A DNA stretch of 64,000 nt from Colwellia sp. 75C3. GTDB taxonomy: Bacteria; Pseudomonadota; Gammaproteobacteria; Enterobacterales; Alteromonadaceae. The stretch lies in the NCBI RefSeq assembly GCF_002836255.1, contig NZ_PJAU01000033.1:372001-436000 (forward strand), read 5' to 3'. Position numbers and translations under genes: made by a program. Shown here piece by piece: positions 1-64,000 of the stretch. The notes below the pieces were generated by a model. The model was not told the origin of the DNA. It did not search any database and saw only the letters and a program-made list of their open reading frames with translations. Within the stretch, counting starts at the first letter, position 1; each line of letters starts with the position of its first letter.

Positions 1-952
1 TTGTCCAATCTTGTTGATGAGAAATAGGAACAATGCCATAAGGGTTAATCGCTAAATGACTCGCATAGTAATGACGTTTGATATGCGCTTCATTTACCGT
101 TTTGGCGACGTTAGGTACTTGAAACAGTTCCAACATATAATTGTAGATGTTGCTAAATTCTTTGATCAATTTTAAATTACATTTAAAATGCGTATGATAA
201 ACCGAATCAAAACGTACTAATGTTGCCCACAAACGCCAATCCGCTTCGGTAATTTCATCACCAGCTAAATAACGTTGTTTTGAGAGCTTCTCATCAAGCT
301 GCTCTAATGCGGCAAATAACTCTGTTACATTTTTATCGTAGGCTTCTTGCGTTGTAGCAAAACCAGTTTTATACACGCCATTATTAATTTTGTGATAAAC
401 CAACTCATTTTCATGATCAATTTTTTCACGTAAGTGTTCAGGATAAAAATCTAATTCATTACCTGTAATATCGTTGAAAGCACTATTAAACATACGAATT
501 ATTTCTGATGACTCGTTATTTATTATCACTTTATCTTTCTTATCCCATAATACGGGTACACTATTAACAGCACTGTAATCAGGGTCTTGTGCTAGATATT
601 TTTCAGAAATAAATTTACCATCGTATAAGTTATCTCCTGTTGTGCCATAAAGTTTTGCCGACTCTTCATCATGCTTAAAACTCCAGCCATTTTCATGCAT
701 GTCAGGATGAACAACACTCACGGTAATTAAATCTTCTAAGCCTTTTAATTGGCGGAAAATTAAGGTTCTATGTGCCCACGGGCAGGCCAGTGATACGTAT
801 AAATGATAACGACCAGCCTCAGCTTGAAAGCCACCACGTCCTGATATGCCAGCACTGCCATCAGCTGTGATCCAGTTTCTAAATTGTGATTCTTTACGTT
901 GGTATTCACCATCTTTTATACTGCTGCCCCAACTGTTTTTTACTGATTTCAT
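1..952 (-). CDS. Glutathionyl-hydroquinone reductase (YqjG/ECM4-type GST), 3' end cut by window
   Basis: Cytosolic omega-class-like glutathione S-transferase that reduces glutathionyl-hydroquinones using glutathione. The translation from ATG at 952 runs without a stop to the window edge (317 codons). It shows the N-terminal motif ACPWAHR, with the catalytic Cys of this family about 55 residues in, followed by a thioredoxin-like half (VPVLWD, NNESSEIIRMF) and an all-helical C-terminal half (YLAGDEITEADWRLWATLVRFD). Family members are about 320-330 residues, so only a few C-terminal residues are missing. It is monocistronic here, next to a broken doxX. Together with the pirin and DoxX genes it suggests quinone/electrophile detoxification. 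The family call is firm; the exact substrate is inferred. Confidence 0.93.
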   Translation of the reverse strand, partial: MKSVKNSWGSSIKDGEYQRKESQFRNWITADGSAGISGRGGFQAEAGRYHLYVSLACPWAHRTLIFRQLKGLEDLITVSVVHPDMHENGWSFKHDEESAKLYGTTGDNLYDGKFISEKYLAQDPDYSAVNSVPVLWDKKDKVIINNESSEIIRMFNSAFNDITGNELDFYPEHLREKIDHENELVYHKINNGVYKTGFATTQEAYDKNVTELFAALEQLDEKLSKQRYLAGDEITEADWRLWATLVRFDSVYHTHFKCNLKLIKEFSNIYNYMLELFQVPNVAKTVNEAHIKRHYYASHLAINPYGIVPISHQQDWT

Positions 953-1006
953 TGTAGTATCTCTCTGTTATATCTGAATAAATATTAAAAGGAATTATTT
1001 AGTTTA

Positions 1007-1341
1007 TTAACCTAAGCGCTGCTTCAATACGTTATCCAGTGCTAACCTACCTGCACCACTAAGCATCAACGAAATTGATATAGCAAACAAAGCAAGTGCA
1101 AACTCATAACCGTTACTCGTCATAAATAGGCCATTGGCAAAATGCACACTAAAGATGGCTACTACCATGGTAATGCTAAGCATTAACGCTGCTGGGCGAA
1201 CCAGTAAACCAATTAATAACGCTATACCACCAAAAATTCTGCACCATGCGCAATAAATATAATAGCAACAGGAATTCTAATAGCTAAAGCAGCGAAACCC
1301 GTATTAGTTGTTATCAGTTTTTTTATAAAAGATGTGTTCAT
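1007..1341 (-). pseudogene. Broken second copy of doxX
   Basis: This is a diverged copy of the intact doxX at 3322-3768, with the same start context and the same final codons (KQRLG stop). About 112 bp are missing from the middle: the sequence jumps from AHG directly to AEF, which deletes the segment equivalent to roughly 3559-3670. One A is also lost in the run after the junction, giving a TAG stop a few codons later. Both lesions together leave a peptide of about 40 residues, so no functional DoxX is expected. Identity to the intact copy in the remaining parts is high by eye (around 85-90 percent). Confidence 0.9.
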
Positions 1342-1432
1342 TGTATTCTCCAAAGTTCGTCGTTAAAGTTCATTGTTTCTGTTTAATGAAGCTATTATAT
1401 TTAAAGACACTAACGAAGAATAACGGTTAAAT

Positions 1433-1449
1433 TTGAACAGTTAGTTCAA
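1433..1449. promoter_or_regulatory. LysR-type operator remnant (copy 1)
   Basis: Inverted repeat TTGAAC-N5-GTTCAA, the counterpart of the operator-like dyad between intact doxX and lysR at 3848-3862. The dyad is kept although the genes around it are destroyed. Binding by the LysR protein is inferred from position only. Confidence 0.45.
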
Positions 1450-1500
1450 AAGGATTGATGTATTAGTTTCTCGCATAATATTTGATGCTCAGGCAGGTCT

Positions 1501-1832
<332 letters not shown>

Positions 1833-2551
1833 TTATTTTGTCATGACTAACCAGCAGCCTAAGAGTAAAAGTAAGTAGTTCATTATTGTCAAAAATAATT
1901 GCTTATTTAACGAAGTATTAATTTTTACGCCAATCCAATTACCGACAAATGCCAGCGGAATAAATGCCATTGCGGTTAAAATAATTTCTCCCGTTAACAT
2001 GCCCAAAGCTGTTACCCCAATGAGTTTAAAAATGTTCATTATGAAAAAAAATGCCGAGGCGGTAGCGATAAATTTAGCTGGGGCTAAGCCAATAGCACTA
2101 AAGTAAATAATAATAGGCGGCCCACCAGCGTGAACTAAGCTACTGGTTAAGCCTGAAAATATCGACATAATTAAAGCACCCGCTTTATTATTCAAAGCCT
2201 TGAGTGTTATTTGTTTTAAGAGTAAGTTCTTGAGTGAAAAAACAATACAGATGACACCAATAATTAATTGAAGATGTTCAGCATTGATAAAATCTATGAT
2301 GAGATACGCGACACTAACACCAATCATAGCGCCGGGAATAAGTGATGGTCCCATTTTTTCCAATAACTGCGCACACTTAATATGTCTCCAACAATAAGTA
2401 ATGGCAGCATTAAAGTAATGGCTGCTGTCGGTGGTAATTTCAGCATTAACAGGGGCACGGCGAAAACGCCAAGTGCCCCTGTTAAGGCTGATTTTTAAAT
2501 ACCAATAAGCAGAACAACGTTTGCGATTAATACAATCGTTATTATATCCAT
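1833..2551 (-). pseudogene. TSUP (TauE/SafE) family permease, stop plus frameshift
   Basis: Inner-membrane anion/sulfonate-type exporter family. From ATG at 2551 the translation begins as a normal TSUP N-terminus but meets TAA at codon 19 (2495-2497), then resumes as KSALTGALGVFAVPLLML and on to SVRSYWKKWD. Around 2340-2358, at a six-T run, the frame shifts and the rest (LIPGAMIGV onwards, several membrane helices, GGPPIIIYF) continues to 1833. The start lies one base after the pirin stop, so it was the third gene of a doxX-pirin-permease operon. Two independent lesions argue for a real pseudogene. An internal start at 2363 could give a 176-residue fragment lacking the first helices. Confidence 0.85.
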
Positions 2552-2552
2552 A

Positions 2553-3248
2553 TTAGTACTTTGCAGGTAATTCAAACCACAGTGCTTCAAGTGTTGATAT
2601 TGCTTCAACCTCTAATATTTCTGATGGTTCAACTGAAAACGCGTCACCCGCTACAAAAGAATGACCTTCGACCACTAGTTCTCCTTTAACAATATGTAAA
2701 TACCCAGATTGTTTGATAGGGGCAAGTGTAAAGTTCTCTTTTTTCTTTAACACTAAACGAGACAAACTGGCATCTTGTTGGATTGATATCGACCCATCTT
2801 TGCCAGTAGTTGTTATCAGCGGTGTTAAAGCGCCTTTTTGTGGAATGTTTTTTTGTTCATAACTTGGTTTAATTCCCCTTTTGTTCGGTTCTATCCAAAT
2901 CTGGAGAAATTTCACATAATCAGTATTAGATGCATTGTATTCAGAATGTCTTACTCCAGTACCTGCACTCATACGCTGAATTTCCCCCACGGATACGACA
3001 TGTTTATTACCTTCGCTATCCTTATGTCTCAATGAACCTTGGGTAACGTAAGATATAATTTCCATGTCGCGATGACCATGTGCGCCAAAACCTTTTCCAG
3101 GTGCAACAGTATCGTCATTAATGACACGTAACACAGAGAATCCCATGTGCTTTGGATCATAATAATTAGCAAACGAAAAGCTATGTTTACTCTTTAACCA
3201 GCCATGGTTGGCAACACCTCTACTGATAGATTTTCTGATATATTTCAT
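2553..3248 (-). CDS. Pirin family protein
   Basis: Bicupin of 231 residues, the usual size for bacterial pirins (quercetinase-like or redox-sensing iron proteins). The N-terminal cupin carries the metal-site pattern GAHGHRDME (His57, His59) and the later GVRHSEYNAS with the third His and Glu. The C-terminal half is a degenerate cupin ending in LWFELPAKY. It lies 73 bp downstream of doxX on the same strand and 1 bp before the broken TSUP permease, so the three form one operon. Pirin-DoxX pairs next to a LysR gene are common in proteobacteria and respond to electrophiles or quinones; that role is inferred here. Confidence 0.93.
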   Translation of the reverse strand: MKYIRKSISRGVANHGWLKSKHSFSFANYYDPKHMGFSVLRVINDDTVAPGKGFGAHGHRDMEIISYVTQGSLRHKDSEGNKHVVSVGEIQRMSAGTGVRHSEYNASNTDYVKFLQIWIEPNKRGIKPSYEQKNIPQKGALTPLITTTGKDGSISIQQDASLSRLVLKKKENFTLAPIKQSGYLHIVKGELVVEGHSFVAGDAFSVEPSEILEVEAISTLEALWFELPAKY

Positions 3249-3321
3249 TTTTATTTCTCTCTTCTAAATTTTGTGCTTGATCGGTTGATGATGCCATCGG
3301 CCGTACCTATATTCGGTTTAC

Positions 3322-3768
3322 TTAGCCTAAACGTTGCTTCAATTCGTTATCCAATGCTAACTTGCCTGCTCCACTAAACATCAACGAAATTGATATAGCG
3401 AGTAAGGCAAGGGCAAACTCATAACCATTGCTAGTCATAAATAAGCCATTAACAAAATGCACACTAAAAATGGCAACTAACATGGTAACGCTAAGCATTA
3501 GGGCTGCAGGACGAACCAGTAAACCAATTAATAAAGCGATACCGCCAAAAAATTCTGCACTACCGGCTAATAACGCCAGTTGGTAACCGGGCTCAAGCCC
3601 TATTGATGCCATCCATTGACCGGTTCCCTCTAAACCATAACCACCAAACCAGCCAAATAACTTTTGTGCGCCATGAGCAATAAAAATAATAGCGGTTGGA
3701 ACTCTAAGGGCCAACGCAGCAAAACCCGCATTAGTTGTGATAAGTCTATTTATAAAAGATGTGTTCAT
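3322..3768 (-). CDS. DoxX family membrane protein
   Basis: Small inner-membrane protein of 148 residues with four hydrophobic helices, typical of DoxX/YphA. Recognisable segments are RVPTAIIFIAHGAQKLFGWFGG near the N-terminus (with the conserved HGAQKLFG) and AEFFGGIALLIGLL in the middle. The start at 3768 is chosen because GGAG lies 7 to 8 bases upstream; an in-frame ATG four codons earlier has no such site. It is the first gene of the doxX-pirin operon, divergent from lysR. A broken copy lies at 1007-1341. DoxX proteins are linked to thiol/quinone redox stress in other bacteria; the substrate here is unknown. Confidence 0.92.
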   Translation of the reverse strand: MNTSFINRLITTNAGFAALALRVPTAIIFIAHGAQKLFGWFGGYGLEGTGQWMASIGLEPGYQLALLAGSAEFFGGIALLIGLLVRPAALMLSVTMLVAIFSVHFVNGLFMTSNGYEFALALLAISISLMFSGAGKLALDNELKQRLG

Positions 3769-3847
3769 TGTATTCTCCAAAGTTCATTGTTTTTGTTTAA
3801 TGAAGCTATTATATTTAAAGGCTCTTACGAAGAATAACGGTTAAATC

Positions 3848-3862
3848 TGAACAATTAGTTCA
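3848..3862. promoter_or_regulatory. Probable LysR operator between doxX and lysR
   Basis: Dyad TGAAC-N5-GTTCA located 14 bp before the lysR ATG and about 80 bp upstream of doxX. LysR-type regulators bind interrupted dyads of T-N11-A type in divergent promoters, and the dyad is kept in the decayed duplicate at 1433-1449. Direct evidence of binding is absent. Confidence 0.5.
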
Positions 3863-3875
3863 AAAGGATTGATGT

Positions 3876-4775
3876 ATGAGTTCCCCGATAACACTTGATG
3901 CGCTAAAAGTGCTTGATGCCATTGAGCGTAAAAAAAGTTTTGCCGCTGCCGCTGATGAATTATTTCGAGTGCCGTCAGCTATTTCCTATACAGTAAATAA
4001 ACTTGAAGACGATCTTGGTATCGCATTATTTGATCGTAGTAAGCGCAAAGCAGAATTGACACCTGTTGGCATTATGCTAATTGAGCAAGGCAGACTGATA
4101 TTAAAAGCCACCGACGATCTAACTCATATGGCAAAACAATCGGCCAAGGGCTGGGAGTTGGAACTGCGTATTTGTATTGATAGCATTTTACTGTTTCAAC
4201 CCATTTACACCTTAATCGCACAATTTCAGCAGGAATACCCATGGATTAATATCCGTGTAACAGAGGAGGTGTTTGGTGGCACATGGGACGCATTAGTTGC
4301 AGATAGGTCTGACCTTATTATTGGTGCCACAGGTGAGCCGTACAATAGTGATTTCTCTCTTTATAAATTAGGAAACGTGGATTTTGTTTTCGCCGTAGCA
4401 AAAGATCATCCGCTAATTAAAGAACAACAGCCGCTTTCAAATGCAATTATAAAAAAATATCCCTCTGTGGTAGTGGCAGATAGCTCAAGAAATCTACCCG
4501 GTCGTTCCGCGGGTCTACTTGATGGACAATCACGTATTACCGTCTCAAGTATTGAAAAAAAGATAGAAGCACAGCAGCTAGGTTTAGGCGTGGGGTTTCT
4601 ACCTATTCATCGCATTAAACCCCAATTAGAATCAGGGCAACTTGTTACCTTAGCTTTAGAAAAAACCGAAAACAGAAATAGCGAATTATGTATGGCTTGG
4701 CGTAATGATAATCAAGGTAAAGCACTGGCATGGTTTGTTAGCAATATCCAAAAAATGGCTGTTAAGTTAATCTGA
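3876..4775 (+). CDS. LysR family transcriptional regulator
   Basis: A 299-residue LysR protein. Residues 5-64 form the winged helix-turn-helix (LDALKVLDAIERKKSFAAAA, then SAISYTVNKLEDDLGIALFDRS). The rest is the two-lobed effector domain (LRICIDSILLF, DLIIGATGEP, GVGFLPIHRI). It is divergent from doxX with a dyad in the shared promoter, so it most likely controls doxX-pirin and itself. The start is an ATG directly after an AAAGG ribosome site. The inducer is not predictable from sequence. Confidence 0.94.
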   Translation: MSSPITLDALKVLDAIERKKSFAAAADELFRVPSAISYTVNKLEDDLGIALFDRSKRKAELTPVGIMLIEQGRLILKATDDLTHMAKQSAKGWELELRICIDSILLFQPIYTLIAQFQQEYPWINIRVTEEVFGGTWDALVADRSDLIIGATGEPYNSDFSLYKLGNVDFVFAVAKDHPLIKEQQPLSNAIIKKYPSVVVADSSRNLPGRSAGLLDGQSRITVSSIEKKIEAQQLGLGVGFLPIHRIKPQLESGQLVTLALEKTENRNSELCMAWRNDNQGKALAWFVSNIQKMAVKLI

Positions 4776-4807
4776 TAGAAGCATTGAAAAATTCATTCAT
4801 ATAGATT

Positions 4808-4840
4808 AAAAAACCAGCCTATATTTATAGACTGGTTCTT
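4808..4840. terminator. Bidirectional terminator hairpin
   Basis: AACCAG and CTGGTT arms with extra pairs around a short AT loop, preceded by an A run on the plus strand that gives a U run on the minus strand. It sits between lysR (ends 4775) and the NmrA fragment (ends 4867), which converge. Confidence 0.6.
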
Positions 4841-4866
4841 ATGGGGATACTAAGTTATTTCGTTTT

Positions 4867-5079
4867 TTAAACAAACGCTGTTTTATTACGGGCAATAAAG
4901 TCTGTTAATGTTGTTAATGGGCTACCTAATAATTGCTCACCATCAGGGCTAACAACAGCCGCTTGATTAGTCGCGAATACCTCAAACAATTCTAGCATGG
5001 CTTTTGCTCGCCATTTTGACCAGCCTGTCGATAAAAGAGAATCTAACGCTTGCTCTTTTGTGGGGGAAATATACGCCAC
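4867..5079 (-). pseudogene. C-terminal fragment of an NmrA/SDR-type oxidoreductase
   Basis: Seventy codons that resemble only the tail of atypical short-chain NAD(P)H-binding (NmrA-like, quinone oxidoreductase-type) proteins: SPTKEQALDSLLSTGWSKWRAKAM, then GEQLLGSPLTTLTDFIARNK. Upstream in frame there is a TAA close to the GTG, and no Rossmann motif (GxxGxxG) is found, so the first three quarters of the gene are missing. Read as a remnant, not a small gene. Family assignment is tentative because the diagnostic N-terminus is gone. Confidence 0.6.
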
Positions 5080-5220
5080 GGCTTATAACAAGCCTATTTC
5101 ACCGTCTCTCTCATTCACCGTAAAGTAAGCTTGAGGAGTATTGGAGTCGCTTAATCTACTGTGCAGCCTAAAAATATTTATCGTGCAGATAATATAAAAA
5201 CATATCCCCTCACTTTCGGT

Positions 5221-5250
5221 TTTGCAGCATTGCTAAATTATCCCTGCAAA
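5221..5250. promoter_or_regulatory. Candidate upstream activator dyad
   Basis: TTTGCAG-N16-CTGCAAA, about 115-145 bp upstream of the sigma-54 promoter. This is the usual distance for an NtrC-type enhancer. The assignment as a binding site of the 10031 regulator is inferred. Confidence 0.35.
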
Positions 5251-5324
5251 GTAGTCATTCCATTTATGGGATTTTATGCTTTTTCTCTTTCCCTATAATG
5301 GAACCAATCACTTAGTAGCCACTC

Positions 5325-5347
5325 ATTATTAACTAATAGTTAATAAT
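5325..5347. promoter_or_regulatory. Perfect 10-bp inverted repeat next to the sigma-54 promoter
   Basis: Arms ATTATTAACT and AGTTAATAAT with an AAT spacer, ending 18 bp upstream of the -24 element. It may be a regulator or IHF-like bending site. It is too close for a classical looping enhancer but usable for repression or co-activation. Confidence 0.45.
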
Positions 5348-5365
5348 ATCAACAAGATAGTTGGT

Positions 5366-5381
5366 TGGCATGATGTCTGCA
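5366..5381 (+). promoter_or_regulatory. Sigma-54 (-24/-12) promoter for the ABC export operon
   Basis: TGGCAT-N5-CTGCA with the invariant GG and GC dinucleotides 12 bp apart, as in the RpoN consensus TGGCAC-N5-TTGCA. Transcription should start near 5392, 40 bp before the adaptor gene. An NtrC-family activator lies at the end of the same gene group, which supports the call. Confidence 0.7.
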
Positions 5382-5431
5382 CTACATAAGGCACTAACCA
5401 AACAATTAATTATTTTAGCGGAGCAGTCATA

Positions 5432-6688
5432 GTGGATATATCAATAGCTAAAGCCAAAAAAACAAACGTCAAAAGGTATGTGTTTTGGGGGGGCGTGATT
5501 GTTCTCTGCGCACTAGCAGGAAATTATTTACTGTTTCTAGGTAAAGCTGACTTTGCCGTTGACCGCGATACACTGGTTTATGATCAAGTAAAACGTGGCG
5601 AGTTCTCCATTTTAGTGCGAGGCACAGGCCTATTGATCCCTGACAATGTCGAATGGCTTTCTGCAAATGTTGAAGGGCGTGTTGACCGCGTCATCGTAAA
5701 AGCAGGGAAATTAGTAAAAAAGGGTGACCTTATTGTAAAGCTCAGTAACCCTAAGTTAGAGCAACTGCTAGAAGAAACGCATTGGGAATTAGAAGCGAGA
5801 CTTGCTGAAGCTAAAGCTGATGTGGTTGAGAAAAAATCTGCATTACTTGCTCAAAAAGCACAAATGCTTGATGCCAAGCTTAATTACGAAAGCAGTAAAC
5901 TCAAACAAGAAGCACATAATGAGCTTTTTCGAAAAGGTAGCGGTGTTATATCAAAAATAGATTATGAGCAGACACGTTTAGCCACGATTCAATTTAAACA
6001 GCGCTGGCAAATACAACAAGAAGTATTAACCACCATGAACGAAAACCTTCAGGTGCAAAAAGAAGCGCGTATGGCTCGTTTAAATAAAATGCGTAAAGAG
6101 CTTGAGCGTGCTCATCAGCAAGTTAAGCATTTGAACATATATGCCACTATCGACAGTGTGGTACAAGCGGTGGCGGTAGAGCCAGGTCAACGTATTGCTA
6201 TGGGTGGCAATATTGCCATTCTCGCTCAACAAGATTCCCTTATTGCAGAGCTGCAAGTGCCTGAGCTGCAAATACGCAATGTAGCCATTGGCCAACATGT
6301 GGTTATCGATACACGAAATAGCAAAGTGGCAGGTGTTGTAACACGCGTAGATCCTGCTGTAGTGAACGGTAATGTGCAGGTTGACGTTAAGTTTGTCGAT
6401 GAATTACCTGTTGAAGCGCGACCAGATCTCGCAGTAGAGGGTGAAATATCTATCACCGAAATTGCAGACACACTGTTTGTTAATCGTCCATTGTTCGCGC
6501 AAAGCCAAAGTCATTCATCGTTATACAAACTCAGCGAAGATGGACAATTTGCTGAGCGGATAAAGGTGAAATTAGGTCAAGGTTCAATTAGCCAGATTGA
6601 GGTTATTGAAGGTTTACATCTTGGCGAAAGAATTATCATCTCAGATTCATCTAGCTGGGATACCTATCAAAAAATACGTATTAATTAA
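5432..6688 (+). CDS. Periplasmic adaptor (MacA/HlyD-type membrane fusion protein)
   Basis: A 418-residue inner-membrane-anchored adaptor that would link the ABC permease to an outer-membrane channel. Residues about 16-37 are a single membrane helix after a Lys-rich start. A lipoyl/barrel-sandwich half-motif follows (NVEGRVDRVIVKAGKLVKKGDLIVKL), then a long alpha-helical hairpin (about 115-225), the second lipoyl half (IDSVVQAVAVEPGQRI) and beta-barrel domains. The start is GTG at 5432 with GGAG eight bases upstream. It is followed by the ATPase (75 bp gap) and permease. No outer-membrane TolC gene is adjacent, so a shared TolC is likely. Confidence 0.9.
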   Translation: MDISIAKAKKTNVKRYVFWGGVIVLCALAGNYLLFLGKADFAVDRDTLVYDQVKRGEFSILVRGTGLLIPDNVEWLSANVEGRVDRVIVKAGKLVKKGDLIVKLSNPKLEQLLEETHWELEARLAEAKADVVEKKSALLAQKAQMLDAKLNYESSKLKQEAHNELFRKGSGVISKIDYEQTRLATIQFKQRWQIQQEVLTTMNENLQVQKEARMARLNKMRKELERAHQQVKHLNIYATIDSVVQAVAVEPGQRIAMGGNIAILAQQDSLIAELQVPELQIRNVAIGQHVVIDTRNSKVAGVVTRVDPAVVNGNVQVDVKFVDELPVEARPDLAVEGEISITEIADTLFVNRPLFAQSQSHSSLYKLSEDGQFAERIKVKLGQGSISQIEVIEGLHLGERIIISDSSSWDTYQKIRIN

Positions 6689-6763
6689 GCCATTATTTTT
6701 TATTAACAGTATTAAAAGTATTAAAAGTCTACGACAATAAAATCAGACAATAAGGAAAGTATT

Positions 6764-7486
6764 ATGAGTAACACATTAATCAAATTAGAGAATATCGAAA
6801 AAGTATTTTATACCGAAGATGTAGAAACACATGCGCTCAGTAATATCACCCTAACGATTAACAAAGGTGAGTATGTTTCAATTTCAGGGCCCTCAGGCTG
6901 TGGTAAATCAACTTTATTGTCTTTATTGGGTTTACTTGATACCAGTACAAAGGGACATTATCAATTAGCTAGTCACGATGTTTCTGATATATCTAAAAAA
7001 GAAAGAGCACGTATTAGAAATATGGAAATTGGTTTTATCTTTCAATCATTTAATTTAATTAGTGATCTTAGTGTTGAAGAGAATGTCGACCTACCACTGA
7101 CTTATCGTAAAGATTTAAGTAAAGAAGAAAGAAAAACAATGGTAAAAAATGCCCTTGATAAAGTCGATATGGGACATAGAGCCAACCATTTTCCTTCACA
7201 GCTATCAGGAGGACAACAACAACGTGTTGCTGTCGCTCGTGCCATTGCAGGCAACCCTTCAATGATTCTGGCAGATGAACCTACCGGTAACCTTGATTCA
7301 AAAAATGCCGCTGCGGTTATGGCATTACTTGCAAAATTACATGCGGAAGGTGCGACTATTTGCATGGTTACCCACGACCCTAGATCGGCAGAGCAAGCAG
7401 AGCGTACTATCGAGATACTTGATGGTCAGGTTGTGGCAGATCATGTCAAAGCTCCAGCAACGAAAATTGCTAGCGCAGTCGCTTAA
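6764..7486 (+). CDS. ABC transporter ATP-binding protein (MacB/LolD type)
   Basis: A 240-residue nucleotide-binding subunit. Walker A GPSGCGKST (about residue 39), Q-loop FIFQSFNLI, signature LSGGQQQR, Walker B MILADEPTGNLDS and H-loop VTHDP are all intact. The GNLDS motif is typical for the MacB/LolD/FtsE branch of type VII (mechanotransmission) ABC systems. It is the second gene of the adaptor-ATPase-permease operon, 13 bp before the permease. The start at 6764 has AAGGAAAG upstream. Confidence 0.95.
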   Translation: MSNTLIKLENIEKVFYTEDVETHALSNITLTINKGEYVSISGPSGCGKSTLLSLLGLLDTSTKGHYQLASHDVSDISKKERARIRNMEIGFIFQSFNLISDLSVEENVDLPLTYRKDLSKEERKTMVKNALDKVDMGHRANHFPSQLSGGQQQRVAVARAIAGNPSMILADEPTGNLDSKNAAAVMALLAKLHAEGATICMVTHDPRSAEQAERTIEILDGQVVADHVKAPATKIASAVA

Positions 7487-7499
7487 AGAGGTACTTATT

Positions 7500-9917
7500 A
7501 TGATTATTCAAGATTTTAAATATGCGCTGAGGTTATTAGCTAAAAAGCCGGGTTTTACTGCGTTAACTACTTTAGTGATGGCGGTAGGTATAGGCTTAAG
7601 TGTTTATATGTTTTCCTTTTTTAACACCGTTCTTTATAAAGACCTTCCGTTTGAGAATGGTGATTCGATTATCACCATCAGCGGTTCACAAAATGGCACT
7701 AAAAGCGAAAGCAAAGTAAATATTCTAGACTATGAAGCGATAGAAAAAAGCATCAAGGGCTTATCGGAATTTGGCGCCTATTATAATCAGAGTATTAATG
7801 TTGCTGGCAGAGATGGTGCCAGACGATATAACGGGGTATTTTCACAAGCAAATATATTTGAAATAACACGGACAAAACCGATATTAGGCAGAGCATTTAC
7901 CACGGCAGAAACGCTTGCAGGAGCAGAGTTGGTGGTGGTAATTAGTTATGATTTATGGCAAAACCAATTGGGTGGTGATGCCAAAGCACTTGATCAAAAT
8001 ATACAAATAAATGGTGATAGTTATCGTATTATTGGGGTTATGCCACAAGGGTATTTTTTCCCAAATGTAGCACAGTTATGGTTACCGCTTAAAAAGAACC
8101 TCAATGAGTTAACCCGAGAAAAATCATTATCAGTACGTGGTATTGCACACATTAATCCAGGGGTTTCTCTAGAAGAAATTGATACACAACTCTCCGTTAT
8201 TATGACGCGTATAGCAGCACAGTACCCTGAAACTAATACGGGTATTAGCGCGTATGCGACTACTATTCCAGGTAGTGGGGCCGGTAATGGTCAAGGTGTT
8301 ATTTATTCTATGCACATTGTTGCAGTATTCATTCTGGTATTGGCTTCTATCAATGTGGGAAATTTATTACTGTCTCGTGCGATAGAGCGCGGTAAAGAAA
8401 CCGCTATCAGGGTAGCTTTGGGAGCTCCTCGTTCTCGGTTAATCAGTCAAATGCTATGGGAAAGTATCATTATTTGCTGTTTTGGTGGCGTTATTGGTCT
8501 ACTCGTTGCTGCTTGGGGCTTAGAAATATCGGAAGCAATTACGGCGACCTTCTTTATTGACCCACCGGCCTTTTGGTGGAAGTTTGGCCTTGACGCCTAC
8601 ACCATCAAATTATTTTTAGCCATTGTTGTTGGCACTATATTAGTGACGGGATTGTTACCCGCATGGAAAAATTCAGGTGGTGATTTTAACGCCGTTTTAC
8701 GCGATGGAACGCGCGGTGCGTTAGGGAAAAAAGCAGGAAGATTAAACAAGTTATTAGTGATTAGCGAAATATTTATTTCGATGGCTGTGCTCATTGCTGC
8801 CAGTGTAATGGTCTATGCGGCCTATAAACAGAGTAATTACGATATCGGTGCAAATATCGATAATACCTTAACTGCCAGAGTCATTTTATCTGAGTCGGAT
8901 TACGATACTGACGAGAAAAAAGTACAATTTTCACAACAACTGAAATCCCGTTTAGAAAATGGCCTTGGCGTAGAAAGTGTTATGATCGCTAGCGCGTTAC
9001 CGGGTGATTATTCTTTAAAAACATCCATAGCGATTGAGGGCAAAGAATATACCCAAAACAAAAATAACAGCTTTCCGAAAGTAAACTACATTTCAATTAT
9101 GCCTGAGGCATTAGCCAAATTAGGGGTTGAACTAAAGCAGGGCAGATACTTTAATAATACCGATCACGGTTTAGATAAAAGCTCGGTGTTAGTCTCTGAA
9201 AGTTTCGCTCATGCAAATTTTGGTGATGAATCGCCTATTGGTAAACGTTTAAGAGTGACTAAGCATGACGAGGTAAAGTGGTTATCAATTATTGGTGTTG
9301 TTGAAAATACCATTCAAGGTAATCGTGAAACTATGGGGCTACCGACAGTATTTAGGCCCTTTACCCAATTGCCGCGTAATCAAATATCTATCGCAATTAA
9401 AATGAAAGCAGCTCAATCTGTTGTGACTAATACATTGCGTAAAACCTTGCAGTCTATCGATCCACAATTACCGTCGTTTAAAATAGAAACCTATGAGCAA
9501 AGCAATAAACGTTATACTGCGCCGATTTTATTTATTAGTAAATTAATTTCATTGTTTGGCTTAGCCGCAGCGTTTCTTGCCGCGAGTGGCATATATGGCG
9601 TGATGTCTAATACCATTAATCAAAGAACACAAGAAATTGGCATTAAACGCGCATTAGGTGCTGATGAAGATATTATTACCAAAGAGTATCTAATGACTGG
9701 GTTCAAACAATTATTGTGGGGCGGTATTCCAGGTATTTTGGCTGGTACAGGTATGGGGTTTGCGATGTCACAAACATTTGGCACAGGTAATTCTTCATTA
9801 ATCATTATTGCTGTAACAACAACAGTTTTTATTGGTGCTATTGTTATGTACGCAACCTATGCACCTACTCAAAAAGCATTACAATTAGAGCCTAGTGATG
9901 CACTGCACTACGAGTAA
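7500..9917 (+). CDS. ABC permease with duplicated MacB_PCD-FtsX units (ADOP type)
   Basis: An 805-residue permease of the duplicated MacB-like class. It starts MIIQDFKYALRLLAKKPGFT, followed by helix 1, a periplasmic core domain (about 50-270), three helices containing the FtsX block (RGKETAIRVALGAPRSRL), a central helix, a second periplasmic domain and a second FtsX block (QRTQEIGIKRALGADEDII) with three helices. Two copies in one chain mean that it can act without dimerising. Start 7500 has AGAGG upstream; in-frame codons further upstream overlap the ATPase gene and lack family similarity. It likely exports a peptide, lipid or toxic compound to the periplasm side; substrate unknown. Confidence 0.92.
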   Translation: MIIQDFKYALRLLAKKPGFTALTTLVMAVGIGLSVYMFSFFNTVLYKDLPFENGDSIITISGSQNGTKSESKVNILDYEAIEKSIKGLSEFGAYYNQSINVAGRDGARRYNGVFSQANIFEITRTKPILGRAFTTAETLAGAELVVVISYDLWQNQLGGDAKALDQNIQINGDSYRIIGVMPQGYFFPNVAQLWLPLKKNLNELTREKSLSVRGIAHINPGVSLEEIDTQLSVIMTRIAAQYPETNTGISAYATTIPGSGAGNGQGVIYSMHIVAVFILVLASINVGNLLLSRAIERGKETAIRVALGAPRSRLISQMLWESIIICCFGGVIGLLVAAWGLEISEAITATFFIDPPAFWWKFGLDAYTIKLFLAIVVGTILVTGLLPAWKNSGGDFNAVLRDGTRGALGKKAGRLNKLLVISEIFISMAVLIAASVMVYAAYKQSNYDIGANIDNTLTARVILSESDYDTDEKKVQFSQQLKSRLENGLGVESVMIASALPGDYSLKTSIAIEGKEYTQNKNNSFPKVNYISIMPEALAKLGVELKQGRYFNNTDHGLDKSSVLVSESFAHANFGDESPIGKRLRVTKHDEVKWLSIIGVVENTIQGNRETMGLPTVFRPFTQLPRNQISIAIKMKAAQSVVTNTLRKTLQSIDPQLPSFKIETYEQSNKRYTAPILFISKLISLFGLAAAFLAASGIYGVMSNTINQRTQEIGIKRALGADEDIITKEYLMTGFKQLLWGGIPGILAGTGMGFAMSQTFGTGNSSLIIIAVTTTVFIGAIVMYATYAPTQKALQLEPSDALHYE

Positions 9918-9925
9918 TTTATAAG

Positions 9926-9958
9926 AGCGGGGATATTAAGAAACTTAATATCCCCGCT
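9926..9958 (+). terminator. Strong hairpin after the permease gene
   Basis: Perfect 15-bp stem (AGCGGGGATATTAAG and its complement) with an AAA loop, 8 bp after the stop codon. The following sequence is AT-rich but not a pure U run, so it may attenuate instead of fully stopping transcription into the regulator genes. Confidence 0.8.
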
Positions 9959-10030
9959 AATTAATCACTTAGAAATAGATGACGTATCAATATATACTTA
10001 CATAATAACGATTATAAATAAGTGGCCGTA

Positions 10031-11416
10031 ATGAAAGAAAAAATATTATTAGTTGATGACGACACTGACATACTGTCTGCTTTAAAAATGCTACTGGTAA
10101 GTGAAGGTTATCTGGTTGTTTTAACGCAATCCCCTGAAGCAGCATTGGCCGCTCTACAAAGAGAAAATGTTGATTTAGCCTTAATGGATTTAAACTATTC
10201 AAAAGATACAACATCGGGTGCAGAAGGTTTAGCCTTAATTGAGTCAATCAGAAAAGTAGATGAAAACTTACCTATTGTGGTCATGACTGGCTGGGCGACA
10301 ATAGAAGTTGCTGTCAGTACCATGCAAAATGGCGCTAATGATTTTGTGCAGAAGCCTTGGGATATAGATCGCCTTATCGCCATCATCAAAAACCAAATAA
10401 AATTGGCGCAAAGTGAAAAAAATTCCCAGAAACTTTCTCAGCAAAATAAATTACTACAACAACAAGTGGATAGTGAATTTAACGGTGAAATAATTGCTCA
10501 ATCACCAGCGATGCAAAAAACAATGAATGTCATCAATCAAGTCGCTAAAAGTAACGCAAGTGTGTTATTCACAGGTGAAAATGGCACAGGGAAGAGTATG
10601 TTTGCACGTTATATTCACGAACATTCTCAACGTAAAAATGCCAATCAAATATCGGTGAATATGGGTTCGGTTACTGAAACATTATTTGAAAGTGAAATGT
10701 TTGGTCACATAAAAGGTGCCTTTACTGATGCGAAATCAACACGTATAGGTCGCTTTGAACTGGCTGATAGTGGCACATTATTTTTAGATGAAATCGCCAA
10801 TACACCCTATTCGCAACAAGGAAAATTATTACGTGTACTCGAAGATAATGAATTTGAAAAAGTTGGCTCAAATAAAACGATCTCGGTAGATGTTAGGCTC
10901 ATTTCGGCGACCAATGCTAATTTAACTGAAGCGGTTGAAAACGGTGGATTTCGGAAGGACTTACTTTATCGCATCAATACAATCGTGATTGAGATCCCTA
11001 ATTTAAAGGATAGAGAAGAAGATATTATCCCGTTGGCTGAATCTTTTTTGGCAAAAAGTGCCGCGAAACAAAATATGATCAATACGTTGATCATCAGTGA
11101 GAATGCTAAAAAAGCATTATGCTCCTATGATTGGCCTGGCAATATTAGAGAATTAAGCCATGTGATGGAGCGGGCACAAATTTTATGTCAAAAAGATAGT
11201 ATTAGTGCAGAAGACTTAGGGCTACCAACTCAACAAGAAAAACAGCTGACGACCCCAGTGGATACCTCAGTGCTGGCAAAACTAGCAGATATTGAATTAG
11301 ACATCATTGACCAGCGACTTAGCTATTTTGATGGTAATGTATTAAAGGCTGCCAAATCCTTAGGTTTAAGCCGTAGTGCCTTTTATCGACGATTAGAAAA
11401 AATAAGTGAGTCATGA
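10031..11416 (+). CDS. NtrC-family sigma-54-dependent response regulator
   Basis: A 461-residue activator with three domains. Residues 1-120 are a receiver with the acidic pocket D9-D10-D11 and phospho-acceptor D53 in LALMDLN. Residues about 145-370 are an AAA+ domain with Walker A GENGTGKS, the sigma-54-contact loop (here GAFTDA instead of the usual GAFTGA) and Walker B GTLFLDE. The C-terminal Fis-type helix-turn-helix is NVLKAAKSLGLSRSAFYRRL. A GTG at 10022 is a possible alternative start; the ATG is preferred because similarity begins there and AGTGG lies just upstream. With the sigma-54 site at 5366 it very likely activates the ABC operon. Confidence 0.93.
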   Translation: MKEKILLVDDDTDILSALKMLLVSEGYLVVLTQSPEAALAALQRENVDLALMDLNYSKDTTSGAEGLALIESIRKVDENLPIVVMTGWATIEVAVSTMQNGANDFVQKPWDIDRLIAIIKNQIKLAQSEKNSQKLSQQNKLLQQQVDSEFNGEIIAQSPAMQKTMNVINQVAKSNASVLFTGENGTGKSMFARYIHEHSQRKNANQISVNMGSVTETLFESEMFGHIKGAFTDAKSTRIGRFELADSGTLFLDEIANTPYSQQGKLLRVLEDNEFEKVGSNKTISVDVRLISATNANLTEAVENGGFRKDLLYRINTIVIEIPNLKDREEDIIPLAESFLAKSAAKQNMINTLIISENAKKALCSYDWPGNIRELSHVMERAQILCQKDSISAEDLGLPTQQEKQLTTPVDTSVLAKLADIELDIIDQRLSYFDGNVLKAAKSLGLSRSAFYRRLEKISES

Positions 11417-11508
11417 TATTAGCCGATCCTTTTTATTACTCTATGTTTACCTAGGGAGTGTTGATCGTTCGAGATAACCTTTAACACCCCTTGAATAATG
11501 GACCATCG

Positions 11509-12864
11509 ATGCAAACAAAAAAATCGTTTGAGTTACAATTAGTACATTTATCGTTATTTGCCTCTGTACCGTCATTTATCTTGTTAGTCATAGTGATGTT
11601 TGTTGCGGATATTTCAATTTTTTTGATTTTACTTGCGCTATTGTTGGGCAGTGTCAGTATTTTGTATTGTCATGCGCAAATACATCAAAAGTCAGCTTAC
11701 CAATTTCGCAGTTTAAGTAACTTACTTGATGCGATGATCCGTGAAGATTACACTCTTAGAGCTCGATCTAGTCATGGCGATGTCGCTCTCAACGAGTTGG
11801 TTGCTTCAATCAATACCTTATCAAGCCGACTCCGTAAGCAGCGTCTTGAGTCGATAGAAAGCCAATTGCTCTTACATACAGTTATTAATCATATTGATGT
11901 CGCTATCATCGCGCTCAATGCTGACAGTGTGCCTGTACTCATTAATCCCACAGCGGAAAAACTTTTACATATTACGGAGAAATCTTTACCTGGGGCATCT
12001 CTAAATCAGTTAAAGCAACTGAGGCAACTCGTTAATGGGCACAGCAAAGTTATGTCATTAACCTTTGGCAACCAACAAGGAAAGTTCAATGTGCATGTTG
12101 AAGAGTTTAGGGAAGCAGGAAAACCCCATAAACTATTGTTCATCACTGACGTGAGCACTCTGTTGAGAAGTGAAGAACGAAATGCGTGGCAAAGTTTAGT
12201 CAGGGTTATCAGCCATGAAATTAATAATTCATTAGCGCCAATATCATCAATTAGTCAAACACTAAAGCGCACCTTAACCCGTGAAGAAAATCTTGAGTCT
12301 TGCAAGGGAGACTTGATCGAAGGATTTTCTATTATTGCTCAGCGAGCCACTAATTTGGCTAATTTTGTTGATAGTTATAAACAAATCGCGCATTTACCTG
12401 AGCCTAAAAAGCATCAAACGTCAATCGTCAGCTTGGTGGATAAAGTCATTCCGCTTTATCAAAATCCGCTTGATACAAACCCCGAAAATCAAAAGAATAA
12501 GATTACAGTGTCTCGTTCAGAAGATGTTGAGTTACTGATTGATCCCATTCAATTTGAGCAGGTCCTCATTAACTTAATTAAAAATGCGATTGAATCCATG
12601 CAAAGTAAAACGGCTACCGGTGAAGTAAACGTTAGCTGGCAAGTGAATGACAATGTTTTTAGGTTCATCATTAGTGATGAAGGGTCCGGCATTAGCAATA
12701 AAGATAATTTATTTGTGCCTTTTTACACCACTAAAAAGCAAGGCTCTGGTATCGGCTTAGTCTTTTGTCGACAGGTGCTTGAAGTCCATAATGGCCAACT
12801 AAACCTGATTAACAGAGCAGATAAAGAAGGTTGTTTAGCTATTATTGAATTGCCCCTTTCTTAA
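11509..12864 (+). CDS. Sensor histidine kinase paired with the NtrC-type regulator
   Basis: A 451-residue membrane kinase. Two helices near residues 14-55 have almost no periplasmic loop between them, suggesting sensing within the membrane or from the transporter. A HAMP-like linker, a PAS-like segment (about 125-215), HisKA with phospho-acceptor His236 in VISHEINNSLAPISS, and HATPase_c follow (N box LINLIKNAIES, G1 DEGSGI, G2 GSGIGL). A TTG at 11491 could extend it by six residues. It lies 92 bp after the regulator gene. The order transporter-regulator-kinase suggests a closed control loop. Confidence 0.92.
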   Translation: MQTKKSFELQLVHLSLFASVPSFILLVIVMFVADISIFLILLALLLGSVSILYCHAQIHQKSAYQFRSLSNLLDAMIREDYTLRARSSHGDVALNELVASINTLSSRLRKQRLESIESQLLLHTVINHIDVAIIALNADSVPVLINPTAEKLLHITEKSLPGASLNQLKQLRQLVNGHSKVMSLTFGNQQGKFNVHVEEFREAGKPHKLLFITDVSTLLRSEERNAWQSLVRVISHEINNSLAPISSISQTLKRTLTREENLESCKGDLIEGFSIIAQRATNLANFVDSYKQIAHLPEPKKHQTSIVSLVDKVIPLYQNPLDTNPENQKNKITVSRSEDVELLIDPIQFEQVLINLIKNAIESMQSKTATGEVNVSWQVNDNVFRFIISDEGSGISNKDNLFVPFYTTKKQGSGIGLVFCRQVLEVHNGQLNLINRADKEGCLAIIELPLS

Positions 12865-12886
12865 GCATTTACGCTAAGTGCTAATC

Positions 12887-13579
12887 TCAAGCTACCTTTG
12901 CCGTGCTTTCAAACTGCTTGGTGGTATTTTTGCTATACAATACCCGTATTATCCAATAAATCATTGATAACAATACGATCACAACAGGTATGGCAAGGTA
13001 TTCAATTTTACGTACCGGCTCCGGTAGTAACTTAGCTTGGCCAAGAAAAAATGCTGCTGTTGCCATAAACATGGGAAAACACATGCGCCATAAATGACGG
13101 ACAATACGATGACTGTCTCTAATGCCACCATCAACGATCATTTTTAAGTCCATTACGGCAGCAATCAAAGCAATTGTAGCGAAAAAATAGAATACTTCAG
13201 GACCAAAACCATTTAACTTTCCGCTGTCAGTTTGTGACGCTTCGATAGCAAAATTTATCAGCATTCCAAAGATAGAAAGCGCAACGAAAAAAGCGATCCA
13301 TTCAAATTTACCTATTGTTCCCGCTTTACGTTTCACTGTCATCCATGCGGTACCAACGAAATAACACAGAAAAATACCGTTAACCAAAGACAGCATAATT
13401 GACCGAGAGTACGCGATATAAATCCCGGTTAAACCAAGTAATAAAATAGCTAAAACAAAAACATTACCAACAGTGCGATGTTGCTTTGAACTTTTACGTA
13501 AAGACAGCGCTGAAAAGCCAGAAAGTATGGCAATTGAACCTGCGATAGCATGAATCATTATTAACAAAAATGTAGTCAC
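12887..13579 (-). CDS. DUF2306-like multi-pass membrane protein
   Basis: A 230-residue protein with about seven hydrophobic helices. The start MIHAIAGSIAILSGFSAL followed by KSSKQHRTVGNVFV is typical of the predicted membrane family with a conserved His in helix 1 and an HR motif in the first loop. A later conserved element is DSHRIVRHLWRMCFPMF, with two His, as in heme- or redox-associated membrane proteins. Function is unknown. It converges on the kinase gene with 22 bp between stops and stands alone. Confidence 0.7.
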   Translation of the reverse strand: MTTFLLIMIHAIAGSIAILSGFSALSLRKSSKQHRTVGNVFVLAILLLGLTGIYIAYSRSIMLSLVNGIFLCYFVGTAWMTVKRKAGTIGKFEWIAFFVALSIFGMLINFAIEASQTDSGKLNGFGPEVFYFFATIALIAAVMDLKMIVDGGIRDSHRIVRHLWRMCFPMFMATAAFFLGQAKLLPEPVRKIEYLAIPVVIVLLSMIYWIIRVLYSKNTTKQFESTAKVA

Positions 13580-14099
13580 AGCTTATTCCTCAATAAATTT
13601 ATATGCTTCCCTAGCTAGTGGTGAAATTTAATAGTTCCGGCAATAGATAGGCCAATAAATGAATTCATAGATTCTTTAAATCTCATCATAAATCTGTCCA
13701 TAGCAGGATATATTGCAGGGACAATGCCAAATGTGTATCTATTTGTTTTATAGGGATATAAGTTGATTTGATGCTGAGGTTTATATCGGTATCCCAAATG
13801 CGGGAAAATAAAAATTGAATGAAATCCTATAAATGGGACAAATAATGTTGTTATTAAAAAAGGCTATTTTACCAAGATGATATGTATGTGTTATCGCTAG
13901 AAAAATATGATAAGACTAGGAGAGGTTACGTCGGTAAATCAACGGTAGTCAAAAATTAAAAAGCTGGCAGACAGTTGGTGATGTAGAGTGAAACCCATAG
14001 CAATTTACAGAAGCTGTTTAACCATTTAGGTGACAACTATCTTGAAAGACACAGGTACTGGTGAAGCTACAAAATCGCGGTTAATTTGACGTGTTCTTT
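13580..14099. other. Intergenic region without a recognisable gene
   Basis: About 520 bases, AT-rich, upstream of the DUF2306-like gene and downstream of the REC-EAL gene. Short open frames exist (for example 13615-13797 on the minus strand), but they have no ribosome site or family resemblance. No repeat or RNA gene is recognised. Confidence 0.5.
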
Positions 14100-15302
14100 T
14101 CACTGGTATTTATTTGTAATCTGATCTCCAGGTATAGGTCGACTAATAAAATACCCCTGAGCAATGTCACAATTCATTTGCCTCAATAGCTCCAACTGCT
14201 CTGCAGTTTCAACTCCCTCGGCCACAATTCTCATGTTGAGTTCGTGACCTAGAATAATGCAGGTTCTGACTATTGCACGAGCTTCTTCATCTTCTGTCAT
14301 ATTGGAGACAAAACTCTGATCTATCTTTAACTCTGTAAAGGGAACTCGGTGTAACTGGGAAAGAGACGAGTAACCTGTTCCAAAGTCATCGATAGAAAGC
14401 CCAAGCCCTTTCAAACGCAGCCGTGTAAGAGTATCCAGTGAAGTAACTAACTCTCCCATTAAAGTACCCTCTGTTACTTCCAGAGTAAGTAAAGTCGGAT
14501 CTAATTTCTTGTTTTCCAATAACTTAGCGACATGCTCAGGAAGGGTTAAACTGGTAATGTCGACAGCAGATATGTTTACTGAAACTGGAATGTCTAACCC
14601 TCTACTTTGCCATTTTTGCCCTTGCTCAACCGCTTGTTCAATAACCCAATGTGTCAGCTCGCCGATAACACCACTTTGTTCTGCCATAGTAATAAAGCGG
14701 TCAGGACTTATTATGCCATGTTGTGGGTGGAGCCAACGAACGAGAGCTTCTACACCGACAAGCTCCCCTGATTTTATGTCAATTTGAGGCTGGTAATGCA
14801 GTACCATATTATGGTTTTTTATCGCTTTTTGAAGTTCATTACTATTAATGTCGTCATCAATAGACGTAGTCTCAACTTTCTTATGAGGTTTAAAATTAGG
14901 TGTTTTCTGTTCAATAATTTGTTGAAATTTATCAAGTGATATCGGTTTACTCAACGAAGCTATAATTTCTAAATTATGAGCATGTCCTAATTTTTCTGCA
15001 GAATGAAGTACACTCGTATCATGGCCACTCATGAGTATTAGAGCAGGGGATGTATCCATAGAAGATAAACGTCTCATGACTTCGATGCCATCCATTTCAG
15101 GCATATTCAAATCAAGCACTAAAATTGATGTTTGTTCAAAGGTAGAGACCTGTTCGAAGAACTGGTTTGCTTGGGTAAAACAGAGTGGCTTTAGACCTGA
15201 TAACTCAACAGCTTGTCTTAAAATTTCAACCACTTGAGGCTCATCATCTAATAAATAGACTGTTGATTGCGGTATAACTAGACCAGAGCTAAAAGTATTC
15301 AA
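14100..15302 (-). CDS. REC-EAL response regulator, c-di-GMP phosphodiesterase
   Basis: A 400-residue protein. Residues 12-130 are a receiver (YLLDDEP, phospho-acceptor D64 in LVLDLNMPEMDG, conserved K119). A linker and then an EAL domain from about 155 follow. Catalytic features are present: EALVRW (Glu185), the NIS metal-binding Asn region, EVTEG, DDFGTGYSSL and KIDQSFV, so it should hydrolyse c-di-GMP. The start is TTG at 15302 with AGGA seven bases upstream; the nearest ATG would cut into the receiver. It lies downstream of the hybrid kinase on the same strand, 262 bp away, and is a likely phosphorelay output. Confidence 0.92.
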   Translation of the reverse strand: MNTFSSGLVIPQSTVYLLDDEPQVVEILRQAVELSGLKPLCFTQANQFFEQVSTFEQTSILVLDLNMPEMDGIEVMRRLSSMDTSPALILMSGHDTSVLHSAEKLGHAHNLEIIASLSKPISLDKFQQIIEQKTPNFKPHKKVETTSIDDDINSNELQKAIKNHNMVLHYQPQIDIKSGELVGVEALVRWLHPQHGIISPDRFITMAEQSGVIGELTHWVIEQAVEQGQKWQSRGLDIPVSVNISAVDITSLTLPEHVAKLLENKKLDPTLLTLEVTEGTLMGELVTSLDTLTRLRLKGLGLSIDDFGTGYSSLSQLHRVPFTELKIDQSFVSNMTEDEEARAIVRTCIILGHELNMRIVAEGVETAEQLELLRQMNCDIAQGYFISRPIPGDQITNKYQ

Positions 15303-15484
15303 TTACTTGTCCTTATTAAATATTATTTATGTATATCTCAAGAGCATACAGTTATAAAATAGTATAGCCATAAACTGATATGATTCCATTTTTCTGCTTT
15401 GATTTTCCACACAATACCCGACAGGATTCTAATCTAACTGAAGTGACAAATAACTTATTACAAATGATAAAAAATTCATAATAA

Positions 15485-15505
15485 CCTCAAACCTCAAACC
15501 TCAAA
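15485..15505. repeat. Three tandem CCTCAAA heptamers
   Basis: (CCTCAAA)3 between the hybrid kinase and the REC-EAL gene. It is too short to assign a role; it could be a slippage-prone spacer or a protein-binding site upstream of the REC-EAL gene. Confidence 0.8.
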
Positions 15506-15564
15506 TACATTGGCTAAAAGAAACACACCTTCAATTATTACTTAGATCAATCTACACTTAAAAG

Positions 15565-17910
15565 TTAAGTTGATAATCCCTCCAAGACCTCTTTAACTTT
15601 ATAGGCCAATGCTTTATTACCAAAAGGTTTCTGAATAAAATTTGTATTATCATAAATAACACCTTTATTGGCGATAATATCTGCTGTATATCCGGACATG
15701 TATAAAATTCTTATTTTAGGATATAAACCTCTTAATTTATCAGCGACTTCCTTACCGTTCATCACCGGCATAATCACGTCGGTCAAGAGCAGATCAATCT
15801 TGCCATCGTACTCACGAGCCAAAGTCTCAGCCAGGCTAGTTGTATTGGCGGACAACACTTTATAACCATACTGTTCAAGTGTGATCGTTTGAATATCTAA
15901 TAACATCTCATCGTCTTCTACGATTAACACGGTGGCTTTACCAAAACAGTCTACATTTACCTTAATTTCATTTTTTTCAGTTAACATATTATTTTCACTG
16001 CGAAAATACATATTGAACGTAGTTCCTTGATTTAATTCGCTTATTACCTCAATGTAGCCTTTGTTTTGTTTAACCGCTCCAAAAATGGTCGATAAGCCTA
16101 ACCCCGTACCTTTACCTACATCTTTAGTGGTATAAAATGGCTCAAATATATGTTTTATAACCTCTTTATCTATTCCTGAACCATTGTCAGATACTGATAA
16201 CTTTACATAATGCCCTGTTGGAATGACTAGTTTTTCTGTAGATAACTCATTGATACTGCAGTTTTCAGTTTTTATTATTATTTTACCAAAAGTGTCTATT
16301 GCATCGGAAGCATTAATGCAGAAGTTGGCAAGCATCTGATCCATTTGAGAAGGATCTATCTTAACTAACCCTAGATTAGTACCTTGTTCAAAGGTGAGTT
16401 CAATATTCTCATCGATAAGTCTTTGTAGCATTGTTAGCATCGAAGATATTGAATCATTTAGATTGATGATTTTTGGTTCTATACTTTGTTTACGGGCATA
16501 GGTTAATAGCTGCTTTGTTAAATCTGCAGAACGATGGCCAGCAATAATTATGTCTTTAAGGTGTGAAGTGAGTGCGCTTGAGCCCTCGGACTCATGAAGG
16601 GCGAGTTCTGCATGACCAAGAATAACTCCTAGCATATTATTAAAGTCATGGGCAATACCACCCGCTAACTGACCCACAGCTTCCATTTTCTGAGCTTGTA
16701 TTAGTTGACTTTCAAGTTTAGAATTTTCTTCAAGGTTCCGTTTATTCTCGGTGATATCACGTCCGGTACTTACAAATCCTATTAAATTATCAAATTCGTC
16801 ATACTCCCGACGAATTGACCATGCCACATAGAATATTTGACCATCAATATTAACTTGACGATTTTCATGTAAAAATACGTCTTTTTTATTTCCTAACCAA
16901 AGAGAAAAATATTGTTGTGTTAGCAATTGATCATCGGGGTGGATAAAATCAAAAGCAAACTTACCAATACAATCTTTAGCCGATAGTCCAAACATAATGG
17001 TAGCCGCTTTATTCACAAATAATAAAGATCCATCAACACTTACTCTCGTGATGATATCCGGCATGCCTTCAATTAAATCATAATATTGTTTTCGACTATC
17101 AATCAGGGAAAGATTAGTTTTTTTCTCATCACAGATCGATTGGCGAAGCTTAGTTTCTGTATTTTTTATTGCGGTAGACATAAGATTAAAACTAGAAGCT
17201 AGACTAGTAAATTCATCATTACCCGGCATATCAATTTTAACATCCATCTTATTGGTTGAAAGCTGATGAGCACCCTCTTCCAATGCAATAATTGCCCGAC
17301 TAATCCTGTTAGATAGTTTGAAAACAGCGATGAAAATTAATATTATGAATACTCCTGCCATGGCAGATGATATTTTCATTGCATCTTTGGAATATTTTAA
17401 CAGCTGATTTTCATTAACAAAGCTAACAATAATCCAGTTCCAGTTAGGATATTTCCCATACTCCAGCAATGTAGTGACTTTTTTACCCGAGCCTAAGATA
17501 AAATCATATTCATGCGGTCCGATTAAATTTTGTTTTGTAATATTTTTGATATGTTCAACGGTCATTGACTGCCCCAATGCTTCATTGCCAACCAAATAGA
17601 CGATTTCATTTAATTGGGTATCAAAAATGGCAACGGAAGTACCTGGAGTCAGATTTTTTTCTATATCTTGTACTACGCCTTTCTTTGTTGCATCGCTATA
17701 AAAAGCTACCTTCTCCATGCCTAATGCACTGATCGTTTTATAACCATGATCACTGTTTGAAATAATGTTGCTCACATTCATTCTTAACAATTCATGTTCC
17801 AGGGCATATATTTTATCAGCGGTTATCATAAAGTTTGCGTACATCATTAGTACCACAGGCACAACAATTGATGGGATGATTAATACAACCAGCTTGTGTC
17901 TAAATTTAAT
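15565..17910 (-). CDS. Hybrid histidine kinase: Cache-HAMP-PAS-HisKA-HATPase-REC
   Basis: About 781 residues if translation begins at ATT 17910. In order: basic start KFRHK and membrane helix 1, a periplasmic Cache-like sensor (about 40-190), helix 2, HAMP, PAS (YDLIEGMPDIITRV onward, with a PAC tail RDITENKR), HisKA (LAGGIAHDFNNMLGVI, phospho-acceptor His), HATPase_c (DNGSGID, GKGTGLGL) and a C-terminal receiver (DLLLTDVIMPVMNG). ATG is absent until well inside helix 1. ATT 17910 has GGGAG nine bases upstream, overlaps the stop of the upstream gene (AATTAA) and restores a complete first helix. GTG 17862 is the conventional alternative but would split helix 1. The solute-binding gene upstream is broken, so input may be impaired. 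Confidence 0.75.
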   Translation of the reverse strand: MKFRHKLVVLIIPSIVVPVVLMMYANFMITADKIYALEHELLRMNVSNIISNSDHGYKTISALGMEKVAFYSDATKKGVVQDIEKNLTPGTSVAIFDTQLNEIVYLVGNEALGQSMTVEHIKNITKQNLIGPHEYDFILGSGKKVTTLLEYGKYPNWNWIIVSFVNENQLLKYSKDAMKISSAMAGVFIILIFIAVFKLSNRISRAIIALEEGAHQLSTNKMDVKIDMPGNDEFTSLASSFNLMSTAIKNTETKLRQSICDEKKTNLSLIDSRKQYYDLIEGMPDIITRVSVDGSLLFVNKAATIMFGLSAKDCIGKFAFDFIHPDDQLLTQQYFSLWLGNKKDVFLHENRQVNIDGQIFYVAWSIRREYDEFDNLIGFVSTGRDITENKRNLEENSKLESQLIQAQKMEAVGQLAGGIAHDFNNMLGVILGHAELALHESEGSSALTSHLKDIIIAGHRSADLTKQLLTYARKQSIEPKIINLNDSISSMLTMLQRLIDENIELTFEQGTNLGLVKIDPSQMDQMLANFCINASDAIDTFGKIIIKTENCSINELSTEKLVIPTGHYVKLSVSDNGSGIDKEVIKHIFEPFYTTKDVGKGTGLGLSTIFGAVKQNKGYIEVISELNQGTTFNMYFRSENNMLTEKNEIKVNVDCFGKATVLIVEDDEMLLDIQTITLEQYGYKVLSANTTSLAETLAREYDGKIDLLLTDVIMPVMNGKEVADKLRGLYPKIRILYMSGYTADIIANKGVIYDNTNFIQKPFGNKALAYKVKEVLEGLST

Positions 17911-18836
17911 TTCTAGATACTCCCAAATTTAATACCTTCATATATTCAACGAATGTTACTCCATAAGAAATTTTCCAATATTTATCTAGAATAGCGTTTT
18001 CTTGAGCATATTTAATATACTTCCTTAAGATGGATTTCAGTATTTTATTTTTTTTGTTGATTGCCCACCCCATAAATTGAACTTCACTTATTGGCCATAA
18101 AATTGTTAGGTTATTAAACTTTTTCAAAGCAGCAAAGGCTCTATCACTATCATAAACAGTAAAACTTACTTGGCCTTCTGAAACCATCTTATCCATTAGA
18201 TCAAAGTCATCAACGGTAATACAGTTGAAATCAATATTATTGAGGTGTTTTATTTTTTCAAGGTTTCGTGCCATAGAGGTATTACTTACCATCACACAAG
18301 ACTTATTATTCAGCGCTGAAATCTGATCAGGTTTATTATCAACTCTTGCAATAAGCATTTGACGAGAAGGAACATATTTAACAATATCAAACATTTTTTC
18401 ACGCCAAGCAAGCGCGGTTATGCCATCGATATAAAGATCAACTTCTTCGATAAGCGAAGGCACATAAGAATAACTGGGATCTATCTTAACTCTTGCTAAG
18501 TCTTCACCTTGCTAAGTCTTCACCTTGCTTATAAAAATAATCGTTCCAAGTCACTATTTTACCGTCAATTTTTATCCCTACAAGATTTGCAAATTCTTCA
18601 AGTACTTTATAGTGAAAACCAGAGTGCGAACCATCTTCATGTGGGACGTATACAGCAGAGCTTATTTTTGTAGCAACTTTAATACTGCCTTTTTGATTCA
18701 TCGCTTTAATATAGGCAACTTCTTCCTTCGTCCAGTTAGCCCCCTCAATGGCTAATAGTGGAATATCAATTTCAAATGCTCCACAAGAAGATGAAGGTAA
18801 ATATAATAATGCCAGCAAAACAAAATATGCTTTCAC
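17906..18836 (-). pseudogene. Periplasmic solute-binding protein (SBP_bac_3), frameshifted by 16-bp duplication
   Basis: Signal peptide (MKAYFVLLALLYLPSSSC), then the SBP_bac_3 pattern: KVATKISSAVYVPHEDGSHSG, FHYKVLEEFANLVGI, WNDYF and, after the lesion, VPSLIEEVDLYIDGITAL, MISVS-type strands, GWAINKKN and a C-terminal helix. A perfect 16-bp tandem duplication at 18492-18523 shifts the frame and stops the first part at residue 110. Removing one copy joins KQGEDLAR to VKIDPSYSY and gives an uninterrupted protein of about 305 residues. The stop overlaps the likely start of the hybrid kinase, so the pair was probably a binding protein and its sensor kinase. Confidence 0.88.
18492..18523. repeat. 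16-bp perfect tandem duplication
   Basis: CTTGCTAAGTCTTCAC occurs twice back to back and is followed by another CTTGCT. Because 16 is not a multiple of three, it breaks the solute-binding gene. Short duplications like this can revert by slippage, so the gene could be switchable. Confidence 0.97.
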
Positions 18837-19113
18837 AATAAACTCCGGTATATCTAAGTTTTTGAACCACTCGCCAATAAAAATGGGTGATTAAAATATC
18901 TATCGATAGGTAATCAAAAGATAAAATTTAACTTTTAAAATGATGAGAACCCATGGCAGAACTGAAAGTAGTATTCATTGTCATTCAACGCAATTTATTG
19001 ATAACACGACTATAGTGTAGTCTACAGAATAATTTGTGATTAATTATTGTTTTTAAAGACAATAAATTTTATCTAAAGCGCTGTTTATAACGCTTAGTAA
19101 GAGAATATATAAT

Positions 19114-21797
19114 TTGAAAAATAAGATATTACTGCTGTTTATTATGACAATATTTAATATTTTGAGTTTATCAGCGGTATATGCACAATCTGAAGATAAT
19201 GATGTGAAAGTGGTTAAGGATGTAGAAAAAGAAACCATTATTATCATAGGTACTCGCATATCCGGTCGCTCAGTTACTGATTCATTGGGGCCTGTTGATA
19301 TTATTTCTGCTGTCGATGTATTAGATCAAGCGGGTAGTGATATGACAGATTTGATCAGTAAAATTGTCCCCTCTTACAATGTTAGGGCTACCGGTGATGC
19401 TGCCAGTCTGGTAGGCCGATAAGTCTACGTGGTTTACCTTCAGATGCCACTTTGGTTTTGGTCAACGGTAAACGGCGGCATCGTTCATCCGTTATATCGT
19501 TCATTGGTGGTGGGGTTTCAGATGGCTCACAAGGACCAGATATCTCGGTAATTCCAGCTATTGCAATAAAACAACTCGAGATTCTACGTGACGGCGCATC
19601 TGCGCAATATGGATCTGATGCAGTTGCAGGGGTAATGAACTTCAGGCTAAAGCAAGACTCAGACGGTGGCTCTTTGGATGTAAAACTGGGTCAAACTTTT
19701 GAGGGTGATGGTGATTTTTATCAGGTTGCCGGTAATATAGGAATGCCTTTAACTGGGCATGGTTTTATCAATGCCAGTATTGAATACCGCCAAGTAAAAC
19801 CCTTTAGTCGCTCAGTACAAAAAAATGATGCCGCTGAACTAATTGCCAACGGTAACAACGCCGTTGCAAATCCTGCTCAAACTTGGGGGTCCGCCGAGGT
19901 GCTGAATGATGTTAAAACATTTATTAACATGGGCCTTGATTTGAAGAACGACAAAGAATGGTATGCCTTTGGCAATTACGCTGAGCGTAGAGTGGAAACA
20001 GGTTTTAGCTTTCGTAACCCAAACAAAAGAGGTGGTGTTTTTGGAAAAGCGCTGAATTTAGCAGGTGCAGACTTTGATGCCAATGGCAATGCAATTCCAT
20101 TTCTAGTTGATAGTGATAACAACACCATAACTAGGGAACAAATTGTTGATGAAAATGATTTTATTCGGACAGACTTAGATGAGCAAGGATGGATACATAG
20201 ATACGACCGCCTTGTCGCAGATGTAACTCCTGATGGCATGTCAGGAAATTGCCCACAAACAGATGCCAATAATAATGGTGGCTTGAATATCTATGATACC
20301 GAAGGACTTAACACTGTTATCGCTAACCCGAATTGCTTTGTTTATAACGATATGTTTCCTGGTGGTTTTACACCTCTGTTTGGGAGTGATCTCAGCGATT
20401 CTTCACTTGTGACAGGTATTCGCGGAATATTAGGTAATGATATGACTTGGGACGTGAGTATTGGCTTTGGTCGCAATGAGGCAGACTTTTATATTAATAA
20501 CACTGTTAATGCATCGATGGGACCGTATAGCCCAACAAGGTTTCGGCCGGGAACCTATATTCAGCAAGAGCAGAACATTAACGCTGACTTCACTTACATC
20601 CTCAATACCGATATTGAACAGCACATAGCGGCTGGTTTTGAGTGGCATAAAGAACAATTTGAGGTACAAGCTGGTGAGGATGCTTCTTGGCAACCGGGGG
20701 TATTTGTTGATCAAGGTTTTAGTATTGGCTCAAATGGTTTTTCTGGCTTCAGTCCTAATGTTACAGGTAAGTGGGATCAGTCTAACACCTCACTCTATGC
20801 TGATTATGAAGCGCAAGTCACCAATGAGCTATTACTCGGGGCTGCCATACGTTGGGAAAATTACGATACCTTTAGCGCAGCCACTAACTATAAATTATCT
20901 GCCGGTTGGAAAGTAAATACAGTTGTTGCTCTGCGAGCGACTCACTCAACGGGGGTTCGCGCACCAACACCAGGTCAATCGAACATCAGCAACATTACAA
21001 CGTTACTGGACAATGGCATATTGATAGACCGAGGAACAATTCCCCCTACCAACGCGGTTGCTATGCACTATGGCGGCGAAGCACTCACACCTGAAAAATC
21101 TAAAAATTACAATGTTGGTGCAGTTATAACAATGGATCGTCTACAATTTTTCATTGATGCTTATCAAATAGATTTTGAAGATAGAATAACCCAGTCAGCC
21201 GATATTCAACTCACGGCACAGGAAGCTCAAGCGCTTGAGGACTCTGGTTTTAGTGGTGCCTCAGGACTACGTTCATTCCGCTTTTATGTGAATGATTTCA
21301 ATACGACTACCCAAGGGGTTGATATTGTTGCCACTTATCCTTTCTCAATAGCGGGAGGCCACAGTGAACTGAGCTTGATCTATAACTATAATACCACTGA
21401 AGTGACTTACTTTAATCCGGTAACCCTAGATGACTTACGTATACGTCAGATAGAAGACAGTATGCCAAGCCAGCGTGGCAACATTTCATGGCGTCATATA
21501 CAGGGGGCGTGGCGAATACTATTACGGGGCAACTACTTTAGCGATTATTGGCTTGCTCATGTTGGCGATAGTAATCTGACACTTGAACCTTCAGCAGAAC
21601 TGACTTTGGATGCAGAAATTGCCTACAGCTTTGGTTCTAATGGCCAATATAATTTTGTGGTAGGCGCTGAAAACTTGTTTAATAACTTTCCTGATACTAA
21701 TCCTTATAGCGCTTTGACGGGGGCAAAATATCCTGAAAATAGCCCGATGGGAAATGCTGGAGGTACTTATTATATTAGGCTTGGATACAATTTTTAG
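19114..21797 (+). pseudogene. TonB-dependent receptor, single-base frameshift
   Basis: Outer-membrane receptor of about 890 codons. TTG at 19114 with AAGAGA upstream opens a signal peptide ending VYAQS, followed by a TonB-box-like stretch (ETIIIIGTRI) and the plug start. The frame ends in TAA at 19420-19422. The plug continues one base out of register (ISLRGLPSDATLVLVNGKRR), so one base is missing at about 19402-19410. The rest is intact: plug end, 22-strand barrel and a final Tyr-Asn-Phe typical for Bam recognition. Asp/Asn-rich loops suggest no clear substrate. It is divergent from the broken solute-binding gene. It could be a real pseudogene or a sequencing error. Confidence 0.85.
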
Positions 21798-22093
21798 TCA
21801 TGGAAATGATTTAATAAAAATGTAAACTTACCTGCCAATAGCTGAAGGTAATTATATTCCGGCATGAAATAAAGGAATAAAACGTTTAAGTTGATTGATG
21901 AGTAGAGAAATTAGTCGCGTAGTCAGACAATAGAAATTCAAACCTCTAGAATTTAAGGTAGGCTAACGAAATACAGCGTTTTTTTGCAGCTAATACGATC
22001 ATTATAGATTTACTAAAGTATAGGATATGGATAAGAGCAGTTTATGAAGTAAGAATTTATTCTGAATTTGAAAGAGGATATAGAAATTAAAAG

Positions 22094-22170
22094 TGGTCGG
22101 TGATGCAAGATTCGAACTTGCGACCCCTTGGACCCAAACCAAGTGCGCTACCAAGCTGCGCTAATCACCG
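22094..22170 (-). tRNA. tRNA-Pro (TGG), left copy
   Basis: 77 nt with encoded CCA. The acceptor stem CGGTGAT pairs with ATCACCG; anticodon loop TTTGGGA with TGG; T-loop TTCGAAT. Identical to the copy at 29039-29115. It lacks its own tRNA promoter because the upstream tRNA-His is truncated and replaced by islet sequence, so expression would need read-through from the islet operon. Confidence 0.95.
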
Positions 22171-22215
22171 ACATTTTATAACTTTTTATTTTCTACTTCA
22201 GGGAGAAGTAAAAAA

Positions 22216-22262
22216 TGGGGTGGCTAAAGGGACTTGAACCCTCGACAACCGGAATCACAATC
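22216..22262 (-). pseudogene. Truncated tRNA-His (3' part only)
   Basis: Matches the 3' end of tRNA-His at 29161-29237 from the CCA through the T arm and the 3' side of the anticodon stem, then diverges in the anticodon loop. The acceptor 5' strand, D arm and 5' anticodon stem are missing, so it cannot be functional. It marks the left islet junction. Confidence 0.93.
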
Positions 22263-22404
22263 ACGTTGTCGGTATAGTATTTAGTTTGATTAACGTATAT
22301 CAAGCTAGATATCACGAGTGTTATTCATGTTATAACTTGGATTGAAATGGAATTCATTAGTTTGGCAAACTCACAGAATGCTCACACAGTGAATTTTTCA
22401 TTAT

Positions 22405-23061
22405 CTAGTATAAAAAAGGTATTATTTTGTGCCTTTTCTTCAAATACTCTAGATATTCAGATCCCAAATGAATCGCCAAAAATGCTTCTTCAAATTTTAT
22501 TCTTCGGTAAAAAGCATAAAACAATATCAATAAAGAAATGAACGCTGCGACCCAAGAATGAAACATTAAGCCTGTTGCAACATAAGTGAGTAACGCACCA
22601 GAATAACCCGGATGGCAAACATATCGGTAGGGTCCTGTATCAACCACCTTTTGGTTTTCTGTAACACTAATATGCCAAGTAAAGTAATGTCCAAGTTCCA
22701 AAAAAGCCCAACTACGAAATAGTAAGCCAAATATTGCTAAAGCAGCCCCAATGATGGAAATAACACTCCACTGCATGGATCCTTGGTAATCGTTGAAAAC
22801 AAACTCAGCGAGTACGAATATTTGCGACAAATAGACAGCCCAAATAATGTGTAATGCGGTCCCCTTATCATGTTCGTCTTTTGCAGATTTAAACGGAGAA
22901 TAGTCTGGTTGAAACAATGAAGCCAAAATGCTTATTACAATCATCAGCTTTACTTTAGCGCTCTCCAACAAGTCGGGTTGAAAGAATGAAAATGCCAAAA
23001 CAAAAAGAAATGACAAGATGGTTCCCTTTATTAACTTAATACCAAAACCTTTAATGGTCAT
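22405..23061 (-). CDS. ICMT/PEMT-type membrane methyltransferase
   Basis: A 218-residue integral membrane protein with about five helices. The C-terminal half holds the conserved isoprenylcysteine-methyltransferase/phospholipid-methyltransferase signature: LGHYFTWHISV, VVDTGPYRYVCHPGYSGALL and, near the end, RRIKFEEAFL with the two Glu, binding S-adenosylmethionine. It should methylate a lipid-like carboxyl, amine or thiol at the membrane. It is the last gene of the islet operon, starting 3 bp after the exporter stop. The next downstream elements are the truncated tRNA-His and left tRNA-Pro on the same strand. Substrate unknown. Confidence 0.85.
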   Translation of the reverse strand: MTIKGFGIKLIKGTILSFLFVLAFSFFQPDLLESAKVKLMIVISILASLFQPDYSPFKSAKDEHDKGTALHIIWAVYLSQIFVLAEFVFNDYQGSMQWSVISIIGAALAIFGLLFRSWAFLELGHYFTWHISVTENQKVVDTGPYRYVCHPGYSGALLTYVATGLMFHSWVAAFISLLILFYAFYRRIKFEEAFLAIHLGSEYLEYLKKRHKIIPFLY

Positions 23062-23064
23062 CTC

Positions 23065-25179
23065 CTACTTCCTTTTATGAATCAATAAAGCTGCTGGTAA
23101 GATCAATAAGTCAAACACTAAGGCGCTAATAAAAGTAATAATAGTTAAGCTAGCAAACGTTGTATTTAACAAAAAATCTGAGAACATAAAAACACTAAAC
23201 CCAGACACGAGTGCAATTGATGTAAATATAATGGCTTGGCCAGCTAAATTTAAACTTACAGCTAGAGCTTGTGTTTTCGTCGTGTTTTTCTTATTGAGAT
23301 GTTCTTGATAGTGAAAGAGGAAGTGCGTTGTATCGTCTACAATAATCCCTAGTGAGCAAGCAGCAACAATAGAAACGGCCAAACCAACTTGTTGATACAG
23401 TAAAGCCCAAAACGCAAATGCTATCAAAATGGGCAGTGCATTGGTAAATAGCGCTACGGCCCCAAGCTTTAAGCTTTTGAAATAAAATGAGAACAAAACA
23501 GATAGGGTAATTAACATGATAATGACACCTACCATCATACTTTTTATATTTCGCTTTACTATATTAGCGAATAAAACGGATGGCCCGTGTCCACCGTGAA
23601 AAGCAATTGAATCCGTATTTTCAATTAGGTATTGTTGAAATTGAGTGTTAAATGACTGTATATACGTAGAATCAGCGTCCTTAAATACAATTGACATTTT
23701 AAACAACTTGCCACTTTGATCAATTAAGCCTCTTGCATGTAATATTTCGAAGTTACTTTTTATTTTTTTATATGACTGAGTTGCATCGTGCTCTTTATTT
23801 ATGATGGAATGAATAGAACGTACTTCCCAGACGTTATCGAATGTTTGAAAATGTGAAGCAACATTTGACATTTGAACAAAGAAATCACTATTCTCATTAG
23901 GCAGTTCATGTTTAGACTCCAGAATGAAATCAATTGAGTAAATGCCTGTTAAATTCTCAGAGACAAAATTAGCTTGGTGTTTGAACTCAGTTTTTGACGA
24001 AAACCAATCAGTGAATTTGTCGTTTACTTCCAGTTTTGAAACCAAACTGATGCTAATAGTAATTAATATTAGAGAAATGAGTAAAATGGCTATGCGAAAT
24101 TTATCAATCCATTTTAAGTAAGCGACCCAGTTAAACTTAAGTCTTGATTCAAACTTGATTGGCTTGTAAGCAAGTATCCAGGGTAATAATACAAAGTGAA
24201 TTAGTAGAACGGTTGCGACACCGAAGGCTGTAATATTTCCTAAATCTTGATAAGGAGGAGTATCTGTCAAATTAAGGCTTAAAAAGCCGATAAGCGTCGT
24301 TAGGCAGCCAAATAAAATGGGTTTTGCCGTTAACGCCGACCCTAACTTTAATCTTTGATGCCATGGTCCTTTTTGTTGCTCTATTGCTAAAAAAGCATGG
24401 AATGAACAAGCAATCGAAATGGTTAAAATAACAATTAACGACATTCCTGAAGGTGGCGTTAATTGAATGCCAACAAGCGTTGCCATACCTAATGAAATGA
24501 TATTACTTACACCCGCAACAAAAATTACAATGCCAGCCACAAAAAAAGATTGAAATAACCAAGCGGTTATTAAAAATAATATTATATTACTAGCAGGTAC
24601 TAGTTTAATAAGGTCATCTATTAAGTGGTATGCAAAAGCATCGTTCATCATCACAATGCCACTGGTATCAAATCTTAGGCTGGCGGTTCGTTTGCTAAAG
24701 ATAGCCGCAGTTTCTTTAATAAAAGTGGCTGATTCTATGACTGCATTCGGATTGTGTTTAGGCATCACAATCCGCACTTCTACCCCTGTTGAAGTTAAAG
24801 ATAAATTAAGTAGCGAAGGGGGGGATTGATTTGCGTTTTTTAGTTGCCCTAATAAACCTGTAGAGAAATTATTTGATTCTAGGTAAGGGTGGTTACTGAG
24901 AATAGAGGTGACAGATACTAGGTTTGGAGTCTCTAATAAATGTAAATGTATCTCTCGTAGTAAAGAGATATTACTTTCGTTCAATAACGTTCCGGAAACA
25001 GAAGAAATGACAAAGATAGCTGAGTCAGAACTCCCAAATGAATTTTCCATTTGAGTGAAGTCTTGCATGTCAGCGGTATCTTTCCCAAAGAACACGCGAT
25101 AGTCAGAAGCAATACCAATGTCTTTAAGCCCCCAAAGGCCAACTATCAATAATACCAGCAGAAGTAGCCTACTTTTCAT
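23065..25179 (-). CDS. MMPL/RND superfamily exporter
   Basis: A 704-residue inner-membrane transporter of single-gene MMPL type. A first helix is followed by a periplasmic porter domain (ASDYRVFFGKDTADMQDF onward), helices 2-6, a second half with helix 7, another porter domain and helices 8-12. Helix 10 carries the proton-relay motif SLGIIVDDTTHFLFHY with the Asp pair. The start at 25179 has a GGGGGG ribosome site and overlaps the enolase-family gene by 11 bp; a longer frame to 25242 lies fully inside that gene. MMPL proteins export lipids or hopanoid-like molecules; together with the synthetic genes this suggests export of the islet's product. Confidence 0.9.
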   Translation of the reverse strand: MKSRLLLLVLLIVGLWGLKDIGIASDYRVFFGKDTADMQDFTQMENSFGSSDSAIFVISSVSGTLLNESNISLLREIHLHLLETPNLVSVTSILSNHPYLESNNFSTGLLGQLKNANQSPPSLLNLSLTSTGVEVRIVMPKHNPNAVIESATFIKETAAIFSKRTASLRFDTSGIVMMNDAFAYHLIDDLIKLVPASNIILFLITAWLFQSFFVAGIVIFVAGVSNIISLGMATLVGIQLTPPSGMSLIVILTISIACSFHAFLAIEQQKGPWHQRLKLGSALTAKPILFGCLTTLIGFLSLNLTDTPPYQDLGNITAFGVATVLLIHFVLLPWILAYKPIKFESRLKFNWVAYLKWIDKFRIAILLISLILITISISLVSKLEVNDKFTDWFSSKTEFKHQANFVSENLTGIYSIDFILESKHELPNENSDFFVQMSNVASHFQTFDNVWEVRSIHSIINKEHDATQSYKKIKSNFEILHARGLIDQSGKLFKMSIVFKDADSTYIQSFNTQFQQYLIENTDSIAFHGGHGPSVLFANIVKRNIKSMMVGVIIMLITLSVLFSFYFKSLKLGAVALFTNALPILIAFAFWALLYQQVGLAVSIVAACSLGIIVDDTTHFLFHYQEHLNKKNTTKTQALAVSLNLAGQAIIFTSIALVSGFSVFMFSDFLLNTTFASLTIITFISALVFDLLILPAALLIHKRK

Positions 25180-26239
25180 AATGTACCCCCCAGCCGAATA
25201 ATACTTCTTTTTTGTTTTGTGGGTATACACCACCATAGCCAACTTTCAATTGAGGTTGAAAAGGATCTCGCTTTAACAACCAATTACTAAAACCACCTTC
25301 CACAGCTAAACAAGGTTGTTTACACGATTGAAATATAACTTGTTGTGCATTACCTAATAAACTACTTTCACCAACATGGGATCCCAGAATAAATGGAATA
25401 TCTAACTCGGTTAACATCCTTATCGCTTGAATTGTTCTTAAAACGCCGCCCAATTTAGATATTCGTACGTTTGCAATAAACACGTCTTTATATTTACTTA
25501 TGTCAGCTACATGTTTAGGTGTTATAAAACTCTCATCTAGTATTATTTTGCAGTCTAATGCATACGCTACTTTAACCATACCTTCATAATCAAATGGTTT
25601 AATCGGCTCTTCTAGTGCCCAAAACGCCCCCTTTAAATCAGATAAATTATCAATACAATCTTGCGGTGTTGTCCAAAGGTTATTAGCGTCTAAGCGCACT
25701 TTAGACGGATAAATTCTAAGTAGTCGCATTAACTTAATGACGATTTTGTTTGAATGAATAGAGCTGCCAATTTTTAATTTAAAGTCAGAAAATCCCATTA
25801 ATTTAAACAATAACGCCTTTTTTAACGATTTATAGCCAACAATGGCCGAAAAATATTGTTGATGCTCATGTTGTTCAAGGCCTAAAATTTTACTGGCAGG
25901 TTGTTTCGTCACTTTGGCGAACACATCTATAATGGCCATTTCTAACGCGCACCATGCAGCGGGGTTAGTGTCTATTAATTTTGAATTTTCGTTAACCCAT
26001 TGCATTAAATCGGTCATCGATTTAATGTGACTAATATTATCAGCGTAATGAGTAATAAACAGGTTACAGGATTTAATCGTTTCTCCAGTAACATACATTC
26101 GAGGGCAAGACTCACCAAAACCTACTTCATTATCTTCTGTTGCTTTTACAAAGAAGGACTCAGTGTGAGCACGTTCATAACTTGCATGAGAAAATTTTGA
26201 TTTGAATGGAATAGAAAGGGGCAATATACTAATTTTCAC
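25169..26239 (-). CDS. Enolase superfamily enzyme (muconate-cycloisomerase subgroup)
   Basis: A 356-residue cytosolic enzyme. The N-terminal capping domain is followed by a barrel with all catalytic positions visible: KxK (Lys154 and Lys156, FKLKIGS), metal ligands Asp184 (RLDANNLW), Glu210/211 (ALEEPI) and Asp235 (ILDESF), and the second acid-base Lys262 (ISKLGG). This is the pattern of dipeptide epimerases, o-succinylbenzoate synthase, N-acylamino acid racemases and cycloisomerases. The exact reaction cannot be told. The genes before and after overlap it by 11 bp each, so translation is coupled. A racemase or epimerase acting on an amino-acid-like unit would fit the adjacent GH3 domain. Confidence 0.88.
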   Translation of the reverse strand: MKISILPLSIPFKSKFSHASYERAHTESFFVKATEDNEVGFGESCPRMYVTGETIKSCNLFITHYADNISHIKSMTDLMQWVNENSKLIDTNPAAWCALEMAIIDVFAKVTKQPASKILGLEQHEHQQYFSAIVGYKSLKKALLFKLMGFSDFKLKIGSSIHSNKIVIKLMRLLRIYPSKVRLDANNLWTTPQDCIDNLSDLKGAFWALEEPIKPFDYEGMVKVAYALDCKIILDESFITPKHVADISKYKDVFIANVRISKLGGVLRTIQAIRMLTELDIPFILGSHVGESSLLGNAQQVIFQSCKQPCLAVEGGFSNWLLKRDPFQPQLKVGYGGVYPQNKKEVLFGWGVHYEK

Positions 26240-28676
26240 ACATCACCTCTTTTTCAAAATAGAGGGGTAACTCATGGTCGCTTATTAAGTGCATGTATTT
26301 AGATTGCCAATATCTTGATTGATTTGCTGTTACTGTTTTTTCGTACTTTATCCCGGAACCTGCTTTTAATAGAACGACCTCGATTGGTGGTAATCTGCCA
26401 CTGTCGGTTTTATGCTTATATTCTTTATTACTGTCACACAAGTGGGAATGAAGTAACTCGCTGGAAACAGCGTTAGTGCTTTCATAAAATACTTTATATA
26501 GGCCTAATTGAGGGTAACAAACAGCCAAAAAGAATCGAACGTCACTTTGCTTTGCTAATGCAAAGAAACTGACAAAATCGTGCTCTGTGAGTTTCTCTCC
26601 CGTTATATTAGTACAGCCTCGGCCCTTTCTAACAAAATCTAATGAGTACGTTTTATTAACCAAGCTGCCAGTTCTTACTATGTCGTTTATAAAGTATCGG
26701 TATAGGCCAGTTCGTGTGGTTACAATAATATAATATTCAGTATTCGGACTAAGTTCGTGAATTAAGTTAGTCGTTTGACAACCATTATCATATAAAGCAG
26801 GTTCAATAAACTCGTAAAAATTCTCATTTAGCAGAGGAATACACAAATTATTTTTAGCATCTACATTCACGGTTGCTCTGTATTCACTGCTAACTAAACC
26901 AACTTCAACGACATGGGCTTTATTTGGTAGTTGCTTAATTACAGCGGCTAACGGATAACCGCAACTTCCTTTCATCCAGCAGAATATGATCCTTAAATTG
27001 GGGAAATAATCTTTAATCTTTATTGTGGTTTTTTGAAGAACCTCAATGGCACAATTTATAGTATTTGTAGATGTTTTCAGTAATAATTTTGCAAGGACTT
27101 GCTCACACTTATCGCTGTAGATAGGTCGTGAAGGTCTAGCTTGAAGAATTTGACATAACTCGTCACTGAACTTATTCATTGTTTCAGTGAGTTTAATAAG
27201 AGTTGATGGATTTGCCGTTGAAAATAAAGAGACGTTCGGGCTGCAAAGTGCCGTAGCGGCTAAAATAAAATATCGCTCGTGGTAATCACCCACCAAATAT
27301 GTTTCTTTGATTACCGTATTTTTATTCTTAATTATCCTTGGCGATTGAGCATAAATTTTTCCCGACATAGAACCTGCTGGCGTTTGCTCTACATAGTCTT
27401 CAATTTCATTATCAACAAGTACGAAACTGTCGCCCCAAAATACTTCAGGGTAATTTGATAGTACGCTATAGACAGAGATTTGTTGAGATCTCGCTAAAGC
27501 CTTTAAACTTGATAATGTCGCCGGGATATTTTTGGGTTCACCTGTTGTTCCGCTTGATTTAGCTAAATAAACGATAGTTTCGTTAACGAGTTCTGACGGT
27601 GATGATTTAAGACTTTTTTCTATTAACGAACTAAAATCCGAAAAAACAGCAATGGGTACGTTTTTTTGAAAATCAGTATAAGAAGCGATGCCTTTAAAGG
27701 TATTTCTGATACCAAAAAGTGTTGTTTCGTTCTGACCTAATATTTCAGAGAGTGTTTTTTGTTGCTGTTTTAAGGGATCAGAGCTTGCCAATACCAACTG
27801 AGACCAATAGCGCTTAGTCTTCATTTTTATCAATAAATTAAGTAATCCCCATCGGGAAAGAGGATGAAAGATTTGTTTGATAAAGGTATTGGGGGCGATA
27901 TCAAGTGTACCCACCTTGGTTACTTTGTTTGAATAGTGACGGTAACTTCCAAAGACATGATCCCAAATCATGCAATTGTTACCGTAATTACAATTTGCTT
28001 TGTGGTGATTAATATCATGGTGTAATCGATGGTTCTCTACTGTAGCAAATATATAATTCAAGTAACCAAAATTGAGCCTTAAATTAGCATGTTGCAATAA
28101 TCCATTGACGGCGTAGAACACATAATAAAATGCGATAAGTTCACTAGTAGCACCGATCAAGACAAAAACGAGAATATCAGCAAAGAACTCCACTATTTTG
28201 TCGATAGGATGAAAACGACCCGTATTTAACGAGTAAATGTTTTTCGGTTGGTGATGAACATCATGCAACGCCCAAAGAACAGGGAGCTTATGGCTCAGAC
28301 GATGCCACCAATACTGCATTAACTCGCCCAGTAAAATCATGACTAAAAACTGTAAAAATAATGGCCACTGATTAGGCCAAACATCGAAAATGATAGCGTT
28401 AGAAAAGCCTTTATTAACGAGGTAAGTAGCAAGCATATACTTTACTAATAGAATCAAAATTAGCTGGACACCAAAAAGGTAAAGCAAATCTTGTTTGAAT
28501 TCATCAGCTTTAGGTAGCCAATTTTTTCTATAGGGAAAACGAAACTCTAGAAAGATAATTGATAAGGCAGGAATAACAACCGCGACGTACATAGCAAATT
28601 CATGAGGGATATTTAGAGATAGCAACCCTAGTAGGGATAGCAAGGTTAGCAATAATAATGAAAAGTATATAAACAA
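26229..28676 (-). CDS. Fusion: fatty-acid/sterol hydroxylase plus GH3-type adenylating enzyme
   Basis: An 815-residue two-domain protein. Residues 1-255 are a membrane-bound di-iron hydroxylase with helices and His boxes HRLSH (125-129), HDVHH (138-142) and HRLHH with NHH (216-225). Residues about 300-815 resemble the GH3 acyl-adenylate/amide synthetase family: ATP motif SSGTTGEPK (374-382), the RYFINDIVRTG region and the late TGEKLTEHDF motif. This pairs hydroxylation of a lipid with activation of a carboxyl group. The apparent start is TTG 28676 in a seven-T run; an ATG at 28687 would be in frame if the run had one more T. First gene of the islet operon. Confidence 0.85.
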   Translation of the reverse strand: MFIYFSLLLLTLLSLLGLLSLNIPHEFAMYVAVVIPALSIIFLEFRFPYRKNWLPKADEFKQDLLYLFGVQLILILLVKYMLATYLVNKGFSNAIIFDVWPNQWPLFLQFLVMILLGELMQYWWHRLSHKLPVLWALHDVHHQPKNIYSLNTGRFHPIDKIVEFFADILVFVLIGATSELIAFYYVFYAVNGLLQHANLRLNFGYLNYIFATVENHRLHHDINHHKANCNYGNNCMIWDHVFGSYRHYSNKVTKVGTLDIAPNTFIKQIFHPLSRWGLLNLLIKMKTKRYWSQLVLASSDPLKQQQKTLSEILGQNETTLFGIRNTFKGIASYTDFQKNVPIAVFSDFSSLIEKSLKSSPSELVNETIVYLAKSSGTTGEPKNIPATLSSLKALARSQQISVYSVLSNYPEVFWGDSFVLVDNEIEDYVEQTPAGSMSGKIYAQSPRIIKNKNTVIKETYLVGDYHERYFILAATALCSPNVSLFSTANPSTLIKLTETMNKFSDELCQILQARPSRPIYSDKCEQVLAKLLLKTSTNTINCAIEVLQKTTIKIKDYFPNLRIIFCWMKGSCGYPLAAVIKQLPNKAHVVEVGLVSSEYRATVNVDAKNNLCIPLLNENFYEFIEPALYDNGCQTTNLIHELSPNTEYYIIVTTRTGLYRYFINDIVRTGSLVNKTYSLDFVRKGRGCTNITGEKLTEHDFVSFFALAKQSDVRFFLAVCYPQLGLYKVFYESTNAVSSELLHSHLCDSNKEYKHKTDSGRLPPIEVVLLKAGSGIKYEKTVTANQSRYWQSKYMHLISDHELPLYFEKEVMCEN

Positions 28677-28983
28677 AAAAAGTCCATTTTCAGCTGAAAT
28701 AAATTAAGATCATTTCGTCATCAAATAACCTAACAACTATACTTAAGCATATTCAACCTAAAGGTACCATACAGCAAATAGCTTTTAACTCAAGACTAGA
28801 TAAATATATATTTAACATAAAATTAACAAGAGATTATATAACTAAACAAGTTTATAGCTTATAGCGTGGTTGTTTAAACAAAGACTATGAACTGATAGTG
28901 GGAGTATGGACTTCTTCATGGATAAATGTATAACAAATTAGACTTAATTAGCTTCAAATATTCACAGGGTATGTATAGGGGGT
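28677..28983. promoter_or_regulatory. Upstream region of the islet operon
   Basis: AT-rich, with no gene. A -10-like TATAAT on the minus strand lies at 28833-28838, but its -35 match is poor. It probably contains the promoter for the four-gene islet operon, since the genes downstream are gapless. Confidence 0.35.
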
Positions 28984-29207
28984 AGTTTATGAAGTAAGAA
29001 TTTATTCTGAATTTGAAAGAGGATATAGAAATTAAAAGTGGTCGGTGATGCAAGATTCGAACTTGCGACCCCTTGGACCCAAACCAAGTGCGCTACCAAG
29101 CTGCGCTAATCACCGACATTTTATAACTTTTTATTTTCTACTTCAGGGAGAAGTAAAAAATGGGGTGGCTAAAGGGACTTGAACCCTCGACAACCGGAAT
29201 CACAATC
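28984..29207. repeat. 224-bp direct repeat, right copy
   Basis: Counterpart of 22039-22262. Here the repeat runs on into the 5' half of a complete tRNA-His, so this copy retains the functional tRNA unit and its promoter. Confidence 0.95.
29039..29115 (-). tRNA. tRNA-Pro (TGG), right copy
   Basis: 77 nt with encoded CCA, same sequence as the left copy. It lies 45 bp downstream of tRNA-His on the same strand and is probably co-transcribed with it from the promoter at 29309-29338. Confidence 0.97.
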
Positions 29208-29237
29208 CGGGGCTCTACCAACTGAGCTATAGCCACC
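29161..29237 (-). tRNA. tRNA-His (GTG)
   Basis: 77 nt including the extra G at -1 and encoded CCA. The acceptor stem GTGGCTA pairs with TAGCCAC, with discriminator C as expected for bacterial tRNA-His. Anticodon loop TTGTGAT with GTG. First gene of the tRNA-His-tRNA-Pro operon. Confidence 0.98.
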
Positions 29238-29308
29238 ACTGGGGTGTTCTGATACACATTTAATGCAAAGAGCTATAAATCTGTATGCTGCTCTCTAACA
29301 GCGCGGCG

Positions 29309-29338
29309 ATTGTATTGCATTTCCCCTCTACTTGACAA
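29309..29338 (-). promoter_or_regulatory. Sigma-70 promoter of the tRNA-His-Pro operon
   Basis: Minus strand TTGTCA (29333-29338), 18-bp spacer, TACAAT (29309-29314), followed by the GC-only discriminator CGCCGCGC (29301-29308). A GC-rich discriminator is the hallmark of stringently controlled stable-RNA promoters. The start is expected near 29301, about 65 bases before tRNA-His. Confidence 0.8.
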
Positions 29339-29487
29339 GAAAAATATGCATTTAATGCACTTTTTTTAGTAAATAATTAATAAAATTACAGGTTGTCTAA
29401 CTAACGCACAATTTTAGTGTATTTACTTAGCGGAATTTCCGTTTAATCCTGCTCAACAATAACTGAAGAGCAGGCATGTCAGTAAAC

Positions 29488-32400
29488 TTATGCTGTTACG
29501 TTTTGCTGCTCGTTTGAGTCAGGTGATGAAAATAGGTCTTTTAAGCGTTCAACAATTAAATAATTTACCGGTACTAATATCAAAGTTATACAAGTAGCGA
29601 ATAAAATACCAAAACCTAATGATACCGCCATAGGGATTAAAAACTGTGCTTGGGTAGATTGTTCAAACAATAATGGCATTAGGCCGATAAAGGTGGTCAA
29701 GCTGGTTAACATCACCGGTCTAAATCGTGCAGCACCTGCTGTTAGCACTGCTTCCATTAACTCACCGCCCTCACTACGTTTTTTATTGATAAAATCAACG
29801 AGTACTAATGAGTCATTTACTACCACACCAATTAGCGCCAACATGCCAAGTAAGCTCATGATGGTTAATTCCATGCCCATGATCCAGTGACCAATAACAG
29901 CACCAATCATACCAAAAGGGATAATACTCATCACGATGATCGGTTGAATGTAAGACTTAAAGGGAATCGCTAATAATGCGTAAATAATAAAGAAGACAAA
30001 AACTAGCGCCCAACCAAGGGAACCAAAAGATTCACGCTGTTCTTTTGCTTCTCCTTCAAGGGAGTGACTGACACCAGGGTATTGCACGATTAACTCATCT
30101 AAATAATCTTTTAAATCAGCTTGTAGCACAGTCATATTGGTATTTAATTTTTCAACATCAGCACTAACGTTTGCAGTACGGTAGCGATCAATTCTGGAAA
30201 TAGTTGATGGGCTCTTTCCTGGAATAAACTTAGCAACATGGGATAAGGGTACTGAGCCGCCAGAAGGTGTGATTACCAGGATATCTTCTAAATCAGCCAT
30301 CGTACGACGTTCATCTATTGGTAGACGTACCATTACTCGTACATCGTCTCTGCCACGTTGAATGCGTTGTACTTCTGAACCAAAGAAAGAACGTCTAACT
30401 TGATTTGAAATGCTGACACGCGTTAATCCTAAAGCTTTACCTTGCTCTGTTAATTCAATTTGCAGCTCTTCTTTACCATTAGATAAACTGTCAGCAATAT
30501 CAAATACTGTAGGGTAGGTGGCTAATCGAACTTTTACCTTATCCGTAACCTCTTTTAACGTTTCTAGTGAACTTGCTTTGAATTGCACGTGAATTGGGTC
30601 TGATGAACGACCGATTTCTGCTCTGAAGGTAATACTTTCAGCACCAGGAATCGGGCCAATCAAATTACGCCACTCACGAACTAACTCACTTGAGCTAATC
30701 GCCAGTTCGCGTGATTCTGGAGGCGTAATTTCAAAGCGAACACTGCCAGAGTTTGATACACCACCTCGGCCACCTGTGGTGGCTAATATATTAAGAATGA
30801 CACTGCTGTTGGTTGATGGCTCAATATACTTCTGTTTCAACTCATCGGCTTTTTCGGCCATTTTAATAATGTACTTATTAGTGACTTCAAAGGGCGTGCC
30901 AGCAGGTAAGGTCAGCGTAGCTCTTACGGTTTCGCTTGGAATACGCGGAAAGAAAACAAACTTAGTCCAGCCACTCATAATAAGCGTAAGAATAACCAAG
31001 AAAACACCAACAAAGCCAACTAAGGTTGAGGTCTTGTTACTGATAGCAATTTTTAATAAGGGCTGATAGAAACGGATGATTGCTCGCTCAAACCCATCGG
31101 CGAACGATTGTTGTAGTTTGCTAAACTTTGATTGCTTTTCTTTTTCTGAGCGAAGTTTTAAGTGCTTTAAGTGAGAAGGTAAAACGAATTTTGATTCAAT
31201 TAAAGAAAATATCAGTACCGGAATAACGATGACGGGAATTTGGGCAAATAAAGCGCCACGTGCGCCTTCAATAAAAGCAAGTGGCAGAAAGGCAGCTACA
31301 GTGGTTAACACACCAAAGGTCACTGGAGTAGCTACTTCTTGAGTGCCACGAATTGCTGCCATTTCACCTGATTCAGCGGTTTTTAGGTGAGTATATATAT
31401 TCTCACCGGTGACAATGGCATCATCTACGACAATACCCAACACCAAGATAAAACCAAATAAGCTCATGATATTCAAGGTAACACCAAATACAGGCATCAT
31501 AATAAAGGCGCCCATAAAAGAAATGGGAATACCAATAAATACCCAAAAGGCAATGGAGGGTCTAAGGAATAAGGTTAATAACGCTAATACTAATATACCC
31601 CCTTGTAATGCGCTAGTGGTTAGCGTGGAAATACGGTTTTTAACTATTTGTGAATCGTCATCCCAAAAACTTAATTCAACGCCAACAGGTAAGCTGCTTT
31701 GTTGGTCATCAATATAGGTTCTCACCGCATCGGCAACGTCAATGGCACTTTGCTGACCTATTCGATAAACATCGATGAAGGCGGCTTGTTTACCATTAAA
31801 ACGCGTGCGAACTGGGGTCTCTTCAAAGTCATCTTTGATGAGTGCAATATCACTCAAACGAATGATCGAGCCATCTACGTTAGTTTTTATCGCTATTTTT
31901 TCAAACTCATCTTTGCGATAGGCTTGCCCTTTTGAGCGTAAGAGAATATCACCACCTTTGGTTTTTAAATTGCCAGCAGAAACATCCGTACTGGAATCTG
32001 AAATGGCTGACGATATTTGCGCGATGGTTAAATCATATTGGCGTAATTTGTCTTGCGGTACTTCAATTGAAATTTCATAGTCGCGAACACCACTTAGCTC
32101 TACTTGGGTAATAGCGGGGATATTTAATAAATCATCTCTGACTCGTTCTGCAAATTCACGGGTCTCTTTTTCGCTATAAATACTGGCAATTGTGACGGCA
32201 ATCACTTCACGCTTACGAGTAGCTAAAGAGACTACTGGTTTGTCAGCATCAACAGGAAAGGTATTTATTTCATCCACACGGCTTTTTATATCGGCGAGCA
32301 TCTCACGTGGATCATAGCCTGATTCAACTTCAATATTGACTGCAGAAGATCCTTCAGATGAACGGCTAGCAATTTGTTTAACTCCCTCTAAATCTTGCAC

Positions 32401-32607
32401 GGCTTCTTCAATTCGAATGGAGATACTTTTTTCTACATCTTCAGGTGTTGCCCCGCGCAGTGACACATTTACGTTAATGCGGTCAGTGGCAAAAGAGGGG
32501 AAAACTTCTAACGGAATACGGTTAGATAAACTAAATAAACCCGCTATTAAAATGGTAATTAATAGTAAGTTGGCGGCAACATGATTTCGAGCAAACCAAG
32601 CAATCAT
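29488..32607 (-). CDS. RND efflux pump, inner-membrane subunit (AcrB-like, HAE-1 type)
   Basis: A 1039-residue proton-driven pump. Helix 1 is followed by a large porter loop, helices 2-6 with the proton-relay motif GIVVDDAIVTGENIY (Asp pair present), the second loop and helices 8-12 ending before a short polar tail. RND features include SLRGATPEDVEKSIS near the N-terminus and FEQSTQAQFLIPMAVSLGFG near the C-terminus. It overlaps the adaptor by one base (TAATG), so translation is coupled. Third gene of an OMF-adaptor-pump operon. The substrate spectrum is unknown. Confidence 0.94.
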   Translation of the reverse strand: MIAWFARNHVAANLLLITILIAGLFSLSNRIPLEVFPSFATDRINVNVSLRGATPEDVEKSISIRIEEAVQDLEGVKQIASRSSEGSSAVNIEVESGYDPREMLADIKSRVDEINTFPVDADKPVVSLATRKREVIAVTIASIYSEKETREFAERVRDDLLNIPAITQVELSGVRDYEISIEVPQDKLRQYDLTIAQISSAISDSSTDVSAGNLKTKGGDILLRSKGQAYRKDEFEKIAIKTNVDGSIIRLSDIALIKDDFEETPVRTRFNGKQAAFIDVYRIGQQSAIDVADAVRTYIDDQQSSLPVGVELSFWDDDSQIVKNRISTLTTSALQGGILVLALLTLFLRPSIAFWVFIGIPISFMGAFIMMPVFGVTLNIMSLFGFILVLGIVVDDAIVTGENIYTHLKTAESGEMAAIRGTQEVATPVTFGVLTTVAAFLPLAFIEGARGALFAQIPVIVIPVLIFSLIESKFVLPSHLKHLKLRSEKEKQSKFSKLQQSFADGFERAIIRFYQPLLKIAISNKTSTLVGFVGVFLVILTLIMSGWTKFVFFPRIPSETVRATLTLPAGTPFEVTNKYIIKMAEKADELKQKYIEPSTNSSVILNILATTGGRGGVSNSGSVRFEITPPESRELAISSSELVREWRNLIGPIPGAESITFRAEIGRSSDPIHVQFKASSLETLKEVTDKVKVRLATYPTVFDIADSLSNGKEELQIELTEQGKALGLTRVSISNQVRRSFFGSEVQRIQRGRDDVRVMVRLPIDERRTMADLEDILVITPSGGSVPLSHVAKFIPGKSPSTISRIDRYRTANVSADVEKLNTNMTVLQADLKDYLDELIVQYPGVSHSLEGEAKEQRESFGSLGWALVFVFFIIYALLAIPFKSYIQPIIVMSIIPFGMIGAVIGHWIMGMELTIMSLLGMLALIGVVVNDSLVLVDFINKKRSEGGELMEAVLTAGAARFRPVMLTSLTTFIGLMPLLFEQSTQAQFLIPMAVSLGFGILFATCITLILVPVNYLIVERLKDLFSSPDSNEQQNVTA

Positions 32608-33965
32608 TAGTTATTCACCTTAGCAACAGAGGCAGTGCTAACTTTTTTAGTTTTGCGCTCAGCAGTTCTTCGCTCAGCAATCAAGGCTTCCACGGTAATC
32701 CCTTTTTCAGCCGCTATTTTTTCTAATTTTTTTCTACGCTCTTCAGGCGATTTTGATCTCTTGGTCTTTTTACTGGGTGTTTGACCTGCAATAGCTACGG
32801 GTGTGCCTGAGCTAACTTGTCCTAACGAGGTTAACACTAATTCATCACCAGCCACTAAGCCCTGAATGACTATAGATTCTGTACCGTTTTGCCAACCTAA
32901 TTGAACTTCTTTACGCATCAATAGACCATCTTTAACGATATACACGTAACTGCCTTGATAAATGGCACTGCTCGGTATTACTAAGGCATTCTCAACTTCT
33001 CGTCCGGTAATTTTTGCGGTAACGTATTGACCCATTTTTATTTGGGCACCTTGATTATATGCTCCATCGTAAGGGCGAATGATTTGCGCGACGACATAAA
33101 GTTGCTGCGACATTGTATCGATAGCACTCTCGGTACGAACGATCTTACCTTGCCATACTTGTTCACCCATTAAATCAGATGAAATAACCACATTACTGAT
33201 ACTATTTACCTCAAGTTGCTCATGAGCATTGCGATATTCTTCAGGTAATTTCATCAGTGGTAAGTCTTTGTTTTTTATTGGTAGGCGAATCTCGACATAA
33301 TCAACAGCAAAAATATCGGCTAACTGAGTATTGCTTGAAATCACCTGACCAATATCAACATTTTTCTTTAAGATGCGACCGGCATAAGGCGCAACAATCT
33401 TGGTACGTTCAAGTGATAATTTCACTTTGTCGAGTTGAGCTTCAGCGGAAAGAACTTGTGCTTTAGCTGCTTCAAACTGCGGTTGGCGTAAGACTAATGC
33501 ATTAGGCTCATTACCATTACCCAGTCTTTTCCAATCGGCTTTTGCTTGTTTTACTCGTGCGTCTTCTTCTTGCAAACTCTGTTTAGCTGACATTAAACTT
33601 GCTTGAGCTATTTTAACTTCAGCGCGGTGATCTCTATCATCTAGTCTAATTAAAATGTCACCTTGCTCAAAAAAACCACCCGCCCTAAATTGTTTACTGA
33701 CATGATTTATTTGTCCTGAAACTTGCGCAAAAAGTACACTTTGAGTTCTTGGTTGAACCGTACCAAAACTTTGCACTATGATTTGATAGGTTTGTGGTGC
33801 CAGCGTCGTTGTGGCTACCGTCATTTGCGGTGCTTTTGATGGTTTACCACGCTTACTTGTTGGTGGATTGTTGAAAATAACCATAATTAAAACAATCGTG
33901 GCAATAATAATAATGACAGGCAGTAATATTTTTTTATATTTTGGCGAGGTCAGGGTATTAGACAT
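32607..33965 (-). CDS. RND efflux periplasmic adaptor
   Basis: A 452-residue membrane fusion protein. N-terminal helix (about 12-29), lipoyl halves (VSGQINHVSKQFRAGGFFEQGDI and IVAPYAGRILKKNVDIGQVI) around a helical hairpin, beta-barrel and membrane-proximal domains (ALVIPSSAIYQGSYVYIV). The tail is unusual: a Lys/Arg/Glu-rich stretch after about residue 395 (KKTKRSKSPEERRKK, EAL, ERRTAERKTKK) beyond the usual end of the family. The gene starts 2 bp after the outer-membrane factor stop. Confidence 0.92.
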   Translation of the reverse strand: MSNTLTSPKYKKILLPVIIIIATIVLIMVIFNNPPTSKRGKPSKAPQMTVATTTLAPQTYQIIVQSFGTVQPRTQSVLFAQVSGQINHVSKQFRAGGFFEQGDILIRLDDRDHRAEVKIAQASLMSAKQSLQEEDARVKQAKADWKRLGNGNEPNALVLRQPQFEAAKAQVLSAEAQLDKVKLSLERTKIVAPYAGRILKKNVDIGQVISSNTQLADIFAVDYVEIRLPIKNKDLPLMKLPEEYRNAHEQLEVNSISNVVISSDLMGEQVWQGKIVRTESAIDTMSQQLYVVAQIIRPYDGAYNQGAQIKMGQYVTAKITGREVENALVIPSSAIYQGSYVYIVKDGLLMRKEVQLGWQNGTESIVIQGLVAGDELVLTSLGQVSSGTPVAIAGQTPSKKTKRSKSPEERRKKLEKIAAEKGITVEALIAERRTAERKTKKVSTASVAKVNN

Positions 33966-33967
33966 GT

Positions 33968-35386
33968 TTATTTGGCCTTTGGTGTAGGTGATGGCGCAAT
34001 TGACGGTGTGGTGAAGTCGCCACCCAAGGAAAGATGTAAATTAATTCGATTAGTAATGAGCTGGTTTTTAATTTTTATTAACGTTGTTTGTGCTTCAAAC
34101 GAACGCTTTTGCGCATCAAGTACAGTGGTGTAAGTAACCAAACCACTTTGGTATTGTTCGAAAGATAACGTGGCGGCAATTTTTGCATTTTCTTGTGCGG
34201 CCAACATGGTGTAATAACTGTTCTTTAGGTTTTTTTCCGTGGTGATCGTATTTTCAACATCGCTAAAAGCATCATATAAGGTATCAAGATATAACTGTTC
34301 ACCTTGTTTAAGCTCGATACGGGCTTTTTCTTCGTTCGCTTTTAGGCGTCCGGCATTAAAAATAGGGGCTGAAATACTGCCTAGTAAAGACCACGCTAGC
34401 GAAGAACCAGAAAGTAAGTCACCAATGTCGGCGGTAGAATCACCGATTGAACCTGACAATACAATGCTAGGGAAGCGTTGTTTATGTGCGTAAGCTAAGT
34501 TGGAATCTTGCGATAATAATTGATACCAGCTAGCTTTTAATTCCGGTTTTCGGCTAATTAATTCTGACGGTAAGCCAACAGGAATATCGTTGGTCAGTAG
34601 TGGTAAGTCTGCATTGACCAGTAACTCACCTTTCGGGTATTCACCAATAAGGCGTTCAAGTTGTCGTATTAATTTGGTTTTTTCAGTTTCTTGTTCTGAA
34701 ACTCGTGTTAACTCATTATTCAAATCATTACGCGTTAAGTAAACATCAAGTGCAGCGGTTAATCCTGAGTTATATCCCGCTTCAATAATCGCTAAATTCT
34801 GTTGAGAGTTTTCCACTCGACTGCGATAAAGTGTCAGTAATTTTTCTGCTTCAATTACGCGAAACCAAGTTATGAGTACATTGACAACGAGTTGTTGCTT
34901 GTATTGCTCAAAAGTCGCTTTTTGTGCAAGGTAGTTATAATTACTCATACGATCGGCATCAGACAATTTGCCCCAAATATCCACTTCATAACTTAAATTT
35001 AAATTAACTGAATTACCGTTTGAGTAGCTGTTTGAATCGCTATCACCTTGATTACTTTTATTACGGCTACTGCTAAATGCCAAATCAAGTTCAGGCCAAA
35101 GTTGACTACCTGACACTATGAGTTGCTGCTCTGCTATTTCTAATGAGTAAGCTTGCATGGCAAATTGGTGATTTGCTGCTAAGGCTTTTTTCACTAATAG
35201 ATGAACTTGTGGATTATCAAGTTCAGATAACCAGTTATGCTCAACGGATAAGGCTTGCTTACTGTCTTGCCAGTTTTGCGGAAGTGGCAGGTCTTTTAGT
35301 TTTTCATCTACTTGTGAAGTACTGCTACAAGCGAATAAAAACAGACTTAAAAACAGGGGTAGTAAGTGTCGAAATCGACGTGTCAT
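33968..35386 (-). CDS. Outer-membrane efflux lipoprotein (NodT/OprM family)
   Basis: A 472-residue TolC-like channel. The signal peptide with lipobox LFACSS predicts a lipidated N-terminus. Two repeats of outer-membrane-factor helices and strands follow; typical pieces are NLSYEVDIWGKLSDADR, DLPLLTNDIPVGLPSELISRKPEL and SISAPIFNAGRLKANEE. First gene of the complete tripartite operon, with adaptor and pump following at 2-bp and overlapping junctions. Confidence 0.94.
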   Translation of the reverse strand: MTRRFRHLLPLFLSLFLFACSSTSQVDEKLKDLPLPQNWQDSKQALSVEHNWLSELDNPQVHLLVKKALAANHQFAMQAYSLEIAEQQLIVSGSQLWPELDLAFSSSRNKSNQGDSDSNSYSNGNSVNLNLSYEVDIWGKLSDADRMSNYNYLAQKATFEQYKQQLVVNVLITWFRVIEAEKLLTLYRSRVENSQQNLAIIEAGYNSGLTAALDVYLTRNDLNNELTRVSEQETEKTKLIRQLERLIGEYPKGELLVNADLPLLTNDIPVGLPSELISRKPELKASWYQLLSQDSNLAYAHKQRFPSIVLSGSIGDSTADIGDLLSGSSLAWSLLGSISAPIFNAGRLKANEEKARIELKQGEQLYLDTLYDAFSDVENTITTEKNLKNSYYTMLAAQENAKIAATLSFEQYQSGLVTYTTVLDAQKRSFEAQTTLIKIKNQLITNRINLHLSLGGDFTTPSIAPSPTPKAK

Positions 35387-35564
35387 AAAGCGATCAACTC
35401 ATGTTAAAAAATAACTCTTATCAGTAGTGTAATCAAAGATGGTTCAAGGAGATAGGTGTTTTACAAAAGTTTACACAAGGGGGGGATTCAACAGAATAAA
35501 GCGAATTTTTTGAGGTGATACATCACTAATCATTAACTGAATTAGTGGCTAAAGTTAGCGGATA

Positions 35565-36293
35565 TTATTGATACTTTTGTTGAATTTCTTTTAATTCACC
35601 ATGGATCATCATTTGACGAAAAATAACCTCTAATTGCTTGGCTGAAATTTTATCATGACTTTTTTTTGATATTTGTAACCAAGGAGTGCGCTCTGAAACA
35701 ATGAGCGGTCTACCAAAAAAACCTTTATTAAGACCTAACAATTTTGCAGCACTGATGATGGGTGCCATAGGTCCAATAATAGCGTCTACTCGACCTTTTT
35801 TTAACATTAATAGCCCTTGACGAAAATCACTGACTTTTTGTTTGATAATTTCAGGATTATTATCAACATCATCACTAAATTTTGCGCCACGCAAATAGGC
35901 AATACTCCGCTTTTCTAGCTGTTTGACCGAAGAAAAGTCTGTACCTTTACGACCAATAACGACATTTTTTAGGGAAGGCAAAGGATAAATATAATCGACA
36001 TAGTCTACTAATTCTTTGTATTTGAACATTATCGTTAGATCTGTTTTTCCTATTTTAAGTTCATGTATTATTCGGCTATAGGGAAATATAAGATGCTCAC
36101 TTTCTAATCCTGCCTTGCTGAGTAAATGATTAGCTAAATCATAATATATACCACTTAACTCCCCATGTGAGTCAATGCCGTAAGGCGAAATTGCGATAGT
36201 TCTTACTTGCAGCACAGTCTCTTGATGTGCTGAAACATTATGAGGACTGAAACATAGAAGTATAATAAAAAAGAGAAACCGGAGATTTTTCAT
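35565..36293 (-). CDS. Periplasmic solute-binding-like protein (SBP_bac_3 fold)
   Basis: A 242-residue secreted protein: signal peptide MKNLRFLFFIILLCFSPHNVSA, then the two-lobed SBP fold (GIDSHGELSGIYYDLANHLL, GKTDLTIMFKY, SVKQLEKRSIAYLRGAKF, MLKKGRVDAIIGP). No permease or ATPase is adjacent, so it may be a stand-alone sensor-type or orphan binding protein, as is common in Alteromonadales. Own promoter likely; 178 bp downstream of the efflux operon's upstream end. Confidence 0.82.
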   Translation of the reverse strand: MKNLRFLFFIILLCFSPHNVSAHQETVLQVRTIAISPYGIDSHGELSGIYYDLANHLLSKAGLESEHLIFPYSRIIHELKIGKTDLTIMFKYKELVDYVDYIYPLPSLKNVVIGRKGTDFSSVKQLEKRSIAYLRGAKFSDDVDNNPEIIKQKVSDFRQGLLMLKKGRVDAIIGPMAPIISAAKLLGLNKGFFGRPLIVSERTPWLQISKKSHDKISAKQLEVIFRQMMIHGELKEIQQKYQ

Positions 36294-36441
36294 TAAGGTT
36301 CAATTAAGGTAATGTTTAGTTAGTCTTAATATAGAAAAAATTTGATCGAATGTCATTATTAACAGATTAATAATGAGCCATTGAAAAGGCTTAATTAAAT
36401 GAGATATTCCAATATAACGTAACAGAGTTCGTATTATTGAA

Positions 36442-36478
36442 ATTATCCTCACCCAAATTTGGCTAAGGTGAGGATAAT
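36442..36478 (-). terminator. Terminator hairpin of the S9 peptidase gene
   Basis: Perfect 12-bp arms ATTATCCTCACC and GGTGAGGATAAT with a 13-base loop, 39 bp past the stop codon at 36517 on the minus strand. Confidence 0.75.
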
Positions 36479-36516
36479 CTAGTCTGGTCTAATCTAGCAG
36501 GATTGGTTGACCTGTA

Positions 36517-38667
36517 TTAACTCTTTGTATGTAAATCAATGAAGAAACTATACTGTAAAGCCGTATTATGAATGCGTTTAAAGCGTCCAGATGCGCCGCC
36601 ATGCCCAGCTTCCATATCCGTTTTAAACAATAATAGATTGTTGTCTGTTTTATAATCACGCAATTTAGCGACCCATTTCATTGGCTCAAAGTATTGTACT
36701 TGTGAGTCGTGTAATCCTGTAGTTACTAGAATGTTTGGGTAGTTTTGCACTTTTACTTGATCATAAGGTGAATATGACAGCATGTAGTCGTAATAAGCTT
36801 TTTCTTTTGGGTTGCCCCATTCTTTAAACTCATTGGTTGTTAATGGAATACTTTCATCAAGCATAGTGGTCACTACATCAACAAACGGTACTGCTGCAGC
36901 AATACCTTTGTATTGCTCAGGGGCCATATTAATTACGGCACCCATTAATAAACCACCAGCACTGCCACCAGCAGCGAATACTTCATCTTTATCGCCGTAC
37001 CCTTGTGCCGTTAAGTCTTTTGTAACATCAATGAAGTCCGTGAAGGTATTCATTTTTGTTAACTTTTTACCGTCTTCATACCAAGGGCGGCCTAACATTT
37101 CTGAGCCACGGATATGTGCAATGGCATAAACAAAGCCACGGTCTAATAGACTTAAGCGGCTTACTGAAAAAGAAGGATCAATGGTGTGGCCATATGAACC
37201 ATAGGCATATTGGTATAATGGGTTAGTACCATCTTTCTTAAATTTATCTTTACGATAAACTATCGATACCGGTACTTTTTTGCCATCACGAGCTTTAACA
37301 AAAATACGCTCAGAGGCATAATTTTTACTATCAAAGTCACCCAAGACTTTAGTTTGTTTTAACTGCGTTTTTTTGAAGTTACTTAGGTCTACATCGTAAT
37401 GCGTACCTGGCGTAGTAAAGCTAGCATAATGTAAGCGTAAGGCTTTATTATCTAATTCGTAATTACCATATAAGCTCAAGCTGTATGCACTGTCGTTAAA
37501 GCTAAGTTGCTGCTCCTGACCTGTGGATAGTTGTTGAATTGTTACTCGGCTAATACCATTCTCACGTTGCTGATAAACAAGGTGGTCAGTAAATAACTCA
37601 TAACCTTCAAGCTTAACCGCATCATTAGCTGGAATAACCTCTTGCCATTGTGCTTTATCACCAAGGTGCACTTTATTCACTTTCATTAAACGAAAGTTAG
37701 TCGCTTGCCAGTTAGTTTTGATGTAGTACCAGTCATTTTTCTTAGAGATTGAATATTCATGACCTTCATCACGCTCAATAAACTTTTTAGGTTGTGCTTT
37801 GGCATCATTGGCATCAATTACTGATACACCACTTGCTTCGGTACTTGAATGCCAAATAAAGACACTGCTGCCGTCTTTAGATTTACTAAGACCGGTATAA
37901 TAAGCTTTATTGCTTTCTTCATAGAGCATTTCATCCGTAGATTGTGATGTACCTAAAATGTGACGAAATACTTGGTAACCTAATAAGGTTTGTGGATCTT
38001 TTTTGATGTAATAAACGGTTTCATTGTCATTACCCCAAACTATGCCACCATTAGTTCCTTCAAGTTTGTCATCAAGTAAAGTATTACCCGCGATATCTTT
38101 GAACTGAATTGTATATACTCGACGACTAACGGTATCTTCTCCGTAAGCGAGTAGCTTGCCATTTGGGCTAGCTTTTAAACCACTAACTTGATAATAATCA
38201 TGCGCTTTAGCTAACTCATTAACGTCAAGTATTACTTCAAGGTTACTGCCTTTGAAATCACTCGATCTAACGTAGATAGGGTACTCATTCTCGCCTTGCA
38301 TTTGACGTGAGTAATAAAAATTCCCTGACTTGGTTGGTACTGAATTATCATCTTTTTCAATACGACCTTTAATTTCTTGAAAGATCTGTTCTTGCATCAC
38401 TTCAGTATGCTTTAACTGTGCTGTTGTATAGTCATTCTCTGCATCTAAATGCGCTAAAATTTCTGGGTTGGTACGAGTATCATCACGCATCCAGTAATAA
38501 TCATCGACACGGGTATGGTTATGAATAACCATTTTATGTGGTACTTTTTTAGCGATGGGAGCTGCCATGGTATTAGTTGCTTCATTCTGTTGGTTACTGC
38601 ATGCTGCAATAAGCAGGGCAGAGGAGACAATTAAGCTTAGCTTAGTCTTTGTGAGAATTAGAGACAT
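36517..38667 (-). CDS. S9 family peptidase, oligopeptidase B-like lipoprotein
   Basis: A 716-residue prolyl-oligopeptidase-family serine peptidase that cleaves short peptides after basic residues in the oligopeptidase B branch. Lipobox LLIAACSN predicts membrane attachment, unlike the cytosolic E. coli PtrB. The N-terminal seven-blade propeller begins VDDYYWMRDD. The C-terminal alpha/beta-hydrolase has nucleophile Ser in GGSAGGLL, Asp in TGLHDSQVQYFEP and His in EAGHGGASGRF, all present. Monocistronic; the start ATG is preceded by AAGGA. Confidence 0.93.
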   Translation of the reverse strand: MSLILTKTKLSLIVSSALLIAACSNQQNEATNTMAAPIAKKVPHKMVIHNHTRVDDYYWMRDDTRTNPEILAHLDAENDYTTAQLKHTEVMQEQIFQEIKGRIEKDDNSVPTKSGNFYYSRQMQGENEYPIYVRSSDFKGSNLEVILDVNELAKAHDYYQVSGLKASPNGKLLAYGEDTVSRRVYTIQFKDIAGNTLLDDKLEGTNGGIVWGNDNETVYYIKKDPQTLLGYQVFRHILGTSQSTDEMLYEESNKAYYTGLSKSKDGSSVFIWHSSTEASGVSVIDANDAKAQPKKFIERDEGHEYSISKKNDWYYIKTNWQATNFRLMKVNKVHLGDKAQWQEVIPANDAVKLEGYELFTDHLVYQQRENGISRVTIQQLSTGQEQQLSFNDSAYSLSLYGNYELDNKALRLHYASFTTPGTHYDVDLSNFKKTQLKQTKVLGDFDSKNYASERIFVKARDGKKVPVSIVYRKDKFKKDGTNPLYQYAYGSYGHTIDPSFSVSRLSLLDRGFVYAIAHIRGSEMLGRPWYEDGKKLTKMNTFTDFIDVTKDLTAQGYGDKDEVFAAGGSAGGLLMGAVINMAPEQYKGIAAAVPFVDVVTTMLDESIPLTTNEFKEWGNPKEKAYYDYMLSYSPYDQVKVQNYPNILVTTGLHDSQVQYFEPMKWVAKLRDYKTDNNLLLFKTDMEAGHGGASGRFKRIHNTALQYSFFIDLHTKS

Positions 38668-38860
38668 AGAGGTCCTTTTCCTTGTAGATAATGGATGATA
38701 ATTACTATTAATCGATATGCATTAGATAGAGTAAATGTTAAAAAAATGTATCGAGCATTAAGTTAGCACGATAATAGTTATTATCAAATTTACTTATCGC
38801 TTAATATGGTTACCCTATCGTATTTAGTAAGTTTAAGTGTTTGGTCAAAGGTGGAACATA

Positions 38861-39403
38861 ATGTCATTAGATAAAATTTCGACCCAGCTCGCGGGCAATA
38901 AAAACTCATTACCCCCAGTAGAGTCATGGAATCCGCCTTATTGTGGTGAGATAGATATACAGATAAAAGCAAATGGTGATTGGTTTTACGACGGTGGTAT
39001 TTTCAAGCGTTTACCCTTGGTGAAGCTATTTGCCTCGGTACTTATTAAAGAAATTAACAATGATGTCACTGAGTACTTTTTAGTAACACCGGTTGAAAAG
39101 GTCAAAATCAAAGTCGATGATGCGCCGTTTATACTTACTCAGTGGCATTGGCTTGATAAAGAAGAAACTATCATGCAGGTAAGTACTAATTTGCATGATG
39201 AATTTATTCTTAATGCAGAACATCCGTTGATGGTGACTGAAAACGGTGATTTGTATGTAACTGTACGGAGAAATTTACTGGCGAAAGTACACCGTAATGT
39301 CTATTACCAGTGGGCTGATATAGCACAGGCAACAGAGACTGAAAACGGCACTGAATTATTACTTTCAAGTGCCGAGTGTCAATTTAGTCTAGGACGTTTT
39401 TAG
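38861..39403 (+). CDS. DUF1285 family protein
   Basis: A 180-residue soluble protein typical of DUF1285: PPVESWNPPYCGEIDIQI, GDWFYDGGIFKRLPLVKLF (conserved GxWxxxGxxIxR-type block), YFLVTPVEKVKIKVDDAPF and a final strand DLYVTVRRNL. The start is set at 38861 by AAGGTGGA five bases upstream; an in-frame ATG at 38837 lacks such a site. Function is unknown. Confidence 0.88.
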   Translation: MSLDKISTQLAGNKNSLPPVESWNPPYCGEIDIQIKANGDWFYDGGIFKRLPLVKLFASVLIKEINNDVTEYFLVTPVEKVKIKVDDAPFILTQWHWLDKEETIMQVSTNLHDEFILNAEHPLMVTENGDLYVTVRRNLLAKVHRNVYYQWADIAQATETENGTELLLSSAECQFSLGRF

Positions 39404-39434
39404 GCGGATTTTAGATGCTTTAGAGCAATATGAT

Positions 39435-40184
39435 CTAACTTGAACCACAAACAGTGCAGCTTTTTTGTTTTTTCATATTGAACTGTTGCCATTGATTGGC
39501 TAAACCATCGAGTAAGTTAAGTTGGTTTATTTGCACCTTATTACCCGTTAACAACTTAATCGCTTGTAAGCTTTGCATGCCGGCAATCATGGCTAAAACC
39601 GGGCCAATAATTCCGATAGTTTGACAGTTATTGGTTGGTGCTTTTTCACTGGCAGGAAAAAGACAATGATAACAAGCACTGCTTTCATCACGCGGGTCTA
39701 TGGTCAGTTGCTGACCATCAAAGCCAGTTGCAGCACCTACTATGAGTGGTGTTTTATGTTGTACACATGCTTGATTGATTAAGTACCGAGTTTGAATGTT
39801 ATCAGAGCAATCTAGCACTAAGTCAACTTGCGGAAGGTAATATTCACATAACTCTTCATCGAGCATTTCATCAATAGCTTCAATCGTTACATCTGGAAAT
39901 TGTTGCTGCAACTTTTCAGCAGCGGCATCGGCTTTATTCTCATCAATATTGTCTTCACTAAACAGAATTTGTCTAGGTAAGTTGCTGAGTTCTATGCAAT
40001 CACCATCAGCGATAAAAAGTGTGCCTACACCAGCGGCAGCTAAATATAAACTCGCTGGATTACCTAAACCACCAACACCTAAGATAAGTACTTTAGCGTT
40101 ACGAAGTGCTAATTGCCCTTGTTTACCTATTTTGTCCAACATGATTTGACGGGAGTATTTGAGTTGCTCTTGATTGCTTAACAC
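39435..40184 (-). CDS. moeB: Molybdopterin-synthase adenylyltransferase MoeB
   Basis: A 249-residue ThiF/MoeB enzyme that adenylates the C-terminal GlyGly of MoaD. The nucleotide-binding GVGGLGNPASLYLAAAG motif, the ROS-type Arg finger (SNLPRQILF), the CYHCLFP and CTVCGSS zinc cysteines, and DCSDN are present. Start GTG 40184 gives the E. coli length and has AGGA six bases upstream; a longer frame to 40238 would overlap modC. Last gene of the mo-cluster, 28 bp after modC. Confidence 0.95.
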   Translation of the reverse strand: MLSNQEQLKYSRQIMLDKIGKQGQLALRNAKVLILGVGGLGNPASLYLAAAGVGTLFIADGDCIELSNLPRQILFSEDNIDENKADAAAEKLQQQFPDVTIEAIDEMLDEELCEYYLPQVDLVLDCSDNIQTRYLINQACVQHKTPLIVGAATGFDGQQLTIDPRDESSACYHCLFPASEKAPTNNCQTIGIIGPVLAMIAGMQSLQAIKLLTGNKVQINQLNLLDGLANQWQQFNMKKQKSCTVCGSS

Positions 40185-40212
40185 GTATGTTCCTAGTTTA
40201 TTTTTAGCTATG

Positions 40213-41382
40213 CTAATGGATAAAAGTGCGCACGGCACTGGCTTTGAACTGCAAATAGACTTGTTGTCTGCTCGCTAACGATAACTTTTGCTGCGAGAAA
40301 GCACTGATAGTGACAAAAAACTCTTGCGAGCCACAACTAATGGTCAGTAGTACCTTGTTTTGTTTATTACTTATTTGTTTGATGGTACCAAAGAGGTGAT
40401 TAACAATGGAACTATTATTTGGCTCTGTTAGAGCGATACTAATATCACTAGCTAAAATAAAACAACGTAATTGAGTTTGATTTTCAAAGGATTTATCACT
40501 GATTAGATAAATTTCTTGTTGTGCGTTTAGCGCTAATACGGTTAAACCATGGCCATTATTAAATTGTTTTATTGCTAATGATAAGCTGGTTTGCTGATGA
40601 ATAAGCGTACTTTCACCAAAGTTATTTAGCTGATGAATCACTTGGTGAATATTACCAAAATTAACGACTTTACCTTGTGCTAATACTAATAAGGTATCGC
40701 ACACTTGCTGTAATTCATCTAAAGAGTGGCTGACATACAGCATAGGTAAATTAAGCTTCTTTTGAATGTTAAGTATCATCTTCAATAGCTGGGTTTTGCT
40801 GTGTTGATCAAGTGCACTTAAGGGTTCATCAAGCAGTAATAATTTGGGTTCGGCCAGAATAGCTCTTGCTAAGGCGACTCTTTGTTGTTGGCCACCCGAT
40901 AACTCACTGATTTGGTGTTCAAGCAAAGCGGTTAACTCGGTGAGTTCGATTACTTCATTCAAGTCTAGTCTTCTGTTCTTACAACGCTTAACAGCATATT
41001 CTAGATTACCTAGTACAGATAAATGTCCAAATAAACGGCTATTTTGAAACACTAAACCAATTTGACGTTCTTCAGGTTTTAGGTAAATGCCTTTCGTGGT
41101 ATTGACTAAAACTTTATCTGCAATATTAGTATCGGTTAAGGTTATTTCACCAACAAGTTTTTTTTCTAAACCTGCAATAGCACGAAGTAAGGTAGATTTA
41201 CCTGAAGCTGAATGACCAAATATACCTGCGATACCGTTTAATGGTATTGGCAGTTTTATCTCTAAATCGAATTGCTGATAGCAGACGCTAATATTAATAT
41301 CGAGTTGGGAATGTTTATCATCAGGTACGATATTAAAACTACCTTTAGTCAACGGAGTCTTATCTAAAAGAACATTACTCAT
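40213..41382 (-). CDS. modC: Molybdate ABC transporter ATP-binding protein ModC
   Basis: A 389-residue ATPase with a C-terminal TOBE regulatory domain. Walker A GHSASGKST, signature LSGGQQQR, Walker B LLLLDEPLSALD and H-loop VSHSL are intact. The TOBE half (residues 310-389) follows a linker. It overlaps modB by 8 bp. It energises ModAB molybdate import. Confidence 0.95.
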   Translation of the reverse strand: MSNVLLDKTPLTKGSFNIVPDDKHSQLDINISVCYQQFDLEIKLPIPLNGIAGIFGHSASGKSTLLRAIAGLEKKLVGEITLTDTNIADKVLVNTTKGIYLKPEERQIGLVFQNSRLFGHLSVLGNLEYAVKRCKNRRLDLNEVIELTELTALLEHQISELSGGQQQRVALARAILAEPKLLLLDEPLSALDQHSKTQLLKMILNIQKKLNLPMLYVSHSLDELQQVCDTLLVLAQGKVVNFGNIHQVIHQLNNFGESTLIHQQTSLSLAIKQFNNGHGLTVLALNAQQEIYLISDKSFENQTQLRCFILASDISIALTEPNNSSIVNHLFGTIKQISNKQNKVLLTISCGSQEFFVTISAFSQQKLSLASRQQVYLQFKASAVRTFIH

Positions 41383-42097
41383 AGCTATTAGTCTGCTTTT
41401 GTTTGGTGTTAACAGATAATCGTTGACGACGTTTTTTTTTCGGTAAATTTAACCAATATATAGCAGCTAGCAGAATCATAGAGCCTATGAGTAAACTGAT
41501 GGAGAGTAGATGTGCTCTGGCATAATCAAAAGCTTCAACGTGATCAAATAATGCGATAGAAAGTACTCGGGTTTCACCAGGAATATTACCGCCAATCATT
41601 AAAATAATACCAAACTCACCTACGGTATGGGCAAAACCTAAGCTCGCTGCAGTGATAAAACTCGCTTTTGTTAACGGTAATACGATAGAGAAGAATCGGT
41701 CGATAGGACCAGCACCAAGTAAAGAGCCAGCTTCTAACAAAGAGTCTCCTAATTGTTCAAAAGCTTTTTGTAGCGGCTGAACGACAAAGGGCAGGGAGTA
41801 TAAAACGGATCCAATAACGATGGCTGAAAAGCTAAAGGCTAGCTGTTGTCCCGTCGCTTGTTGCCATAGTTGGCCAGGTAAATGCTCTGGCGAAAAAGCG
41901 ATAAGTAAATAAAAGCCTAATACCGTTGGCGGTAAAACTAAGGGTAATGCGACTACCGCTTCAATGATTACTTTAAATCGACTGGTCATTTTTGCCAGAT
42001 ACCAAGCGAGTGGAGTGCCAATCATCAATAGGATAATGGTGGTTAATGCCGCCATTTCTAAAGTAGTGATTAGAGCTTGTAAGTCTGAATTTATCAT
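41375..42097 (-). CDS. modB: Molybdate ABC transporter permease ModB
   Basis: A 240-residue inner-membrane permease with about five to six helices and the EAA-type coupling loop EAGSLLGAGPIDRFFSIVLP. Other family marks are PPTVLGFYLL and GEFGIILMIGGNIPG. It overlaps modA by 4 bp and modC by 8 bp. Confidence 0.96.
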   Translation of the reverse strand: MINSDLQALITTLEMAALTTIILLMIGTPLAWYLAKMTSRFKVIIEAVVALPLVLPPTVLGFYLLIAFSPEHLPGQLWQQATGQQLAFSFSAIVIGSVLYSLPFVVQPLQKAFEQLGDSLLEAGSLLGAGPIDRFFSIVLPLTKASFITAASLGFAHTVGEFGIILMIGGNIPGETRVLSIALFDHVEAFDYARAHLLSISLLIGSMILLAAIYWLNLPKKKRRQRLSVNTKQKQTNSYE

Positions 42098-43023
42098 CTA
42101 ATCGTTAACTCGTTTAACTTTTCATCAGTATTATTTACTTGCTTATTTAGCGCGTAACCATAGCTGACAATTGTTGTTTGGCTCTGAGCAGAAAGTAAAA
42201 ACTCACTTAATTTTCTAGCGTTAACTTGCTGCTTACTGGCGCGAATAATAATTAACTGTTGCTCAATGGGCTGATGATAACTACTGGGGATAATTACCCC
42301 GGGTAAGTTGTTTAATACTAATTGGCTATTCGCCACAATACCACGGGTAACTGCTTTACTACGTAATTGCGCAAAGGTTTGGTTAATATTGATGCCAGTG
42401 ATTAATCGGGACTGATAACGTTGCCAAAAACCTAAGTGAGTTAAAACCTCTTTGGCGGCTTTGCCATACGGAGCGATATCAGGATTAGCAATGGCAAAAC
42501 GTGCTGGTGGCTTTTTTAGTTGTTCAAGTACTAGCTGTTCTTCAATAGGTGATTTTTCTTTAAGAGATAAGTGCTCAAGGGGTTTTACATTAGGGCTTAC
42601 ATCAGGAATCTTTACAGATGAATACAATGCTAACTGACCAATCGCATAGGTTTTACGGCTATTTTTTACTGCATAGCCGGCTTTCTCAAGCTGTTCTGGG
42701 CGACGGCTATCAGCACTAAGAAAAATATCAAAAGGAGCACCATGTTTAATTTGCAAAAACATGGCACCACTTGCACCGCTGATTAGTTGACTTTTTATGC
42801 CTGTTTGTTTGCTGAAGTCTTTAAGTAATACTTTTAATACCGGGGTGAAATTAGCGGCAACAGCAATACGTAACGGTTTGCTGATGTCACTTTTAGCCAT
42901 GGTATTAGTTTTTATCTTAGTCGCAGTATTAGTACTGTCGTTAAAGTTACCAGGTTGGGCTTGGCTACTACTGACACAGAGTAGACAAATAACAAAGGCT
43001 GAGACTAAAAGTAGACGTAACAC
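42094..43023 (-). CDS. modA: Molybdate-binding periplasmic protein ModA
   Basis: A secreted binding protein of 309 residues. The GTG at 43023 is chosen: GGAG lies five bases upstream and gives a clean signal peptide (LRLLLVSAFVICLLCVSSSQAQ). An ATG at 43068 would overlap moaE by 44 bp. Family motifs: LRIAVAANFTPVL, SGASGAMFLQIKHGAPFDIFLSAD (oxyanion-binding Ser residues) and ANPDIAPYG. The mature N-terminus has an unusual Thr/Asn/Lys-rich extension of about 35 residues. Confidence 0.92.
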   Translation of the reverse strand: MLRLLLVSAFVICLLCVSSSQAQPGNFNDSTNTATKIKTNTMAKSDISKPLRIAVAANFTPVLKVLLKDFSKQTGIKSQLISGASGAMFLQIKHGAPFDIFLSADSRRPEQLEKAGYAVKNSRKTYAIGQLALYSSVKIPDVSPNVKPLEHLSLKEKSPIEEQLVLEQLKKPPARFAIANPDIAPYGKAAKEVLTHLGFWQRYQSRLITGININQTFAQLRSKAVTRGIVANSQLVLNNLPGVIIPSSYHQPIEQQLIIIRASKQQVNARKLSEFLLSAQSQTTIVSYGYALNKQVNNTDEKLNELTIR

Positions 43024-43024
43024 T

Positions 43025-43507
43025 TTAGCTCCAAAGCTCGGCTTTGTCAGTATCACTATTTTTAGCATCTAACCAATTTTCAGAGGCTTGTCCTGCGTCG
43101 GTAATTTTTTCTTTTTTCCAAAAAGGCGCTTTAACTTTTAAATAATCCATGATGAATTCATTGGCAGCAAAGGCATCTTGTCGATGTTTACTGGTTACGC
43201 CAACAAAGACAATTTGATCACCTATGCTGAGCTCGCCAATACGATGAATAACTTTTACCCGACCAATATTCCAACGTTCTTTTGCTTGAAGTATAATTTT
43301 AGCGAGTGACTTCTCTGTCATACCTGGGTAATGCTCAAGCGTTAAGGTAGTGACTGAATTACCATTGTTGTGATTTCTCACTCTGCCGGTAAAAGTAACA
43401 ATTGCGCCATCGGTTAGGTTATCTTTTTCAAGTAAAAAAACTTCATCAGCTAAGCTGAAATCCTCTGCTTGAATAGATACTTCGTTTAAATCACTGTTAG
43501 TAGACAT
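43025..43507 (-). CDS. moaE: Molybdopterin synthase large subunit MoaE
   Basis: A 160-residue catalytic subunit. GAIVTFTGRVRNHNNG, LTLEHYPGMTEKSL, HRIGELSIGDQIVFVGV, and KVKAPFWKKE (catalytic Lys) are all present. The ATG follows MoaD's stop by 3 bp with GGGGGA upstream, and its stop overlaps the ribosome site of modA. With MoaD it inserts two sulfurs to form molybdopterin. Confidence 0.97.
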   Translation of the reverse strand: MSTNSDLNEVSIQAEDFSLADEVFLLEKDNLTDGAIVTFTGRVRNHNNGNSVTTLTLEHYPGMTEKSLAKIILQAKERWNIGRVKVIHRIGELSIGDQIVFVGVTSKHRQDAFAANEFIMDYLKVKAPFWKKEKITDAGQASENWLDAKNSDTDKAELWS

Positions 43508-43510
43508 CAC

Positions 43511-43759
43511 TTATCCCCCAGTAACAGGTGGGAAGAAGGCGACTTCATCACCTGATTTCACCAAGTGACTTCCATCAACCATGTCATGATTTACTGCGGA
43601 TAAGAGTGACGTATTGCTGAAGGTTTGTTGCCATTTCTCATTTTTATCACTTAATAACTGCTTAATATCATTGACTGTTTTAGCATCATCAGCGGCTAGA
43701 GATAGTTCAGCACAGTCAAGCTGTTCTCTGAGTGCAGCAAAAAAAACGATTTTAATCAT
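43511..43759 (-). CDS. moaD: Molybdopterin synthase small subunit MoaD
   Basis: An 82-residue ubiquitin-like sulfur carrier ending in FFPPVTGG. The C-terminal GlyGly is adenylated by MoeB and then thiocarboxylated. Usual length. Confidence 0.97.
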   Translation of the reverse strand: MIKIVFFAALREQLDCAELSLAADDAKTVNDIKQLLSDKNEKWQQTFSNTSLLSAVNHDMVDGSHLVKSGDEVAFFPPVTGG

Positions 43760-43785
43760 AAGGTTTTCTCTAGAATTTAGTTAAG

Positions 43786-44280
43786 TTAAGCAGAAGGGCT
43801 TTGCCAATGACCTGACTTACCGCCTTCTTTGGTTAATACTTCAATGCCGTGGATCATCATGGCAGGATCTGCCGCTTTACACATATCAAATAAGGTTAAA
43901 CAAGCAATAGAAACCGCTGTTAATGCTTCCATTTCAACGCCTGTTTGTCCGGTTAAGCGACATAAGCTATTCACTTGCACTTGGCTGTTCTCTGTATCAA
44001 GGGTGAAATCGACAGCCACTTTACTGAGCATTAAAGGATGACATAAAGGAATTAAATCGCTGCATTTTTTCGCCGCTTGAATACCGGCAATACGGGCAAC
44101 CGCAAACACATCGCCTTTTTTATGTTTGCCAGTAGTGATTAGTTCAAAAGTCGCTCGATTCATTTTGATAAAACCTTGCGCTGTAGCGGTACGTGATGTC
44201 ATGGCCTTTTCGGTGACATCGACCATATTCGCTTCACCTTGCTGGTTTAGGTGGCTTAGTTCTGGTGTATTAGTTGTCAT
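43786..44280 (-). CDS. moaC: Cyclic pyranopterin monophosphate synthase MoaC
   Basis: A 164-residue enzyme of the first molybdopterin step, converting the MoaA product. [52 protein letters not shown] (catalytic Glu, Asp) and the late Lys/GGKSG are conserved. One base overlap with moaB. Confidence 0.97.
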
Positions 44281-44822
44281 TAGCCACGAGTCTCACATTG
44301 CTCTGCACTGATATTTAAGTGTGGTACAAAGTTACAAGGACGATGACTGGCATCTAACTGCTCTTTAATCACTTTATCCCACGCTGTTTTACAAGCGTTG
44401 GTTGATCCAGGTACACACAGTACAACGGTTTTGTTAGCAATGCCGCCAAAAGCGCGAGATTGTATAGTAGAAGTGCCAATTTCCAATAATGATACATGAC
44501 GAAATATTTCGCCAAAACCTTCAACCGCTTTATCGAACAATGGTGTTAAGGCTTCAGGGGTATTATCACGTTCAGTAAAGCCAGTACCGCCAGTCGAAAT
44601 AATGGCATGAATGGCGTCATCTGCTATCCATTTTGATACTTGGGCACGTAGTTGATAGACATCATCAATAACAATCGCTTTATCGGCTAAGTTGTGGCCT
44701 GATTCGATTAAGCGTTCAACAAGTGCTTGACCAGAGGTGTCGTTTTCTTCGGTACGTGTATCCGATACCGTTAAAACGGCGATATTTAAGGGAACGAAAG
44801 TTTTGCCGCCATGTGCTGACAT
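44280..44822 (-). CDS. moaB: Molybdopterin adenylyltransferase-like protein MoaB
   Basis: A 180-residue protein of the MoaB/MogA/MoeA fold. [40 protein letters not shown] and [15 protein letters not shown] are typical of MoaB. No mogA is in the window, so it may adenylate molybdopterin. Confidence 0.94.
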
Positions 44823-44912
44823 AGGTTTATCCTTTACTAAATCTTTGATTTAAAAATATTGTGGTGTTTTTGCCATTGGTATTGATGTGTATTGCTACTT
44901 GATACCTTTGGC

Positions 44913-45593
44913 TTAAAACTGTTGTTGTGCTTTTTGCCATTGTTCAGGCGTATTGGTATTAAAAAGTAGCTGACTATTAAGACTTGAAATAGCCTGATGC
45001 GGAACTTTTTCTAACATACCCCTAACGGAAGGACCATTTTTAGCGTTATTTTTACTACCATAGCCACTATTCTCAGCTGTTTTTTCGCCTCGAAATGCCT
45101 GTGCTAAAAACATTGATAAGAATGCATTGTTGGGCAAGTACAAAGGAATATGGTGCATTTGCTTTTGACTGTCACTGAAAAAAGTCGCCTTCTGACTCAG
45201 CTCCCCTTTTAGTCGTAACTCAGCTAAAGCTGAGGCAGTCATTAAGGGTAAATCAACGGGTAATATTAATAAGGCTTTGGGTTGCAAGTGTTCAGGGCTA
45301 TTTGCAAGGTAATGCGCAAGCACACTATAAATGCCACCAACAGGTCCTGCTTGTGCCACACAGTCTGGAATTTGATGGTTATCACCGCTAATGACGATAT
45401 TTTTTATACCCGCATCAACCAACAGCTGTTTAGAAAAATCTAGCATGGAAACTTCAGATCTAACTGGTGAGTTTACAGGCCTATCTTGATGACTAAATTT
45501 TTGATGGATAAGCTGGGATTTATCTTGCCCCATGCGAGAAGATAAACCGCCAGCGAGCACTACACCTAGGCAATCAATTCTTTGAAAAGTCAT
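44913..45593 (-). CDS. mobA: Molybdenum cofactor guanylyltransferase MobA
   Basis: A 226-residue nucleotidyltransferase that forms Mo-bis-MGD. GVVLAGGLSSRMGQDKSQL, GPVGGIYSVL and LLILPVDLPLMT are conserved. A segment of about 25 residues (NAFLSMFLAQAFRGEKTAENSGYG region) carries an Asn/Gly/Lys-rich insert before the C-terminus. It starts 2 bp after moaA. Confidence 0.93.
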   Translation of the reverse strand: MTFQRIDCLGVVLAGGLSSRMGQDKSQLIHQKFSHQDRPVNSPVRSEVSMLDFSKQLLVDAGIKNIVISGDNHQIPDCVAQAGPVGGIYSVLAHYLANSPEHLQPKALLILPVDLPLMTASALAELRLKGELSQKATFFSDSQKQMHHIPLYLPNNAFLSMFLAQAFRGEKTAENSGYGSKNNAKNGPSVRGMLEKVPHQAISSLNSQLLFNTNTPEQWQKAQQQF

Positions 45594-45595
45594 GA

Positions 45596-46567
45596 TTAAC
45601 CTCCAAGCATGGCAAGGTGTTTAGTGGCACCTGTTAGTTTGTCATGCAAGTAGTGAGTCGCTTTTTTATCATCTAATAAGGTTAATATTTTTGCTTGTAA
45701 CGGCTTAATATCATCACTTTGTAATTCTTCTCGTAATGACAAACCTTCTTCACCAAATAAGCATAAATGCAACTTGCCACTTGAACTTATGCGTAAGCGG
45801 TTACAGCTATTACAAAAATCTTTAGAGTAAGGCATGATCAAGCCGACTTTACCTTGATAATCTGGATGGTAAAATTCTTGTGCAGGGCCAGCTGATTTAT
45901 TTTGAATAACGGGAAGCCAGCCATCGAGAATTAAGTTCTGCTTAATACGAGAGCCTTGTACATGCTGCGCATCAAAAAATTCTTGATTGTCACCAGTTTG
46001 CATCAACTCAATAAAGCGCAAAGTAATCGGGGTATCTTTTAGCCAATCAAGGTAGCTTTGAATCTCTCTACCGCTATGATCACGCATTAATACCGTATTA
46101 ACTTTAACCGACGCTCTGCCGTCAGCCAATGCCATATCAATACCTGTCAGGATAGTTTTGAGTTTATCGTGGCCGGTAATAGCGTGAAATTGGCGCGGGT
46201 CTAAGCTATCGATACTGATATTGATTGCATCAATGCCAGCATCTAACCATTGCGGTAGGTGCTCTGGTAATTTAAAACCATTACTGGTAATTGCTACTGT
46301 TTTGATGCCGGCTGTTTCTTTACAGATCCGAATTATTTCAGGTAAGTCTTTACGTAAGGCGGGCTCACCACCGGTAATTCGGATCTTTTCAGTTCCGAGC
46401 TCGGCGAAAGCTTTTGTTATACGTTTGATTTCACATAGTGATAAAAAATCACGCGGCTGATCGCACTGATAACCATCAGGTAAGCAGTAATTGCAACTAA
46501 AATTGCAAACGTCAGTAATAGAGAGACGCAGGTATGAGAACCTACGGCCAAAGTTGTCTGTTAGCAT
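45596..46567 (-). CDS. moaA: GTP 3',8-cyclase MoaA
   Basis: A 323-residue radical-SAM enzyme that starts molybdopterin synthesis from GTP. The N-terminal cluster is CNFSCNYC. The RITGGEPALRKD block binds SAM. The second cluster is CNSCNRLRISSSGKLHLCLF. The C-terminal GG (AMLGG) is functional in this family. First gene of the mo operon, behind the structured leader at 46568-46670. Confidence 0.97.
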   Translation of the reverse strand: MLTDNFGRRFSYLRLSITDVCNFSCNYCLPDGYQCDQPRDFLSLCEIKRITKAFAELGTEKIRITGGEPALRKDLPEIIRICKETAGIKTVAITSNGFKLPEHLPQWLDAGIDAINISIDSLDPRQFHAITGHDKLKTILTGIDMALADGRASVKVNTVLMRDHSGREIQSYLDWLKDTPITLRFIELMQTGDNQEFFDAQHVQGSRIKQNLILDGWLPVIQNKSAGPAQEFYHPDYQGKVGLIMPYSKDFCNSCNRLRISSSGKLHLCLFGEEGLSLREELQSDDIKPLQAKILTLLDDKKATHYLHDKLTGATKHLAMLGG

Positions 46568-46670
46568 GTCACCTTTCCAAATGTAGGGAGGCTAACGTGT
46601 TTCCTTGTTAACCCTGGCAACTAAAAACCATTATTATCATGGTTTTAGTTACGGCGTGTCACAACATGAT
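46568..46670 (-). promoter_or_regulatory. Probable Moco riboswitch in the moaA leader
   Basis: The leader contains a strong hairpin (AACTAAAACCAT with its complement around an AT loop, 46619-46650), a following GTTAGCCTCCC segment and a GGAAAGGTGAC ribosome site just before the moaA ATG. moaA leaders in gammaproteobacteria often hold the Moco RNA, which binds molybdenum cofactor and shuts translation. The family was not checked against its covariance model, so this is an inference from position, CCTCC/GGAAAGG pairing and structure. Confidence 0.5.
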
Positions 46671-46865
46671 TACTTAAAGTAAGTGGCTTGATTTAGCCAA
46701 AAAACAAAGCAAAGTTAGCTGAGATAGCTCGGTGTTATAAATAAAGTTCTGTTCAATAATTAGTATATACCTGCTCCCCTCCAAGATCCAATACTGCATC
46801 TTGAAGTGTAATGTGTATACGCAGTTATTATCGCGAGAGGGTAATGCTTTTTTCCAACCTCATTA

Positions 46866-46879
46866 TTGATCACAATCAA
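46866..46879. promoter_or_regulatory. FNR/CRP-family box between moaA and moeA
   Basis: TTGATCACAATCAA matches the FNR consensus TTGAT-N4-ATCAA exactly. It lies 176 bp before moeA and about 300 bp before moaA, so it may serve either divergent promoter. Molybdoenzymes are mostly anaerobic, which fits FNR control. Confidence 0.75.
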
Positions 46880-47054
46880 TAAAAAGACGGTTAAATGACT
46901 ATTAATTTTATCGGTACTTAAGCGATACTAGCGTTAACGAATTTATCAATGATCATTTGGTCAGTATGTCTCTAAACAAGCTTATAAATTGAGTTGTTTT
47001 AGAGCTAAAATTATCGTATCAAATAATTGTACTATGTATTTTAAGAGAGTTTTT

Positions 47055-48287
47055 ATGTCTGATTGTTGCTCAGCTCCAGGGCTTTTACCTTTTGAACAAG
47101 CCTTAGCGAATATGTTATCGCAAGTATCACCTATCACTGAAACGTTAACCTTGCCTATTGAGCAAGCGTTGCATTATGTCTTAGCGCAAGATATTGCTAG
47201 TCCATTAAATGTACCTCCTCATGATAACTCTGCGATGGATGGTTATGCTTTTGCTATTGAAAGTTTACGTGCCAGTAAAACGCTAACGCTTGTTGGCCGA
47301 TCTATGGCGGGAGCGCCTTTTCAAGGAATATGTCAGCCAGGTGAATGTATTCGAATTATGACCGGCGCTAAAATGCCTGATTGTTGTGACTCTGTGGAGA
47401 TGCAAGAAAATGCTAGCACTGATGGCGAACAAATCACCTTTTCACAAGAGAAGAGTTTTGGCTCTCATGTACGAAATGCCGGTGAAGATATTAAGATTCA
47501 TCAACAAGTGCTGCATTCTGGCCATAAATTAACGGCGGTTGATATTGGTGTACTCGCGTCTTTGGGCGTGGCTGAAATTATTGTTTATAGAAAACTGAAA
47601 GTCGCGTTAATTGCTACCGGTGATGAGCTTAAATTACCAGGTCAAGCGTTGCGAGTAGGTGATATCTACGAGTCTAACAGTTTTGTTTTAGCGGCCATGC
47701 TTGAAACCTTGCATGTTGATGTTATTGATTTTGGTATTATTAGCGACGACTTCGAAGCGATTAAAGCGGCTTTTGTTAGTGCTGATGAGCAGGCTGATGC
47801 GGTTATTTCTTCGGGTGGTGTATCAGTAGGAGATGCGGATTACACTAAAACTGTTTTAGATGAATTAGGCGAGATCGGCTTTTGGAAAATAGCGATGAAG
47901 CCAGGTAAGCCTTTTGCTTTTGGTAAACTGCCTAATAGTGTGTTTTTTGGTTTACCGGGCAACCCTGTTTCAGCGTTAGTCACTTTTCATCAATTAGCTC
48001 TGGTCGCGCTAACTAAAATGCAAAATGCGCAACCTTTAAAGCGTACCCATTTAACGGTGAAATGTAGTACTGAATTACGTAAATCTCCAGGTCGACTAGA
48101 TTTTCAACGCGGTGTACTCTCTGTTAACGACGAAGGTGAAAATGTAGTTAGCTCTACCGGCTCACAAGGCTCAGGTATTTTATCCAGCTTAGCGCGAGCT
48201 AACTGCTTTATTATTCTGCCAAGTGAGCAGGGTAAAGTAGCGGCAGAAGAGAAAGTTACCGTGCAACTGTTTGATGAATACCTTTAA
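47055..48287 (+). CDS. moeA: Molybdopterin molybdotransferase MoeA
   Basis: A 410-residue enzyme that inserts molybdate into adenylated molybdopterin. PPHDNSAMDGYAF, RIMTGAKMP, ALIATGDEL, SSGGVSVGDADY and FFGLPGNPVSALVTF are conserved in the usual order. The start 47055 has AAGAGAG five bases upstream; an in-frame ATG at 46989 lies in non-conserved sequence. Divergent from moaA. Confidence 0.96.
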   Translation: MSDCCSAPGLLPFEQALANMLSQVSPITETLTLPIEQALHYVLAQDIASPLNVPPHDNSAMDGYAFAIESLRASKTLTLVGRSMAGAPFQGICQPGECIRIMTGAKMPDCCDSVEMQENASTDGEQITFSQEKSFGSHVRNAGEDIKIHQQVLHSGHKLTAVDIGVLASLGVAEIIVYRKLKVALIATGDELKLPGQALRVGDIYESNSFVLAAMLETLHVDVIDFGIISDDFEAIKAAFVSADEQADAVISSGGVSVGDADYTKTVLDELGEIGFWKIAMKPGKPFAFGKLPNSVFFGLPGNPVSALVTFHQLALVALTKMQNAQPLKRTHLTVKCSTELRKSPGRLDFQRGVLSVNDEGENVVSSTGSQGSGILSSLARANCFIILPSEQGKVAAEEKVTVQLFDEYL

Positions 48288-48387
48288 CTCCTTATAAACA
48301 TTAAATAAGATTAAAGTGTACGTTTGATCTGTTTGGCATGTAGGTGTAGTATTGTTGTCTTAAAGTACAATAAAGTGGTAGAGCGTT

Positions 48388-48789
48388 ATGATTACACACC
48401 AACTCAGTTTTGCTAAAATTAATCTTTTAAATAATAATGTTGCAGAAGTCATTGTTAGTGAAAATGTAGAGATATCTTTAGAAATGTCTGAAGAGTATGA
48501 CGATTTTATGTCTAAAACATTTTCAAATGATTTTGCTATCTTGGTAAACAAAATCAATCAATATGATTTTTCATTTGAAGCGAAAATAAGCATGGCGTCA
48601 CATGAAAATTTAACGGCTATTGCTGTTATTACTTATGATGACGAAAGCAAAAAATCGGTAGACAAAGTTGCAGCGATACGTGAATTTGATGGTTGGAACT
48701 TGAAAGTATTTAATGGTTTAAATTTAGGCTGGCAGGATGGCTTGGATTGGTTACAGAGCGAATTGAATGCTAAAAAATTAGATAAGTAA
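48388..48789 (+). CDS. Conserved-looking small protein of unknown function
   Basis: 133 residues, acidic, alternating strands and helices: IVSENVEISLEMSEEYDDFM, DFAILVNKINQYDFSFEA, TAIAVITYDDESKKS and a C-terminal amphipathic helix. The size and strand-helix order resemble a STAS/SpoIIAA-like fold (an anti-sigma-antagonist-type or lipid-binding fold), but no diagnostic Ser motif was found. Own promoter region (100 bp after moeA) and a terminator shared with hemL. Function not predicted. Confidence 0.7.
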   Translation: MITHQLSFAKINLLNNNVAEVIVSENVEISLEMSEEYDDFMSKTFSNDFAILVNKINQYDFSFEAKISMASHENLTAIAVITYDDESKKSVDKVAAIREFDGWNLKVFNGLNLGWQDGLDWLQSELNAKKLDK

Positions 48790-48837
48790 TTTTGCCAAAT
48801 GACTAAAAATAAAATTTTAGTCTGATTGCAATTAAAC

Positions 48838-48875
48838 AAAAAACGCTGTCAGTATTACTACGGGCAGCGTTTTTT
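48838..48875. terminator. Bidirectional terminator between 48388 gene and hemL
   Basis: AAAAAACGCTG and CAGCGTTTTTT arms around a 16-base loop. The A run before and the T run after make it work on both strands; the two flanking genes converge on it. Confidence 0.9.
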
Positions 48876-48899
48876 ATTGATTAATTAATCGCTATTTTG

Positions 48900-50183
48900 T
48901 TATAACTGAGCGAAACACTTATCGGCAGCAACTAGCGTTTTTTCAATAATTTCATCGCTGTGCGCTGTTGATAAAAAGCCTGTTTCATAAGCTGATGGCG
49001 CTAAGTAAACACCTTCGGCTAACATCAAGTGGAAGAAGCGTTTAAACATTTCTCCATCACATTGAGTGGCTTGTTCATAAGTAGTGATAGTGTTTTTATC
49101 TTCAGTGAAGAAAAATCCAAACATTGCACCGACATAATTAACACTTAAGCTAATGCCATTTCGCTCAGCAGCGGCTTTTATGCCCATCGCTAGCTTCTCT
49201 GTAGAAGTAGTAAGCTGTTGATGTTTATTTCCTTGGGCTAACTCAGTCAGTGACGCTAAACCAGCCGCCATAGCAATTGGGTTACCAGATAAGGTACCTG
49301 CTTGATAAACTGGACCAACAGGAGCAATATAATCCATTATCTCTTGTTTGCCACCGAATGCGCCAACAGGCATACCACCACCAATAACTTTACCTAAGGT
49401 AGTTAAATCAGGCTTAATGTTATAAAGCGCTTGAGCACCACCTAATGCAACACGGAAACCAGTCATTACTTCATCAAAAATTAATACGCTGCTGTATTGA
49501 TCACAAACATCACGTAAACCTTGAAGAAATCCTTCAACAGGAGGAATGCAGTTCATGTTACCGGCAACAGGCTCAACAATAATACAGGCTATTTCGTCAG
49601 CATATTTAGCGAAAATTTCTTTTACTTCTTCAATATTGTTATAGCTAACTGTCAGAGTATGTTTAGCGAAATCTTCAGGAATACCTGGAGAGTTTGGAAC
49701 ACCCATAGTTAACGCGCCAGAGCCTGCTTTTACTAACAAAGCGTCGGCATGACCATGATAACAACCTTCAAATTTTAATATTTTATCGCGGCCAGTAAAA
49801 CCACGTGCTAAACGGATAGCGCTCATCGTGGCTTCTGTGCCAGAGCTAACCATGCGTAAAGATTCCATGGATGGTACTAATTCACGTACCTTTTCAGCCA
49901 TAGTAATTTCAAGCTCCGTTGGCGCACCAAAACTTAAACCGTTTTTAGCGGTAGTAATAACAGCTTCAAGAATAGCAGGATGATTATGACCTAAGATCAT
50001 CGGTCCCCATGAACCAACATAATCAATATATTCTTTATCATCGGCGTCATAGATATAAGCGCCTTGAGCACGTTTTATAAAACAAGGTGTGCCACCAACG
50101 CCGTTGAAAGCACGTACAGGAGAGTTAACGCCACCTGGGATAATCTTTTGAGCTTGTTCAAATAACTGTTCTGATTTATTCAT
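48900..50183 (-). CDS. hemL: Glutamate-1-semialdehyde 2,1-aminomutase HemL
   Basis: A 427-residue PLP enzyme of the C5 heme pathway, converting glutamate-1-semialdehyde to 5-aminolevulinate. [12 protein letters not shown] at the start, [39 protein letters not shown] and the PLP Lys in [18 protein letters not shown] are present. Monocistronic. Heme genes also occur nearby (hemJ at 54281). Confidence 0.97.
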
Positions 50184-50262
50184 AATTGCTTCTTCTCAAA
50201 TCGTTACTAAGACCAATCGAACTAATAAAGTAATGCGTTTGGTCTTATAAGGAGTATTGCCA

Positions 50263-50499
50263 TTAGGCGTTTTTATTTGTGAACCAGTTTACTGGTTTTT
50301 CATATTGCGTTAATTGATCTTCAACACTTAACGTTAATACAAGGAATGAGCCCATGCGTAGGCTAACATTCACAAAGTTCGTTAAGCGTTTTTATTTGTA
50401 AACCAATTTACCGGTTTTTCATATTGCGTTAATTGATCTTCAACACCTAACGTTAATACAAGGAATGAGCCCATGCGTAGGTTAACTTCACAATGTTCG
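50263..50499 (-). repeat. Two extra tandem copies of the pyrB 3' end
   Basis: Two units of about 118-119 bp follow the pyrB stop (units at 50263 and 50382; the third match is pyrB itself at 50500). Each encodes LTQYEKPVNWF, then TNKNA and a stop, exactly as the pyrB tail. Their 5' part differs from pyrB: an ATGGGCTCATTCC type segment replaces ATGGCTTTGTTTGCC. The copies are in the minus-strand frame order and lie between hemL and pyrB. Confidence 0.92.
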
Positions 50500-51513
50500 T
50501 TAGGCGTTTTTATTTGTAAACCAATTTACCGGTTTTTCATATTGCGTTAATTGATCTTCAACACCTAGGGTTAAGGCAAACAAAGCCATACGTACTAAAA
50601 CACCATTTTGTGCTTGTCTAAAAATGGCGAGGTTATCTAAATCATTTAAATCGGTATCAAGTTCGTTAGCTTCTGGACGAGAGTCGCGTGGTAAAGGGTG
50701 CATAATTACCGTGTTTTCTCGGCAATACTTTTGGTAAACACTCTTGTTTAAACTGAAATGGCCACGATATAACTCTGCTTCATCTTTGCTGGCAAAACGC
50801 TCTTGTTGAATTCTTGTTTGATAGATCACATCAGCGGATAAGTTACCTGCCATCGTTTCGGTCACAATGACTTCATGGCCGGCATCACTTAATGTGGAGA
50901 TAACACTATCAGGCATTTGTAACGCTTTTGGCGCTACCATAGTAATTTTTACATTGTCATAGAGACTCAGTAATTTTGACAATGAATGGACTGTTCGGCC
51001 ATGTTTTAAGTCGCCCATCAAGACAATATTTAAGTCATCTAAGCCTTTATTAAAATGCATCATTTCAGACTGAATAGTAAATAGGTCAAGTAAAGCCTGA
51101 GTTGGGTGTTCATTCGCTCCATCGCCACCATTGATAACCGGCACAGAACTACCTTGTGCAAATTGTTCTACCGAATGCATTTGTGGATGACGCATGGCAA
51201 TAACATCTGAGTAGCCACTGATCACTTGAGCGGTATCAAATAAAGATTCACCTTTACTCAGCGAAGAGTTTTCCTGACCAACAGTTTCACGGACAAAGCC
51301 GCCCAGTAGATTAAAAGCTGTACCAAAACTAACACGGGTACGTGTACTCGGTTCAAAAAACAAGTTACTTAATATTGCACCATCGAGCACATGACAACGT
51401 TTTTGTCTTGACGCATAAGGCGCCATTTGCGCAGAAATTTGCAAAATTTTAGCGATAGCTTCACGGTCAAATTGTGAGACCGACAGAATATGGTTGCCTT
51501 GGAATTTCATCAT
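50500..51513 (-). CDS. pyrB: Aspartate carbamoyltransferase catalytic chain PyrB
   Basis: A 337-residue pyrimidine-pathway enzyme forming carbamoyl-aspartate. FFEPSTRTRVSFGTAF (carbamoyl-phosphate site), DGANEHPTQALLDLFTI, MGDLKHGRTVHSL, HPLPRDSRPEA. The last 30 residues (ALTLGVEDQLTQYEKPVNWF) extend beyond the usual 310-residue form and are the part repeated downstream. No pyrI gene follows in the window. A second in-frame ATG one codon later is possible. Confidence 0.95.
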   Translation of the reverse strand: MMKFQGNHILSVSQFDREAIAKILQISAQMAPYASRQKRCHVLDGAILSNLFFEPSTRTRVSFGTAFNLLGGFVRETVGQENSSLSKGESLFDTAQVISGYSDVIAMRHPQMHSVEQFAQGSSVPVINGGDGANEHPTQALLDLFTIQSEMMHFNKGLDDLNIVLMGDLKHGRTVHSLSKLLSLYDNVKITMVAPKALQMPDSVISTLSDAGHEVIVTETMAGNLSADVIYQTRIQQERFASKDEAELYRGHFSLNKSVYQKYCRENTVIMHPLPRDSRPEANELDTDLNDLDNLAIFRQAQNGVLVRMALFALTLGVEDQLTQYEKPVNWFTNKNA

Positions 51514-51614
51514 CTTGATTTGTTACATTGAAAGGGAGAAAATTTGCCAGAATATAGCATAAAACCGCTACTTTGTGAATGTTAAACAGGATATTAACAG
51601 TCAGTGAAAATAAA

Positions 51615-51638
51615 AAAAGGCAGATGTTACTGCCTTTT
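51615..51638 (-). terminator. Terminator of the trypsin-like protease gene
   Basis: AAAAGGCAG and CTGCCTTTT arms with a 6-base loop, 19 bp past the protease stop on the minus strand, followed by a T7 run in the sense of transcription. Confidence 0.9.
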
Positions 51639-51656
51639 ATAATTAGTTGCTAGTTG

Positions 51657-53756
51657 CTAAATTCGCCGACGATTAAATATTAACAAGGTGAGAATGAATA
51701 AGACAAAATAGGAACTACTACCGCTGGATTTACTTGATGTTTGTGCGGGTGCAGGTGTTGGTGTTGTTGGAACTGAAATAGCTATGGGTGTAAAAATAAC
51801 ATTTTTTAAATAACCTTCATCTTTTCCTTCACTCGCACCGCCATCTTTCTTATATAGCCAGGTTACTTGATGCTCCCCTACGGTTAAATCATCAATGGTA
51901 ACCTTGGTATAAGCTATTTCACCGGAAATAAAATTTATTTGTTCACCGTCAACAAGGAGATATAAAGCATCAAAAGGTTCATCAGGGTTATCGGTGTTCT
52001 CCTCAGAGGAAACTGACCAATCAAATGATAAGGATCCCGCTCCAGAAAAAGTCAATAAAACAACACTTTGTTGATTATTTCCAATAGCACCACTCATTAC
52101 TGCCGCTTCGGTATTATCGATTAGCCACGGGCTGTCACCACCACTAAACCAGAGTAATTCTGAAGAGCCATTTGACAGTTGAGTGTTAATGTCACTATTC
52201 GCAGCAATAGCCTCAGCATTGATGAAATATGAGCTGGTTGGAATATTTATATCACCACTATTGATAACTATTTCCATGCTATGCTGACCGACAGTTTTAG
52301 CATCAAAATTAACTTCAATTTGGCAACTTTGTTTTGCCGCTAATGTGCTGCAATTATCGGTATTCAAACTAAAACCGGTACTGCCCACTTTGTTAGCTTC
52401 AAGTGTAAAAGTTAAACTTGCGGTTATATTACTATTATTGGTTATGGTTAGTTGTTTGGTTTGGGCGGTGTTTTGTGGGGTAATAGCAAAGTCCGGGCTA
52501 GGTTCAACGGCTATACCTTGGGTAATACTTTTGATCCAATCGGTAAAGTTACCCACGCGGGCATAAACATCGGGGAATGCAGCATCAGCACAGCCAACAC
52601 CATAGCTGACTATACCTATTTGTTGCCAGCCTTGGTTAGTATTGACTAATAAGGGACCGCCACTATCACCTTGGCATGAACCTTTTCCGCCACCTAAAAA
52701 TTCAGCGCAGATCATACTGTCAGTAATGCCAACCTGATTTGGTAAATAATCAATGCCTTCTAACTCAGTATAAGCTTGCGCTAAAGTATCTTTGCATTGT
52801 TCATTACTTAACAGGGACAACTCAACTCGACGCAATTTATCTGGTTGGCTGTTTGGCGGAGACTCATCATTTGGGCCGTAAGCATTTATGTTACCCCAAC
52901 CTATAACCGTAGCTGAATTGTTAGCAAGGGCTAATTGTCGACTGGTATCGTAATCGAGTAGGGTAACGGCAGGGTTGTTAACAGTTTCTACTAGCTCAAT
53001 TAAGGCTATATCGTTATTTAAAGAACTGCCCTCATTATACTCAGGGTGCATGTAAATACGCTTAATGGCTTTAGCATTAGCGGCGCCATCACTTAAGTCA
53101 TATTCGCCAATATTCACTTTTAAAAAATTTATATTGGCTCCATCAACACAATGAGAAGCGGTCAAAACCCATCTTTCGCCGATAAAGCTAGCGCCACAAG
53201 TCGCTGTTTGGCTAAGCGCTACTTGTTCCGAGATATTAATAGTGGCAATGCTCTCAAGCTGATTGAGTAAAAGGGTCCCGTCATTTTGACTGATAGCGAT
53301 GACAGGAATAGTACCTGAAAAATCTTCGCCTAAGGTGCCACTTATAACACCTGAAGTATTGTTGAAGATAACCGCACCGACACCTCCGCTTGTTTGGCAA
53401 TTTTCAACCTTTACCGAGAAGTCTATTTCACCACGGGCTATTAAACATATTTTGTTTTCAGCTAAAGTACAAAGAGAATCACCAAGTCCACAATCAACCA
53501 TAGTGGCACTGGCTTGGCCGGAGGGACTATTTGAAAAAGGTTCACTATCGTATTGAGTGCCAGCAACCTCTAAAGAAGTACTTACCGCATTTTGAGTGAA
53601 AACCAATGCAGACATCCAGGGCCAATCACCTTGGACAGCAAGCTCGCCGCCAACAATTTTGGGCTTGGCTAAAAGCGAATTTGATTGGTTCGTTGCGTTT
53701 ATGGGAGACGATAATAGTATTGAGAACGCTAGCATAGCGAGTAAAAAGTACTTCAT
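51657..53756 (-). CDS. Secreted trypsin-like serine protease with inserted PA domain and C-terminal sorting tail
   Basis: A 699-residue secreted protein. Signal peptide (about 1-21), IVGGELAVQGDWPWMSAL start of an S1 protease, then a PA-domain-like insert (about 60-155: CLIARGEIDFSVKVENC, GAVIFNNTSG, IPVIAISQNDG) before CGASFIGERWVLTASHC (His). The Asp is in NNDIALIELVE and the Ser in CQGDSGGPLLV. Later come an Ig-like segment and another beta domain (about 410-660). The end SSGSSSYFVLFILTLLIF plus NRRRI looks like a GlyGly-CTERM anchor processed by rhombosortase. Monocistronic. Confidence 0.88.
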   Translation of the reverse strand: MKYFLLAMLAFSILLSSPINATNQSNSLLAKPKIVGGELAVQGDWPWMSALVFTQNAVSTSLEVAGTQYDSEPFSNSPSGQASATMVDCGLGDSLCTLAENKICLIARGEIDFSVKVENCQTSGGVGAVIFNNTSGVISGTLGEDFSGTIPVIAISQNDGTLLLNQLESIATINISEQVALSQTATCGASFIGERWVLTASHCVDGANINFLKVNIGEYDLSDGAANAKAIKRIYMHPEYNEGSSLNNDIALIELVETVNNPAVTLLDYDTSRQLALANNSATVIGWGNINAYGPNDESPPNSQPDKLRRVELSLLSNEQCKDTLAQAYTELEGIDYLPNQVGITDSMICAEFLGGGKGSCQGDSGGPLLVNTNQGWQQIGIVSYGVGCADAAFPDVYARVGNFTDWIKSITQGIAVEPSPDFAITPQNTAQTKQLTITNNSNITASLTFTLEANKVGSTGFSLNTDNCSTLAAKQSCQIEVNFDAKTVGQHSMEIVINSGDINIPTSSYFINAEAIAANSDINTQLSNGSSELLWFSGGDSPWLIDNTEAAVMSGAIGNNQQSVVLLTFSGAGSLSFDWSVSSEENTDNPDEPFDALYLLVDGEQINFISGEIAYTKVTIDDLTVGEHQVTWLYKKDGGASEGKDEGYLKNVIFTPIAISVPTTPTPAPAQTSSKSSGSSSYFVLFILTLLIFNRRRI

Positions 53757-53870
53757 TACAATATTCCCTAATAAGGTCAGTTAAGCGGTTAATGCCTAAA
53801 TTGCACCTAGTTAATCTTTGGGTAAGTTACCTTCTATTGATTATAACCGCAATGTTGGAAAAATGAAGTT

Positions 53871-54248
53871 TCAGGCCGTTTTGTCATGATTTGTAGAGAA
53901 CCTTGTGATTTTCTGTTTGGCTAGGGGGATGTAGGCAACCAAGAAAAACAATAAAAAAACTATTGTGGTGCCGATGTTATATTGTTTATCACTCAATAAA
54001 TTAAAGTAAGTTAAGCCATTTTCAATTAAAGCAATAATGATAGCTGAAAAAAATAAAGTTAACTTGTTACTATGACCGTGGGCACCGATGGCTTTAGCTA
54101 ATGCATAACCTAAAATAGGAATAAATGACCAAATGACAAAGACAACTAAGGAGAAAAAGAGGGCACTCGCAGCAAGGGTGTTTTTAGAAAAAACACCGAC
54201 AATGGCATAAAGTTGAATGACTACATAACCTAAGTATAAATACAGCAT
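53871..54248 (-). CDS. Small membrane protein of unknown function
   Basis: 125 residues with about four hydrophobic helices and a Lys-rich tail (KQKITRFSTNHDKTA). No known motif is recognised. The gene lies 32 bp downstream of hemJ on the same strand and probably shares its transcript. Confidence 0.65.
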   Translation of the reverse strand: MLYLYLGYVVIQLYAIVGVFSKNTLAASALFFSLVVFVIWSFIPILGYALAKAIGAHGHSNKLTLFFSAIIIALIENGLTYFNLLSDKQYNIGTTIVFLLFFLVAYIPLAKQKITRFSTNHDKTA

Positions 54249-54280
54249 GAATACTCTTATTTTTAATGATAGAGAAGAAG

Positions 54281-54727
54281 TTACATAGGTTTAACATAGG
54301 CTAAGATAATGATAGCAAATAAGATCAGTACAGGGATCTCATTGAATATACGATAGAAACGTCCAGAACGAATATTTTTATCTAGGGCAAAGGTTTTAAC
54401 TAATTTAAAACAGTAACCATGATAAACATACAGCACTGTGACTAAGCTTAATTTGATATGTAACCACTTAGCGGCAATAAACCAGTCAGACCCATAAGCA
54501 TGAATAATTGCTAAACCAATTAACAGGTTAAAAATGGCAAAAGGCGTGACAAAATACAGTAAGCGTTTTTCCATGCCTTTAAGTTGCTCAGCTACCTCAG
54601 CCGAGGTCGTTTCGGCATGGTTGACAAATAAGCGTGGTAAATAAAAAATACCGGCAAACCAAGCCACCATAAAAATGACATGAAATGCTTTAAGCCAGAG
54701 AATATTGTTGATTAAAAACGTGTCCAT
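54281..54727 (-). CDS. hemJ: HemJ-type protoporphyrinogen IX oxidase
   Basis: A 148-residue membrane protein with four helices, typical for HemJ (UPF0093), which oxidises protoporphyrinogen. LKAFHVIFMVAWFAGIFYLPRLFV holds the conserved His and Arg, and KWLHIKLSLV the conserved Trp-Lys region; the tail is RIFNEIPVLILFAI. One-base overlap with the ClC gene. Heme synthesis partner of hemL. Confidence 0.88.
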   Translation of the reverse strand: MDTFLINNILWLKAFHVIFMVAWFAGIFYLPRLFVNHAETTSAEVAEQLKGMEKRLLYFVTPFAIFNLLIGLAIIHAYGSDWFIAAKWLHIKLSLVTVLYVYHGYCFKLVKTFALDKNIRSGRFYRIFNEIPVLILFAIIILAYVKPM

Positions 54728-56451
54728 TAATTAAGTTTTCCTTCTACTAAATAAATTCTAAGTTGTTCAAAAGTTACCAAGCCGATGCAGTCATTGATAT
54801 CTTTATGGTAAATATATACTGCACCTGAACGCTGCTCTACTAACGCTAAATAGGCTTCTGCCAAAGTTGCTTGATGATTCAAGGGAATGAGCTTGTGCAG
54901 TATTAATTGTTTATCAAGCTTATGTTCAATATCTTCACCTTCATCGTCAGCTACATCGGTATCTAATTGCGCCCAATAATAATTATTTATCTTATTTTCT
55001 TCGATAGCCGCTTCTTTGTTAATAATTAATTGTGACTCATGGCTATTAATGAGTTCTCCAATAATAGTACGGGTACTTGCTTGTTCTAAAATCAATAAAT
55101 TATCTTTCATCACCGCTAAGGCTCCAATATTTTGCAATGATTCTTCAATGGGAGGTTTGTTATAGAGCAAGTTTTGCGCATCTAATTGCATGGTAAAGAT
55201 AGATTCATTCTTACAAAGCTGTCGGGACACTATACTTGCGATTGTAATGACGATCATGGCGGGAACAACTAACTCAAGTTGACCCGATAGTTCGACCACA
55301 GCAAGCAGGGCAGCAAGCGGGGCACTTAAGCTGGCAGCCATAAAGCCAGCCATGCCCATTAAAATAAAATCACTACCTAAATGCTCTCCAGGTAATACTT
55401 GTATAACAATAGCTCCAGCACAAGCGCCAGCAATAGCACCAATACCTAACGTTGGTCCAATAATACCGCCAGGTATACCTAAACCTAGCGCAAACATTGT
55501 CATTAATAATTTAGCAACAAGTAAACTAACCAGAAATCCTAATTGCGCATTACTTGTTAATGAAATATCAATTGCGCTAGTACCTGTGCCCATAGCACCA
55601 GGTACTAAATATCCGAGTGTGCCGGTAATAAGCGCAGCAAGCAGTAAGCGCGGTACTATGTGGTATTTAACGCTCTGCTTAATAATGAGAACCAAGTACT
55701 TATTAAATGCAGCGGCCAATATCCCTAACCCTATCGCTAATAGCGCTAAAGAAAGATAATGGTGTTGCTCAAGCGCTATGGTGTGGAAGTATTGAAAATT
55801 ATGGCTGGTACCAAAAACACTACGGGTAATCAAAGAGCCGACAATTGAAGCGAGCATCACAGGGACAAAAATATGAACCTTATATTCGCGCATGATCACT
55901 TCCATAACAAAAATTACCGCGGCTATCGGGGTATTAAATGTTGCCGCTATACCTGCAGCTATACCGCAAGCGCATAACGTACGCACGCTGTTATAAGGTA
56001 ATTTGAGTACACTGCCTAAATAACTACTGCATGCAGCACCAAGGTGAACCGCTGGCCCTTCACGCCCCACAGAAAAACCAGAGGCGAGCGCTACGGCACT
56101 ACCCCAGAATTGGTTTAAGGTGTTTTTAAGGGGAATGACGCCATGGGCGACTTTTAATCGATGTAAAACAAAAGGAATGCCTGTACGTAGGTATTTATAA
56201 CCAGTAAGCCAAGCAATTAAGAGGATTATAAGTGCGCCTATGATGGGTAAATCAAAACGACTTACTTCATCTAAGCTGTTATAGTTGTCGCGCTTTATTA
56301 GGTATAACTGCTGAATTCCTTCAATAGTTAGGGTAAATAGCACAACTAATAAAGCTGAAGCGCAGCCTCCAATAATGGCAAGTAAGCAAATTTGCCAAGA
56401 TGTATTAGGCAAAGCTAAGTGTTTTCTTATTGCTGCGATTGATATCATCAT
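54727..56451 (-). CDS. ClC family chloride channel/antiporter with CBS-like tail
   Basis: A 574-residue membrane protein. The filter region GREGPAVHLG retains the gating Glu, so antiport is likely. The first selectivity motif is TGIP where GSGIP is typical. GIPGGIIGPTLGIGA is present. The last 130 residues form a weak CBS pair. The start is placed at ATG 56451; a TTG 13 codons upstream is possible. It overlaps hemJ by one base and is divergent from the next gene with only about 23 bp between starts. Confidence 0.88.
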   Translation of the reverse strand: MMISIAAIRKHLALPNTSWQICLLAIIGGCASALLVVLFTLTIEGIQQLYLIKRDNYNSLDEVSRFDLPIIGALIILLIAWLTGYKYLRTGIPFVLHRLKVAHGVIPLKNTLNQFWGSAVALASGFSVGREGPAVHLGAACSSYLGSVLKLPYNSVRTLCACGIAAGIAATFNTPIAAVIFVMEVIMREYKVHIFVPVMLASIVGSLITRSVFGTSHNFQYFHTIALEQHHYLSLALLAIGLGILAAAFNKYLVLIIKQSVKYHIVPRLLLAALITGTLGYLVPGAMGTGTSAIDISLTSNAQLGFLVSLLVAKLLMTMFALGLGIPGGIIGPTLGIGAIAGACAGAIVIQVLPGEHLGSDFILMGMAGFMAASLSAPLAALLAVVELSGQLELVVPAMIVITIASIVSRQLCKNESIFTMQLDAQNLLYNKPPIEESLQNIGALAVMKDNLLILEQASTRTIIGELINSHESQLIINKEAAIEENKINNYYWAQLDTDVADDEGEDIEHKLDKQLILHKLIPLNHQATLAEAYLALVEQRSGAVYIYHKDINDCIGLVTFEQLRIYLVEGKLN

Positions 56452-56474
56452 TACAGGATTATAATACTTTACAA

Positions 56475-57194
56475 ATGAAATGGTTAGCAAAAATAAATCT
56501 TGGTGTTGTTATTGAACGCTTAGGAACATTTAAATCGGCTTTGTTTTTATTAACAGTTATCAGCCTTTGTCTTTTTACTGGCTATCGTTTAGGAAATTAT
56601 TATCACCATTTTCAGATAACTAATCTTGAACAGCAAAAGGTTAGGTTAGAGCAGCTTTATCAACAACAAGAGACGAATACAGCGCGAATTCACACCTTAG
56701 AAGTTGAATTAGCGGTAGAGCAATTGGCTAATCAAAAAGCGCAAGGCTTACTTAAATCGGCCGCCGAACAACAGTTTGAAGTAAAAAAACAGCTAGCCTT
56801 TTATGAAAAGGTCATGGCACCAGAAAAACAAGCAGCTGGTTTATTTGTTGAAAATGTAAAAATACAAGCAAGTAAAATCCCGAATAAATACCATTTTCAA
56901 GTGACTTTAGTACAACAACAATTAAAGCGTCGTTATAGTAAAGGTTACATTGAATTAATATTTGAAGGTCGAGAAGGTAACAAAGCAGTAAAGCTTAAAC
57001 TTGAAGAAGTTGCCGAGTTAAGCAAAAAAGATTTGAAATTTAGTTTTCAATATTTTCAGATTATTAATGGTGAATTTACCTTACCCGTTAACTTTACCCC
57101 TGAAAATGTCCTAGTATCAGCCATTCTAACTAAGTCTCGCTGGCAAAAGTATGCCAAGAAAGATAAAAGCGTGTCATGGCAAGTTAATCAATAG
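56475..57194 (+). CDS. DUF6776-like membrane-anchored coiled-coil protein
   Basis: A 239-residue protein with one helix (about 20-40), a coiled coil (about 48-125, with Glu/Gln repeats) and a beta domain (IQASKIPNKYHFQVTLVQQ, YIELIFEGREG, LPVNFTPENVLVSAIL). The pattern fits the DUF6776 family often found just upstream of erpA in gammaproteobacteria. The start is set to ATG 56475, which gives a short cytoplasmic leader; the ATG-like start at 56430 would lie within the ClC coding region. Confidence 0.8.
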   Translation: MKWLAKINLGVVIERLGTFKSALFLLTVISLCLFTGYRLGNYYHHFQITNLEQQKVRLEQLYQQQETNTARIHTLEVELAVEQLANQKAQGLLKSAAEQQFEVKKQLAFYEKVMAPEKQAAGLFVENVKIQASKIPNKYHFQVTLVQQQLKRRYSKGYIELIFEGREGNKAVKLKLEEVAELSKKDLKFSFQYFQIINGEFTLPVNFTPENVLVSAILTKSRWQKYAKKDKSVSWQVNQ

Positions 57195-57318
57195 CGGTAA
57201 TACATGGCAAAGAATAATACTTGACTAAAATAGTCAGGTTTAAGATAATTAACCTTGTTGTTATCCATCCCACGTTATAGCGTATTTTTTTGTACTTTGT
57301 TGTACTAAGTAGAGCACC

Positions 57319-57660
57319 ATGTCAGACCTAGAATTACCCATTAAATTTACCGATTCTGCCGCGAGCAAAGTGCTTTCGCTAATCACAGAAGAAGAAAATC
57401 CTGCTCTTAAACTACGTGTTTATGTTACTGGTGGTGGTTGTTCAGGTTTTCAATATGGTTTTACCTTTGATGAAAAAGTGAATGATGGCGATATGACCAT
57501 TGAAAAACAAGGCGTTATGATGGTAATCGATCCTATGAGCTTACAATACCTTGTTGATGGTGAAGTAGATTATCTTGAAAGTCTAGAGGGTAGCCGCTTT
57601 GTGGTGAATAACCCAAATGCTAGCAGCACCTGTGGCTGTGGTTCATCTTTTTCTATCTAA
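57319..57660 (+). CDS. erpA: Iron-sulfur cluster insertion protein ErpA
   Basis: A 113-residue A-type carrier that passes Fe-S clusters to apoproteins. The three conserved Cys are visible: [13 protein letters not shown] and [16 protein letters not shown]. The [16 protein letters not shown] start and usual length agree. Own terminator at 57684-57711. Confidence 0.97.
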
Positions 57661-57683
57661 CTTTAAATTAGATAGCGTCAAAG

Positions 57684-57711
57684 TGCCGACAGTTTGTCGG
57701 CATTATTGTTT
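57684..57711 (+). terminator. Terminator after erpA
   Basis: TGCCGACA and TGTCGGCA arms with a GTT loop, then TTATTGTTT. Confidence 0.9.
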
Positions 57712-57857
57712 CTACCTCTGCACGTTTATCGAATATTCCTTACATACTTAGCTGTTAAAATTACAAAGATTGACAAAAAACATAACAATTTGTTGCAAGT
57801 TAGTTTATCTCCCCCTTATAAAACAAGTTATGATATTCGCCATAAATATGGAGATAT

Positions 57858-59018
57858 ATGATGAAACTTACCCTAAATTCTAGCTGGTTAGCACAACGCC
57901 CTTACCTTATTGCGACATTAATTACCCTGGTTTTAGTCTTATGGATGGCTTCTGGCCCCAGTGCCGCGGAGCAAAAGTCAGAGATAAAAGCAAAAATCCC
58001 TAGTCACGATGAAAAGCAAGTGACAGCAAAAGTCAAAGTTGAAACCCGGCTTGGACAAGATATTCATAAAACGATTGAGCTTTATGGCCGTACCGAGCCT
58101 GATCGTATCACCACCCTAAAAGCTGAAATACGTGGGAAAATTATTCAGGTCTTAGCAAAGCGAGGTTCAACAGTTTCTAAAGGGCAAGTTATTGCCAAAA
58201 TTGCTTTAAATGATTTACCTGCGCAATTGACACGCAGCAAAGCATTGTTGAATCAACGTGAAGTGGAATACCAAGGCGCATTAAAGCTAAATGAGCAAGG
58301 CTATCAAGGCAAGGTACATTTGGCGCAATCATATGCGGCACTTGAGTCAGTTAATGCTGAAATAAAAAGATTAGAATTAGATATTGCCAATACTATTATC
58401 AAGGCACCTTTTGCCGGTATTCTTAATACGCGTTATGTCGAAGTAGGTGATTATGTTGCCTCTGGTGATGATATTGCCATGATTGCTGATTTAGACCCGC
58501 TTATTGTTCGAGCGCATGTGACTGAGCTACAAATAAGTCAGTTGTCTGTTGGTCAAGTGGCGCAAGTTAGCTTATTAAATGGCGAAAAAGCACAAGGCAC
58601 GCTGCGTTATATAGCCAGTGTCGGCAATGATGCAACTAACACCTTTAAAATTGAAGTGGCTATTGATAATAAAAAAGCGCATCTGTTAGCTGGTTTAAGT
58701 AGTGAATTAATCATAGATTTAGCCAAAATGTCGGCGATAAAAATATCACCAGCGCTACTCGCTTTAGATGAACAAGGTAATATTGGTGTTAAATCAGTTA
58801 AAGAATCTATTGTTCAATTCACGCCAATTGAGATTATTAAAAGTGAAAGTGATGGCATATGGTTATCAGGTCTAGGCGATCAAGCCGATATTATTGTCTT
58901 AGGACAAGGTTTCGTGCGTGCTGGTGATAAAGTTGAAGCCATCTTCGATAACGTAGACGATAAAGCAAGTGATAGTGTTGATAAGCAAGCGGTTTCCACT
59001 AACGCTGTGCAAGACTAG
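57858..59018 (+). CDS. RND periplasmic adaptor (membrane fusion protein)
   Basis: A 386-residue adaptor: N-terminal helix (about 15-33), lipoyl halves (LKAEIRGKIIQVLAKRGSTVSKGQVI and IIKAPFAGILNTRYVEVGDYV) around a helical hairpin, then a beta-barrel (PLIVRAHVTELQISQL). The start is the first of two ATGs, with GGAG upstream; an Asp/Lys-rich tail follows. 8 bp before the pump gene. No outer-membrane factor is adjacent. Confidence 0.92.
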   Translation: MMKLTLNSSWLAQRPYLIATLITLVLVLWMASGPSAAEQKSEIKAKIPSHDEKQVTAKVKVETRLGQDIHKTIELYGRTEPDRITTLKAEIRGKIIQVLAKRGSTVSKGQVIAKIALNDLPAQLTRSKALLNQREVEYQGALKLNEQGYQGKVHLAQSYAALESVNAEIKRLELDIANTIIKAPFAGILNTRYVEVGDYVASGDDIAMIADLDPLIVRAHVTELQISQLSVGQVAQVSLLNGEKAQGTLRYIASVGNDATNTFKIEVAIDNKKAHLLAGLSSELIIDLAKMSAIKISPALLALDEQGNIGVKSVKESIVQFTPIEIIKSESDGIWLSGLGDQADIIVLGQGFVRAGDKVEAIFDNVDDKASDSVDKQAVSTNAVQD

Positions 59019-59026
59019 GAGCTATT

Positions 59027-62000
59027 ATGTTAACGCTTATTGAAGCCGCATTAACCCGCACTCGCTCTGTACTGATGTTATTTGTACTACTGCTTATTTC
59101 TGGTGCAGTTACTTATAACAATATTGCTAAAGAAGCCAACCCAGACATCACTATTCCTATTATTTATGTGTCTATGGTTCACGATGGTATCTCCCCAGAA
59201 GATGCTGAACGCATGTTAGTCAGACCGATGGAAAATGAACTGAAATCCATCGCTGGCATAAAAGAAATGCGTTCTAATGCCGGGGAAGGACATGCCTCTG
59301 TTACCTTAGAATTTATTGCCGGACTTGATCCTAAAGAAGCACTTGCTGATGTGCGCGATAAAGTGACTTTAGCCAAAGCTAAGTTACCGAATGAGACTGA
59401 AGAGCCAGTAGTCAATGAAGTCACCATGGCTAACCAAGAAGCAGCACTCACGGTCGTTTTATCAGGTGCTGTTACTGAGCGAGGTTTGATAACCATAGCG
59501 CGTAATGTCAAAGATAAAATTGAAGGCATGCAAGAAGTGCTAGAAGTTGAGATTGGTGGCGACCGTGAAGATATGGTTGAAATTATTGTCGACCCGTTAT
59601 TAATGGAAAGCTACGGGCTTGACCAAGCTGATATTTATAACCTCGTTGAACGTAATAATCGTTTGGTGCCAGCAGGAACAATGGATACTGGTAAGGGACG
59701 CTTTGCCATCAAAGTACCTTCTGTTTTTGAAAATATTCAAGATTTACTTGAGCTGCCTATCAAGGTTGATGGCGATCGCGTGATTACTTTTCAAGATGTA
59801 TCAACGGTACGTCGTGCTTATAAAGATCCTACTAGCTTTGCCCGGTTAAATGGTCATCGCTCTGTATCGATTGAAGTCAAAAAACGCTCTGGTGAAAACC
59901 TAATAGAAACAGTTGATAAAGTTAAAGATATTGTTAATGAAAGTCGTCTTAAGTGGCCACAACAAGTCAAAGTAGATTATGTCGGTGACCAATCAATAGA
60001 AATAAAGAACACCCTGACAGATTTACAAAATAATGTTTTTTCAGCGGTATTATTAGTCGTGATTGTTATTATCGCCGCCTTAGGTGGTCGTACTGCTTTA
60101 TTAGTTGGTTTAGCTATACCAGGAGCATTTTTAACCGGAATATTAGTTATCGCTTTAGCGGGTATGACCGTCAATATTGTTGTGCTATTTGGTTTGATTA
60201 TGGCTGTGGGAATGCTTGTTGATGGTGCGATTGTTGTCACCGAATTTGCTGACAGACAAATGAATGAAGGGCAGAGTAAAAGTGTCGCTTATGGCACTGC
60301 TGCTCGTCGTATGGCATGGCCGATCATTGCGTCAACAGCAACAACATTGGCAGCCTTTGCTCCCTTGATGTTTTGGCCAGGTATTATGGGTGAGTTCATG
60401 AAATACTTACCTTTCACACTGATCGCTGTGTTATCAGCCTCTTTAGCAATGGCGTTGATCTTTGTACCTACATTAGGCACTGTTTTGGGTAAAGCACGTG
60501 TCGTTAGTAAAAACGAACAGCAACAAATAGAGTATGCGGAAGCGGGGGACTTCAATAAATTATCGGGTTTTACCGGCCGTTATATTCGTGTTCTGACAAC
60601 AGCGATTAAACATCCCTGGAAAATTGTTGCAGGTACCTTCGCCATCTCTTTTGTCGTGATGTGGTTATATGGCGCATCAGGTCTGGGCGTGAGTTTTTTC
60701 CCTGAGGTTGAGCCGCAAAGTGCCACTATGGTAGTACGCTCTCATGGCGATTTATCAGTAAAAGAAAAAGACGTCATTATGCGCTCTATAGAAGAACGTA
60801 TCTTACCGCTAGAAGAAATCGAAACCTTATATACACGCACGGGTGGCAGTAACCAAGTGGGTACCTTTAAATTAAATTTTGTTGATTGGCAGATAAGACG
60901 GTCAGCGGATGACATCGTTGCCAATATTCATGAATTGACTGATGATTTAGCCGGCGTTGAAATTGAAGTACGAAAGAATGAAAACGGTCCGCAAAGTGGC
61001 AAGGATCTCAAACTTGAATTAAGCTCACGTTTTCCTGAGGAGTTAGATAAATCGGTAAAAATTATACGTGATGCTTTACAAGCTACCGGAAAATTCACCG
61101 ATATTGAAGATACCGGCGCGAAACCCGGTATTGAATGGCAGTTGATCATTGATCGAAATAAAGCCGCTACTTATGGCGCCGATGCGGCGTTAGTTGGCTC
61201 AAGTGTGCAGATGGTTACCAACGGCTTAAAACTCGGTGAATATCGCCCCGATGATGTTGATGATGAACTCGATATTCGTGTTCGTTTTCCTGAAGAAAAG
61301 CGCAATATAAGTCGATTAGATTCTTTGCGACTTAAAACCGCTGCGGGTCTAGTGCCTGTTGGCAGTTTTGTTGAACGTAAAGCTGCACCTAAAGTTGATA
61401 CTATTCGTCGTGTTGATGCGAAACGTGTTGTTACTGTGCAAGCTAACTTAATTGCCGGTGCGCAATTATTGAATGAGTTACCACTGCTAAAAGAGCAGTT
61501 ACCGACATTAGGTTTACACCCATCAGTTGATATTGCTGTTAAAGGGCAAAACGAAGACCAAGAAGAATCAAAGGCATTTTTAGTGAATGCTTTTGCTATC
61601 GCGCTCTTTGTTATGGCGATGATTTTAGTGACTCAATTTAATAGTTTTTATCAGGCACTCTTGATTTTAAGTGCGGTAATATTCTCGACTGTGGGTGTAT
61701 TTTTGGCACTGTTATTGGTGCAAAAACCGTTTGGTATTGTGATGGGCGGTATTGGCGTTATCTCGTTAGCGGGTATTGTGGTGAATAACAATATCGTGCT
61801 GATTGATACCTACAATGTTCTACGCAAAGAAGGTCACCGAGTCATTGATGCTATATTGCGAACCGGTGCTCAACGTTTACGACCAGTTATGTTAACCACT
61901 ATAACCACCATTTTGGGCTTATTGCCTATGGTCTTACAGGTTAACTTAGACTTCTTTGAACGCACTATTGTTTTTGGTGCACCATCGACACAGTGGTGGA

Positions 62001-62194
62001 CACAGTTGGCAACAGCGATTGCTGGCGGCTTAGCTTTTGCTACGGTACTAACCTTAGTGCTAACACCTTGTCTATTGGTATTAAGAGATAAGCGTAAAGA
62101 AGATAAACAGGCAACGGCAACAATTATGCTGCAAAAAGAAGCTAATGATATTACTCAAGTTAAGCAAATTAAAGAAGTCGGCAGCGCTGCTTAG
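59027..62194 (+). CDS. RND efflux permease with altered proton-relay pair
   Basis: A 1055-residue pump. Helix 1, porter loop (VSMVHDGISPEDAERMLVRP), helices 2-6, second loop, helices 7-12 (LVTQFNSFYQALLILSAV, GIVVNNNIVLIDTY, LRPVMLTTITTILGLLPM). The helix-4 proton-relay motif is GMLVDGAIVVTEFADRQ: the usual Asp-Asp is Asp-Gly. Otherwise full length. It forms an adaptor-pump operon with the preceding gene. Whether it is proton-driven with one Asp is not known from sequence. Confidence 0.93.
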   Translation: MLTLIEAALTRTRSVLMLFVLLLISGAVTYNNIAKEANPDITIPIIYVSMVHDGISPEDAERMLVRPMENELKSIAGIKEMRSNAGEGHASVTLEFIAGLDPKEALADVRDKVTLAKAKLPNETEEPVVNEVTMANQEAALTVVLSGAVTERGLITIARNVKDKIEGMQEVLEVEIGGDREDMVEIIVDPLLMESYGLDQADIYNLVERNNRLVPAGTMDTGKGRFAIKVPSVFENIQDLLELPIKVDGDRVITFQDVSTVRRAYKDPTSFARLNGHRSVSIEVKKRSGENLIETVDKVKDIVNESRLKWPQQVKVDYVGDQSIEIKNTLTDLQNNVFSAVLLVVIVIIAALGGRTALLVGLAIPGAFLTGILVIALAGMTVNIVVLFGLIMAVGMLVDGAIVVTEFADRQMNEGQSKSVAYGTAARRMAWPIIASTATTLAAFAPLMFWPGIMGEFMKYLPFTLIAVLSASLAMALIFVPTLGTVLGKARVVSKNEQQQIEYAEAGDFNKLSGFTGRYIRVLTTAIKHPWKIVAGTFAISFVVMWLYGASGLGVSFFPEVEPQSATMVVRSHGDLSVKEKDVIMRSIEERILPLEEIETLYTRTGGSNQVGTFKLNFVDWQIRRSADDIVANIHELTDDLAGVEIEVRKNENGPQSGKDLKLELSSRFPEELDKSVKIIRDALQATGKFTDIEDTGAKPGIEWQLIIDRNKAATYGADAALVGSSVQMVTNGLKLGEYRPDDVDDELDIRVRFPEEKRNISRLDSLRLKTAAGLVPVGSFVERKAAPKVDTIRRVDAKRVVTVQANLIAGAQLLNELPLLKEQLPTLGLHPSVDIAVKGQNEDQEESKAFLVNAFAIALFVMAMILVTQFNSFYQALLILSAVIFSTVGVFLALLLVQKPFGIVMGGIGVISLAGIVVNNNIVLIDTYNVLRKEGHRVIDAILRTGAQRLRPVMLTTITTILGLLPMVLQVNLDFFERTIVFGAPSTQWWTQLATAIAGGLAFATVLTLVLTPCLLVLRDKRKEDKQATATIMLQKEANDITQVKQIKEVGSAA

Positions 62195-62232
62195 CTAGTT
62201 CTTTAGTTGGCTCACATTCATTGCTTGAATAA

Positions 62233-62276
62233 CGCACGACCTAACGGGAATTTGTTTTCGTTGGGTCGTGCGTTTC
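62233..62276 (+). terminator. Terminator after the RND operon
   Basis: 14-bp arms (CGCACGACCTAACG and CGTTGGGTCGTGCG, one wobble) with a 12-base loop, then TTTCTATTT. Confidence 0.9.
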
Positions 62277-62582
62277 TATTTAAATGTACCCATCTCTGCC
62301 ACAGTCACCTTAGGATTACTCATTTTAAACGGTCGATATTGTTTAAGCTAAACATACTTTAAATACCTAAAATCTCAACACTCTCCTCAATATTCAGCGC
62401 TTGAACTAAATACCGCTTTTGAATAAATCTCACTGATAATGCTTCCTTTGTGGGAGAGTTGTCGCAAACTTGGTTTATTTTGTTGCACATAGATAATAAA
62501 AACATTACCCTCACGTCAATTAATTGTTAATAACAATTTAATTTAATTGAATTCATAATCAAACATAAAATTAGGTGTCCAA
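62277..62582. other. AT-rich intergenic region before the lipoprotein gene
   Basis: No gene or RNA recognised. It probably holds the promoter of the gene starting at 62583 (a run of TTAATTGTTAATAAC-like sequence lies 40-60 bp upstream of it). Confidence 0.4.
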
Positions 62583-64000
62583 ATGGAAATTGGCAAACTC
62601 TCAATCATATCAAAAGCAATACTACTTTCATGCTCTGTCTCATTACTCTCAGCTTGTGGTGGTTCTTCAGATAAACCCGTTGAAAATACAGAAATAATAG
62701 AATCAGAAAAATCCTTCTTTGATATTACCGTTATTGACGGCTATATTCGTGGTGCTATCGCCTATATTGACTTAAACAGCAATAAAGTACGTGACAACGA
62801 CGAACCTTTTGTCGTGACAACCGAAGGCGGCAAAGGGCAAATTGATATTACTGACTTAGGTCTGCCACCAGAGAGCATCAGCATTATTGTCGATATTCCT
62901 GCCGGCGCTATCGATGAAAGTACTATTACCGATGAAAACCCTGCTGGTATCGCTATTACTGATGAAACCGCATTTCAATTATTTTCATTACCCGGTCAAA
63001 ATTTAGCAACACCACTTACCACACTGGTAGTGATTACCGCGCAAACGTCTGGTATCGATATCGCAACGGCAATTGCACAGGTAGCCGACAACTTAAACAT
63101 TACTGTCGAGCAAGTGAACAGTGATTATATTGGTGCCCAAGATACTCAATTAGCAGTGCTTAACGAATTATTAATTGCAAATAATGTTATTCCACAAAAT
63201 ATTACTCAGGGCGTTGACGCCGCTGATGTACTTATAGCGACTCATGTGGCAAGTACACTGTCGAATGTTATTCAAGCAGCCAATACTGCCGGCAACTTTA
63301 GCGCAGAAGATAGCTCTGTTATCGATGCAGTGGCAAAAGTCACTACGACAGCGATAAAACGTTTTGTTGAAAATAATAAAGCAACATTCTCAACAGAAAC
63401 ATTATCAAACTTTGAAGTCATTATTGCAGACATTTCGAAGACCACAGTAGAGAGCTTTCAACCGTTAATTACCGCTACCGAAACAGTGAGTGAAGCGGAC
63501 ATTACTAATGCAGCTCTACAAGCTAACATCATGACTGATGTGGTTGAACGTTTATTGAATGGTTATGTTGCTGAAGGCGTAACTACCGACCTTACTGATA
63601 ACATTCTTAATAATGTAGCTACTGTAGCTGCGACTGTTAAAACCACTATCGATAACATTATTGCTAATGATAAAGACAGTGAGCAACCGCTTGATATGAA
63701 AGAGCTTGCTGATATTGCCAAAGTAACAGCTGTAGCAGTCACTGAAACGCTAGCAAGCCTTGCAGATGAAACATTAACTGAGCAAGAAATTGCTAATGCA
63801 CTAACGCAGAGCGCTCAAACAACGGCTGAGTATTTAGAGCAAGCTATTAGAAACGACATCGAAATAAATGATTTTGATGGCGATAGCATAGTAAATGACG
63901 AAGATTCAGATATTGATGGCGACAACGTATTAAATGCAGATGATGCTTTTGATTTTGATGCTACTGAATCCGTTGATACAGACGGTGATAACATTGGTAA
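62583..64000 (+). CDS. Large lipoprotein with Asp-rich thrombospondin-3-like repeats, 3' end cut by window
   Basis: At least 472 codons. Lipobox LLSACGGSSD predicts a lipoprotein. Residues about 50-90 resemble a carboxypeptidase-regulatory-like or CNA-B-like strand block (VIDGYIRGAIAYIDLNSNKVRDNDEPF, with a DxNxNxxxDxxE calcium-type loop). A long Ala/Thr-rich helical middle (about 110-415) follows, and the C-terminus enters DFDGDSIVNDEDSDIDGDNV-type repeats, the calcium-binding Asp/Asn pattern of thrombospondin type 3. Such proteins are surface adhesin or cell-envelope proteins in Alteromonadales. No stop before the window end. Confidence 0.85.
   Translation, partial: MEIGKLSIISKAILLSCSVSLLSACGGSSDKPVENTEIIESEKSFFDITVIDGYIRGAIAYIDLNSNKVRDNDEPFVVTTEGGKGQIDITDLGLPPESISIIVDIPAGAIDESTITDENPAGIAITDETAFQLFSLPGQNLATPLTTLVVITAQTSGIDIATAIAQVADNLNITVEQVNSDYIGAQDTQLAVLNELLIANNVIPQNITQGVDAADVLIATHVASTLSNVIQAANTAGNFSAEDSSVIDAVAKVTTTAIKRFVENNKATFSTETLSNFEVIIADISKTTVESFQPLITATETVSEADITNAALQANIMTDVVERLLNGYVAEGVTTDLTDNILNNVATVAATVKTTIDNIIANDKDSEQPLDMKELADIAKVTAVAVTETLASLADETLTEQEIANALTQSAQTTAEYLEQAIRNDIEINDFDGDSIVNDEDSDIDGDNVLNADDAFDFDATESVDTDGDNIG

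Follow-up and report, generated by a model that had tools for sequence, protein, structure and literature searches.

A putative aminolipid biosynthesis and export operon on a tRNA-gene cassette of Colwellia sp. 75C3

Four adjacent genes of Colwellia sp. 75C3, found in a 64,000-nt stretch of contig NZ_PJAU01000033.1 (positions 372,001 to 436,000, hereafter the window), most likely assemble a lipid from a fatty acid and an amino acid, tailor it and export it, judging from the families and motifs of their products. Carried on a mobile cassette, they probably form an aminolipid operon, where synthesis of an N-acyl-amino-acid lipid would be followed by a change at its alpha-carbon, methylation and export.

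The islet at 22263-28983 contains four minus-strand open reading frames, overlapping or abutting each other, and nothing else among its ORFs of at least 90 amino acids. The fusion of an OlsE-like di-iron hydroxylase with a GH3 acyl-amido synthetase (26229-28676, minus strand, 815 aa), listed from a TTG preceded by a run of seven T, is followed by an enolase-superfamily enzyme from the dipeptide-epimerase/NSAR group, in which Arg259 replaces the second catalytic lysine (25169-26239, minus strand, 356 aa), a HAE3/MMPL-type RND exporter (23065-25242, minus strand, 725 aa) and an ICMT/PEMT-type membrane methyltransferase (22405-23061, minus strand, 218 aa). The exporter is also listed from a TTG, its likely start being the in-frame ATG at 25179, which gives an 11-bp overlap with the enolase gene. 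The spacing given in the initial annotation, with two overlaps of 11 bp and a gap of 3 bp, agrees with the ORF coordinates, and the four genes it named are real, each having Pfam matches above cut-off. An acyltransferase gene is absent from the islet, which counts against the aminolipid reading.

Regarding the hydroxylase half of the fusion, its FA_hydroxylase domain (residues 110-244; 27945-28349, minus strand) scores 92.1 bits in Pfam (PF04116, cut-off 31), and the histidine boxes HRLSH, HDVHH and HRLHH are located at residues 125-129, 138-142 and 216-220, with the histidines of all boxes invariant in the 8/8 aligned sequences. By this match and these boxes, it is a predicted di-iron member of the FA_hydroxylase superfamily. 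Its sole NCBIfam match is OlsE (NF052566), at 142.8 bits over profile positions 38-291 of 293 against a cut-off of 475, while the unfused protein of genome G419 scores 202.8 bits. According to the title of a cited reference, OlsE hydroxylates ornithine at C4 rather than C3, and this regiochemistry counts against the aminolipid reading.

The other half carries the GH3 domains (residues 293-801; 26274-27800, minus strand), where GH3 (138.7 bits) and GH3_M (49.1 bits) are above the Pfam cut-offs and GH3_C (20.5 bits) is slightly under its cut-off of 23.6. The three GH3 nucleotide motifs, searched as defined in the available part of PMC12493201, are found at residues 374-382, 594-598 and 657-665, and S375 corresponds to S115, the serine described there as essential in OlsH. 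Domains and nucleotide-binding motifs together identify this half as a putative acyl-amido synthetase. Its only GH3-type NCBIfam match is OlsH, the lyso-ornithine lipid synthetase (NF052613), at 52.6 bits against a cut-off of 620, the other matches being weak AMP-binding models; elsewhere, the OlsH score is 74.5 bits in G419 and 99.6 bits in G078. With scores nowhere near the equivalog cut-offs (475 and 620), the two halves are non-members of OlsE and OlsH, and the substrate is not readable from these matches.

That both halves match Ols enzymes nevertheless points to an OlsH-type ornithine-lipid pathway as one alternative, with an N-acyl ornithine being hydroxylated and then O-acylated by an acyltransferase of the host; indeed, a little ornithine lipid is still formed without OlsI, attributed in the excerpted text of PMC12493201 to the acyltransferase of E. 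coli. Such a route is unlikely, however, considering the distance from the NCBIfam cut-offs, the lack, within the islet, of an OlsI-type alpha/beta-hydrolase gene, and the steps of the enolase and the ICMT-like enzyme, to which the ornithine-lipid routes considered here assign no function. The GH3 substrate may also be other than a fatty acid, a possibility that counts against the aminolipid reading. All 10 solved-structure relatives found for this half are plant GH3 enzymes whose names refer to jasmonate, auxin, benzoates or acyl acids, and motif III of the fusion (GLYRYFIND) is, by eye, nearer to plant GH3 than to OlsH, in line with the conjugation of an aromatic, terpenoid or hormone-like acid and the export of a signalling or toxic small molecule instead of a membrane lipid. 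This product is rather improbable, because the plant matches are remote (best E 5e-11) and the OlsE-like fused partner, the HAE3/MMPL exporter and the ICMT-like membrane enzyme all point to a lipid. The lipid-type, amide-forming reading proposed initially fits the matches of the two halves to OlsE and OlsH, far below cut-off as they are, and a GH3 enzyme making N-acyl ornithine is known from the accessible part of PMC12493201.

The enolase-superfamily protein scores 73.4 bits with MR_MLE_C, above the Pfam cut-off, and 15.2 bits with MR_MLE_N, below it, and also matches cycloisomerase, OSBS and dehydratase models. Its named relatives are dipeptide epimerase, DgcA and NSAR/NAAAR, whose substrates include, among others, N-acylated or aminoacylated alpha-amino acids, and the closest solved relatives carry dipeptide epimerase names, with racemases among others. 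A plasmid search with this protein found 9 records, all below 60% identity, and 5 of the 8 listed are annotated as dipeptide epimerase. The KxK motif (K154/K156) and the three metal-binding carboxylates (D184, E210 and D235) are kept in 9/9 aligned sequences, and C45-P46-R47 is invariant in the alignment of enolase relatives.

Dipeptide epimerases act by a two-base mechanism that uses a second lysine, Lys268 in the L-Ala-D/L-Glu epimerase of B. subtilis. In the alignment, this position corresponds to Arg259, and arginine occupies it in 9/9 sequences, so the dipeptide epimerase signature of KxK plus a second catalytic lysine is incomplete throughout. The claim that the enzyme has all catalytic residues was therefore mistaken as to the second acid/base lysine and correct as to KxK and the metal ligands. 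An ordinary N-acyl amino acid epimerase, employing Arg259 as second base and leading to a D-amino-acid lipid, agrees with the dipeptide epimerases and racemases among the solved relatives and with the conserved KxK and metal ligands, but the replacement of the lysine needed for the two-base mechanism makes this possibility somewhat doubtful. Epimerisation or racemisation, as suggested at first, is weakened by this conserved change and can still be envisaged; since the second base is arginine and not lysine, a one-sided reaction seems no less likely than simple racemisation.

By its Pfam MMPL score (27.4 bits against a cut-off of 20.5), the exporter is a predicted MMPL/HAE3 RND protein, scoring 80.9 bits with TIGR00921, below the cut-off of 351.9. 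The proton-relay Asp pair attributed to it is present in one half as D636-D637, while residues 270-285, the counterpart region in the other half, contain no Asp, but the halves align weakly and their exact pairing is uncertain. The methyltransferase matches both ICMT (65.4 bits) and PEMT (55.8 bits) above the Pfam cut-offs, and scores 72.9 bits with the protein-S-isoprenylcysteine methyltransferase model NF040696, under its cut-off of 160 bits.

Considering families and motifs together, the GH3 half would adenylate a free carboxylic acid, for which a fatty acid is the likeliest candidate, and transfer the acyl group to the alpha-amine of an amino acid. The fused OlsE-like di-iron domain may hydroxylate the resulting N-acyl amino acid, most likely on the amino-acid part. 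From this N-acyl amino acid, the enolase-superfamily enzyme would abstract the alpha-proton, and a one-sided reaction would then mean either loss of a beta-hydroxyl, with formation of a dehydro-amino acid, or one-way epimerisation. In the present version of the operon only, the ICMT-like enzyme might then methylate the lipid, plausibly at its free alpha-carboxylate, and the HAE3/MMPL pump would move it outward. A more specific proposal, tentative and with slightly less than an even prospect, is that a single polypeptide forms and hydroxylates the N-acyl amino acid, before the Lys-to-Arg enolase-superfamily enzyme remodels the headgroup alpha-carbon into N-acyl dehydro- or D-amino-acid lipids, in an undescribed aminolipid pathway that recombinase-less tRNA-His cassettes carry from family to family.

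The hydroxylase, GH3 and enolase proteins occur together in 8/8 loci from eight families (in DT_94 across two contigs), this three-enzyme core recurring in other families of the same class. Besides the window, the triad genomes are DT_94, found through the fusion, G400 and G419, through the GH3 profile, and G492, G528, G533 and G563, through an enolase profile within the order of G419; the last four were retrieved by the enolase alone, and hydroxylase and GH3 are present in 4/4 of them. That profile was built from the window, DT_94, G400, G419 and G078 sequences, on which its scores are inflated. Hydroxylase and GH3 are fused in six of the eight loci and encoded by separate overlapping genes in two. 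Within the stretches read, the exporter and the ICMT-like gene accompany the triad in only 2/8 loci, so the co-occurrence of all four families, set as a check in the initial annotation, holds for the three enzymes and not for the exporter and methyltransferase. Two loci with GH3, enolase and an alpha/beta hydrolase are seen in G078 and G176, with no hydroxylase found alongside, the enolase of G176 being cut by the contig end. Among 19 other GH3 loci read, 15 gave no enolase match (several lie on short contigs); of the 4 matches, one belongs to a menaquinone cluster. These GH3 loci, like those of G078 and G176, count against the aminolipid reading. The proximity of GH3-like and enolase genes in G337 was rejected as coincidence, given a weak GH3 match (E 4e-7) and an enolase adjoining ORFs that by eye resemble MenE and MenA.

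In DT_94, the enolase, exporter and methyltransferase genes are also consecutive, at a different genomic place and with the end of the fusion in front, and this copy of the operon is 87% identical to that of the window. Between the two copies, dN/dS is 0.08-0.14 for all four genes, which are under purifying selection, and dS is similar across them. The divergence of groEL is about twice that of the operon, indicating that the operon moved horizontally. Over the eight loci, the pairwise distances of the hydroxylase, GH3 and enolase proteins correlate (Mantel r 0.93-0.97, p <= 0.0006), partly owing to the near-identical window/DT_94 pair, and their trees share three subgroups and disagree on deep branching. 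That unrelated cargo came together by chance on a mobile islet would agree with the six of eight loci that, in the stretches read, lack exporter and methyltransferase; this reading is strongly disfavoured, and very improbable, given the triad kept in every locus, the gene order repeated in DT_94 and the comparable dS values.

The islet is flanked exactly by two copies of a 224-nt direct repeat, 100% identical (22039-22262 and 28984-29207, minus strand), each comprising a whole tRNA-Pro and the 3' part of tRNA-His, starting at position 30 in the anticodon stem. On the right side, the tRNA-Pro (TGG) lies at 29039-29115 and the intact tRNA-His (GTG), the presumed target gene, at 29161-29236, both on the minus strand. 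The inner end of the islet (22263-22412), whose conserved part spans 117-150 bp, recurs beside partial tRNA-His copies in 8/39 genomes of the genus, the present one included; G017 was left out of this count, having the inner end without a directly adjoining partial tRNA-His. Because of this recurrence, the islet is a cassette of an additive tRNA island, where repeats of the tRNA 3' part bound cargo that varies between genomes. A 7-bp dyad with a 15-nt spacer spans the junction of repeat and islet (22243-22271) and is a possible core site for a tyrosine recombinase; folded as a whole, the stretch around it is unexceptional (z -1.59). Unlike a tycheposon, which would carry its own tyrosine recombinase, the islet has no recombinase gene, its ORFs of at least 90 aa being those of the operon. 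In the 7 genomes searched, tyrosine recombinases are many, and by contig and coordinate none lies at an islet end, on contigs that are short. The initial idea of an islet is thus supported, and extended, by the perfect repeats, the recurring inner end and the transfer evidence.

Compared with known systems, the cassette resembles the additive flexible genomic islands of Alteromonas (PMC4119200) and the tycheposons (PMC10872708) which, in the parts of these papers available, also carry cargo at a tRNA gene between repeats of its 3' part; it differs in its 224-bp repeat including a whole second tRNA, its conserved 117-150-bp inner end and its lack of a recombinase gene. The operon also illustrates how such a pathway moves between families, here via a tRNA-gene cassette. 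As for products, bacteria are known to make N-acyl amino acids such as thalassotalic acids, stieleriacines and kyonggic acids, in several of which the amino acid has a 2,3-double bond, according to the excerpt of PMC12479983. Their loci are proposed in that excerpt to use NasY, a nitroreductase and a ThiF-like protein, none of them among the present four genes, and a thalassotalic/stieleriacine-type N-acyl dehydrotyrosine route was rejected on this ground.

The enolase-superfamily enzyme shares sequence family, KxK and three metal ligands with the dipeptide epimerase/NSAR/DgcA branch, and departs from it by the arginine in place of the second catalytic lysine (9/9), the invariant C45-P46-R47 and the linkage to GH3. 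Should this enzyme act on a lipid headgroup, it would be doing something unusual for the superfamily, with a conserved change of catalytic residue to explain. Similarly, the hydroxylase half is closest to the OlsE headgroup hydroxylase, its sole NCBIfam match along most of the profile, yet it stays far under the cut-off of 475 and is fused to GH3 in 6/8 loci.

The initial annotation knew of no described pathway with these genes. GH3-dependent aminolipid synthesis was described in 2025, when OlsH was published as a GH3 enzyme making N-acyl ornithine (PMC12493201, seen as excerpts), but not with the present gene set, for which a literature search gave no title among the matches listed, weak evidence of absence. 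These excerpts describe GH3 homologues as widespread in bacteria and suggest that, outside planctomycetes, they may act with different amino acids, their functions being open. The OlsH/OlsI/OlsG pathway of Singulisphaera acidiphila and the present operon have in common a bacterial GH3 gene whose operon also encodes lipid-tailoring enzymes, along with the three nucleotide motifs and the essential serine. They differ as the GH3 half here has no OlsI-type hydrolase beside it, is distant from OlsH (52.6 vs 620), is fused to a di-iron hydroxylase and is accompanied by an enolase-superfamily enzyme, an ICMT-like enzyme and an exporter; the hydroxylase-GH3-enolase module of eight families thereby offers a concrete, testable candidate for a second GH3 pathway.

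The operon comprises four minus-strand genes within 22405-28676, whose junctions are an 11-bp overlap, a second 11-bp overlap and a 3-bp gap. The first in transcription order encodes the hydroxylase-GH3 fusion (815 aa), with FA_hydroxylase at residues 110-244 and GH3 domains at 293-801, followed by the enolase-superfamily enzyme (356 aa), a HAE3/MMPL-type exporter (725 aa), whose ATG at 25179 results in an 11-bp overlap, and an ICMT/PEMT-type methyltransferase (218 aa). The islet carrying these genes (22263-28983) has a GC content of 33-37% in 1-kb windows, compared to 39-44% in most windows of the flanking TonB-receptor and RND genes. Regarding the fusion frame, it starts at TTG (28669-28700), and the ATG used in DT_94, a genome with a close copy of the operon, exists upstream, out of frame, before a seven-T run; this opening reflects a sequencing error, a frameshift or a genuine change of start codon.

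The initial annotation treated the four families as one set, which holds for three of them: hydroxylase, GH3 and enolase genes (the triad) occur together in 8/8 loci, DT_94 included, while the exporter and the ICMT-like gene were found in two, the window and DT_94. Seven triads lie on a single stretch and that of DT_94 across two contigs, whose ends split its fusion at residue 710/711. Hydroxylase and GH3 form one fused protein in six loci and separate overlapping genes in the two others (G419 and G492). Assigned by genome handles, the eight loci belong to eight families, taking DT_94 as G982 because the exporter has identical contig coordinates.

The enolase profile separated its top matches sharply from the rest, with 1/39 genomes of the genus (609 bits; next best 151), 3/369 of the class (at least 565 bits; next best 165.5), 5/150 in the order of G419 (at least 417.7 bits; next best 146), one of 20 in the order of G400 and two of 299 in a phylum sample, neither new, the scores being inflated for the sequences that built the profile (window, DT_94, G400, G419 and G078). 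DT_94, located by means of the fusion, completes the set of eight. Four loci (G492, G528, G533 and G563) were found through the enolase alone and all have both partners, which are thus an independent result. The sole locus read below the score gap, G510 (146 bits), taken as a contrast, has neither hydroxylase nor GH3.

When searched with the fusion, 69 of 99 relatives' genomes gave matches (the window's own counted), mainly via the hydroxylase half, the GH3 part being matched in four (window, G078, G085 and G060). A GH3 profile was positive in 20/369 genomes of the class; apart from the window, this left 19 loci whose gene neighbourhoods were read. An enolase match (E <= 1e-4) lies near GH3 in four of them: G400, G419, G176, where it is truncated by the contig end, and G337, which was dropped as a menaquinone cluster. 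At several of the 19 loci a missing enolase is weak evidence because of short contigs or contig ends. One neighbourhood (L082) gave no GH3 by phmmer, and a hydroxylase match in G397, lying some 6.5 kb away from GH3, was left out of the count.

Leaving aside the window and DT_94, five of the remaining six triad loci encode a roughly 150-aa membrane protein immediately upstream of the hydroxylase gene (L064:11407-11853, L091:13045-13500 and L093:14904-15374, as well as within the frames L090:12515-13447 and L092:12785-13426). Its copies score 57-154 bits against the L093 copy and match no family above cut-off; none was found in G419 (L065), DT_94 or the searched window region 15001-36000. At G563, a CocE/NonD-type hydrolase (L093:13104-14885; 366 bits) lies between this protein and the fusion.

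No exporter or ICMT-like gene was found at E <= 1e-4 in the 19 GH3 neighbourhoods or at G078, and when 247 genomes belonging to the order were searched with the exporter, the window and DT_94 scored 1629 and 1651 bits, all other relatives 313 at most. ICMT accepts N-acetyl-S-farnesylcysteine, an N-acyl amino acid, so the ICMT-like enzyme may have the proposed lipid-methylating role. A second layout of GH3-enolase loci, without hydroxylase in the operon, adds an alpha/beta hydrolase; it is seen in G078 (L033:8251-12064) and G176 (L069:66-2981, the enolase being truncated by the contig end). The G078 hydrolase has weak matches to many models, including OlsI (25.2 bits, cut-off 385).

The closest solved relatives of the enolase-type enzyme are dipeptide epimerases (1jpm, 3jva). 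Aligned to the B. subtilis epimerase, K160/K162, D191, E219 and D244 are all retained as K154/K156, D184, E210 and D235. Lys268, its other catalytic base, corresponds to Arg259, and arginine occupies this position in 9/9 sequences (the eight triad loci and G078); consequently, the earlier description of an enzyme with all catalytic residues was wrong. We consider a one-base reaction no less likely than simple racemisation, and the sequence is compatible with dehydration as well as with epimerisation.

Selection on the operon is seen in its dN/dS against DT_94: 0.13 for the enolase (356 codons), 0.14 for the exporter (725), 0.08 for the methyltransferase (218) and 0.11 for the fusion (710 of 815). 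The dS of the four genes is 0.52-0.64, compared to 1.20 for groEL, the single yardstick gene, and DNA identity is 77-78% for groESL and about 87% for the operon. In DT_94, groEL is followed by the operon copy on the same contig, and its two operon contigs carry no tRNA by ARAGORN and no real match to the tRNA repeat; the operon was thus transferred between families. Across the eight loci, distances of the three core proteins correlate (Mantel r 0.93-0.97, p <= 0.0006), partly driven by the near-identical window/DT_94 pair. Their FastTree trees share the groups window+DT_94, G419+G492 and G563+(G528+G533), the deep branching of the hydroxylase tree being incongruent with the other two.

The 224-bp repeats flanking the islet are 100% identical and extend into the anticodon stem of tRNA-His, to position 30, stopping four bases short of the anticodon; a 7-bp dyad with a 15-nt spacer spans the repeat/islet junction (22243-22271). 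The islet's inner 117-150 bp recur in other genomes of the genus, where 15 ends in 9/39 genomes (window counted) extend more than 50 bp into this inner part. A partial tRNA-His lies beside the inner end in eight of the nine, within about 40 bases in G032; in G017 none directly adjoins it. With these borders and the common inner end, a family of cargo units can be listed (window 22205-22412, L140-L145, L148, L166, L167 and L169), some in tandem, as in L141 with two ends 4.3 kb apart. Judged by eye, the cargo differs: a small secreted or outer-membrane-like protein in G032, at the same tRNA-His site and alongside the same RND gene, and a sulfatase-like gene in G019. In G029 and G038, the RND gene adjoins tRNA-His and tRNA-Pro and the islet is missing. 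By eye, no integrase was recognised among the unit ORFs listed (at least 95 or at least 120 aa) and no recombinase within the units, an IS-type transposase fragment in L141 being the sole such element among those ORFs. In G003 (L139:5939-14576), three copies of the tRNA-His 3' part, spaced 4.4 and 4.2 kb, the last a genuine tRNA-His gene, are a cassette array. The islet fits the known additive island type, where cassettes insert at a tRNA that serves as their target, as described in PMC4119200 and PMC10872708.

We infer every chemical step of the proposed pathway from sequence. OlsE is the sole NCBIfam match of the hydroxylase half at E <= 1 (142.8 bits, cut-off 475). OlsH is matched by the GH3 half (52.6 bits, cut-off 620), together with one adenylation model at chance level (E 0.19). 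By these scores the fusion belongs to neither the OlsE nor the OlsH family. The histidine boxes are at residues 125-129, 138-142 and 216-220, and the three GH3 nucleotide motifs, as defined in PMC12493201, at 374-382, 594-598 and 657-665, including the serine equivalent to OlsH S115. According to that paper, S115 is indispensable and OlsH converts fatty acid, ATP and ornithine into N-acyl ornithine; in ornithine lipid, OlsE places a hydroxyl group on the ornithine moiety (PMC3972451), at C4 according to a reference title within PMC11631085. Literature searches gave no publication on this gene set among the matches listed. The operon is placed as a variant of GH3-dependent aminolipid synthesis, which is already known.
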